DNA of 36,189 nt from a virus. Under the pieces are notes generated by a model. The model had not been told where the DNA came from, searched no databases, and saw only the letters and a list, made by a program, of their open reading frames with translations. Positions 1 to 36,189 of the stretch are shown one piece after another. The stretch is from positions 1 through 36,189 of IMG/VR virus record IMGVR_UViG_3300042691_016040; one strand, 5' to 3'. Within the stretch, counting starts at the first letter, position 1. Each line of letters opens with the position of its first letter. The position numbers and the translations under genes were made by a program.

Positions 1-1216
1 GGCGTAATACCATGTTTAAACGATCAACAATAGTATGACCTCTAGTAAAATCACCAAAATACATTGGATAGAGATTATCAGTTCCAGCCGATGCTGATGC
101 TTTAGAAGGTGCATTTACATAAGTATTAACAACAACATCAAAACCTAGTAATTTACCAACAATACCATCATCGCGAGATAAACCATCAACATAAATTGGG
201 CGTTTTTGATCATCCACTAATCCACGAATTGCTGAAAGCATAACAGGATTAATAATGAATTTAGCATTAGGTGTCCAATATGCTTGTGGTAATGCATAAA
301 CAAAATTAACAATGTCTTTATAAACAACATTATTTGTTATTGCATTTCCGTTTGTTGTTAATTGATCGTATGTTGCTAAATTATGCAAACCATCGCTTGA
401 TGCCGTTCCTGACGAACCAAAAGATGATGCTGATGTAGTGCCACCTGTGTAAGTAGCATTAGCACCTGGATATTGATTAAGACCGCGTAAGCCGTCAGAA
501 CCACCACCACCTGTTGCAGTAGCCGCACCTTGATCGTTGTTTGTGATCATACTAATAGCTTCGCGTTGGCTAAATTCAGCTAACATATCTGAAATTACAT
601 TAGATTCTAAACCATCGATGTCATCTAAAGCCGCAGTTCTAATTGGAAATTGAACATTTAAATCTTTTAAGTTTAATTGCCAAATTGAAGTTGCTTCAGT
701 TGTAGCCGCAGTATTATTTACAATACCATAACCCCAACCTGCGCCTGCATCACCTGTTTTAGCTCTAAATTGATATGTAGAACCATCAGTAGCAACTGAA
801 CGAGATACACCGCGCATAGGATTTTCTAAACGCAATGAAGCAAATACTGGATCATAAGCAGTTCTACCACCAATGCCTGCACCTGAACCTGTTAGAGTTG
901 AAGCTTCTTTAATGTATGCGTCATATTGACCAGCATCTTCAAATAATTTAATTTCTTTTTCTACGCGACCATTGCCTTTTATAAATTCAGCAAGTTGTCC
1001 TTTAACCATACGATTAACTTCTTGCGAAATTGATTTGTATGTTTTAATTACTGGAGTTGCGTTAATTGAAGCAACTTTAGCTTCAAGTGCCGCTACTTTT
1101 TCATCAAAAGAAGCTACAGTTTCAGCAATTTTAGCATCAACAGTAGTTGTTACTTCAGCTACCTTCGCTAAATTTGCCGCTTCTATAGCGTCTAATTTTT
1201 CAATGATTTTTTCCAT
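1..1216 (-). CDS. Major capsid protein 1, HK97 fold (N-terminal 405 codons; continues at the window end)
   Basis: This is the main part of an HK97-fold major capsid protein that forms the icosahedral shell. It starts at ATG 1216-1214 behind a good ribosome site (AAGGAT). Residues 1 to about 60 are Ala/Glu/Lys-rich and look like a coiled coil, and up to about residue 95 they match the delta (scaffolding) region removed by the prohead protease encoded just upstream. The core then carries STLTGSG, SIWQL, a PIRTA-x-DDIDG segment and DGLRGL. The frame is open at base 1; with the 16-base terminal overlap collapsed it continues at 36173 and ends at 36055, giving 444 residues. It is a paralogue of the capsid protein at 34928-35986. 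Confidence 0.93.
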   Translation of the reverse strand, partial: MEKIIEKLDAIEAANLAKVAEVTTTVDAKIAETVASFDEKVAALEAKVASINATPVIKTYKSISQEVNRMVKGQLAEFIKGNGRVEKEIKLFEDAGQYDAYIKEASTLTGSGAGIGGRTAYDPVFASLRLENPMRGVSRSVATDGSTYQFRAKTGDAGAGWGYGIVNNTAATTEATSIWQLNLKDLNVQFPIRTAALDDIDGLESNVISDMLAEFSQREAISMITNNDQGAATATGGGGSDGLRGLNQYPGANATYTGGTTSASSFGSSGTASSDGLHNLATYDQLTTNGNAITNNVVYKDIVNFVYALPQAYWTPNAKFIINPVMLSAIRGLVDDQKRPIYVDGLSRDDGIVGKLLGFDVVVNTYVNAPSKASASAGTDNLYPMYFGDFTRGHTIVDRLNMVLR

Positions 1217-1219
1217 GAT

Positions 1220-2032
1220 TTATCCTTTTAAACGATTGTTAAGATGTTTAAGAAGTTCTCTTTGCTCAAAAGCTTTAAGCAATTCTTCTTCTTGGTTTAC
1301 CACCGCATCGGATTCACTCTGAATAGGTGTATTTTCAAAAATAACTTTAGGCTCATCACGAGTTTCTAAAATTTGTTTGAAAATTGAAGATGCGGTGGTC
1401 GCATCTTTTCTTGAAAGTTTTGCATCACGCAATGCTTTCTCGATAAGTTTTAAGTCTAAAGAACCATCGGCTCTAAAGCACTCTAATTTCGAGATTTCAG
1501 CATTTAAATTATTTGGTTGCATAACAATTGACACTTCTCTTAATCCGCCTTTAGTAATTTGGAAATAAGCTTCATCCATATCATCATCGTCTGCTAAAAC
1601 ATTGCCTTCTTTATCTGTCATACAGTATTCGTCTGCATAAGCGCCTACAGAAACACCGCCAACAAGGTTTGGGCTTTCTTTCATAATAGTATATAAGTCT
1701 TTACCCATGCTTGTATTGACAAACATTTTACCTTTTGCATGCATGCCTTCATCATCCATCATAAATTCATACCATTCACCAACTGGCATAGACATATCGT
1801 TATGTTGAAAATACATTGGCAAAGGTTTTTCTGATTTCATAAATTCATCCATCCAATCAGCAAACCCTTCAGCTTTATAATTGAACTTACGGCCATCAGC
1901 ACCTTCTCTTGGGCCAAAAGTTGTTACTGTTGCTTCAATCACACCGCTATAATCGGAAGCTTCATCGGCTTTAACACCTAATTCAACTTTTGATTCAAAA
2001 AAATACTTTTCAAAATTTAGTTTATTAATCAT
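1220..2032 (-). CDS. HK97-type prohead maturation protease (S78/U35 family)
   Basis: The 270-residue protein fits the HK97 prohead protease family, which cleaves the scaffold region of the capsid protein during assembly. His77 in the segment MYFQHND and Ser128 in GGVSVGAY sit where the catalytic His and Ser of this family lie. The C-terminal third (about 165-270) is charged and probably assembly-related. The start is supported by the ribosome site AAGGGAG about eight bases upstream. It lies directly between a small gene after the portal and capsid gene 1, the usual portal-protease-capsid order. Confidence 0.92.
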   Translation of the reverse strand: MINKLNFEKYFFESKVELGVKADEASDYSGVIEATVTTFGPREGADGRKFNYKAEGFADWMDEFMKSEKPLPMYFQHNDMSMPVGEWYEFMMDDEGMHAKGKMFVNTSMGKDLYTIMKESPNLVGGVSVGAYADEYCMTDKEGNVLADDDDMDEAYFQITKGGLREVSIVMQPNNLNAEISKLECFRADGSLDLKLIEKALRDAKLSRKDATTASSIFKQILETRDEPKVIFENTPIQSESDAVVNQEEELLKAFEQRELLKHLNNRLKG

Positions 2033-2135
2033 TGATTGGAACTCCCTTATTTTTCATTCCGTTAGTTTCAACAGGTTTAGGTTTTCTCTTTTTAGCCTGT
2101 TGCGTTAATTTGTCGAGTAGCTCTTTTAATGTCAT
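2025..2135 (-). CDS. 36-residue basic protein between portal and protease
   Basis: This ORF reads MTLKELLDKLTQQAKKRKPK and so on for 36 codons. Its ATG overlaps the portal stop codon (TAATG), a good AGGAAA ribosome site lies upstream, and its end overlaps the protease start by eight bases. Those junctions argue for translation. The first half could form an amphipathic helix and the middle is Lys/Arg/Pro-rich. I do not recognise a family; a small head-assembly or packaging-associated role is only an inference from position. Confidence 0.6.
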   Translation of the reverse strand: MTLKELLDKLTQQAKKRKPKPVETNGMKNKGVPIND

Positions 2136-3544
2136 TAGGCTTTTCCTGCCTGACCTGTTTTGCCAACGCTAGAAGTGTTGCCACCGCCACCCGTATCTTG
2201 CGGTGAAGTGCCACTAATAGGCCTAGCTTGTTTTGATGTATCTTTTAATTCGTCTGCGCCTTCAAAGTTTTCTTTGCCAAGATATTCTCGCGCTTCATTA
2301 GGTGTGATTATACCATTATTCACACCTGCTACGGCATAATTCATTTGATCTAGCGGTGCGCCTTTTAAAAAGTTTTCAGTTTGGAATTCAATACAGAGGT
2401 TTGGGTAGCCATTTAGTAAAGATGACTTAAACTTTTGCTGAATATTAACAATCATTGGATACATTGTTGATTTATAAAATTCATCAAGCATAGTTTGAGT
2501 ATTATTATATTTACTTTCGCCAATACCTAGCATAGATGGCGGAACGCCAAATAAACCACAGATACGCTTCATAGTTTGTTCTTTTAATGCGCGTGCATCA
2601 GCATCTTGAAGTGTTAGCATATTTAATGGCATATACTTCATGCCGTTATCTAACAACATACCTTGACCTGGTTTAGATAAGTCGGTTGATTTAGAACCTG
2701 TTAGAGAAGTCCATGCTTCTTTTAATCTTGCGGCTATTTCTTTAAATTTAGCATCAGGAATAACTTGGTCTGTAACAAACATGCCGCTTGGTTTAGCACC
2801 ATTAAGCATAATAAAGTTTGAATAGAGGTCAATATCTTGATCAAGCGATACAAGTTCGGTGGCTAAAATGCCTTTATTAAAACCAGCCGAACCTTGCCAA
2901 GCCATTTCACTTGCATGAATAACTTGGAAATAATCTAATGGCTCATCCTTATTAAATCCGTAAGTGCTAGTCGATAACCTATATGTAGGATACCGCGTAG
3001 GCGTGATTTGAGCGGTTATTAAGGTGGAATCCAAAAGATACATTTCCATTGGGGTTAGCGTAGAGTTAGTTTGCTCTTTGCGCCATAAAGCGGTGAATGT
3101 TTCGCCCGAGAGGTCATACCACATAGACCATTGATACCAAAACTCGTATGCAGATTGATAGTTATTAGGATTGTTTAATAAATAATAGACTGCTTTTGCT
3201 TTAGCTTTATCTCTAGCTGAAACATTAGGATCAGTAACCGCATCAACTAGCTTACCATTTTCATCATAAGCCATGATCTTAATAGGTAGTTGAGCTAATG
3301 CGCGAGCTTTAGCATTTACGCAAGCCATAACAGTTGAGTTGCGTGATAGCATAGACATATCGACTACGCGACCAGCCGCATTCACAGAACTTGTAGTTAC
3401 ATATAATAATTGATTATTTGATTGATTTTTTTGACCTTGAACATTGCGTAAGATGTTGTTTCCTAACGCAGTTTGGCCAAATAATGTATTACTTTCTGAT
3501 GCGTTTTTGTTTGATTTTCTTTTGAAAATATCTGTTATAGCCAT
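2135..3544 (-). CDS. Portal protein, HK97 type (Phage_portal)
   Basis: The 469-residue protein matches the HK97-type portal family that forms the dodecameric DNA gate at one capsid vertex. Typical segments include MACVNAKARALAQLPIKI near residue 75, the region around VIHASEMAWQG in the middle, and QTMKRICGLFGVPPSMLG followed by the QTMLDEFYKSTMYP helix. The C-terminus from about 440 is a low-complexity Gly/Ser/Thr tail. It lies between the large terminase (gap of nine bases) and the protease, the standard arrangement. Confidence 0.94.
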   Translation of the reverse strand: MAITDIFKRKSNKNASESNTLFGQTALGNNILRNVQGQKNQSNNQLLYVTTSSVNAAGRVVDMSMLSRNSTVMACVNAKARALAQLPIKIMAYDENGKLVDAVTDPNVSARDKAKAKAVYYLLNNPNNYQSAYEFWYQWSMWYDLSGETFTALWRKEQTNSTLTPMEMYLLDSTLITAQITPTRYPTYRLSTSTYGFNKDEPLDYFQVIHASEMAWQGSAGFNKGILATELVSLDQDIDLYSNFIMLNGAKPSGMFVTDQVIPDAKFKEIAARLKEAWTSLTGSKSTDLSKPGQGMLLDNGMKYMPLNMLTLQDADARALKEQTMKRICGLFGVPPSMLGIGESKYNNTQTMLDEFYKSTMYPMIVNIQQKFKSSLLNGYPNLCIEFQTENFLKGAPLDQMNYAVAGVNNGIITPNEAREYLGKENFEGADELKDTSKQARPISGTSPQDTGGGGNTSSVGKTGQAGKA

Positions 3545-3553
3545 ATTTTTCCT

Positions 3554-5212
3554 TTATAAGCTTCTAAAGCCAAACGCACTAGAAACAAATGGGTTATCCA
3601 ATGAGCAATGCATAGCGATAATAAGCGCTATTATACCATCAACCTTTGCTGATTTATCAGCTTCATTCTTGCGAATCTTAATATTGCCATTCACATCTTC
3701 ATAAACTTCGCAATTACCTAATTGCCATCCTACAAACGGATTACCACTATGTTTAATTTGATGTTGCATAATTAATTTTTCAGTATGCTTGGATGGATTA
3801 TTTAAAACGGCCATACCCTGTCCAACTTTTTTGACGGGAATACTGTAATCATACAATCTTGCTACTAAAGAAGCGGCATTATAAGCATCATACCCTACTT
3901 CCTTAACATTATAAAGCGTTGCTTGTTGTTTTATGTATTCAGATATTTCTCGATCATCCATAACATTGCCTTCAGTAATCTTTAAAATACCTGATCGAAC
4001 TGCTTGATCAAAGATTGGTCGATAATGAGTTGGAATTAATTCTAAACCTTCTTCGGGTAAAAAGAATTGAAAGTGTGCATAGTAATCTTCTTCCGAATAT
4101 CTTTTTAATACACATACTGCATTTAAGTCGCGAGTGGCCGCCAAGTCAAAACCAACAAAGACTGCTTCAGGATCAGGCTTATCTTCACCAATAGAATCAT
4201 CCCAATATTGCCGATCAATCCATGCGGTGTTAGCGCTTACATAAATGTTAAGTGTCTTACATAAGAATTCATTAAGTGCCGCAGGTTTTAATTTAGCTTG
4301 TTCGCATCGTTCTTTAATTGCATCTTGATAAACAGATATGCCATGCATAGGGTTTGCTTTAGCCCAAGTCTTTTCATCTCGCCAATCGTCTGCGGGATCA
4401 AGTCCATAAAGAAGGCCAAACCATTTAGGATTATCAGGTGCTTCGCCATGAAGCATAGCTTCAAAAGCCATTAAGTCCTCATAGAATTTAGTTTCTTTAG
4501 TAAACGATGCGGTAGTGATATAAATCCTTAACGGATTCTTTCGGGCCACCATACCTGAATGGATAACTTCAATAGAGTTACGATCAACAATCTGTGCGGC
4601 TTCATCTATGATAGCGCATGATGCATTCTTACCATCGCCTGATTTTTTATTGTCGCGAGAGAGTGCTTTAAATACAGTTTGAGCATCATTGGTTTTTCCA
4701 ATCTCATATTTAGAAACTCGATAGCAAGCTTTCAATTCTTCAGGCATAGATTCAATCATAGAACGAGCGGCATCAAAAACAATCATTGCTTGATCTCGAT
4801 TGGTTGCTAAAGTAAATACCTCTGCGCCAGCTTCGTTAAATAATAATTCGTATAAGCCAATGATTGCAGTTAGTGTGGACTTACCTGCTTTTCTAGGAAT
4901 ATAAACAATGACATCAGTTGTCATTCTTTTATCGTGATCTTTTTTGTGGCGGAATCCATAGATGCCACATATAAGCATTATTTGGAAAGGTTGCAGTTCT
5001 ATTTGTTGGCCAGCATCAGGGCCTTTAGTATGTTTAAGAACGGAAACAAAATTTAAAACATGATCGACATATTCAGGGATAAATTCAAACTCCCATTGCT
5101 TATCTTCCATAAAGTTTAGAAAGCGCTGGCAAGCAAGCTGAATATTTTTGCAAACTTCTATATTGCCTTTAACAACATCGTTGGCATATTTAATGCCTAT
5201 CTTATAATCCAT
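3554..5212 (-). CDS. terL: Terminase large subunit (Terminase_1 family)
   Basis: This is the 552-residue packaging motor. The ATPase half has a Walker A-type motif PRKAGKST at 106-113 and a Walker B IIDEA at 201-205. The RNase H-like nuclease half has acidic residues in the expected places: D356 (VGFDLAAT), D442 (GYDAYNAA) and D525 (KVDGIIAL). The start codon overlaps the stop of the small terminase by one base (TAATG), which suggests coupling. HK97/P27-type terminases usually go with cohesive-end packaging, but the end type cannot be read here. Confidence 0.96.
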   Translation of the reverse strand: MDYKIGIKYANDVVKGNIEVCKNIQLACQRFLNFMEDKQWEFEFIPEYVDHVLNFVSVLKHTKGPDAGQQIELQPFQIMLICGIYGFRHKKDHDKRMTTDVIVYIPRKAGKSTLTAIIGLYELLFNEAGAEVFTLATNRDQAMIVFDAARSMIESMPEELKACYRVSKYEIGKTNDAQTVFKALSRDNKKSGDGKNASCAIIDEAAQIVDRNSIEVIHSGMVARKNPLRIYITTASFTKETKFYEDLMAFEAMLHGEAPDNPKWFGLLYGLDPADDWRDEKTWAKANPMHGISVYQDAIKERCEQAKLKPAALNEFLCKTLNIYVSANTAWIDRQYWDDSIGEDKPDPEAVFVGFDLAATRDLNAVCVLKRYSEEDYYAHFQFFLPEEGLELIPTHYRPIFDQAVRSGILKITEGNVMDDREISEYIKQQATLYNVKEVGYDAYNAASLVARLYDYSIPVKKVGQGMAVLNNPSKHTEKLIMQHQIKHSGNPFVGWQLGNCEVYEDVNGNIKIRKNEADKSAKVDGIIALIIAMHCSLDNPFVSSAFGFRSL

Positions 5213-5691
5213 TATTTTTTAACTTGTGGCCCTTGTAGTAATCTTCCAATCATTGAATTAGTATTTAGATTAGTGCTTGTTTTATTTAATCTTCCTTTTG
5301 GTGTTAATCCTAATTCATTCATTAAAACAACAATTAATTTTAGAGATTCTTTGCGAATAGAAACATAAGGCGATGGCCCAATAGTTTTTCCGTCATTAAA
5401 GCTTGTTACTAAACCTTCAACGGCAATATGGCGATTGCAATCTATGTAAGTATCAATCTGATCTGCAAGCATGGCTAATGAATGTTTATCTTGATCCGAG
5501 CCTAAACCATAAAGATCATAAAGATAGTTAGAAGTTTCTAAAACAAATTTTGGTTTATTCCAAGCGTCAGGATTATCCATCCACTCTGCTTGAGGAATTC
5601 TTGTGCGTAAATTTTCAGGCAAGGGAATTCCCATGTTTTCGCCTTTTGTTCCCCTGACTATGTGAAGTTCGGGTGGAAGTTTAGCAGTCAT
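5212..5691 (-). CDS. terS: Terminase small subunit (P27 family)
   Basis: The protein resembles P27-family small terminases, which recognise phage DNA for packaging: a TAKLPPELHIVRGTK start, a central helical region with SMLADQ-like and IAVEGL segments, and the SLKLIVVLMNELGLTPKGR stretch before the C-terminus. An in-frame GTG at 5700 is possible, but the run of seven G residues that acts as the ribosome site abuts it and is spaced eight bases from the ATG at 5691, so I prefer 159 residues. It sits directly before terL. Confidence 0.87.
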   Translation of the reverse strand: MTAKLPPELHIVRGTKGENMGIPLPENLRTRIPQAEWMDNPDAWNKPKFVLETSNYLYDLYGLGSDQDKHSLAMLADQIDTYIDCNRHIAVEGLVTSFNDGKTIGPSPYVSIRKESLKLIVVLMNELGLTPKGRLNKTSTNLNTNSMIGRLLQGPQVKK

Positions 5692-5700
5692 TATAGACAC

Positions 5701-5793
5701 CCCCCCTTAAAAACCCCTTTTGTGAAAGATTGGTTTCGCGCTTGCTCGTTTAGCACCCCTAAAATGTTTAAGTTATTCAATAAGTTAGCGGTA
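5701..5793 (-). promoter_or_regulatory. Intergenic leader before the terminase genes with an unusual G-run ribosome site
   Basis: This 93-base gap before terS contains no ORF that I can support. Its only clear element is the AAGGGGGGG run immediately upstream of the terS start, stronger and more G-rich than other ribosome sites in this AT-rich genome. I found no convincing -35/-10 pair. Confidence 0.35.
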
Positions 5794-6075
5794 TTACTTC
5801 GATTCATTATTAACACCTTGACCTAACTCGCCTGCTAATGCGGCGTAGCCACACATATCAATAGCATTATCAACATGAGATGGACTGTGTTTATATCTAG
5901 CAATTTTAAGTAGTGTCATTAGTATTGCAACATCTTGAGGTGTGATTGTGTGATTAAGATAAGCCGACCATAATCTTCCTATGTTAGCGAAGTTATCCTC
6001 TGCTTGTCCATGCGTTGATTGTCTGTCTTTAGTTATATACTCATTAGCAGTTCTTAATATCTCTGTCTTATCCAT
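5794..6075 (-). CDS. DUF6378-like phage protein
   Basis: The 93-residue protein has the pattern of the DUF6378 family common in phages: HGQAEDNFANIGRLWSAYL, then ITPQDVAILMTLLKIARYKH and NAIDMCGYAALAGE. The biochemical role of the family is not established. The ribosome site lies in the leader AGGATAAGACA, an 11-base sequence also found before two other genes here. It lies between endolysin and terminase genes, which is a common location. Confidence 0.78.
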   Translation of the reverse strand: MDKTEILRTANEYITKDRQSTHGQAEDNFANIGRLWSAYLNHTITPQDVAILMTLLKIARYKHSPSHVDNAIDMCGYAALAGELGQGVNNESK

Positions 6076-6084
6076 TGTCTTATC

Positions 6085-6567
6085 CTATGTCATTAGTAAA
6101 TTATATTCATCTTGCCTACGCTTAACTAATCCGTTTAACACTTTACCACCACCACGATTATATTTCAATAGCGATGCGCCCGCCATATCCTTATCACCGC
6201 GTAACAAAGCAGAACGAACAGTAGAGCGTTGTAGTAATCCTGTCCCGCAATTAAAAGCGAAGGAGCATAAGGCGCTAAACATTCCTTGAGTGAATCGATA
6301 AGACACAGGGAATAACATAGTAACTCCTCTTTCAAATCGTGCAAGGTCTTTAATAAGTAAATCATTTATTTCTTCTTTGCTCCATACTCTGTTATGTTCT
6401 GCTTTTAGTGGATATGCTTTTCGTTGTGCTAATGGCAATCTTGCCTGTTCGGGATATAAGACATGGCCGTAACCAATCGTATAAATTAAAGCAGGGCATA
6501 AATAAGGCCTATTATAAAAGCCCTCATATTTTTTTATGATTGCTAAACCTTTATCGCATATCTTCAT
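6085..6567 (-). CDS. Endolysin, GH24 (T4/P22-type) lysozyme
   Basis: This 160-residue enzyme should hydrolyse peptidoglycan glycan strands at lysis. The family triad Glu-8-Asp/Cys-5-Thr appears as E15 (YEGF), C24 and T30 (TIGYGH). Here the middle residue is Cys rather than the Asp of T4 lysozyme. There is no signal peptide or N-terminal membrane anchor, so it probably needs a holin. The start overlaps the holin stop by ATGA, so the two are coupled. The C-terminal GGGKVLNGLVKRRQ-E segment is typical of the family end. Confidence 0.93.
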   Translation of the reverse strand: MKICDKGLAIIKKYEGFYNRPYLCPALIYTIGYGHVLYPEQARLPLAQRKAYPLKAEHNRVWSKEEINDLLIKDLARFERGVTMLFPVSYRFTQGMFSALCSFAFNCGTGLLQRSTVRSALLRGDKDMAGASLLKYNRGGGKVLNGLVKRRQDEYNLLMT

Positions 6568-7046
6568 TTTTTAAACGCTTGTGTGCCAAACCAAAATGAA
6601 ACAACTGAAGCCCATATAATTTGTGTTTCGTCATCCCATAATAAATTCATAGCTATTTGGAAATCAACACCTGTGCGAATAGCATAAAAGAAACCAAATA
6701 CTTCTACAAAAACTAACAAACTAAATAATCCATAAGTAATTACAGGCCTTACTAAAGCTCTAATATTTACTACCCATCTTGATGCGCCTTTAGATATTTC
6801 AATATCATGTTGATATAAAGCATTGCGCTCTTGCGCTTGTGCTTCTACTTGGGATTGTTCTAAATGTATTTCTTCTACTTTAGCTTGAGCAATATAACCT
6901 CGCTCTGCCATTTGCAATTCTTTTTCTGTTTGAAGCTTTGACATCTCAATCTCATGCTTCTTATCAGAGCGATCCTGAAAAAAGTTAAGAATGTTTGGCA
7001 ATCCGCCACTAAAGAATGATAGTAAAGATGATATAAGGGTAAGCAT
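6564..7046 (-). CDS. Holin of the 3TM (gene-transfer-agent type) family
   Basis: The 160-residue protein has a short hydrophobic N-terminus, a charged helical middle (about 25-90, rich in Glu, Gln and Lys) and two hydrophobic C-terminal segments, the first beginning at RALVRPVITYGLF. This architecture and the RPVITY motif match the GTA_holin_3TM family. It would permeabilise the inner membrane for the endolysin encoded immediately downstream with a four-base overlap. Confidence 0.8.
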   Translation of the reverse strand: MLTLISSLLSFFSGGLPNILNFFQDRSDKKHEIEMSKLQTEKELQMAERGYIAQAKVEEIHLEQSQVEAQAQERNALYQHDIEISKGASRWVVNIRALVRPVITYGLFSLLVFVEVFGFFYAIRTGVDFQIAMNLLWDDETQIIWASVVSFWFGTQAFKK

Positions 7047-7047
7047 A

Positions 7048-7461
7048 TTAATTTCCTATTGGGTTAGTCATTGATTTTTGTATAGCCTTCATTTGAGTGT
7101 TTAAGCCATCTATTTGAGCTTTAACTTCAGAACGAACGCTTGATAAAGATGCTTCTACTTCTCTTTGTGATCCACGAGCAATAGCTGAAGTTTCACGAGC
7201 CAATGCAATAGCGTCTGATGCTTTCTCGTTAATTCTAATGCTTGAATCTTGAATAGCTAATAAACGCTCTTGTTGAGCTTTCATTTGAATTTCTAATGCT
7301 TGCACTTTGCTTTCATCGTATGAATCAACGACCGAACGCATTTTGTTGAAAGTCGTAATTCCATAATAAATCGGCGTTCCTACGACTGCTATAAGCGTTG
7401 AACCTATCAGAAATACTTGTTTGAGTGATAAGCCCCATATAAATTCCTTGTTGAAGTCCAT
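7048..7461 (-). CDS. Membrane-anchored coiled-coil protein in the lysis cassette (possible inner spanin)
   Basis: The protein has one transmembrane segment at about residues 13-33 followed by a long Ala/Gln/Glu-rich predicted coiled coil to the C-terminus. That topology resembles an inner-membrane spanin, but no family motif is seen. I place the start at the second ATG (7461), which is eight bases from the AGGA ribosome site; an ATG at 7467 is too close to it. The first about 45 codons overlap the end of the upstream gene in another frame. One base separates it from the holin. Confidence 0.7.
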   Translation of the reverse strand: MDFNKEFIWGLSLKQVFLIGSTLIAVVGTPIYYGITTFNKMRSVVDSYDESKVQALEIQMKAQQERLLAIQDSSIRINEKASDAIALARETSAIARGSQREVEASLSSVRSEVKAQIDGLNTQMKAIQKSMTNPIGN

Positions 7462-8287
7462 AATCATTTTCCTGCGTTAAATTATAAGAATCAACCATGT
7501 TAGGTTGAGTTAAATTGTTTGGGCTTTGTAATAAAGCCAAACTTAAAACTATTCCTAATCCAGGAATAATCTCTGTATCTTTCTTATCCTCTGATTTGGT
7601 ATCTTCTTTTTTAGATTCGCTTTTGACTTCACTTGTAGTGCTAGTCAATGCATTGCTAAATGTTTGAACAGGACTGACCTCTGCAATTACAGATTCGGTT
7701 ATCGTAGGCGTAACACTTGTGTTGAGTATCCCGCTCGGATTCACAGGGCTTATTACACTCACAGGGCTTGTTACATTGTTCTGATTGTCCAATGTCATCT
7801 TGCAAGTATTTAATGTTTCCGACCATGCAGTCCAAGTTGGCAAACCATACGGATCGGAGCATTGTGAAGCTCTTAATTCCGTTATTAATCCTTCGTATCC
7901 ACTCGCGCATGATAAAGTCCTTGTTTCTGTCGCTGATATACAAGTTGGCGGATCAGCTACACAATTATTTGAGCTATCTTGCCAAGCCGACCAACTACTC
8001 GCGCTACAAGTATAATACCTAACTTGATTTAATGCACCTGAATAATTAACGGAGCATGATAAAGTTCTAGTTTCTGTAGCGTCTGTGCAAACAGGTTGAA
8101 TGTAAGGTGCGCATATTGGATCATTAGGATAATAAGGACACCAATATCCTGTAAGCGCAGTTGCTTCATCTATGTCATAGCATTGTAAATTTGTTATGTA
8201 TCCATTTTGATCAGGAACATAAGTGCAATACCAAGCATAAGCATTACTGCTTATCAGCAATAACAGGAAGCTTAAAATCCGAACCAT
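7325..8287 (-). CDS. Secreted Cys-rich protein with two WSAW/ETRTLSC repeats
   Basis: From Met at 8287 the protein begins with a clear signal peptide (MVRILSFLLLLISSNAYA) followed by a Cys-rich region. Two repeats of about 40-45 residues start with ATETRTLSC and continue to a W-x-AW and a closing Cys, somewhat like thrombospondin-type sequences. A Ser/Thr-rich stretch, a Lys/Glu/Asp-rich segment (KSESKKEDTKSEDKKDTE) and a short hydrophobic segment follow. An earlier in-frame start at 8341 would bury the signal peptide. The function is unknown; it is probably periplasmic or surface-exposed. Confidence 0.7.
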   Translation of the reverse strand: MVRILSFLLLLISSNAYAWYCTYVPDQNGYITNLQCYDIDEATALTGYWCPYYPNDPICAPYIQPVCTDATETRTLSCSVNYSGALNQVRYYTCSASSWSAWQDSSNNCVADPPTCISATETRTLSCASGYEGLITELRASQCSDPYGLPTWTAWSETLNTCKMTLDNQNNVTSPVSVISPVNPSGILNTSVTPTITESVIAEVSPVQTFSNALTSTTSEVKSESKKEDTKSEDKKDTEIIPGLGIVLSLALLQSPNNLTQPNMVDSYNLTQENDYGLQQGIYMGLITQTSISDRFNAYSSRRNADLLWNYDFQQNAFGR

Positions 8288-8735
8288 ATAACTTATAGAA
8301 TCTTTCAGGGTATCGTTTAAACCAAGCGCGTCTAGCAACATCGCCTAAAGCGCCGCCAAAAGGGCAAGGGCTAGATGCCATTTCCATTGCTTCCCATGTA
8401 GCTTCATCTTGACACATTAAACTTACCGCACTAACTTTTAATCCTAAATTAGATAAAGTTTCAGCCTTAACTATTCTTGCGCAGTTTTCATCTTCTACTG
8501 TAAACCCACCGCTAATAGACACAACACCTGTGTTAGCTCCGCCACTTACCCCTGTTTTACAAATCTTGGGATTCATAGTAGAAATAGAAGGAGCAATAGC
8601 TGAAGGAACAGGCATACCTTTCATATTTGTAGTGATATTGGTGTCAGCCGCTAATACTTGATCAGAAATAATAGCCAATAGGCCGCCAATGATAAGGGCT
8701 AATACAAATACTATAACTTTATTAATGCTACTCAT
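8244..8735 (-). CDS. Exported phage protein with conserved Cys pattern
   Basis: The 163-residue protein starts with a hydrophobic export segment (about residues 7-29, ending VLAADT). The mature part has C-K-T-G-V-S-G-G, ENCARIVKAETL, VSLMCQDEATWEAM and SSPCPFGGALGD segments. I have the impression of a recurrent hypothetical in siphophages of aquatic proteobacteria, but no function is known to me. The end overlaps the following Cys-rich gene, also exported, by 44 bases, and it begins directly after the SprT-like stop codon. Confidence 0.75.
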   Translation of the reverse strand: MSSINKVIVFVLALIIGGLLAIISDQVLAADTNITTNMKGMPVPSAIAPSISTMNPKICKTGVSGGANTGVVSISGGFTVEDENCARIVKAETLSNLGLKVSAVSLMCQDEATWEAMEMASSPCPFGGALGDVARRAWFKRYPERFYKLYGSDFKLPVIADKQ

Positions 8736-9077
8736 TTAAAAATCATCCTCATTTAAATTATGTATATTACAAACTATTTTCGCATATTTTTTAAACTTTG
8801 CTTCATGCGCATCAAAATCCTTATGGCCTGAATACCATAAAAAGCAATGAATCATTTCATGCATCATAGTATGCGTTATTTTATTCCAATCATCGCATGA
8901 TCGGTCTATTTGTATTCTTGGCGGATCGTTTATAAACCAACCATAAGCTTCGGTATTAGATACCACTTCGAATGTAACGCGGTGAGCCGCAGGCAATCGC
9001 CACTCATTAAATGGCGGAAGCAATGCAAGCATTTTATATATTTTGCGCAGATTTTGTTTCGTTAAGAGCTTGGCCAT
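8736..9077 (-). CDS. SprT-like zinc metallopeptidase domain protein
   Basis: The 113-residue protein contains HEMIH at 73-77 in MMHEMIHCFLWYSG and a downstream His in GHKDFDAHEAKFKKYA, which together look like the HExxH zinc site of SprT-like or minigluzincin proteins. SprT proteins are linked to DNA-protein crosslink processing in cells; the phage role is unknown. It overlaps the upstream HNH gene by 44 bases. Confidence 0.8.
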   Translation of the reverse strand: MAKLLTKQNLRKIYKMLALLPPFNEWRLPAAHRVTFEVVSNTEAYGWFINDPPRIQIDRSCDDWNKITHTMMHEMIHCFLWYSGHKDFDAHEAKFKKYAKIVCNIHNLNEDDF

Positions 9078-9471
9078 AGTCTGCGTCTGTATAAGTAATC
9101 AGTCCGTTAGGTGAGTAATATAAATATTTGCCGTCATTTTCTTCTTGTGTCTTTAATGTATGATGTGGCACGCATAAACTTTGAAACAAATTATTCTTAA
9201 ACTTATTTGCATCTTGCCTATGCGGAAATATATGATCAATCGCAACCGCTTCAATAACTCTGCCTTCTAAAAGACAAGCCTGGCATAAAGGCGCTTTGCT
9301 TAATTGAGCTATTCTTTGTTTTTTCCAATAAGCCGTAGAATAAAGCTTACTGTTATCTTTATCTTTTTGAGTTTTTTCGCCACCATGAATGATACAAAAG
9401 GCAGAGCGATTTGTTTTAAGATTATTGCAACCTAATTCGCGACATTTATCACTAACAGGCGTATAAGGCAT
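9034..9471 (-). CDS. HNH endonuclease
   Basis: The 145-residue protein has the HNH fold signature: zinc-type cysteines at C63 and C66, AIDHIFPH (D79, H80), N94 and SLCVPHHTLKT (C100, H103, H104). An additional N-terminal Cys/His group (C10, C15, C26, H29) may bind a second metal. Phage HNH proteins near terminases often help packaging cleavage; here the gene is about 3.3 kb from terS, so that role is only possible. Confidence 0.87.
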   Translation of the reverse strand: MPYTPVSDKCRELGCNNLKTNRSAFCIIHGGEKTQKDKDNSKLYSTAYWKKQRIAQLSKAPLCQACLLEGRVIEAVAIDHIFPHRQDANKFKNNLFQSLCVPHHTLKTQEENDGKYLYYSPNGLITYTDADYGQALNETKSAQNI

Positions 9472-9483
9472 AATCTAATTTTA

Positions 9484-9774
9484 TCATATTTGACCTTCTA
9501 AAACTGTTAAAGTTTGTCGTAAAAGTTCTTGTTCTGATCCATACTTTGCTTCAAAAGTCTTTTGACCTGCATGGAGCGCCACACCAAACCCACCATTTTG
9601 ATGATGCAAAGGGCATAGAGGGATAGCCATACTCCAATGGCTACGCATAGCCAATCCAGCCCCATGCCGTATGTGGTGAATATGTGGAGCTGAATAACCA
9701 AACCCAAGATTGCGACATACAATGCAACCAATTTGAAATAACTTTTCATAGTGTCTTTTTTCATCCTTATTCAA
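9484..9774 (-). CDS. Ref-like (RecA-dependent nuclease) HNH protein
   Basis: The 96-residue protein shows IGCIVCRNLGFG (C17, C20), HIHHIRHG (H33, H34), PLCPLHHQ (C54, H57, H58) and ALHAGQKTFEAKYG. This order matches the Ref family of phage recombination-enhancement nucleases (P1 Ref), which cut DNA at RecA filaments. It overlaps the NinB-like gene by eight bases and lies in a recombination gene cluster, which supports the call. Confidence 0.8.
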   Translation of the reverse strand: MNKDEKRHYEKLFQIGCIVCRNLGFGYSAPHIHHIRHGAGLAMRSHWSMAIPLCPLHHQNGGFGVALHAGQKTFEAKYGSEQELLRQTLTVLEGQI

Positions 9775-10138
9775 TCGACCATCCTAATTGTGAGAAATAC
9801 GATTCTATTTGCTGAATATATAAACTAAATTCCTCGACTGACAAATCTGTAGTTGATCTAACATAAGGCACTTGCACTTCATTTATTGTTTTTTGTTCTG
9901 TGAGAAATAAATGCCCGCACAAAAGATGCACTTCCATCGGAAGGTATCCAGTAAACTGACTAATGCTTTTATATAACCTGCCCCACAAAAATTTATTAGC
10001 TTCAATCGACCTCTTATCACCGCTAACCTTTTCTTTGATCGTAACTTGAGGTGTCTTTCCTTCTTTGATTAATTCTTCCAAATAGATCATCAATTGGGGC
10101 ATGTTTTGTTTGCTCACTATCCATTCTCTGTGCTTCAT
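9767..10138 (-). CDS. NinB/Orf-family recombination mediator
   Basis: The 123-residue protein matches lambda NinB (Orf) in pattern: PQVTIKEKVSGDKRSIEANKF near the N-terminus (compare the 'SLDQNRKLW' region), then FLWGRLYKSIS, and the C-terminal block VRSTTDLSVEEFSLYIQQIE before LGWSIE. Lambda Orf binds single-stranded DNA and helps Red recombination by substituting for RecFOR. It likely works with ERF and YqaJ encoded on the other strand. The start has an AGGA ribosome site. Confidence 0.8.
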   Translation of the reverse strand: MKHREWIVSKQNMPQLMIYLEELIKEGKTPQVTIKEKVSGDKRSIEANKFLWGRLYKSISQFTGYLPMEVHLLCGHLFLTEQKTINEVQVPYVRSTTDLSVEEFSLYIQQIESYFSQLGWSIE

Positions 10139-10292
10139 CTTTTAATTCCTGTGCGTTATCGTGTATTTTAATCATTTTGTGTCCATCCCATAATACAAAT
10201 CTATTTGCGCCATCGGCAAGAGTGTATCGGGAAATATAAAAATTATTGCGCTCAATGCAATATTTACTGACTTTGCTCCATTTATTTTGCAT
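10023..10292 (-). CDS. Hypothetical protein between helicase-loader-like gene and ninB
   Basis: I start this gene at 10292 because AAGGAAG lies six bases upstream of that ATG; a longer reading from 10349 has no ribosome site and lies inside the upstream gene. The 89-residue product begins MQNKWSKVSKYCIER, has a small beta-rich part (YTLADGANRFVLWDG) and ends in a charged tail. No family is recognised. It overlaps ninB by 116 bases, a large overlap that suggests either dual coding or a non-essential C-terminus. Confidence 0.6.
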   Translation of the reverse strand: MQNKWSKVSKYCIERNNFYISRYTLADGANRFVLWDGHKMIKIHDNAQELKDEAQRMDSEQTKHAPIDDLFGRINQRRKDTSSYDQRKG

Positions 10293-10710
10293 GTATAGCT
10301 TCCTTTGCGAATTCAAGTGAGATTGCTGGATAATTTTTTGGGTTAGCAATAATTCTATGCGCCCAAGCTCTCATATCTTTTAGCTTCTTATCTTCAATCT
10401 TATTGTCTTTAACAAATCTATTTACATTTGCCGCATATACCGCATTTTCTTCTTTAGATAGTTTTGGTGCTTCTAGCCTGGCAAACTCAATTGGCTTTTC
10501 CCTGCATAATTGCAAGATGTCAAAAATACTGGGAAAGAATTTACTGTTATCAATATGCTTATCGAAAGCTTTAGTAACAATACTAAATTCAAACTTCTCA
10601 AGCTTATAAAACCAAACCCTTAAAGTATTTTGATCCAATGATTGTTTTTGATAGATTGAAGCAAGCGTATCCATCATTGATTTAAAACTTATCTTATCTT
10701 TTTCTTGCAT
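10282..10710 (-). CDS. Helicase-loader-like replication protein (lambda P / G39P-like)
   Basis: The 142-residue helical protein contains LRVWFYKLEKFEFSIVTKAF followed by HIDNSKFFPSIFDILQLCRE, a pattern shared by G39P-type helicase loaders and phage replication proteins that act with host DnaB. The C-terminal half is charged and ends in ANPKNYPAISLEFAKEAI. Together with the DUF1376 protein upstream it could form an initiator-loader pair. The assignment is by pattern and position only. Confidence 0.55.
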   Translation of the reverse strand: MQEKDKISFKSMMDTLASIYQKQSLDQNTLRVWFYKLEKFEFSIVTKAFDKHIDNSKFFPSIFDILQLCREKPIEFARLEAPKLSKEENAVYAANVNRFVKDNKIEDKKLKDMRAWAHRIIANPKNYPAISLEFAKEAIHAK

Positions 10711-10915
10711 AGGACACCTTATAAGTTTGACTTACTCTACAAAATTTATTACCTTTTAAAACATTTATTGCACTACATTTAATAGTAGGTTGCTTATGCG
10801 CTATTAAATATTTTTCACCTACTAATTGAACACCTGTATTAATTGCAACACTTGTTGCTATCTCTGCACATCCAACTAATAAAAATATTAATATTAAACT
10901 AATATATTTTTTCAT
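10694..10915 (-). CDS. Small lipoprotein
   Basis: The 73-residue protein begins with a lipoprotein signal (MKKYISLILIFLLVGC) with the lipobox L-V-G-C at Cys16, so the mature protein should be lipid-anchored. The mature part has two Cys residues and a basic C-terminus. Its start overlaps the stop of the preceding tiny membrane ORF (ATGA). Possible roles are an outer spanin or superinfection exclusion; neither is shown by the sequence. Confidence 0.75.
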   Translation of the reverse strand: MKKYISLILIFLLVGCAEIATSVAINTGVQLVGEKYLIAHKQPTIKCSAINVLKGNKFCRVSQTYKVSYARKR

Positions 10916-11055
10916 TTAGCCATCATATACAAGCCAACATTTCCAAGCGCATAGCCAAAATAGCAAACACTCATTCCATTATTACCAAGATAAAACTGTT
11001 CAATGCTGATATATGAATAGATAAGCCCTGTGATAATGATTAGTATATGGCTCAA
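10912..11055 (-). CDS. 47-residue membrane protein (TTG start)
   Basis: A TTG at 11055 overlaps the stop of the upstream gene (TTTTGA) and the ORF ends in an ATGA overlap with the lipoprotein gene, so both junctions suggest coupled translation. The product has two hydrophobic stretches (HILIIITGLIYSYISI and a Gly/Tyr-rich C-terminal one). No family is recognised and no separate ribosome site is seen. Confidence 0.5.
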   Translation of the reverse strand: MSHILIIITGLIYSYISIEQFYLGNNGMSVCYFGYALGNVGLYMMAK

Positions 11056-11243
11056 AATAATGGCTCGTCTGTTATCAAATCAAATACATTTTCTTTTGGC
11101 GGAGCTGGTAATTTTTCAATTCTATGATTACCTCTGTGCAATATATAACATTCAGCTTCATGCTTTGTTCTAAATCTGCGAATTGGCTCGCCTAAATCAT
11201 CAAAGACTTGATAGCGAAATAAGACTTCCATAAAATTACTCAT
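11052..11243 (-). CDS. Hypothetical 63-residue phage protein
   Basis: The product starts MSNFMEVLFRYQVFDDLGEP and has RTKHEAECYILHRG, KLPAPPKENVFDL and a terminal DEPLF. The composition is that of a small soluble alpha/beta protein. I do not know the family. The ATG overlaps the stop of a small membrane ORF (ATGA). Confidence 0.65.
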   Translation of the reverse strand: MSNFMEVLFRYQVFDDLGEPIRRFRTKHEAECYILHRGNHRIEKLPAPPKENVFDLITDEPLF

Positions 11244-11383
11244 CGGATAAATGTTAATTGTAACACTAATGATATTCCAAGTAATAAACCAAAAAATCCA
11301 CCAATAATTAATATTTTAATTGCAAAATCTAAAATTCTAGTTATTAAATTCTTCCCACAAGTAAAATAGGATAAGTGAAACAA
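11240..11383 (-). CDS. Possible 47-residue membrane protein (TTG start)
   Basis: The reading frame ends with TGA overlapping the ATG of the next gene, and encodes a strong hydrophobic segment (AIKILIIGGFFGLLLGISLV) preceded by basic residues. The only standard start in frame is TTG at 11383, with no clear ribosome site, so the start is uncertain. It overlaps the preceding tiny membrane ORF by 47 bases. Confidence 0.4.
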   Translation of the reverse strand: MFHLSYFTCGKNLITRILDFAIKILIIGGFFGLLLGISLVLQLTFIR

Positions 11384-11453
11384 CCAAGAATATAATCGCC
11401 CACAAAACAAAGCCAACAATTTTAAAGGCCAACCACAAATTTGCTAGAATCAT
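11337..11453 (-). CDS. 38-residue single-span membrane protein
   Basis: An ATG at 11453 is preceded by GAGAAGAG and opens a 38-codon ORF that is almost entirely hydrophobic (FKIVGFVLWAIIFLVVSLIL) with an acidic end (WEEFNN). It overlaps the end of the upstream gene by 32 bases in another frame. The profile is that of a small phage membrane peptide; the function is unknown. Confidence 0.55.
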   Translation of the reverse strand: MILANLWLAFKIVGFVLWAIIFLVVSLILFYLWEEFNN

Positions 11454-11643
11454 ATCTCTTCTCAACTCCATCAATTTTTTTAGAATTTATAACTCCTAAC
11501 TCTGATATAACTAAATTATGCTTCTTACCACGAATATCTCGCATCCACTCTAAACTATCGGGCGGAAAAAATGAAATCATTTTCCATACTAAATTATTAT
11601 TATTATCAAATTCTTCTATCATCCAGGCTTTCACAGTTTCCAT
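11422..11643 (-). CDS. Hypothetical 73-residue protein
   Basis: The product starts METVKAWMIEEFDNNNNLVW and contains FPPDSLEWMRDIRGKKHNLV. I do not recognise it. The ribosome site is inside the leader AGGATAAGACA, identical to that before the DUF6378-like gene, and the TAA within that leader is the stop of the upstream gene. It lies in a run of small genes of unknown role. Confidence 0.65.
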   Translation of the reverse strand: METVKAWMIEEFDNNNNLVWKMISFFPPDSLEWMRDIRGKKHNLVISELGVINSKKIDGVEKRYDSSKFVVGL

Positions 11644-11649
11644 ATTGTC

Positions 11650-11868
11650 TTATCCTTTAAGTTTTTCTAATATGACCTTTGCATTTCTAACACAAGGTAT
11701 TTCGTCATATCTTGGATCACCTTGAGTTAAGCCTTCTACCATCCAATCTAAAGCTTCAACAAGCTCATTAACATCTCTAGCCAATGCTTTTCTATACTCA
11801 AGATCAGTTTGAGTTTGTCTGTGGACTTTTAAAAGCCATTTTTTAGTATTGGGTTCTTTATTCTTCAT
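11650..11868 (-). CDS. Hypothetical 72-residue protein
   Basis: The product is charged and helical (LLKVHRQTQTDLEYRKALAR, NELVEALDWMVEGL, CVRNAKVILEKLKG). No family is recognised. It overlaps the upstream gene by 11 bases and its stop lies in the ribosome-binding leader of the next gene, so the three genes are likely co-translated. Confidence 0.65.
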   Translation of the reverse strand: MKNKEPNTKKWLLKVHRQTQTDLEYRKALARDVNELVEALDWMVEGLTQGDPRYDEIPCVRNAKVILEKLKG

Positions 11869-12127
11869 CTTGATTAATTAATCTAACGCTTTTGAGTTTA
11901 CGAGTATTGCCATCAAATACAAATTCTACATTGCATCGACTAGCGCGTCTTTTATTTGTGGCCGCGCAAAGACCAACTTTATCATAATGCCTTAAAAATA
12001 CTGAATAGGGAGCTACTACATCTTCAATCGGTGCTGGTCTAGTTTTTGCTATATCTTGAACATTGAGTTCGCCATTTAACTGACGAACCCAAGTTTCTAA
12101 ATTACCCATTGTTGTATCTTGTGTCAT
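11858..12127 (-). CDS. Hypothetical 89-residue protein
   Basis: The start is supported by AAGGAAA a few bases upstream. The protein has a variable N-terminus, then YSVFLRHYDKVGLCAATNKR and CNVEFVFDGNTRKLKSVRLI, suggesting a small beta-rich domain with two Cys residues. No function is recognised. It sits between the SleB-like hydrolase and other small genes. Confidence 0.65.
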   Translation of the reverse strand: MTQDTTMGNLETWVRQLNGELNVQDIAKTRPAPIEDVVAPYSVFLRHYDKVGLCAATNKRRASRCNVEFVFDGNTRKLKSVRLINQDEE

Positions 12128-12136
12128 GTCTTTTCC

Positions 12137-12493
12137 TTAATAAAAAATATGATTTGCTATCGCTATCTTAACTTCTTTTTGTCTTGCCCAAAAAGGTTTT
12201 GCCATTTGTTTCGTATGAAACCATTTTGCACCCCTTGTTGGATCATCTATCCTTTTTTCTAAAATCGCTTTTGCAAGCGGTTCTAAATAAGCTATTTGTG
12301 TTTTAGTTGGCATCCCATAATCAAGAAACTGATATTGAGCTGGTTGCTTCATTACTTCACAAATAGTTTTCGGATAATTTGGATCGGCTTTGCGGTTAAT
12401 CGCAGTATAAGCAACTGCAACTTTTCCCACATCAGGTTCACCCCTTGCTTCACCAAACATAATTGCTGATAGACATAAGATTTCATTTATCAT
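12137..12493 (-). CDS. SleB-like cell wall hydrolase (Hydrolase_2 family)
   Basis: The 118-residue protein has the family pattern: FGEARGEPDVGKVAVAYTA with E15 and E19, INRK, then YPKTICEVMKQPAQYQFLD. SleB-type enzymes are lytic transglycosylases or related peptidoglycan hydrolases; E15 is the probable catalytic Glu. No signal peptide is visible. It is far from the holin-endolysin pair, so it may serve another step or be a second lysis enzyme. The ribosome site AGGAAGAAAG is good. Confidence 0.85.
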   Translation of the reverse strand: MINEILCLSAIMFGEARGEPDVGKVAVAYTAINRKADPNYPKTICEVMKQPAQYQFLDYGMPTKTQIAYLEPLAKAILEKRIDDPTRGAKWFHTKQMAKPFWARQKEVKIAIANHIFY

Positions 12494-12501
12494 CTTTCTT
12501 C

Positions 12502-13152
12502 CTAAAATGTTACTGATACGGACTGCTCATCCAAGAAACGATGCTGATTTAAATAAGTGCTAGCATTTGGAATAAACTGTCCACCCTTCTCAAACCATTG
12601 CTTGCTTTCTTTTTGCCAAGCTAAAGTTTTAAGAACATCTTGTAAATTAGGTCTTATCTTATACCAAGATTTTCTTGCGGCTTCTTTACCGACCTTTTTT
12701 GGATACTCTTGCCAAAATATATCAAAATCGGATGATATATCTATATGGTTATTAGTTATTGGTTCTTGGTTATTAGTTATTAGTTGGTTGAACATCCGTT
12801 GAACGCCCGTTGAACGCCCGTTGGAATTCGCCCGTTTCTCGGCACTTTTACGACCTGCCGCCGCCGCAGAATCTATCCGTTCGTGATAGAATTTAATCTC
12901 ATTATCACACCTTCTTTGAATAAAACCAGCTTCAGTTTCCACAAAGAAATCTTTAAGCACATTTTTAATAGCATCCTTTTCATCTTGTGTCCTCGCAGTT
13001 AGTAATCGGAATATTTTGTCTATATCTAATGGAAGTGGTTCTTCATTAAGATAATATTGATCTAGTAGTTGATGGTAACAACCATGTTCGAGCAGAGTTA
13101 AATGGCCTGTGTCCGCCCTGTAGTCTGATATATTGTGCTGATAATAATGCAA
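12502..13152 (-). CDS. DUF1376-containing replication protein (initiator-like)
   Basis: The N-terminal half (about residues 1-90; HNISDYRADTGHLTLLEHGC) matches DUF1376, found in phage replication proteins. The C-terminal half has FDIFWQEYPKKVGKEAARKS, then GGQFIPNASTYLNQHRFLDE, a pattern common to phage replication initiators. The linker (about 105-140) carries the repeated DNA described as a candidate origin. The start is TTG 13152 with the ribosome site AAGGGA. By analogy with lambda O, it may bind the repeats and recruit the loader encoded downstream. Confidence 0.8.
   Translation of the reverse strand: MHYYQHNISDYRADTGHLTLLEHGCYHQLLDQYYLNEEPLPLDIDKIFRLLTARTQDEKDAIKNVLKDFFVETEAGFIQRRCDNEIKFYHERIDSAAAAGRKSAEKRANSNGRSTGVQRMFNQLITNNQEPITNNHIDISSDFDIFWQEYPKKVGKEAARKSWYKIRPNLQDVLKTLAWQKESKQWFEKGGQFIPNASTYLNQHRFLDEQSVSVTF
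12747..12823. repeat. Candidate replication origin: three 11-bp iterons next to AT-rich repeats inside the replication gene
   Basis: Three contiguous 11-base units occur at 12791-12801, 12802-12812 and 12813-12823; the last two are identical (AACGCCCGTTG) and the first differs at two positions. Beside them, 12747-12790 holds two copies of GGTTATTAGTTATT spaced 21 bases apart in an AT-rich stretch. Because 11 is not a multiple of three, the repeats are read in different frames, so selection on DNA is more likely than on the protein. The layout resembles lambda ori within gene O. Confidence 0.5.
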
Positions 13153-13198
13153 TTAGTTTCCCTTCTTTTATCTTGTCTTTTTTATTATTAAACGAATT

Positions 13199-13555
13199 CT
13201 ATGATTCGTGCAAGTATTTTTGTATTATTTTTTGAGCTTCTTCAAACCCATAGGCCACTTCCGCACCATAACCCATTGATTCTGCTAGGGTTAAGAACTG
13301 TTCTTGGTTTTGTTGTAATCTTGCACTTTTATCGGCTTTCATTTCTAAAAATAGGCCATGAAGGCCATTTGCTGGAATCATAAGGAATAAATCGGATACC
13401 CCTGCCGTTACCCCTTCAGCTTTTAATTTTAAGGCAGTTCCGATATGCCTAGCGCCCCCATTTGGTATAGCAAACAGGCATTTTGCCATTAATGGGTATT
13501 GAAGCCTAAACCATTTAATAAGCAAAGTCTGTGCCAGGTGTTCATTATTTTTCAT
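13199..13555 (-). CDS. VRR-NUC domain nuclease
   Basis: The 118-residue protein spans a complete VRR-NUC domain: IPNGGARHIGTALKLKAEGV, GVSDLFLMIP with D55, and GLFLEMKADKS with E71 and K73 as the PD-(D/E)XK active site, then a Gln-x-Q-x-x-F region. Such nucleases act on branched or flap DNA. It is the first gene of the leftward unit, right after the divergent control region, so it should be expressed early. Confidence 0.88.
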   Translation of the reverse strand: MKNNEHLAQTLLIKWFRLQYPLMAKCLFAIPNGGARHIGTALKLKAEGVTAGVSDLFLMIPANGLHGLFLEMKADKSARLQQNQEQFLTLAESMGYGAEVAYGFEEAQKIIQKYLHES

Positions 13556-13649
13556 AAATATATTTAAAAAAGCTTGAAATAATTATTGATAGGTATATAT
13601 TAACACCTAGCAACACAATTTATTAACAAGAAACTATAAGGAAACTAAA
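13556..13649. promoter_or_regulatory. Divergent promoter/operator region between the two transcription units
   Basis: The rightward promoter candidate is TTGAAA (13574-13579), a 16-base spacer and TATATT (13596-13601). Overlapping the -10 is a dyad, TTGATAGGT (13586-13594) and ACCTAGCAA (13605-13613), nine bases per arm with one mismatch and a 10-base centre. This could be an operator or activator site. For the leftward genes I see no clear -35/-10 pair, though the region must contain their start. The stretch is very AT-rich. Confidence 0.55.
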
Positions 13650-13934
13650 ATGAGAAAAATAGCAAATACACCCGTTGGAACATTCAAAAGAGTTACAGAA
13701 AACTCATATCAATATATTGTTGTTCGCACAAGTCCTCGCGCAAAAGAATCATTTAATCTTTTTCAACAACATGGAAAATGGTCGTCTTTAGTAACAGAAC
13801 AAAGATGGATTCGAGATAATGGTTATGCAGTTACTTGGCATAAATCATTAGAATCAGCTAAAAAGTCTGCATTAGGTTCTTATTCTTGGGATAAATCAGC
13901 AACTTTAGTTGGCGTGTATGAGGTGCAACAATGA
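13650..13934 (+). CDS. Hypothetical early protein, first gene of the rightward unit
   Basis: The 94-residue basic protein (KIANTPVGTFKRVTENSYQY, then AVTWHKSLESAKKSA and a terminal GVYEVQQ) has no family I recognise. The ribosome site AAGGAAA is good. As the first rightward gene it should be made early, and its stop overlaps the start of the next gene (ATGA). Confidence 0.75.
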   Translation: MRKIANTPVGTFKRVTENSYQYIVVRTSPRAKESFNLFQQHGKWSSLVTEQRWIRDNGYAVTWHKSLESAKKSALGSYSWDKSATLVGVYEVQQ

Positions 13935-14185
13935 AAACATTATTAACCGCACTATTAATCGCACTCCCGATCATGGCTATCGGGGGTGAATCGCCCAAGC
14001 TTCGATACAATTGGGTTGAGAATAAATATAACTACGCCCCTAAAGATGCCAAGCTTAAATATAATTGGACTGCCGACAAATACGAATTTGTTGCACCTAA
14101 TTCAAAACTCAAGCATAATTCGCAAAGTGGTAATTACGAGTATGTGCAAACACAAATTGATCCCTATAAATCAGAAATTGAATAA
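13931..14185 (+). CDS. Exported small protein with KLKYNW-type repeats
   Basis: A signal peptide (MKTLLTALLIALPIMAIGG) precedes three repeats of about 17 residues beginning PKLRYNWVENKYNY, AKLKYNWTADKYEF and SKLKHNSQSGNYEY. Repeats of this kind (LKYN...W.Y) recur in small early proteins of marine and freshwater phages, with no assigned function to my knowledge. The start overlaps the upstream stop. Confidence 0.75.
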   Translation: MKTLLTALLIALPIMAIGGESPKLRYNWVENKYNYAPKDAKLKYNWTADKYEFVAPNSKLKHNSQSGNYEYVQTQIDPYKSEIE

Positions 14186-14201
14186 GAAAGGATAAGACAA
14201 G

Positions 14202-14312
14202 ATGAAAAAAGACTTAATTCTCGGATGTATATTTGCTACCGCCTTTTGGGTTTGGTTTGCAATTTGCCTTTATATTTTAACTCCAATGGTATTTGAATGG
14301 ATGGGTAAATAA
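14202..14312 (+). CDS. 36-residue single-span membrane protein
   Basis: The ORF runs from ATG 14202 behind the leader AGGATAAGACA to TAA at 14310-14312. It encodes a basic start, one hydrophobic span (FATAFWVWFAICLYILTPMV) and a short tail. The following gene starts one base after its stop. No function is recognised. Confidence 0.6.
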   Translation: MKKDLILGCIFATAFWVWFAICLYILTPMVFEWMGK

Positions 14313-14313
14313 T

Positions 14314-14649
14314 ATGGCTACCGCATTAGTTCGTATGATTAAAGATCAACAAATAGTAGGTATGTTTGTTTATAAAGAACTTGAAGATTTGTTTTGGTTA
14401 GTTGATCAGATTGAAGATCCTTTTGATTGTGAATTTATTGATATTAAATATGGCGGTCTTATTTGGCAAAAAGAATCAAACCCTGTTATTTCAAATAAAT
14501 TTTTTGATATTTGGCATAATTCTGATGACACAAAAGCTATTGAAGCGCTTGAAGATGAAATTTATGATGGCGCTCAATTAGATGAATATTCTTTTAATCA
14601 GGTTATTGATTCTAAATGGACTAAAATAACCAAAAAATTTGTGGGGTGA
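14314..14649 (+). CDS. Hypothetical acidic early protein
   Basis: I use the ATG at 14314 (111 residues) rather than an upstream in-frame TTG at 14293, which lies within the membrane ORF. The protein contains MFVYKELEDLFWLVDQIEDP and IEALEDEIYDGAQLDEYSF and is strongly acidic. Its acidic character could suit a host-protein inhibitor or DNA mimic, but no motif supports that. Confidence 0.65.
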   Translation: MATALVRMIKDQQIVGMFVYKELEDLFWLVDQIEDPFDCEFIDIKYGGLIWQKESNPVISNKFFDIWHNSDDTKAIEALEDEIYDGAQLDEYSFNQVIDSKWTKITKKFVG

Positions 14650-14654
14650 TAAAT

Positions 14655-15059
14655 ATGTTGCCAAATCAAGAAGATAAGGTTAAAATGCACAAGAATCAAC
14701 AAGTTACGGGGGCAAATATGTCTGACCAGCAACGAGAGATGCAACACAAGATTCATATTCAAACTATGATGAATCCTGATCCTGATTTCCTAGATTTAGA
14801 ACCTCATATATCTTTGCAAGAATTAATTGAATATCATATTGCTTTTAATGTGGATGTCTTTTCTGATTTTTATGATGAAGTTGAAGTTCAAAATCAAGTA
14901 AAGAATATTATTTATGATTCTAAAGATGACAAGCTAGGTCGCATTAAAGATGTTTACGATGCGGAAATTAAAAGGCTAGCAAAATTCATAGCTGAAAACT
15001 ATGAAAGAGATAGTTTTGCAAGATGGGCATATAATGATACAATCTCGCATGTAATTTAA
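14655..15059 (+). CDS. Hypothetical early protein
   Basis: The ATG at 14655 is spaced eight bases from GGGG and is preferred to a GTG at 14646. The 134-residue product is acidic and helical, with MMNPDPDFLDLEPHISLQEL and KRLAKFIAENYERDSFARWA. A second possible start with its own GGGGG run is at 14718 (MSDQQREMQ). I do not know the family. It directly precedes the ERF gene. Confidence 0.65.
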   Translation: MLPNQEDKVKMHKNQQVTGANMSDQQREMQHKIHIQTMMNPDPDFLDLEPHISLQELIEYHIAFNVDVFSDFYDEVEVQNQVKNIIYDSKDDKLGRIKDVYDAEIKRLAKFIAENYERDSFARWAYNDTISHVI

Positions 15060-15083
15060 CGAAACTTTTTAGGACAAGATAAG

Positions 15084-15626
15084 ATGAAAACATCCGAAAG
15101 CATCAAACAGATAGCTGAAGCTTTAGTATCCGCGCAAAAAGAAATTAGATTTGCCGCTAAAGATTCTACTAACCCTCATTTTAAATCCAAGTATGCCAAT
15201 ATTAATTCAGTTATTGAAGCGGTTAAGAAGCCACTTAATGATAATGGTATTGCAATACTCCAATCATTAAGCCCATCAGACGACAATAAACTCCATCTAA
15301 CAACTCGATTACTCCATAGTTCGGGCGAATGGATTGAAGATACTGCCGTCTGTCCTATTCAGAAACAAGATCCGCAAGGATTGGGATCAGCAATTTCTTA
15401 TATTCGCCGATACTCTATATCTAGTCTTTGCGCTCTTTATGCTGATGATGACGATGGCCAATCCGCCGCGCTTAATGCCGCAGATTACCTTCAAAGAATT
15501 AATCATTCCGAAACTTTAGAAGAACTCCAGGCTAATTATAATTTTGTAATGGGTGAAGTTAAGAATGATCGCACTCTATCTAAAATGGTAATTGAAGCTA
15601 AAGATAAAAGAAAGGCGGAGCTATGA
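15084..15626 (+). CDS. erf: ERF-family single-strand annealing protein
   Basis: The 180-residue protein matches the ERF superfamily: KEIRFAAKDSTNPHFKSKYA with INSVIEAVKKPLNDNGIAIL, then LLHSSGEWIEDTAVCPIQ and the QDPQGLGSAISYIRRYSISS block that is diagnostic, followed by an acidic DDDDGQ. ERF proteins anneal complementary strands in phage recombination and genome circularisation. The partner exonuclease (YqaJ) lies downstream in the same unit. Confidence 0.93.
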   Translation: MKTSESIKQIAEALVSAQKEIRFAAKDSTNPHFKSKYANINSVIEAVKKPLNDNGIAILQSLSPSDDNKLHLTTRLLHSSGEWIEDTAVCPIQKQDPQGLGSAISYIRRYSISSLCALYADDDDGQSAALNAADYLQRINHSETLEELQANYNFVMGEVKNDRTLSKMVIEAKDKRKAEL

Positions 15627-15796
15627 TGGAAGGATCAAAAAACAGTAATTTTTACGGAGTAACGCTACCCTATTCCGCGCAAGAATTAATGGCTATAGAA
15701 GCCCGCAAAACAAGAATAGAAGCTATTAAAAGAGAGCTAGGTGATAAATACCTATTAGCCCCTTTATATGGCAGAATTCAAAGCCCTAAACTATGA
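15626..15796 (+). CDS. Hypothetical 56-residue protein between erf and the nuclease-like gene
   Basis: Two adjacent ATG codons (15623 and 15626) follow GGAG; the second is better spaced. The product (GVTLPYSAQELMAIEARKT and a C-terminal KYLLAPLYGRIQSPKL) is helical and basic. Both ends overlap neighbours by a few bases (ATGATGG and CTATGAATGG), typical of a coupled early operon. No family is recognised. Confidence 0.65.
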   Translation: MEGSKNSNFYGVTLPYSAQELMAIEARKTRIEAIKRELGDKYLLAPLYGRIQSPKL

Positions 15797-16230
15797 ATGG
15801 CGGATTTTCTTATAAAGAAAGAAATAATGTCGTAAATATAGCGGAAGTATTATTTGAAAGGTATTGTCAGTCAAAAGGATACTTTTATAGGCGATTAGGA
15901 TTTGATGAAAAAAACGATCCAATTCCTAACTTTTACAATCTTAATCCTTTAATTAGAAACCTTCCTGATTTTTATATTAATAACAAAGGTGTTGCTGGAT
16001 TAGTAATGGTTAAAGGAACTGCTAACATAAAAGCAAGTGAAATTAAATTACTACCTCATTTTTTAGAATGGTTTGATTCAAAAGAATGTCCTTTAATTTA
16101 TGCTTTTTGTTTTAAGGATCATAAACCTTTAATGCTATATCCTGAAAAAATAATAGAGCTTTATGAAAAATCAACCGATCAACAATGGCCTGATGGCGTA
16201 ACTTATAGGAACTTAAATTTAAATGGATAG
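15793..16230 (+). CDS. PD-(D/E)XK-like protein with altered active site
   Basis: The 145-residue protein has LPDFYINNKGVAGLVMVKGT, which aligns by eye with the PD...ExK core of restriction-like nucleases: D59 is present and K74 is in place, but the expected Glu is Met72. The rest (LLPHFLEWFDSKECPLIYAF) looks like the conserved alpha/beta part. It may be an inactive nuclease or a structural partner of the ERF/YqaJ system. The fold call rests on this motif only. Confidence 0.55.
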   Translation: MNGGFSYKERNNVVNIAEVLFERYCQSKGYFYRRLGFDEKNDPIPNFYNLNPLIRNLPDFYINNKGVAGLVMVKGTANIKASEIKLLPHFLEWFDSKECPLIYAFCFKDHKPLMLYPEKIIELYEKSTDQQWPDGVTYRNLNLNG

Positions 16231-16900
16231 AATAATAAGAGGTATAGAGCAAGGCAGTCCCGAATGGATGTCTTTAAGAATAGGCCGCATAGGCGGTAGC
16301 CGCATAGCTGATCTTTTAACTGAAGGCAGATCAGGTGGCGAATCTTTAACTCGTAGAAAATATAAGAATGAATTAATTAGGGAAAGGCTAACAGGCAAAA
16401 AATTAGAAACTTATAAAACGCCTGCGATGCAACGAGGAATAGATTTAGAGCCAATGGCTAGGGCATGGTATGAAGTTAAATATAATACCTTTGTGGATCA
16501 AGTGGCCATTGTTAAACACCCTACTATTGAAGGTGGCCAATGCTCGCCTGACGGATTAGTTGATGCTACTAATTCTTTGATCGAAGTCAAAATACCCAAT
16601 CCCGAGAACCACTTGGACAACATCCTTACAGGTGGCAAACAGTTAGAACAATATTATGATCAGGTTATGTGGCAATTAGCTTGCGTGCCTGGCTCTAATG
16701 GAAATGAAAAAAGAGAATTTTGCGACCTTGTATCTTATGATCCCGATATGCCTGATCATTTACAAGGGTTCGTAAAGCGTATTTATCGAGATGATGAATA
16801 TATTAAAAATACAATGGAAACTGCGGTGATCGCGTTTTTATCTGAAATTGAAACTATCGTAAACAACTTAAAGGAAATACAAAATGGCAATAACCCATGA
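16223..16900 (+). CDS. YqaJ-family (lambda exonuclease-like) recombination nuclease
   Basis: The 225-residue protein has the YqaJ pattern: QGSPEWMSLRIGRIGGSRIA near the N-terminus, MQRGIDLEPMARAWYE with E76, CSPDGLVD with D110, and LIEVKIPNP with E121 and K123, ending the active site. Such enzymes resect 5' strands and load the annealing protein. It overlaps the upstream nuclease-like gene by eight bases and the SSB-like gene by 17. Confidence 0.93.
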   Translation: MDRIIRGIEQGSPEWMSLRIGRIGGSRIADLLTEGRSGGESLTRRKYKNELIRERLTGKKLETYKTPAMQRGIDLEPMARAWYEVKYNTFVDQVAIVKHPTIEGGQCSPDGLVDATNSLIEVKIPNPENHLDNILTGGKQLEQYYDQVMWQLACVPGSNGNEKREFCDLVSYDPDMPDHLQGFVKRIYRDDEYIKNTMETAVIAFLSEIETIVNNLKEIQNGNNP

Positions 16901-17120
16901 TCTAATCGCTAAAACAGGCGAGTATGTAAACAAAGAAGGCGAAACAAAAGCTCGCTGGACTAAAGTTGGAGTTGCAATGTCTAATAAACAAGGCGGCACT
17001 TCACTTCTCATAGAATCTATCCCTGTCAATTTTGACGGCTGGGTAACAATGAGAGAACCGCAACCTAAAGATGGTGCAGGATCAAATACAAGTGCAACTG
17101 ATTCAGCAATGCCATTTTAA
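16884..17120 (+). CDS. Short SSB-like protein
   Basis: The 78-residue protein has an OB-fold-like beta pattern (KTGEYVNKEGETKARWTKVG, SLLIESIPVNFDGWV) and ends in a Ser/Asp/Thr-rich linker with the tip DSAMPF, resembling the acidic D-x-x-P-F tip of bacterial SSB that recruits partner proteins. It is shorter than ordinary SSB. Position after ERF and YqaJ supports single-strand DNA binding. Good ribosome site AAAGGAAA. Confidence 0.6.
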   Translation: MAITHDLIAKTGEYVNKEGETKARWTKVGVAMSNKQGGTSLLIESIPVNFDGWVTMREPQPKDGAGSNTSATDSAMPF

Positions 17121-17165
17121 TGATTTTACTGATGGTTTTGTATCGCAAAAAGCCCATAATTTGCA

Positions 17166-17187
17166 TAACAAGTAATTTTGCTTGTTA
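17166..17187 (+). promoter_or_regulatory. Hairpin in the pqqA leader
   Basis: TAACAAG (17166-17172) and CTTGTTA (17181-17187) form a perfect seven-base dyad with an eight-base loop, directly upstream of the pqqA ribosome site (AAAGGAT). No T-run follows, so it is not a normal terminator. It may modulate translation, protect a processed mRNA 5' end, or bind a protein. Confidence 0.4.
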
Positions 17188-17206
17188 CAGATAAAGGATA
17201 AATACT

Positions 17207-17278
17207 ATGTGGACTACACCATCAGCTCAAGAAATGAGATTTGGCTTTGAAGTAACGATGTATGTAATGAATAAATAA
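17207..17278 (+). CDS. pqqA: PqqA, precursor peptide of pyrroloquinoline quinone (PQQ)
   Basis: This 23-codon ORF starts at ATG 17207 eight bases after AAGGAT. The peptide has W2, P5, R11, G13 and the block G13-F-E15-V-T-x-Y19. In known PqqA peptides (for example the 23-residue Klebsiella one) Glu15 and Tyr19 are the residues that are cross-linked by PqqE to make PQQ, and both are present with the right spacing. Length, start MW and end also fit. No pqqB, C, D or E gene is in the window, so the product would feed the host pathway. It is the last gene of the rightward unit and is followed by a terminator. Confidence 0.88.
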   Translation: MWTTPSAQEMRFGFEVTMYVMNK

Positions 17279-17301
17279 GTTATACAAAAATATAACTTTT
17301 T
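17277..17301 (+). terminator. AT-rich hairpin with T-run overlapping the pqqA stop
   Basis: AAGTTATA (17277-17284) and TATAACTT (17291-17298) form a perfect eight-base dyad with loop CAAAAA, continuing into T residues. The stem has almost no G-C pairs, so it is weak as a terminator; it may instead be a 3' stabilising structure on the pqqA mRNA. Confidence 0.35.
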
Positions 17302-17348
17302 ATAGGTGAATAGCGTTCTTCAGAAAATCGGTATTTACCAATAATTAA

Positions 17349-17371
17349 GGGGCTTAAAATGCCCCTTTTTT
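17349..17371 (+). terminator. Rho-independent terminator of the rightward unit
   Basis: GGGGC (17349-17353) pairs with GCCCC (17361-17365) across a seven-base loop, and six T residues follow directly. It lies 71 bases after pqqA, with no gene in between. On the opposite strand the tail is TTAATTATT, so it may also weakly end leftward transcription. Confidence 0.85.
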
Positions 17372-17433
17372 ATCGTGTGTATAGTGTGTATTATTTAACG
17401 AATCCCATTAAACACAAGGGATTTAACGCAAAC

Positions 17434-17553
17434 TGTCATATATGACATATTTAAAGTTTCATGCAATTGTTTTCATTCTTTTCTATATAAATCAATTACT
17501 TGAGTGAAAACGGATGTAAAGTATATTTTACATTGATACGATATAGTATCAAT
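17434..17553. repeat. Three dyad-symmetric sites in the convergent intergenic region
   Basis: The 17372-17560 gap has no supported gene. It holds a perfect 14-base palindrome TGTCATATATGACA (17434-17447), then ATGTAAA-6-TTTACAT (17514-17533) and ATTGATAC-6-GTATCAAT (17532-17553). The last two have equal six-base centres, and their centres are 19 bases apart. No T-run follows. They may bind a protein or form hairpins at the 3' end of the leftward unit. Confidence 0.45.
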
Positions 17554-17560
17554 TATGAGA

Positions 17561-17773
17561 TCATTTAATGTAGTGATCGCCCGTATTGTTATTAAGACCA
17601 ATCATATCAGCCTTATCTTGATCCCATGATGTTGTTTCATCGGAATCATAATAGCGTTCTTCATAAAGCTTATTCTTTTTATTACCCCAAATCTTTTCGT
17701 AGTTCTCATCATACAAGCTTTTTTGTTTAAGTTTATTAGTTGATCCTTTACCAGCTTCCGAATATTTACTCAT
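17561..17773 (-). CDS. Small hypothetical phage protein (MSKYSEAGKGS type)
   Basis: The 70-residue protein starts MSKYSEAGKGSTNKLKQKSL and continues with YDENYEKIWG and an acidic C-terminus. Small proteins starting with a similar Y-S-E-A-G-K-G-S motif recur in phages, with no known function to me. It is the last gene of the leftward unit and overlaps the HNH gene by eight bases. Confidence 0.7.
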   Translation of the reverse strand: MSKYSEAGKGSTNKLKQKSLYDENYEKIWGNKKNKLYEERYYDSDETTSWDQDKADMIGLNNNTGDHYIK

Positions 17774-18161
17774 AGTTTTCTCTCACCCAATTAGAAAAGT
17801 TAATTAATTCATCTTTATTAGCAGTAAGCTTCATAGCATTAGCTTTAAAAGATATTACCTGAATATTGCCTTTAATGTAACCTTTAGCATTATCTATGCG
17901 ATCAAGGCTAGGACTTAAATCACGATTACCATCAATTAATTTTTTAATAGGAAGTCCCAAGATAGGGCATGTTTCAGGAATAACTATATCGGATATTTCT
18001 ATATTGAATTCAATACCTTTTTTTAAGGCACGATGTCGAGCTAACTGAAAAAGATTTTTCTCTCGGTTCTTGTCTTTCCAAGCCCTTAAATAATCTTTTG
18101 TTTTGCTTTTATCTTTTAAGGGCATTATTTTATTTTTTAAATTTAGAACGCGCCCATTCAA
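17766..18161 (-). CDS. HNH-type endonuclease (free-standing, homing-like)
   Basis: The 131-residue protein has DYLRAWKDKNREKNLFQLAR, then CPILGLPIK and the signature SPSLDRIDNAKGYIKGNIQ, VISFKANAMK, as in a group of phage HNH proteins. The start at 18161 has an AAGGA ribosome site; an ATG at 18125, just after the upstream stop, is an alternative and would remove 12 residues. Such genes are often mobile, but no flanking repeat is visible. Confidence 0.8.
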   Translation of the reverse strand: MNGRVLNLKNKIMPLKDKSKTKDYLRAWKDKNREKNLFQLARHRALKKGIEFNIEISDIVIPETCPILGLPIKKLIDGNRDLSPSLDRIDNAKGYIKGNIQVISFKANAMKLTANKDELINFSNWVRENYE

Positions 18162-18291
18162 AAATCCTTATGCAATACCAAACTATTGATAACAACGCCG
18201 CAATAGCTGGTAAAAATTTCATAACAGTTCCTAAAACTGTAATTCCCGAAACTGTATCTAATACATGTTTCGTGTGTTCTTGCATGTCCAT
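18130..18291 (-). CDS. 53-residue holin-like membrane protein
   Basis: The ORF begins MDMQEHTKHVLDTVSGITVL, continues with a Gly/Val segment and FLPAIAALLSIVWYCIRIFE, and ends basic (WARSKFKK). Two hydrophobic segments with a short charged N-terminus and basic C-terminus fit a small class of holin-like proteins in aquatic phages. The stop is five bases before an internal ATG of the next gene. It is a second holin candidate besides 6564-7046. Confidence 0.65.
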   Translation of the reverse strand: MDMQEHTKHVLDTVSGITVLGTVMKFLPAIAALLSIVWYCIRIFEWARSKFKK

Positions 18292-18305
18292 ATTATTTCT
18301 TTCTA

Positions 18306-18494
18306 CTAATTAATGAGATGGCGTTCGAGAGCCATAAACAAATCGCCGCTAGAAGATATATAGCAAAGAGAACCATCAGATAATAAAATAACCAAATAAT
18401 TTTTATTATTGTAATAATCAGAGCCAATATCTTTGATTGTTTTATTTTGTAGAAAATCGAATATGTCATCAATGGTTTCATGGGAAGTTTGCAT
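18306..18494 (-). CDS. Hypothetical 62-residue protein
   Basis: This frame has the ribosome site GAAAG before ATG 18494 and a balanced composition (HETIDDIFDFLQNKTIKDIG, then LVILLSDGSLCYI). It overlaps the glycosyltransferase-like gene upstream by 17 bases. A hydrophobic reading in another frame of the same strand lacks a ribosome site. I do not know the function. Confidence 0.55.
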   Translation of the reverse strand: MQTSHETIDDIFDFLQNKTIKDIGSDYYNNKNYLVILLSDGSLCYISSSGDLFMALERHLIN

Positions 18495-18921
18495 TTAAAC
18501 TTTCAATCACTATTTCAGGATTAACAAATTTGTTAGCATCATGCTCTGTATCTTCCCACCATAAAAATTGATTTTCAACCAAATTATTCCTATCTTTCAA
18601 TAGGTTAATATTTTCAGGGTGTCCAAATATCAGAGGATCAGAAACCGACCATAGAACTATACCATATTTTTTACGATCCCAACAAAAATGTTGCATAAAA
18701 GAATCGCAACTTATCCATGTTTTGCATTGATCAACAAGCTTTCCAAGCTCATCAAGTGTTAAGTTTTTTCTAAAGTCATCAACTAATTGTTCTTCACCTT
18801 CTATGCCTACTTGAACTATTGGCTCATCAATTAGTCTAATAAGTTCTTTCCAATAAGAATAGTTTTTAGGATTATTTTTTCCGCTTTTCAAAGCTTTAGC
18901 ATAAGGACTAATAATAATCAT
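18478..18921 (-). CDS. C-terminal half of a GT9 (heptosyltransferase-like) glycosyltransferase
   Basis: The 147-residue protein resembles only the second Rossmann domain of GT9 enzymes: IIISPYAKALKSG at the domain start, IVQVGIEGEEQLVDDF, LDELGKLVDQCKTWISCDSF and QHFCW, then GIVLWSVSDPLIFGHPENIN, where the D-S-x-x-Q-H motif is the sugar-nucleotide region. It starts by ATGA overlap with the upstream gene, whose last 80 residues look like the missing first domain. The two products may assemble. Confidence 0.75.
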   Translation of the reverse strand: MIIISPYAKALKSGKNNPKNYSYWKELIRLIDEPIVQVGIEGEEQLVDDFRKNLTLDELGKLVDQCKTWISCDSFMQHFCWDRKKYGIVLWSVSDPLIFGHPENINLLKDRNNLVENQFLWWEDTEHDANKFVNPEIVIESLNANFP

Positions 18922-19886
18922 AGATATAATTTCCTATAAGCATTTTCTAAACTGTCTTTCCATTTCCATTGATACATTTTAATATAAATATTCCATGTAT
19001 CAAGATCACCAAATAATTGATGCGCTTCAGCAATAGATTTGCCAGGCACTATGTCAGGGAAACAAGTAAATATTTCAGGATTTGTAATGTCAGGCATTAC
19101 ACGCTTAAAGACTATATGATCGCCCATGCCACCATTTAATATCACAATTGTTTTATCACTATAATTAATTAAATTATTAAATACAGTTTCATCTTGCCCA
19201 TAAAGAATTTCATTGGATTCGCTTCTTATTCCGCCATTAGGATTTTTAAAATGCCAAGTATTAGCATTAGGAACGGCAAGAATTTTATAGCCTTTTTTAA
19301 ATAGTCCATAAGTAAATAATGTTTCTTCTCTATGCGCTACCCTTGAAAGCCCTAAATGATAATCATGCACCCCAGCTCTGTAAAGAAAAGAACAATGAAG
19401 ATGCTCAACCTCTTTAACCTTTTGAATAAAAGACCATTGAATGTTAGGCTCTCTATTAATTAATTCTATTTTGCCTGTAGGCTTTTCATTCTGAAATTGT
19501 AATGGTGGAGTTAATATTGCGCCACCTACTGCGCCTACATTTTTATGAGTGTAATTAAAAAGATTTTGTAAGACATTGGGTTCGGGTATTGCGTCATCAT
19601 CAACGCGCCACACCCAATCAAAGCCCATGCCATTAGCCATTTGATGAATGTAATGCTGACCTTTTTTTCCAGCATAAACCCATTCCCAAGCAATGCCTTT
19701 AATGGAAAGTATTTGAAAGAAGTAGCTATATACTAATTCTTTCCGCATATCTTGTGGCTCATCATTGTCATCAAAGATAACTAGCTTATCAACCTTTTTT
19801 GTCTGATTAATTATAGCGTTAAGCGTTAAAGGTAAAGTAGTTTGATAACGACCGCGAGTGGCTACAGAACAAAGAACTTTATCCAC
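18918..19886 (-). CDS. GT2-type glycosyltransferase fused to the N-terminal domain of a GT9 enzyme
   Basis: Residues 1 to about 235 form a GT-A (GT2-like) domain: VATRGRYQTTLPLTL, VIFDDND near 38, and WRVDDDA with the acidic triad at 96-98 that binds metal-UDP-sugar, then AVGGAILTPP and AHREETLF. From about 246 the sequence IVILNGGMGDHIVFKRVM looks like the start of a GT9 Rossmann domain, ending at residue 322 at the linker. The second GT9 domain is in the next ORF. It probably glycosylates a phage or host surface structure. Confidence 0.85.
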   Translation of the reverse strand: MDKVLCSVATRGRYQTTLPLTLNAIINQTKKVDKLVIFDDNDEPQDMRKELVYSYFFQILSIKGIAWEWVYAGKKGQHYIHQMANGMGFDWVWRVDDDAIPEPNVLQNLFNYTHKNVGAVGGAILTPPLQFQNEKPTGKIELINREPNIQWSFIQKVKEVEHLHCSFLYRAGVHDYHLGLSRVAHREETLFTYGLFKKGYKILAVPNANTWHFKNPNGGIRSESNEILYGQDETVFNNLINYSDKTIVILNGGMGDHIVFKRVMPDITNPEIFTCFPDIVPGKSIAEAHQLFGDLDTWNIYIKMYQWKWKDSLENAYRKLYL

Positions 19887-20508
19887 GATCCCACCTCATA
19901 ATCATAAGATTAAATTTATTGTTATCATTAACTTCGCGCATAGTTTCTGAAATAAAACCATGCTCATTAATGTAATTAAATTTAAAGTCAGGAAAGTGTG
20001 ATTCGTTTAAGCCATGAAGCTTATGATGTTCGCCCCAAAATCCTACAGGCTCATTATGTGGAGTGGTTAATAGAAGTCGTTTGCAATGTTGCTTAAGTTT
20101 TTGTGCTATCTCTAGTCCATTATCAATATGCTCAATTAATTCAAAAGCAATTATGGTGTCGTATTGAGCTAAAGGATAGGTGTTTATATCAGCGTTTGTA
20201 AAAGATGCGTTTAAGCCCCATTCCTGTTCGCGTGCGACCTCTATAATAAGAGAATCGTAATCTAAACCTATATAGTTTGCATCATTAGGAAGGAATTGAT
20301 AGCCGTAACCTGTGGAGCAACCTATTTCAAGAATATTCTTGCCTAATAAATTGCGGTTAGCCCATAGATAACGAGTGGCTTCTCTAGGATAGACGGGATC
20401 GCCTTTTAGAAAAACCGCTCGCTCGTAATTATTTGTAAGTAAAAATCTATATTGATTTTTGTCATACTCTTTTAAGTAGTCCAAAACTTCTTGTGTTATC
20501 TTATTCAT
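19879..20508 (-). CDS. SAM-dependent methyltransferase (class I)
   Basis: The 209-residue protein has motif I ILEIGCSTGYG (59-69), motif II-like YIGLDYDS and an acidic motif YDTIIAFELIEHI, followed by LLLTTPHNEP, as in UbiE-type methyltransferases. The substrate is not shown; because it overlaps the glycosyltransferase gene by eight bases, a sugar or glycan substrate is more likely than DNA. No DNA-methylase motif (such as DPPY) is present. Confidence 0.88.
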   Translation of the reverse strand: MNKITQEVLDYLKEYDKNQYRFLLTNNYERAVFLKGDPVYPREATRYLWANRNLLGKNILEIGCSTGYGYQFLPNDANYIGLDYDSLIIEVAREQEWGLNASFTNADINTYPLAQYDTIIAFELIEHIDNGLEIAQKLKQHCKRLLLTTPHNEPVGFWGEHHKLHGLNESHFPDFKFNYINEHGFISETMREVNDNNKFNLMIMRWDRG

Positions 20509-20517
20509 ATTAATCCT

Positions 20518-22581
20518 TTAAATTGGATATATTGCTAATACCCTATCGTTTAATGCTAATGCAGTTGTTGTAAATGTAGTTCCGCCCGATACTGTGCAAT
20601 CAGTTCCATTAACAAGTATAACCCCATTTACTGATACTTGTATTTTGCTTGCAGTATAAGTATTAGTTGTTGTAAAACTTGTTTGTCCTGCGGTTGCAGT
20701 ATAAGCATTATAAATTAAATTGCCAACTAAACTTGCTTGAACGCCACTATATCCTGAAAATCCTGAAAAGCCTGATATACCGCTTCCTGAATAACCACTA
20801 AAGCCACTAATTCCACTAGCCCCATTAGCACCGCTGAATCCTGATATGCCTGAAGCGCCATTGATACCGCTGAAGCCGCTTGAACCTTGTTCGCCACTAT
20901 AGCCGCTAAAACCTGAATATCCGCTAATTCCTTGAATGCCTTGTTCGCCTGAATAACCGCTGAAGCCGCTAATTCCTGATGCACCGCTGAATCCACTATA
21001 GCCGCTAAAACCACTATAGCCGCTGAATCCTGACACACCATTAACAAGAGCAAATATTAAATTATGATTGTTAGCAAAACCTGTAGTGCCTGTGCCTGCA
21101 CTTGAAATTAAAGTAACAGGATAAGCCCAATATGATGTAGAAGTTCCTGCATTATAGTGAACAGGCGTTCCATTAATTTCCCAAGTTTGTTGATTAGCAC
21201 TTGCACTAGCATCTTGAATAACAAATTGCTCTGTAACTTTTAATAAAGCTAAATAAACATCAATATCAACATTTTGTTCTGTAAGATGTGAAACATTAAC
21301 TGCCGTTGCACTCACTTGAGTTGCATTATTCCAGCTAATCGCACCATCGCCTGGATAACCTGAAGTTGATCCTGTATGAGCATGATATTCAAAAAAACTT
21401 GATGATGATCCTGGAGTTCCGCTGAAACCGCTGATTCCTGAATAGCCTGATGCACCGCTGATTCCTGAAAATCCTGATGCACCTACTTCCCCGCTGAATC
21501 CGCTGAAACCACTTAATCCTGAAAAACCAACCTGACCACTAAATCCGCTAAATCCGGAGTAGCCTGATTGACCATCTTGACCTGAATATCCGCTTAACCC
21601 ATTGATTCCACTAAATCCTGATTCGCCTGAATAACCGCTAAAACCACTTACTCCCGATCCGCTATATCCTGAAAAACCTGATATGCCGCTGAATCCGCTG
21701 AAGCCGCTTGCACCTACCTGACCTGACCAGCCACTATATCCTGATTCACCTGATGCGCCAACTTCGCCACTATAGCCACTATAACCTGAAATACCCGATC
21801 CACTATAGCCTGAAAAACCGGATATACCGCTAGCACCATCTTGGCCTGAAAATCCGCTGATTCCTGAAAAACCACTTATGCCTTGCGGCCCTGCTTCGCC
21901 ACTATATCCTGAAAAACCACTAACGCCTGATCCACTATAACCGCTGAATCCGCTGATTCCTGATGCACCATTTTGGCCTGAAAAACCACTATAGCCTGAT
22001 TGGCCATCTTGTCCACTATAACCACTAAATCCTGAAATACCTTGTGGCCCTGCTTCACCGCTATAACCACTATAGCCACTTATTCCTGATCCTGAAAATC
22101 CGCTAAAGCCACTTATGCCACTAGCTCCATCTTGTCCGGATTGGCCGCTGAAACCTGACGCTCCTTGTGCGCCACTAAATCCGCTAATGCCTTGAGGGCC
22201 TGTAGCACCGCTATAACCGCTGATACCTGATCCTGAATAACCGCTGAAACCTGATTGTCCACTAAATCCGCTTAAACCATCTTGACCTGAAATTCCACTA
22301 AAACCTGATACGCCTTGAGGGCCTGCTTGACCGCTAAAGCCTGAAAAACCACTTGTGCCTGATCCTGAATAACCTGAAAATCCTGAAATACCTGATCCGC
22401 TATAACCTGAAAAACCGCTATAACCTGAATAGCCTGAAACGCCTGATCCGCCCGAAAAACCAAGCCCACTATAACCTGAAAAACCGGAGTAACCTGATGC
22501 CCCTGAAGTTCCAATAATTCCGCGATCAACAGTTAAAGTTACATCCGCCGCTGATTGAATTGATGCATTAATAATAGCCAT
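20518..22581 (-). CDS. Collagen-like tail fibre protein with (Gly-X-Ser) repeats
   Basis: After a 23-residue start, residues about 24-390 are almost unbroken triplets with Gly every third position, mostly G-F-S, G-Y-S, G-I-S and G-Q-x. A non-collagen domain (about 392-512, with EYHAHTGSTSGYPGDG) interrupts, a second repeat block runs to about 612, and the end (YTATAGQTSFTTTNTY to LAIYPI) is a beta-rich cap. Bacterial and phage collagen-like proteins form trimeric fibres. Aromatic residues replace Pro in the X position. It lies beside tail-fibre genes and sugar-transfer genes. Confidence 0.88.
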   Translation of the reverse strand: MAIINASIQSAADVTLTVDRGIIGTSGASGYSGFSGYSGLGFSGGSGVSGYSGYSGFSGYSGSGISGFSGYSGSGTSGFSGFSGQAGPQGVSGFSGISGQDGLSGFSGQSGFSGYSGSGISGYSGATGPQGISGFSGAQGASGFSGQSGQDGASGISGFSGFSGSGISGYSGYSGEAGPQGISGFSGYSGQDGQSGYSGFSGQNGASGISGFSGYSGSGVSGFSGYSGEAGPQGISGFSGISGFSGQDGASGISGFSGYSGSGISGYSGYSGEVGASGESGYSGWSGQVGASGFSGFSGISGFSGYSGSGVSGFSGYSGESGFSGINGLSGYSGQDGQSGYSGFSGFSGQVGFSGLSGFSGFSGEVGASGFSGISGASGYSGISGFSGTPGSSSSFFEYHAHTGSTSGYPGDGAISWNNATQVSATAVNVSHLTEQNVDIDVYLALLKVTEQFVIQDASASANQQTWEINGTPVHYNAGTSTSYWAYPVTLISSAGTGTTGFANNHNLIFALVNGVSGFSGYSGFSGYSGFSGASGISGFSGYSGEQGIQGISGYSGFSGYSGEQGSSGFSGINGASGISGFSGANGASGISGFSGYSGSGISGFSGFSGYSGVQASLVGNLIYNAYTATAGQTSFTTTNTYTASKIQVSVNGVILVNGTDCTVSGGTTFTTTALALNDRVLAIYPI

Positions 22582-22582
22582 T

Positions 22583-23068
22583 TTAGTTTATCACTCCGTC
22601 TGATCTTACTAGGAATAGTAAGAAAATAATTAAATCTTGAGCAGGTGTTGAGCCACTTGCAGGATAAGAAATTTTAATGCGACCTGAAAAGCCTACACAG
22701 TTTTCAGCATTAATATCTAATTGAGGATCGCTTGCTATAACACCCCATGCACCTTCATCAATTACTAAAGTAAATGTGCCTGCGGCATCAACCTTATTAG
22801 TAATGGTAAGAGTAACTGCGGAAGGTGGTGGTGAGTAATCAGCAATGTCAAAAGTAAGTCCATAACGACTATCTCGAACATTAGATAATTGCCTACGAAT
22901 AATTGATGCGCTAATAGTTGCGCCTGTTAAATCTATTGGAAGCTCTGTGCCAGTTGCAGTTAAAGTTAAATTCCAATAAGTAGCTTGGTTATAAACTAAC
23001 TCGCCTGCAATGATTTGATTATCAAACCCCGATACTTGACGGAGTGAATTTTTATTAAAAATAGCCAT
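22583..23068 (-). CDS. Tail/baseplate structural protein preceding the fibre
   Basis: The 161-residue protein has an N-terminal segment GELVYNQATYWNLTLTATGT and LTGATISASIIRRQLSN, then AGTFTLVIDEG and a terminal RIKISYPASGS; it is a beta-rich profile similar to proteins found before tail fibres in many aquatic phages (BppU-like in form). One base separates it from the collagen-like gene. The exact role, probably an adaptor of the fibre, is inferred. Confidence 0.6.
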   Translation of the reverse strand: MAIFNKNSLRQVSGFDNQIIAGELVYNQATYWNLTLTATGTELPIDLTGATISASIIRRQLSNVRDSRYGLTFDIADYSPPPSAVTLTITNKVDAAGTFTLVIDEGAWGVIASDPQLDINAENCVGFSGRIKISYPASGSTPAQDLIIFLLFLVRSDGVIN

Positions 23069-23086
23069 AATTTTTTCCTAACTAGG

Positions 23087-23115
23087 TAAATAACGCAAGC
23101 ATCTCTCTGACGCAA
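23087..23115 (-). promoter_or_regulatory. Possible promoter before the fibre genes
   Basis: On the minus strand TTGCGT (23115-23110) is followed after exactly 17 bases by TATTTA (23092-23087), a moderate -35/-10 pair in the only non-coding gap of this part (23069-23136). The resulting leader would be only about 12 bases long, which makes it doubtful. Confidence 0.25.
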
Positions 23116-23136
23116 TGCGACCAATTATGTCTTATA

Positions 23137-23550
23137 TTATAAAGTTGGTTTAGTAGGCCAATTAATAGTATTAGGAAAGCCAGCTTGTTGTGGCACATCT
23201 AATAATGCTTGTCTGTAATCTGCCCATGCTTGTTGTTCTTCAGCACTAAATGATGCCCAGCGTAATGGATTACCTACAATGCTATCCACTTCAAATAATA
23301 ATTCATCTCTTTGTCCTCTAGCTTTTGCGGCTAATTGTTCTGTTGTTGGCGGTGTCCATTCTGCTATTACACCAAATTCACCATCTTTAGCCCTTTTATA
23401 TATATCTCGACCATGTTCTTCAACATCACTAGGAGTAGCGTGAAATGGTAAATCTTCATCAATTTCCTCAAAACGAACAGTAAGTTCAATAGAAGTATGA
23501 GCTTGATCTACCCATTTAGGATTATTTGCATACTTTAAATTTCTTTTCAT
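23137..23550 (-). CDS. Tail fibre assembly-like protein
   Basis: The 137-residue protein ends with the pattern of phage tail fibre assembly chaperones: RGQRDELLFEVDSIVGNPLRW, QQAWADYRQALLDVPQQAGF, then INWPTKP. Its N-terminal half (TVRFEEIDEDLPFHATPSDV) resembles short tail-associated domains. Chaperones of this group are placed next to fibre genes, as here, and help fold and attach the fibre. Confidence 0.85.
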   Translation of the reverse strand: MKRNLKYANNPKWVDQAHTSIELTVRFEEIDEDLPFHATPSDVEEHGRDIYKRAKDGEFGVIAEWTPPTTEQLAAKARGQRDELLFEVDSIVGNPLRWASFSAEEQQAWADYRQALLDVPQQAGFPNTINWPTKPTL

Positions 23551-23571
23551 TTTATTTTCCTTTTTTGTTTG

Positions 23572-24090
23572 TTAAGAAATTCTTAACCAAACTGATGTTC
23601 TTTGAACGCCATTATTAATAGTTTGTCCCATAACTCGCCAAGTTCCTGATGGAGTGCCAGTAAAATCGCCATTTGTATTAGCCCATTGCATTACTGCCGC
23701 GCTAGCTGTTGATCCAGGAGAAGCACTAGTTTCAGCTCTTACGCAAGCATAAGTTCCAACTGCTCCTAAAGAAGCTCCCGCAGTTGCAGATAAGACTTGA
23801 GCGGTTGTTGGTGAGCCACCTGCCGCATCAATAGTAATTGAACCAGCCCCATTAGTAATTGTAATATTTGTGCCAGCAGTTAATGTGGTTTTTGTTAAAG
23901 TATTGCCTGTGGTATTACCAATTAATAATTGACCATTTGTATAAGTTGTTTGACCTGTTCCACCTTTATCAACAGGAACAGTAGGCAAATTAGCTGAAGG
24001 CAATGTGCCTGTAACATAAGTTGCAATATTTAATTGACCTGATGTATTTACTCCATTAGCCAGTTGGCTCAAATTAAAAGCTTGTGTCAT
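23572..24090 (-). CDS. Tail fibre-like protein
   Basis: The 172-residue protein carries PVDKGGTGQTTYTNGQLLIG and ATLTAGTNITITNGAG-like segments (TLTAGTNITITNGAGSITID), which are common in phage tail fibres, and a C-terminal part (ACVRAETSASPGSTASAAVM to VWLRIS) that may form the tip. It lies directly after the tail-tip protein gene, so it is probably a side fibre attached to it. Confidence 0.8.
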   Translation of the reverse strand: MTQAFNLSQLANGVNTSGQLNIATYVTGTLPSANLPTVPVDKGGTGQTTYTNGQLLIGNTTGNTLTKTTLTAGTNITITNGAGSITIDAAGGSPTTAQVLSATAGASLGAVGTYACVRAETSASPGSTASAAVMQWANTNGDFTGTPSGTWRVMGQTINNGVQRTSVWLRIS

Positions 24091-24099
24091 TTTTTCCCC

Positions 24100-27000
24100 T
24101 TATGCCGCACCTGCGGATGCGAATGTTTGTTGAACAAATACGACTGATGTTGTTGTATATGGTGTTGTTAAACTCCATACACCTGAAGAAGTAGTATAAT
24201 CAACAGATTCCTCTAATAATAACCCATTTGCGTATAAATTGAAAGCATTAGCACCAAAATTAAATGAATAATTAGTTTGTCCTGCTACGCTAAAAGCTAA
24301 TACATTTACAGGCGTTCCTGTTGGAGTTGTTAGATTATTACCACTAAATTGAATATTAATTAATTTGCCAGTTGTTGTTGATGGAAAATTGCCTAATGTA
24401 TTTCCTGATATATCAAAATCTTGCTCATTTAAAACAGTTCCGTTTATAAATAAAAATTCGTATCCTGATTGAAACTCCCATAATGTAGGTGTGTAATTAG
24501 AAGTTGCAGTTAAATTATCTTCCCACCTTGTAAATGCAGGATAAGAAGCATTAACGGCACGATAATTATAAATATTATCACCTGCTACAACACTTGTTAC
24601 AGTTGTTGTAAAAGTAATAGTTCGCGTTGAATAATTAACGCTTGATACAGTATATTGAGTTGGAGTGCCTGTATTGGCAAAAGTCATTTTACTGCCAGCT
24701 ATAATAGCTTGATAAGGCATAGTAGCACTATCCCAAACTACATTTGCACCTGCTACACTACTTACAGTTATATGAGCGTTGTCATAAAATACGCCACTAG
24801 ATTTAGCTCGCATAGATATAACTGCAATGACATCATTTAAAGTAGCGCCTACGCTTAATGTAACACTTGCTGATGCGTCTGTGTATTCTGTTTCAGATAA
24901 TAAACATCCATTTTGAAAAACTAAACATTGACCAACAATATAATTAGCATCACGAGTTACGCTAAATACAGTTTGACCTGAAGTTGCATTAAAATTATCA
25001 ATAGTAATAAAAAAATCATCAGGTGCAGTAAATCCTACCACTCGACCATAAATATCAATGGTCAAAGTAGCCGCACTTCCTGTTTTGGTAGAAGGGCCAC
25101 CAAAATCTAAAAATTGATCTAATGATGCTACTACTTGACCTGTATTTGTATTTTGAACTTTAATCTGACCTGTGCCAACAGTTGTTGTTCCTGTGCCAAG
25201 CACTTGTCCAGTTGCTTGATCTAAATCTATAATATTTGTGCTATTAGGCAAAGCTGACCATATTCTAGGATTAAATTTTAATGCAGTAGTAGGAACAAAA
25301 GAACCAGTAGCCCCAGCGTAACCTGCAAAATCTGTATCAAAACTAAACTTACGGCTTTGCCTATTTGCATAAGCAAGAAAAATATTACTGCCAAAAGCAG
25401 GATCAGCTACATACCATTTATAGTCTGAAGCCGTTGAAGATGGGCTTGATGATGCAGTATTATAAAGACCAAAATAAAGTCTATTTGTAGGGCTAAAACT
25501 AAAGTTACTTGAGCCAGTAATATTGTCAGCATAAGCTACAGATATATATTTTTCTGTATATTGAAATGTCATTGGTCGCCATTGGAAAACTGCTGAAGCT
25601 AATGAAAAATCACTTGTTGCAATTTGATTAACCATGCGACTAAAAAAATACCAATTACCTGCTGAAATGCCATAAAGTTGAACAGTTGGCATAGCAGTAT
25701 TAGGGCTATAAGGATTGCCATTAGATTGAATGGCCGTAGTGCCTGCAAATATAAGTTGAGCAGTAGTTGGGTATTGATAAGCTGAATACCAAATTTCAGC
25801 ATATTGAGTTATGCCCGAACTTGAACTTGTAATAGTAATATCAAAATAAGGATTATCAACTGAAGGATAATTAGCCGATATAACAGGAACAGGAATTGTG
25901 CCAAAAGTAACAGGTGAACCTATGCCTGTATTTGGTGCAGGTGTAAATTGAGTTATATTGCGATCATCATAAACTTGTGGATTATATTCCATTAAAGTTA
26001 ATTCAGCCGTAATTGCACCTGTTTCAGCTATTTTTTCTATAACTTTTGATACTCTAAATAATTTAGCATTCCATCCATAATTAGCATTTGTAACTGTTAC
26101 GACATCGCCAGCTTCTAATTGAATGCCAATATAAGTAATTTCTAAAACAACTTGCAAATCTTCTCTTGCCGCTTCCAACATTCTGTTTGCAAGATATTGA
26201 GCCGTTACATTGTTATTTGTTAAATATAAATTAACTGATTGTTTATTAACAGGTTCATTTGGAAATAATAATTGAGGTGCGATAGTTTGAAGATTAAATG
26301 TTGCTGAATTAAATGTATCTTTTTCTGATACATCAGGAAATTTAACTTCTATTACATTAAACGAGTTTGCTAAATCTATTGGTGTTATTTGTATAGGCGA
26401 AATAATATTACTATCGCTTAAAGCCATTGCTACTGTATAAGATGGCGTTTGTGTAATAACGCCCCAAGTGCCTGTAATTTCATTATATTTAACCAAACAA
26501 TCGCAACAATCTGACATTGCTTGAATGTTTTGCATAATTTTTTGATTAGTATCTATGACACCATTAAATTGAAATCTTGGTTGAGTTGAGCTTCCACCTG
26601 TATATGGCGTATAAGTAAAAGATGCATTAGAATAAACATTTAAAGCAGTTAATGATGCAGTATCAATTTGAGATGTAGCAATAGCCGCGCCATATCTTGT
26701 AGAAGTAAAATAATCTAGGAAACAATCACCTGGAGCAATTCTTGAGTTTGTTACTTCAAACCTTGTGGATTGTAATGCAGTTAAAGCGCGATCAGCATTA
26801 TATTTAAGATGAATAATAGCAAAAGCGCAATTACTCATTAATTTAGTGCTATCCCATGTATAAATTAATCCTGCTGATTGCATAATAGATATAGCAGTTG
26901 ATCCACTATTAGTTGGGTTATTTGATCCATTTCTATATAGATAAATATCCATATATCCAGCTATATTTTGACTTTCGCCTGTTGATTCATCTAATAATGA

Positions 27001-27471
27001 ATCGACTGAATATCCATTAACATTAAATATACAACGCTTTCCACCCCAATAAACATTGCCAAAAGTAATCGTATCAGGCGATCCGCCTGTTTCTGTGTTT
27101 GTTACTTCAGATAAAGATATAACCCAATATATGTCTTGATTATCTGCCGTAATAGACATATCGGTAACAATGCCGCCCACATAAGCTTTGCCATAAACAA
27201 CTGGTAATTTATTATCGCCTGCGGGCGGAAGTTGTTGGCGACTGCCAGGATTAGGCTGGCTAGGCATTTCATTATTTAAGCTTGGTGGTTTAGGGGCAAA
27301 AAGACTAGATACAATAGTTGATGCAATCATATTAATTGCAAAACCAACAACTGTTGCAGTAAATCCTGAAAGGCCAATAGCGGCCGCAATAATAGAACCT
27401 GCCGCTAATGCTTCAGAACAATATAAAAACCAAATTAAAAAAATTAATATAAAACGAATCATTGCATCCAA
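24100..27471 (-). CDS. Tail-tip central protein (lambda J-like host specificity)
   Basis: The 1123-residue protein begins with hydrophobic segments (RFILIFLIWFLYCSEALA, then a Gly/Ala/Ile-rich stretch ending LFAPKPP), similar to the end of lambda I and the start of J in related phages. LPVVYGKAYVGGIVTDM near 90 is the J-family start of the hub domain; LEAGDVVTVTNANYGWNAKL near 450 belongs to the same region. C-terminal repeats (around 827, 1007 and 1062) of the GQT-x-F ... NG-x-L type probably contact the host. The signal-like first 25 residues are unusual for a tail protein. Confidence 0.85.
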   Translation of the reverse strand: MDAMIRFILIFLIWFLYCSEALAAGSIIAAAIGLSGFTATVVGFAINMIASTIVSSLFAPKPPSLNNEMPSQPNPGSRQQLPPAGDNKLPVVYGKAYVGGIVTDMSITADNQDIYWVISLSEVTNTETGGSPDTITFGNVYWGGKRCIFNVNGYSVDSLLDESTGESQNIAGYMDIYLYRNGSNNPTNSGSTAISIMQSAGLIYTWDSTKLMSNCAFAIIHLKYNADRALTALQSTRFEVTNSRIAPGDCFLDYFTSTRYGAAIATSQIDTASLTALNVYSNASFTYTPYTGGSSTQPRFQFNGVIDTNQKIMQNIQAMSDCCDCLVKYNEITGTWGVITQTPSYTVAMALSDSNIISPIQITPIDLANSFNVIEVKFPDVSEKDTFNSATFNLQTIAPQLLFPNEPVNKQSVNLYLTNNNVTAQYLANRMLEAAREDLQVVLEITYIGIQLEAGDVVTVTNANYGWNAKLFRVSKVIEKIAETGAITAELTLMEYNPQVYDDRNITQFTPAPNTGIGSPVTFGTIPVPVISANYPSVDNPYFDITITSSSSGITQYAEIWYSAYQYPTTAQLIFAGTTAIQSNGNPYSPNTAMPTVQLYGISAGNWYFFSRMVNQIATSDFSLASAVFQWRPMTFQYTEKYISVAYADNITGSSNFSFSPTNRLYFGLYNTASSSPSSTASDYKWYVADPAFGSNIFLAYANRQSRKFSFDTDFAGYAGATGSFVPTTALKFNPRIWSALPNSTNIIDLDQATGQVLGTGTTTVGTGQIKVQNTNTGQVVASLDQFLDFGGPSTKTGSAATLTIDIYGRVVGFTAPDDFFITIDNFNATSGQTVFSVTRDANYIVGQCLVFQNGCLLSETEYTDASASVTLSVGATLNDVIAVISMRAKSSGVFYDNAHITVSSVAGANVVWDSATMPYQAIIAGSKMTFANTGTPTQYTVSSVNYSTRTITFTTTVTSVVAGDNIYNYRAVNASYPAFTRWEDNLTATSNYTPTLWEFQSGYEFLFINGTVLNEQDFDISGNTLGNFPSTTTGKLINIQFSGNNLTTPTGTPVNVLAFSVAGQTNYSFNFGANAFNLYANGLLLEESVDYTTSSGVWSLTTPYTTTSVVFVQQTFASAGAA

Positions 27472-27893
27472 TTTTCTTCTATTTTAGTAAATCCAAATCT
27501 TGCATAATTAATATCAGGGCTTGTTGTCATTTTAGTCATCGTAAATAACTTAATTCTGCCTTGATCTTTTAGTTCTTTAGCTTTATTTATATAAGCTTTT
27601 AATAATTTATATCCAACTGTTTTATGTCTATATTCAGGTTTTACATACCAAGCTAATTCATATAATGCTAAAGTTTTATCGCACCATACGACAGGGCTAA
27701 TGATGCCCATAATAAATCCTATGTTATCTTCTACAAAAATGACACCTCGACCTGCAATAATACTATCTATAATGGAATTAAAATAATCAGGATTATCAAT
27801 ATCTTTATATTGCTCTATTGGACTTTCATCCCTAAACATTCGCATCATATTTTGTAATTGTATTTTGTCGTATTTTGTAGCTTGTCTTATCAT
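27459..27893 (-). CDS. GNAT-family N-acetyltransferase
   Basis: The 144-residue protein has the GNAT layout: MIRQATKYDKIQLQNMM at the start, VIFVEDNIGFIMGIISPVVW, LYELAWYVKPEYRHKTVGYK with the acetyl-CoA loop (R/Q-x-x-G-x/A-like, here RHKTVGYKLL), and ARFGFTKIEENW at the end. The gene overlaps both tail-gene neighbours. The acetyl acceptor is unknown; a tail protein or host factor are possible. GNAT genes inside tail operons are known in aquatic phages. Confidence 0.8.
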   Translation of the reverse strand: MIRQATKYDKIQLQNMMRMFRDESPIEQYKDIDNPDYFNSIIDSIIAGRGVIFVEDNIGFIMGIISPVVWCDKTLALYELAWYVKPEYRHKTVGYKLLKAYINKAKELKDQGRIKLFTMTKMTTSPDINYARFGFTKIEENWMQ

Positions 27894-28654
27894 ACATCCT
27901 TGCCAAAAGAATAATTAATTGTTTCTATAAATCCAACTCTTGCCATAGAAGTGTCGGTGAGATTCCAATACATCCAAGCGTTATCATTTGTATATCGACC
28001 AGCAGTTCTATTTTGTAAAATAATTTGAATGCTTGATGCCGCTATATTTATAACGCCAACATACATTCTTATTTCTTCCATCCATTGTTCGGATATGGCA
28101 AAAGAATTTACATAGCCTGTAAAAAATTTATATAAACCGCCTGTGCCACCTGTTGTTATTAATGCGCCATTAGTATCAAAAAATCCATGCCACATTTCAA
28201 TATAAGAACCTTTTATTTCATGGCCTAATGTCCAACCTAATAAAGCCGTATCAATACCCACAATAGTCATACTTGTTTCATTGGCGGTTGATTTAATATC
28301 TCTTTGAACATCATTAATTTTGACTAGGCCACCTAAAGCGTCAAACGGATTACTATCAACTGCCGGTATAGTTAATGCACTTGGTGTTGTAGCAAATCTA
28401 TAAACAACATTTTCATAAACTGTTCCTGTGCCTGATCCAACACCTGTGGCTACAAATACTGTGCCATAGTTATTATTAGCCGCACCCCAAGAAGTCCAAT
28501 CAGTAGGTAAACCTGCACCTGTAACAGTAGTTCTAACTGTATAAGTTTGACCAATGACAAGATTGCCAGCAATAACAGTAGCTCGCGTAGTAACACGAAC
28601 AAAGTCTGCCATTCTTATATTGTTAGTATTGGTTACGGGAGTTATTACATTCAT
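27890..28654 (-). CDS. Minor tail protein with an inserted Gly/Thr-rich module
   Basis: The 254-residue protein looks like a tail-hub related minor tail protein (C-terminal KFFTGYVNSFAISEQWMEEI, then IQIILQNRTAGRYTND, ending INYSFGKDV). Residues about 35-85 hold a module of a different kind (GQTYTVRTTV to WGAANNNYGTVFVATGVGSG) that recurs as an insertion in many phage structural proteins. It overlaps the GNAT gene and the upstream tail gene by four bases each (ATGA). Confidence 0.75.
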   Translation of the reverse strand: MNVITPVTNTNNIRMADFVRVTTRATVIAGNLVIGQTYTVRTTVTGAGLPTDWTSWGAANNNYGTVFVATGVGSGTGTVYENVVYRFATTPSALTIPAVDSNPFDALGGLVKINDVQRDIKSTANETSMTIVGIDTALLGWTLGHEIKGSYIEMWHGFFDTNGALITTGGTGGLYKFFTGYVNSFAISEQWMEEIRMYVGVINIAASSIQIILQNRTAGRYTNDNAWMYWNLTDTSMARVGFIETINYSFGKDV

Positions 28655-29331
28655 AGAACATCTTCAATTGCTACAAAAGGGCCATTCCAAGATATAAATG
28701 AATCATTAGTCATAGGCACTAATGTATAGGTAGGATACTCGCGCAATATAACAGGAAATGTAGCGCCTGTATAAGTGCCGCCGCCTAAAGATATAGTCGT
28801 TCCATATTGGCCAATAACTGCTCCAACTGCACTAACTAAAGTATCAATTAAATTTCTGTGAACAGGAATATTAACAGTTGAGCTTGCACCTCTTTGAACA
28901 TCAGCCGTTGCAATATAAGCATATCTGCCTACTTGGCAAAAATCGCCTTTTTTAACAATGTAAGCCGTTGAAGATATGCTAGGCAAACTACCTAATACAA
29001 GTGTTTTATTAGCACTTGAAGTTTGCCATTGACAAGCCGCTATTTGGCCTGATGTCATATCACCTTGATAGGCTACATAATTAAGCCAACCAATATTTGT
29101 AAAATTAAGATATTGTTCTGTAGCTTTATCTGCTACACGCAAGGATGATAATAAATTTCTATTTTGACTATAAAGCAAATACTTCATAGGATTCATGGTA
29201 AATTCAAAAGGTTGAACAGTAAGAAGTTCGGAAGTTGAGATGCGCTGATTGCGACTTAAAACTTGACCAACAAGCTTTTGATCATTAATTGCAATCGATT
29301 CTGAAACTTGTAATATTGTATTTAATGACAT
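28651..29331 (-). CDS. Minor tail protein after the tape measure
   Basis: The 226-residue protein has ELLTVQPFEFTMNPMKYLLY near 40 and central IVKKGDFCQVGRYAYIATAD with VNIPVHRNL, as in distal tail proteins located between tape measure and hub. No catalytic motif is seen. It likely corresponds by position to lambda gpM or a distal tail protein. Confidence 0.75.
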   Translation of the reverse strand: MSLNTILQVSESIAINDQKLVGQVLSRNQRISTSELLTVQPFEFTMNPMKYLLYSQNRNLLSSLRVADKATEQYLNFTNIGWLNYVAYQGDMTSGQIAACQWQTSSANKTLVLGSLPSISSTAYIVKKGDFCQVGRYAYIATADVQRGASSTVNIPVHRNLIDTLVSAVGAVIGQYGTTISLGGGTYTGATFPVILREYPTYTLVPMTNDSFISWNGPFVAIEDVL

Positions 29332-29333
29332 AA

Positions 29334-31145
29334 TTATGATCTCGATTGTGGCAATGATCTTGTAGCGGATTGATTAGCCGCAAATACCGCTTGTTTATTT
29401 CTTGATAAAAATTGTGTTGCAGATTGCGTATCAATAGCACTCATACTTGCAATATAAGGCCCATTATACACTATTTGAGGGCCACCGCCCATAGCAGAGC
29501 CTAATTGATTATTTGGAATAATAGTGCCTGCGGTTTTAGGAATAAATAATTCAGGGCCACTTTCACCCACCATACTTGGAACGCCAACAGGTGGATTGCC
29601 ACCATCAGCAAATCCTTTTAATTTAATTCCGCCTGTAAAAGCTTTTCCACCGCCGCCACCGCCACCACCAAATAGACCACTAAAAAAACTACCAATACCT
29701 GATGATTGAAATATAGATGTAGCTTGTGCTTTTAATTGTATTTTAAGTAAATCACCAATAATACTTTTTGCTAAATCACCAAAACTTAATTTGCCTGTTT
29801 CAACAAATCTTTCTAATGCGGTTTCAAGATTTTGTGTTACGGATACGAATGCTTGCTCACCTAATTTAGCCGCATTGGAAGCGTTATCTGCATAAGTAGC
29901 AAAAGCTTTTTGCCAACCAAACTCAAAACTTCTTTGAGCTTCACCAACTTGATAAGCTTCTCTAGCTCTAGCTTTTTCTGCTTCAGCCCATGCGTTAGCT
30001 TGTTCTTGATTCATTTTGCGACCAAATTGATCGCCTAAAGTTAATTGCTGGCGCTTTTGTTCTATATCAAATAATTCTAATTGAAGCTTTCTTTCATTTT
30101 CTGTAAGGAAAGCTAATTCATGTTCTTTTTGTAATCTTTCGCCTTTAGCTTTACTTATTAATAATTCTCTTTCATAAAATTCCTGTTGTTTCTTGGCCGC
30201 TTCAGCCAATCTTTTTGCTTCAGCTTCAGCTTCTTTATTTTTTGCTTCAGTAACTTCTCTAATATTTTTTTTAGGTGCGGCTACACCACCAATGCCTGAC
30301 ATAATGCCAGGAACATTAGCGCCTTGAACTGATCCAAATTCTCTTTCGCTTGGAGCAACATATTTGCTAATTCCTTCTCTGTCTTTCCATGCAGTCCACC
30401 ATCCCGCTTCTTTTTTAATTGCTTGGAATCTATCAATTATTTGCTTTTGTCTTTCAAAATGCCTTTCCATTGCTTGTGTTGCCGCATCAAAAGCAGGTGC
30501 AAGTGCTTCAGCTAAATTAACTTTTAAATTAAAAAATAACTTGTCTAAACGATCAACTGAAACGCCTATTTTTTTAAATGCTTCGTCTGATTCTGAAAAT
30601 TTATTTTTAGTTTTATCTAAATCGTCTGCAAAACCTTTTATATCTATACCGCGCATAGCTCGGCCAAACATATCCATAGCTAAAGCATTGCGTCTAGTAG
30701 TATCTTCAACTGCGGATAATGATTTAACAGTTTTTTCAAATAAATCTTGAGGGGCAAGCGTTCTTAAATCTTTTAAAGATACGCCAATAGATAAAAATGC
30801 TTTTTGTGCTTTTTCTGATCCTTGTGCGGCTTCATCAACTTTGTTTGCGAATGATGCCATAAGCTTACCAGCATCTTCACTATTACCACCATTTTGAGTT
30901 AAAGCATTGGACATCCGCAATACGGATTGAACGGACATTTCATTGGCTTTTGCGACATCATTTATTTTGTCAGCAAAATTGATTGCTTCACGAGCGGAAG
31001 CGGCAAAAGCAGTTCCAACTGCAAGTAAAGATATTTTTGCGCCTGTGCTAAAGCCTTCTACTTTGTCTTTAGCCTTGCCTAGATTGGCATTAAACTCGCC
31101 AGCATCAAGCCCAAGTAAAACCGCTAACCTTGAAATAATTGCCAT
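29334..31145 (-). CDS. Tail tape measure protein
   Basis: The 603-residue protein starts with GLDAGEFNANLGKAKDKVEG, as in lambda-type tape measures, has a long Ala/Lys/Glu-rich helical middle (290-420), a run of seven Gly near 495, and the C-terminal FADGGNPPVG with SMVGESGPELFIPKTAGTII that is typical of the family end. At about 0.15 nm per residue this would correspond to a short tail of about 90 nm. The two chaperone genes precede it as expected. Confidence 0.92.
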   Translation of the reverse strand: MAIISRLAVLLGLDAGEFNANLGKAKDKVEGFSTGAKISLLAVGTAFAASAREAINFADKINDVAKANEMSVQSVLRMSNALTQNGGNSEDAGKLMASFANKVDEAAQGSEKAQKAFLSIGVSLKDLRTLAPQDLFEKTVKSLSAVEDTTRRNALAMDMFGRAMRGIDIKGFADDLDKTKNKFSESDEAFKKIGVSVDRLDKLFFNLKVNLAEALAPAFDAATQAMERHFERQKQIIDRFQAIKKEAGWWTAWKDREGISKYVAPSEREFGSVQGANVPGIMSGIGGVAAPKKNIREVTEAKNKEAEAEAKRLAEAAKKQQEFYERELLISKAKGERLQKEHELAFLTENERKLQLELFDIEQKRQQLTLGDQFGRKMNQEQANAWAEAEKARAREAYQVGEAQRSFEFGWQKAFATYADNASNAAKLGEQAFVSVTQNLETALERFVETGKLSFGDLAKSIIGDLLKIQLKAQATSIFQSSGIGSFFSGLFGGGGGGGGKAFTGGIKLKGFADGGNPPVGVPSMVGESGPELFIPKTAGTIIPNNQLGSAMGGGPQIVYNGPYIASMSAIDTQSATQFLSRNKQAVFAANQSATRSLPQSRS

Positions 31146-31147
31146 AA

Positions 31148-31468
31148 TTACTTACCTTTAAATCTATCCATTTTAAAGTCAGGTGCTTGCGACATAAATG
31201 TAAGTAAAGAATCGCTAGGATCAGTTTTTTCTATACCATAAATATAATCATAAGCACTACCCAAGACGCTTTTTAGAGTATAAGGTGGGCTACTACTTGC
31301 TCTTAAATAATTAAAAACTCCCGATGTGAGAGTTCCTTGCATAGTTAATAAGCTTCTATTTCCAATTAACCCATCAGCATACATGACTGTTATTTCATTC
31401 ATGGTTGCTTCATCTAATGCGTCTATATCTTGTATTGTATGCCCGTTGAAAACCATAGCCGCACGCAC
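31148..31468 (-). CDS. Tail chaperone T-part, probably made by -1 frameshift from the upstream gene
   Basis: This 106-codon reading frame begins formally at GTG 31468, but no ribosome site precedes that codon and the same frame stays open upstream to 31513, across the stop of the preceding gene. The upstream extension (VASSLRTQVRAAMVFNGHTI) reads as protein. By analogy with lambda G-T and most siphophages, it is likely translated as a GT fusion of about 270 residues by a -1 slip near the AAG-TAG (31494-31489). Its role is tail assembly on the tape measure. Confidence 0.75.
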   Translation of the reverse strand: MRAAMVFNGHTIQDIDALDEATMNEITVMYADGLIGNRSLLTMQGTLTSGVFNYLRASSSPPYTLKSVLGSAYDYIYGIEKTDPSDSLLTFMSQAPDFKMDRFKGK

Positions 31469-31488
31469 TTGGGTTCTTAACGAGCTTG

Positions 31489-31959
31489 CTACTTTGACTT
31501 TATGTCTTTGTATTCAGGGCTAATAACCTCGTTAATTTTTTCCACTAAAGTCATTTGAACAGATAATGGAAATTCAGCTTCTACATCTTCATAATTTATA
31601 TCTTCTAATGATCCCGCTTCAGGTATTAGAAATTTAATATATTCAACTATTCTATGTTGCAATATATGTTTATTCTTGGCAGTTTCTCTCATTGATCTGC
31701 CATCAATAACCATATCGTTATCTTTTATTTCTACGCCTTCTTTTTCTTTAAGGCCATCAAATTCTTTGAGCATTTTTTGATATTCAAGCTCAACTTTTTC
31801 CTCATTAGGTGTTTTAAAGTAATTATAAATAGCTTCAATTTCAGATACGCTTGGCACTCTTACTTTAAATGTATGATCGCCTAATTCAAACGACCTAGTT
31901 AATACCGATAATCTATTTTCCTCGTATTTTTTACCGAGTGCTGATCCTAATTTACTCAT
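31489..31959 (-). CDS. Tail assembly chaperone (G-like)
   Basis: The 156-residue charged protein (ELGDHTFKVRVPSVSEIEAI, then a helical middle and MTLVEKINEVISPEYKD) fits the position and size of the G chaperone upstream of the tape measure. It ends with a codon string TAC AAA GAC ATA AAG TCA AAG TAG that overlaps the open -1 frame. The sequence family is not one I can name. Confidence 0.75.
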   Translation of the reverse strand: MSKLGSALGKKYEENRLSVLTRSFELGDHTFKVRVPSVSEIEAIYNYFKTPNEEKVELEYQKMLKEFDGLKEKEGVEIKDNDMVIDGRSMRETAKNKHILQHRIVEYIKFLIPEAGSLEDINYEDVEAEFPLSVQMTLVEKINEVISPEYKDIKSK

Positions 31960-31968
31960 ATCTTTTCC

Positions 31969-32523
31969 TTATGTTGTTAAATTTTTAGCTTTGTATGAAT
32001 CCATTTTTTGTTTAATAATTAATCCTAACCTTGTTGCAACTGCTTGAGCTTGCGATTCTAATGATATTCGCATAAATGGTTTGGCTGACATATTAGCCGT
32101 TCCAAATTCATTGGCTATGGCTCTAGCGTCAAACATAACACCTTGTTCTGTATAAAACTTCCTTTTAGCCTTTTTATATTCCTTGCCTTTTAAATTACCA
32201 TATTCGGCTTGAAATTGTTGCTTTACTTTTTTAGGAATTGGTCGAGATGAAACAAGAGATATAACAGAATCTTTTGGTGTTACATATCTTGACTTCATAT
32301 CTTTTCTAGTAGGTCGCCTTGCGGTGATATATAAAGAGCGATCCAATGCACCTGTGTCTTTAGGTGATAATGCTTTTGCCATAGCTAATACAGGCTTTAT
32401 GGCTTCTCTAACTGCTGGTATTAATACCTTGCTTTTTGCGTCTTTATCGCCAAACTGTTCTTGAAATTCTTTAAATGCATCAAGAGTTTCTTTTAAACCA
32501 TTGACCGCAAATTTAACGCTCAT
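31969..32523 (-). CDS. HK97 gp10-like tail completion/neck protein
   Basis: The 184-residue protein fits HK97-gp10-like proteins: VNGLKETLDAFKEF at the start, AKALSPKDTGALDRSLYITA in the middle, then a basic insertion and ANEFGTANMSAKPFMRISLE near the end. The family acts at the head-tail or tail-completion interface. Here it lies after the tail tube gene rather than before it, and the 100-140 insertion rich in Lys is longer than usual. Confidence 0.85.
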   Translation of the reverse strand: MSVKFAVNGLKETLDAFKEFQEQFGDKDAKSKVLIPAVREAIKPVLAMAKALSPKDTGALDRSLYITARRPTRKDMKSRYVTPKDSVISLVSSRPIPKKVKQQFQAEYGNLKGKEYKKAKRKFYTEQGVMFDARAIANEFGTANMSAKPFMRISLESQAQAVATRLGLIIKQKMDSYKAKNLTT

Positions 32524-32750
32524 TAATCTGCCTTAATTATTTTTTGATAAATCGTATTATTAAGTTTAATAGCATAATCAACGGCTTCTTCAGGCGTTAA
32601 TTTATCAGCATGATTTTTAGCAATATCGTGAGCTAAAGCAATGCCTGTTAATCGTTGTTGAGCAAAACCAAACCAATTCTTTTGACCTGAATTGGCTTGG
32701 CTTACTAAATAACTTAATAAATCATCACTATTCTTGATTGTAGTCGTCAT
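32523..32750 (-). CDS. Small hypothetical tail-module protein
   Basis: The 75-residue helical protein (SDDLLSYLVSQANSGQKNWF, then GIALAHDIAKNHADKLTPEE) is not recognised. It overlaps the preceding small gene by 23 bases and the gp10-like gene by one base. It lies between tail tube and chaperones. Confidence 0.65.
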   Translation of the reverse strand: MTTTIKNSDDLLSYLVSQANSGQKNWFGFAQQRLTGIALAHDIAKNHADKLTPEEAVDYAIKLNNTIYQKIIKAD

Positions 32751-32952
32751 TTTGTTTTACCTTTTCTTTTTTTGTATTTTCATAAGGATTAACTTTAGCT
32801 AATGCTTGTAATGCAATATATTCAGCACTATCAGGATTAGCTTTTGCTAAAGCATCAGCAACTTCTTTTGCATCAACAGGCAATCCTAAAACTACTGTAT
32901 CAAGGCTTTGATAGGTGCTAGTTAATATTTCAATAGCTTCAGATAATTTCAT
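32728..32952 (-). CDS. Small hypothetical tail-module protein
   Basis: The 74-residue acidic helical protein (LSEAIEILTSTYQSLDTVVL, then PVDAKEVADALAKANPDSAE and a charged tail) directly follows the tail tube gene. No family is recognised. The end overlaps the next gene in another frame by 23 bases; I see no slippery heptamer there. Confidence 0.65.
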   Translation of the reverse strand: MKLSEAIEILTSTYQSLDTVVLGLPVDAKEVADALAKANPDSAEYIALQALAKVNPYENTKKEKVKQNDDYNQE

Positions 32953-32964
32953 ATTTAACCCTTA

Positions 32965-33459
32965 TTAAGTATTATTTGACCAGCCGTATTGATTACCACG
33001 CGGATGAACAGTAAATGTGCATTTAGCTTCAGCAGTTGGATTAGGATCAACTGTGAATTGACCTACTCGACCATTAAAAGCGTAATTAACAATATTAGTT
33101 CCATCAGTTGCAGAAATAACAAAGGTTCTATCAATCGTGCCGTTATAAGCATCGCCACGCATTAAAAGAAGATTTGCGTCTGAAGGATTCCATGCCGCAG
33201 TAATTGTCATTGATGTTGGAGCGGCTTGAGTAGGAATCTTGTCAGATTGACGAGAGCCTGCAACATTGTAATTAGCCATTGCATCATCTTGACCAAAAGC
33301 TGGAATAGCTTCTACAGGTAACAAGTTTGCTGAAACTGTGATGCCTGATACTGAAGCATAAACAGAAAGGTTAGCAGTTGTTAAAGCGGTTGGTGTTGCG
33401 CCTGATTGGCAATAAAGACTTGCGCTAAAACCTGGTAAAACTTTATTTGGAAGTGCCAT
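32965..33459 (-). CDS. Major tail tube protein
   Basis: The 164-residue beta-rich protein starts ALPNKVLPGFSASLYCQSGA, has VSGITVSANLLPVEAIPAFG and TSMTITAAWNPSDAN, and ends CTFTVHPRGNQYGWS. Size and pattern match major tail proteins of siphophages; its position between tail terminator and tape measure is right. It should form the hexameric tube. Confidence 0.85.
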   Translation of the reverse strand: MALPNKVLPGFSASLYCQSGATPTALTTANLSVYASVSGITVSANLLPVEAIPAFGQDDAMANYNVAGSRQSDKIPTQAAPTSMTITAAWNPSDANLLLMRGDAYNGTIDRTFVISATDGTNIVNYAFNGRVGQFTVDPNPTAEAKCTFTVHPRGNQYGWSNNT

Positions 33460-33494
33460 AATTTATTTCCTCACATTAAAAAATTAAAAAGTTC

Positions 33495-33914
33495 TTATGT
33501 TGGTATGTATAAGGTGCAATCCATAAATATATTATGAAGCCCAATCTCATTGTCGTATCCATGATATAACCACACTACATCTGCTTTTGAAACATTAAAA
33601 CTATTACCGCCGCCACCAAAAGTTCCACTATAGCCATGTAGTGCTTGCAAAATAGAGTTAGAAATATTAAACCCATCTGCCATATCCTGTGTAAAAACAC
33701 TAATCTGAAAAACAGGTGTATCTATACCTTTAATACTTTGTATTTTGCCAGTATATACTGGTTGATGCACATCTCTTAATTGCCAAGTAATAAATTTACC
33801 TTGCGTTGCATAATTTCTGTTGAAATTAGCATATACAGGTATAGGCGTAACTATGCTAGATAATTGTGCCTGTATTGCCTGTGCATATACCCTAACATCT
33901 TGTTGAGTTGCCAT
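33495..33914 (-). CDS. Tail terminator/completion protein (DUF3168-like)
   Basis: The 139-residue protein has TPIPVYANFNRNYATQGKFI with a following W-x-L, PVFQISVFTQDMADGFNISN and ILQALHGYSG, resembling tail completion proteins of the DUF3168 type that cap the tail tube. It is adjacent to the head-closure gene and followed by the tail tube gene, as in related phages. Confidence 0.75.
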   Translation of the reverse strand: MATQQDVRVYAQAIQAQLSSIVTPIPVYANFNRNYATQGKFITWQLRDVHQPVYTGKIQSIKGIDTPVFQISVFTQDMADGFNISNSILQALHGYSGTFGGGGNSFNVSKADVVWLYHGYDNEIGLHNIFMDCTLYIPT

Positions 33915-34259
33915 CTATACATCTACACTTGGTTTGTTAAAGTAACATATTAAAGTTACACTCATTCTATCATTAGATATACTAGAATCAGCTATTCGCC
34001 AATCAACATTTTGATAAGTTATTGAATATAAATTATCGTTATCTACTATATCTCTAGTATATGGTGTGTAATTAAATTTCATTTGCACCAAATCACTATA
34101 TATTCTAAATTTTTCTGAAGTGGCCACATTAGCTCTTACTTCAGATATTAATGGCCTGCTTGTAAATTTAACAGTTTTAGTTGTTTGTGTTTCACCATAA
34201 CTGCTTGTGGCAAAAGACAAGTTATTAACTTCTACTGTTTCAAATTTTGTTATTGCCAT
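33915..34259 (-). CDS. Head-closure (stopper) protein
   Basis: The 114-residue protein (SFATSSYGETQTTKTVKFTS, SEKFRIYSDLVQMKFNYTPY, VDWRIADSSISNDRMSVTLI) is of the head-tail joining type that closes the portal after packaging. Start and stop lie one base from its neighbours, as often in this module. Confidence 0.75.
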   Translation of the reverse strand: MAITKFETVEVNNLSFATSSYGETQTTKTVKFTSRPLISEVRANVATSEKFRIYSDLVQMKFNYTPYTRDIVDNDNLYSITYQNVDWRIADSSISNDRMSVTLICYFNKPSVDV

Positions 34260-34925
34260 TTACATTACCAATGGTTTATAAGGTCTTAATAAACAATCCA
34301 CTCCATAAGGAATTTTTTGCAATCCACCTGCTACTGATTCTGATCTATTATTATAAAGATGAGTAAATAACAATAAACCAGCTTGCTTAATTATAGGATA
34401 AGCCTGTGTAAAGTTTGCATTTTGTGTATATTCAACAATAATAGGGCTTGTTCTATAAGTGCTTACATCCGATGGAATGCCACTATTTAATACAACTTTA
34501 TTTCCAGTCGAATCATAATAATAACTACTTGAAGCAATAGTTGTTAGAACGCTTGGCGTGCTTCCATTGTAATAAGCAACTTTTGTTATGCTTAAATTAC
34601 CGCTATTAAACTTATCAACATAACTTGTAACTGGCAAATCTAAATAAACAGGCGTTGAAAAATTAGCTGATAAGCCATAATAAACCCTATATGATGTAGG
34701 GAAGATTGACATACCAAGATAATCTTCAATATGCATGCGAACTGCTAATTCTAAACTTTCTAAATACGCATCTTGCGATTCATCAGTTCCTAAATTTAAC
34801 TGTTGCGCTATTTCATCTAATGTTAGCCAGTTTGTAGTTAAGTCGCGACTAATCTGTTCAAACTTATCATAGTTGAACGGATTGCGAGTAGTTCCATACG
34901 GCACTTGCCCAAGCGTGTCGCTCAT
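34260..34925 (-). CDS. Head-tail connector protein (HK97 gp6-like adaptor)
   Basis: The 221-residue protein has LTLDEIAQQLNLGTDESQDA, then ESLELAVRMHIEDYLG and the C-terminal IKQAGLLLFTHLYNNRSESV, with IPYGVDCLLRPYKPLV at the end. This is the helical pattern of gp6-like adaptors that dock on the portal. It directly follows capsid gene 2. Confidence 0.87.
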   Translation of the reverse strand: MSDTLGQVPYGTTRNPFNYDKFEQISRDLTTNWLTLDEIAQQLNLGTDESQDAYLESLELAVRMHIEDYLGMSIFPTSYRVYYGLSANFSTPVYLDLPVTSYVDKFNSGNLSITKVAYYNGSTPSVLTTIASSSYYYDSTGNKVVLNSGIPSDVSTYRTSPIIVEYTQNANFTQAYPIIKQAGLLLFTHLYNNRSESVAGGLQKIPYGVDCLLRPYKPLVM

Positions 34926-34927
34926 TA

Positions 34928-35986
34928 TTAAGCCCCTACTAAAAATACGCCTGCAAAAGGATTTCTAACAGTTGATGCTAATCGTTTTTCTGCAAATAAA
35001 GTTATAAAGCCAGGTGCAGTTTGATCAAAGCGTTTAATATTCATTTCCTCTGCATCAGCAATAGTTAAGAATTGATCCCAGTTTGCTAACACACCTGAAA
35101 TTTTACCTGCGGCTGGAGCGTCTAAATACGGATTAACAATTACAGGGAATCCGAATAAATAAACTAATGATCCGCCATCTTCCGTTCCCGTTTCAACAAA
35201 CATTGGAGCGCCACCTGTTGATCCTTTTAATTTTCTTAATTGAGAAATTAAAGCAGGATGTAAATGCCATGCAGTTGTAGGTAATGCCCAATATTGACCG
35301 GGCAATAAATTGGCCGCATTAACAATATCGTCATAAGTAATCGCTGAAGCTGAAAACTCTTCTTTTAAAATAGTATGAATACCATTAGTTATAGCAGTTC
35401 CGCTTGAGCCATAAGATGCGGCTGAAGTGCTTGTGTTATAAACAACCAAACCTCGCAAACCATCAGTTCCGCCAGTTGTTGTTGTTGTTGATCCTGCTTG
35501 ATCGTTGTTAATAGCCATTGACTGCGCTTCTAGCGATGATAGCTCAAGCATTAAATCGTTAGAGATAGCTGGATCGATACCATTAATATCATCCATAACG
35601 GCAGTTCTAATTGGTAATTGTGCAGTAATAACTCTAGTGGGTAATTGCCATATTGATGTTGCAATATTTGGGCTACCACTATTGGCAGTTACAGGATATG
35701 TAAAAGGGTTTGTTGCGTCTGCGGCATTACCTGTTTTAGCAACAAATTGAGCGGCTGATCCTGTGTATGTAACTTGACGGCTTCCCATTCTAAATGGGTT
35801 TGCATATCTTAAAGCGGCAAAAGCGTCATCAAAATAAACTCGACCACCAATATTTAAACCTGATCCTGTTAGCGTTGATGCTTCTTCTACATCTTTGGTC
35901 TTATTGTTATCAGTAAAATTAACTGTAGCTTGACCTTCAGTTAAAGCCTGTTTAATGCCATTTAAAATTTTTTCAGATGTATTCAT
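34928..35986 (-). CDS. Major capsid protein 2, HK97 fold without scaffold region
   Basis: The 352-residue protein aligns along its length with capsid protein 1: STLTGSGLNIGGR, SIWQLPT, LPIRTAVMDDINGID, GTDGLRGLVVY and FAEKRLASTVRNPFAG all have counterparts. It lacks about 55-60 N-terminal residues of the coiled-coil delta region and is not preceded by its own protease. The two genes are tandem, separated by a terminator. It may be a minor or alternative shell subunit (compare T4 gp23 and gp24) or the remnant of a gene duplication. Confidence 0.92.
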   Translation of the reverse strand: MNTSEKILNGIKQALTEGQATVNFTDNNKTKDVEEASTLTGSGLNIGGRVYFDDAFAALRYANPFRMGSRQVTYTGSAAQFVAKTGNAADATNPFTYPVTANSGSPNIATSIWQLPTRVITAQLPIRTAVMDDINGIDPAISNDLMLELSSLEAQSMAINNDQAGSTTTTTGGTDGLRGLVVYNTSTSAASYGSSGTAITNGIHTILKEEFSASAITYDDIVNAANLLPGQYWALPTTAWHLHPALISQLRKLKGSTGGAPMFVETGTEDGGSLVYLFGFPVIVNPYLDAPAAGKISGVLANWDQFLTIADAEEMNIKRFDQTAPGFITLFAEKRLASTVRNPFAGVFLVGA

Positions 35987-36006
35987 ATTTATTCCTAATT
36001 AATTAA

Positions 36007-36036
36007 GAAAAAAAGGCGGCGATAAAACCGCCTTTT
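36007..36036 (-). terminator. Rho-independent terminator between the two capsid genes
   Basis: On the minus strand AAAAGGCGG (36036-36028) pairs with CCGCCTTTT (36019-36011) across an eight-base loop and is followed by a T-rich run (to 36007). It lies 19 bases after the capsid 1 stop and before the capsid 2 ribosome site. It should reduce transcription into capsid 2 and the tail genes. Confidence 0.82.
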
Positions 36037-36054
36037 CCCCGTATTACATTAATG

Positions 36055-36189
36055 CTATAGATCAGCAGTTTTTGTTGATCTGTAACGAACTAAAGCGAAA
36101 GGATCAACAATAGATGTTGCTAATCGTTTTTCACCATAGAAAGTAATAGAACCTGGCAATGTTTGATCATAGCGGCGTAATACCATGTT
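36055..36189 (-). CDS. Major capsid protein 1, C-terminal end (continues at window start)
   Basis: This frame reads RRYDQTLPGSITFYGEKRLA followed by TSIVDPFALVRYRSTKTADL and a TAG at 36057-36055. It is the C-terminal end of the HK97-fold protein whose start is at 1216. Bases 36174-36189 repeat bases 1-16, so the junction is 1 to 36173. The corresponding end of capsid protein 2 (DQTAPGFITLFAEKRLAS) matches well. Confidence 0.92.
   Translation of the reverse strand, partial: NMVLRRYDQTLPGSITFYGEKRLATSIVDPFALVRYRSTKTADL
36174..36189. repeat. 16-base terminal overlap with bases 1-16
   Basis: The last 16 bases (GGCGTAATACCATGTT) equal the first 16. Collapsing them restores the capsid 1 frame, whereas joining the ends without collapsing gives a stop within eight codons. 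It is therefore best read as an assembly overlap of a circular or circularly permuted genome, not a real terminal repeat. Confidence 0.85.

Follow-up and report, generated by a model that had tools for sequence, protein, structure and literature searches.

A lone pqqA gene in a methylophage, conserved among phages as a likely source of PQQ precursor for the host

The viral DNA analysed here (36,189 nt, IMG/VR record IMGVR_UViG_3300042691_016040, referred to throughout as the window) carries an intact pqqA, the gene for the ribosomal precursor peptide of the cofactor PQQ, without the other genes of the pathway. Relatives of this gene, under purifying selection, occur in phages of many unrelated types. 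We consider it likely that the phage supplies PqqA for processing by host PqqB-E, which would sustain methanol oxidation during infection; expression, processing, maintenance of methanol dehydrogenase and the benefit under host shut-off are inferred.

Results

A PqqA Family Member in a Phage Genome

The open reading frame (ORF) at 17207–17278 comprises 23 codons and a TAA stop, with the codons for Glu15 and Tyr19 at 17249–17251 and 17261–17263, respectively. PqqA peptides are encoded by short free-standing ORFs (about 22–29 residues) and contain a Glu-x-x-x-Tyr pair in a G-F-E-V-T-x-Y core; the window ORF meets the first description (23 residues, with a Shine-Dalgarno [SD] sequence and a stop) and its product the second. 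A preliminary description, made from the sequence alone, had proposed a 23-codon pqqA here with Trp2, Pro5, Arg11 and Gly13-Phe-Glu15-Val-Thr-x-Tyr19, and had suggested a PF08042 search; the translation contains every one of these residues (x being Met), and the search, once run, confirmed the similarity. The scores against Pfam PF08042 (40.3 bits, cut-off 21.1, E=3e-10) and the NCBIfam equivalog TIGR02107 (37.2 bits, cut-off 20, E=1.8e-9) exceed both curated cut-offs and show the product to be a true member of the PqqA family, the only PF08042 match across the 36,189-bp record. A chance ORF is ruled out by these profile scores together with hundreds of conserved relatives. A PDB sequence search with the peptide gave no match. 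That the peptide serves as a PqqE/PqqD cross-linking substrate and is converted to PQQ is inferred, there being no biochemistry. The features of the region are as follows.

16223–16900 (+), RecE/YqaJ-type exonuclease of the upstream recombination module (phrog_149, 2.6e-38)
16884–17120 (+), 78-residue protein of unknown function, the last larger plus-strand ORF before pqqA (phrog_37570 and phrog_18187, both of unknown function)
17155–17160 (+), −10-like hexamer CATAAT, read from the sequence; weak evidence for a promoter of pqqA's own
17166–17187 (+), inverted repeat TAACAAGTA-ATTT-TGCTTGTTA, which may be an operator or form a 5′ stem-loop in a short leader (fold about −8 kcal/mol)
17193–17198 (+), SD sequence AAAGGA, 8 nt 5′ of the ATG, read from the sequence
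17207–17278 (+), pqqA, PQQ precursor peptide MWTTPSAQEMRFGFEVTMYVMNK, 23 residues (PF08042, TIGR02107, related phages)
17277–17298 (+), stem-loop region AGTTATAC/ATATAACT that overlaps the stop codon and extends beyond it (fold of 17276–17374)
17305–17339 (+), conserved structured element GGTGAATA-GCGTTCTTCAGAAAATCGG-TATTTACC, with a 7–8-bp stem and a near-invariant 18–19-nt apex (47 records, covariation)
17347–17372 (+), intrinsic-terminator-like stem-loop AAGGGGC-TTAAAAT-GCCCCTT followed by T6, the putative end of the pqqA transcript

The record encodes terminase large subunit, portal, major head and tape-measure proteins and is thus a phage, and the closest relative of this siphovirus, P19250A (KX815270), was isolated on the methylotroph Methylophilaceae IMCC19250; the earlier claim that the gene is phage-borne held. 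Over 97% of the 5 kb compared around pqqA the two DNAs are 83% identical, and they share gene order, the pqqA site and the 3′ element, whereas the 60 nt upstream differ and pqqA is left without annotation in the P19250A GenBank record. In the window pqqA is intergenic, flanked by an upstream ORF that stops at 17120 and by a convergent one whose end is at 17561, with an Erf/exonuclease recombination module just 5′. As a separate observation, P19250A_0031 (L002:7046-7702), annotated as a diguanylate cyclase/phosphodiesterase, is the counterpart of the window exonuclease (phrog_149), and the public annotation appears to be wrong.

None of pqqB, C, D or E was found by tblastn with Acinetobacter queries in the window record or in 80 related viral loci; neither thus contains a complete pqqABCDE operon, and the earlier claim that the other pqq genes are absent held, extending to the related phage records.

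The Gene Multiplied in the Host Lineage

The commonest Methylophilaceae host PqqA, taken as the consensus, is MWTTPAATEMRFGFEVTMYVMNK, to which the window peptide is identical at 21/23 positions; the close similarity to Methylophilales PqqA that the preliminary description had proposed held. The two share length, Trp2, Arg11 and Gly13-Phe-Glu15-Val-Thr-Met-Tyr19, and differ in that Gln8 and Ser6 of the window peptide replace Thr and Ala; in some cases phage and host peptides are identical. Unlike the host gene, the window pqqA is phage-borne, probably has a leader and a terminator of its own and is not accompanied by pqqBCDE.

All 80 Methylophilaceae genomes surveyed contain pqqA, in 1–12 copies (median 4), and 38 of 274 genomes of the class have any pqqA, with a median of 2 copies among these. 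Six Methylophilaceae genomes examined have 3–12 pqqA and one or two pqqE over the cut-off, in keeping with the reported 3–12 pqqA and typically single copies of the remaining pqq genes (PMC4109929), and one methylotroph has been described with five differently expressed pqqA (PMC9851590). The gene carried by the phages is, as shown for copy number, the one that is multiplied in the host lineage. PqqA is consumed at one molecule per PQQ, PqqB-E being catalysts. At the upper extreme, Methylotenera mobilis 13 (G003) and G036 have 12 pqqA copies each, and the former has a second pqqE.

Selection on the Precursor Residues

Across 93 distinct viral pqqA sequences the pooled pN/pS is 0.081, and Glu15, Tyr19, Arg11, Gly13, Phe14, Val16 and Thr17 are invariant in 93/93. 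This set was chosen with patterns spanning the conserved core, which introduces ascertainment bias; since the patterns included the core, the scan was repeated with a DNA pattern of codons 1–10 only, which yielded a sample of the loci. All 118 loci so retrieved (107 distinct DNA sequences, 36 distinct peptides) encode exactly 23 residues and keep Glu15 and Tyr19, and Arg11-Gly13 is likewise kept in every one. Loss of Glu15 or Tyr19 in related phages had been named beforehand as grounds for rejecting the assignment, and the opposite was found. All identities and the pN/pS rest on a 23-codon gene. Conservation and the SD sequence provide strong evidence, albeit inferential, that the phage peptide is translated and bound to remain a substrate.

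Regarded as a phage auxiliary metabolic gene, pqqA satisfies the requirement for a host-type gene in a genuine phage genome and that for maintenance by selection across phages (pN/pS 0.081; 107 distinct sequences intact). Its expression in infection, with an altered host metabolism, is inferred in the absence of expression or metabolite data.

Distribution among Phages

Searching 50,697 phage records with the window peptide (tblastn) gave 12 matches. Nine are genomes of cultured Methylophilales/Methylophilaceae phages (P19250A, Venkman, MEP301, MEP401, MEP402 and, in four variants, Melnitz); the other three are an environmental podovirus and two records labelled as Acinetobacter “phage”. An Acinetobacter PqqA returned the same twelve records, so the choice of query does not explain the restriction to methylophages. 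The apparent non-methylotroph case, Acinetobacter “phage” MD-2021a (L008, CAKLQF020000010.1), was rejected, being a bacterial chromosomal contig with full pqqBCDE, ppk and fur and a mislabelled contaminant of phage collections; this assignment rests on the gene content of one of the two Acinetobacter records. The cultured Methylophilales phages MEP431-434 and Venkman EXVC038S, listed in the taxonomy, were not among the matches; they may be missing from the collection or lack pqqA, and the literature searched yielded nothing on them. The pqqA ORF is mostly without annotation in the GenBank relatives. Antisense “hypothetical” ORFs overlie pqqA in Melnitz and ctXG6705 (L006:4961-5056 and L007:2067-2195, both on the minus strand); these annotations are likely to be spurious.

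In IMG/VR, pqqA is found on at least 587 contigs. The gene occurs in P19250A/Venkman-type siphoviruses, MEP301, MEP401/402 (Zobellviridae), T4-like Melnitz and several more neighbourhoods, and the surroundings of 80 viral loci and the cultured phages represent many unrelated types; the orientation of pqqA relative to its neighbours varies, and these neighbours include genes for T4-type DNA polymerase, DnaB, major head protein and helicase. No viral locus examined has a second pqqA copy. Host contamination is ruled out for the IMG/VR loci examined, where phage hallmark genes flank pqqA and pqqB-E are not nearby. A plasmid search found pqqA only on chromosome-like or large Burkholderiales replicons.

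No pqqE above the cut-off was present in 79 pqqA-bearing whole phage records, two weak matches in large phage contigs proving to be other radical-SAM proteins, and one of the 79 encodes a PQQ dehydrogenase of its own. This 72-kb record (IMGVR_UViG_3300025120_009955, G147) combines pqqA (41887) with a complete PQQ methanol/ethanol dehydrogenase of 624 residues (33989–35863), about 6 kb away, and a formate-dehydrogenase-like gene (35943–38783).

Expression Signals and a Conserved 3′ RNA Element

An SD-like motif precedes pqqA in 68/68 distinct viral sequences, versus 43–52% of control ORF starts on the same contigs, and in 117/117 members of the independent set with enough upstream sequence; the control starts are mechanically called ORFs, which lowers their SD rate. 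A TATAAT-like hexamer (5/6 or better) is found in 69% of the 68 viral upstream regions versus 24–31% of controls, an excess explained in part by composition (72% A+T versus 67%), and 5′ folds with a minimum free energy (MFE) below −4 kcal/mol occur in 53% versus 26–27% of control starts. The upstream sequence with the inverted repeat at 17166–17187 is common to the window and one further locus (L013). Downstream, the 99 nt from the stop codon (17276–17374) fold with an MFE of −31 kcal/mol (z = −5.8 versus shuffles), and the terminator-like stem-loop starts 69 nt past the stop. These upstream signals and the terminator suggest that pqqA forms a small separate transcription unit; this is only inferred because the window promoter is weak by consensus, a two-hexamer consensus scan having flagged no promoter in the region of 17155–17160.

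The structured element between pqqA and the terminator (17305–17339) may also be written GGTGAATA-GCGTTCYTCAGAAAATCGG-TATTTACC. Its exact core pattern occurs in 45 IMG/VR contigs which, with P19250A and the window, give 47 records, a few of them perhaps near-duplicates. Every one has pqqA, with the element directly 3′ of the gene in 41 and on the strand opposite pqqA, 129–150 nt or ~1.95 kb away, in six. In a 13-variant alignment, changes on both sides occur at four or more pairs of the element stem or terminator (8/19 pairs over both), and the stem length shifts between 7 and 8 bp in a coordinated way; the alignment was fitted to few, related sequences, so the evidence from covariation is moderate. 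No Rfam family matches the element at gathering level, and its core, as an exact pattern, is absent from 120 Methylophilaceae genomes. The function of the element is unknown, a 3′-UTR stabiliser or a small RNA being possibilities. In two records (L182 and L189) it lies ~1.95 kb from pqqA, preceded by a TTGAGCC/GGCTCAA hairpin and followed by a terminator, and in this free-standing position resembles a small RNA gene.

Discussion

Proposed Substrate Supply to Host PQQ Biosynthesis

In the mechanism that we favour, pqqA would have been captured from a Methylophilales host and its small transcription unit, with a probable start of its own, a strong SD and a terminator (all inferred), would give rise to the peptide during infection. 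From established knowledge of the pathway, host PqqD and PqqE would bind the phage PqqA and cross-link Glu15 to Tyr19, a host protease, PqqB and PqqC would complete PQQ, and the cofactor would pass to the host PQQ-dependent methanol dehydrogenase. As host transcription drops, the PqqA peptide would be the first component to run out, and the phage copy would sustain methanol oxidation, and hence the supply of energy and C1 units, until lysis. The reason for carrying pqqA alone, we propose, is that each PQQ made costs one molecule of PqqA, the only component of the pathway so consumed, while the PqqB-E catalysts are already in the cell; the enzymes for PQQ are present in the hosts, with pqqE found in those checked. 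A parallel is psbA, which cyanophages carry for the short-lived protein D1; the two cases are alike in that the phage provides only the fast-consumed part of a host energy system and leaves the rest to host machinery; they are unlike in that psbA encodes a reaction-centre protein and pqqA the ribosomal precursor of a small-molecule cofactor.

Support for supply comes from family membership, identity to the host peptide, the conserved residues, the restriction to methylophages, the presence in unrelated phages and at unrelated sites, the host gene dosage, and the link to methanol dehydrogenase in G147 and in the Lake Baikal phage population VP_266 (PMC7678222). Against it, the hosts already have several pqqA, and the gain from one more hinges on shut-off or on limiting pqqA, neither of which has been shown; nor is there a transcript, peptide or PQQ measurement for these phages. 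Overexpression of pqqABCDE from the pqqA2 promoter in Methylovorus raised PQQ only modestly (PMC9851590). The cultivation medium of the OM43 strain H5P1 contains PQQ (PMC9004378), so a benefit of pqqA may stay hidden in culture.

Alternative Explanations

The preliminary description had offered two functions, supply and decoy, between which the evidence favours supply, with expression and any effect on PQQ inferred. As a decoy, non-productive PqqA would flood PqqD/PqqE and halt host PQQ synthesis and methanol oxidation. The substrate alone is phage-encoded, and too much peptide might conceivably block the pathway; however, a decoy would gain from lost cross-linked residues or altered flanks, whereas neither sequence set (118/118 and 93/93) shows any change at Glu15, Tyr19 or the core, phage and host peptides are sometimes identical, and phages with both methanol dehydrogenase and pqqA (G147; PMC7678222) suggest that methanol oxidation is promoted. 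We regard the decoy as unlikely because no conserved residue departs from a working substrate.

A second alternative concerns balance or timing: phage-made PQQ might serve another PQQ enzyme, redox protection or release after lysis, and not energy supply. The data do not say which PQQ enzyme gains, and a dehydrogenase of the phage's own is present in only 1/79 phage records. We nevertheless consider this reading improbable, since the hosts are methylotrophs, in which methanol dehydrogenase is, from established knowledge, the main PQQ enzyme, and the core genome of the Methylophilaceae includes XoxF and PQQ genes (PMC4109929).

A third possibility, that RNA is the selected feature, with the leader hairpin and 3′ element forming a small regulatory RNA and the peptide incidental, draws on the strong conservation of the 17305–17339 element and its covarying stem. 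It is very unlikely: the element lies within 190 nt downstream in only 37 of 207 distinct viral pqqA contexts, with the peptide kept in all, and the pN/pS of 0.081 reflects selection on the protein. Finally, a functionless host fragment captured by chance, which the many dispersed host copies would make easy, is all but excluded by a single intact copy in each of hundreds of contigs of unrelated phages, always of 23 residues, under purifying selection and with an SD in 100%, as useless genes are not retained in this way in streamlined phage genomes.

Relation to Previous Reports and Implications

An auxiliary metabolic role for phage pqqA has been proposed before: VP_266, with pqqA and methanol dehydrogenase, was reported in this light in 2020 (PMC7678222), and a 2026 study of reservoir sediments includes pqqA, pqqD and pqqE in a list of viral genes (PMC13188868). 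VP_266 and the window are alike in having pqqA in a predicted Methylophilaceae phage; the former, known from metagenomes, is T4-like and encodes a methanol dehydrogenase, whereas the window is a siphovirus with pqqA alone. The sharing of the gene by cultured methylophages was not noted in the 2020 report, and no relevant mention of PQQ or pqqA occurs in the publications that describe Melnitz, MEP401/402, MEP301 and Venkman. Within the open-access literature searched, the presence of pqqA in nine of nine matched cultured methylophage genomes across unrelated types appears to be new, as do its usual lone form, the proof that the precursor residues are under selection, and the RNA element that accompanies the gene. 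The preliminary description had missed the occurrence in all matched cultured Methylophilales phages, the prior phage pqqA report and the conserved 3′ RNA.

Methylophilales (OM43, LD28, Methylotenera) are major methanol consumers in marine and lake waters and have abundant phages. If substrate supply is correct, methanol oxidation would be sustained through infection instead of ceasing, and one of the commonest metabolic genes of these phages would be one that gene callers pass over because it is too short. On a bolder reading, lytic Methylophilales phages (siphoviruses, podoviruses, T4-like and larger) have almost all, and independently, kept pqqA as a hallmark: a single overlooked 23-codon gene shared by the viruses of an entire host guild, with a product consumed as a cofactor precursor and sometimes accompanied by a phage-specific structured RNA; we lean towards this view, though not by a wide margin. 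If it is true, the supply of ribosomal cofactor precursors would be a common bottleneck of infection. The pqqA case is a reason to search phage genomes again for ribosomal precursor peptides.

Observations on Larger Phage Records

The dehydrogenase-bearing record G147 (L211, L213-L216, L071) also has a phage RNR, a head maturation protease and curlin-like, DnaK-like and GroEL-like genes, and its formate-dehydrogenase-like product is a molybdoenzyme. An intact pqqA is also present in a contig of 356,312 bp (IMGVR_UViG_3300023174_000036, L237), which would represent a very large methylotroph phage if it is truly one virus.
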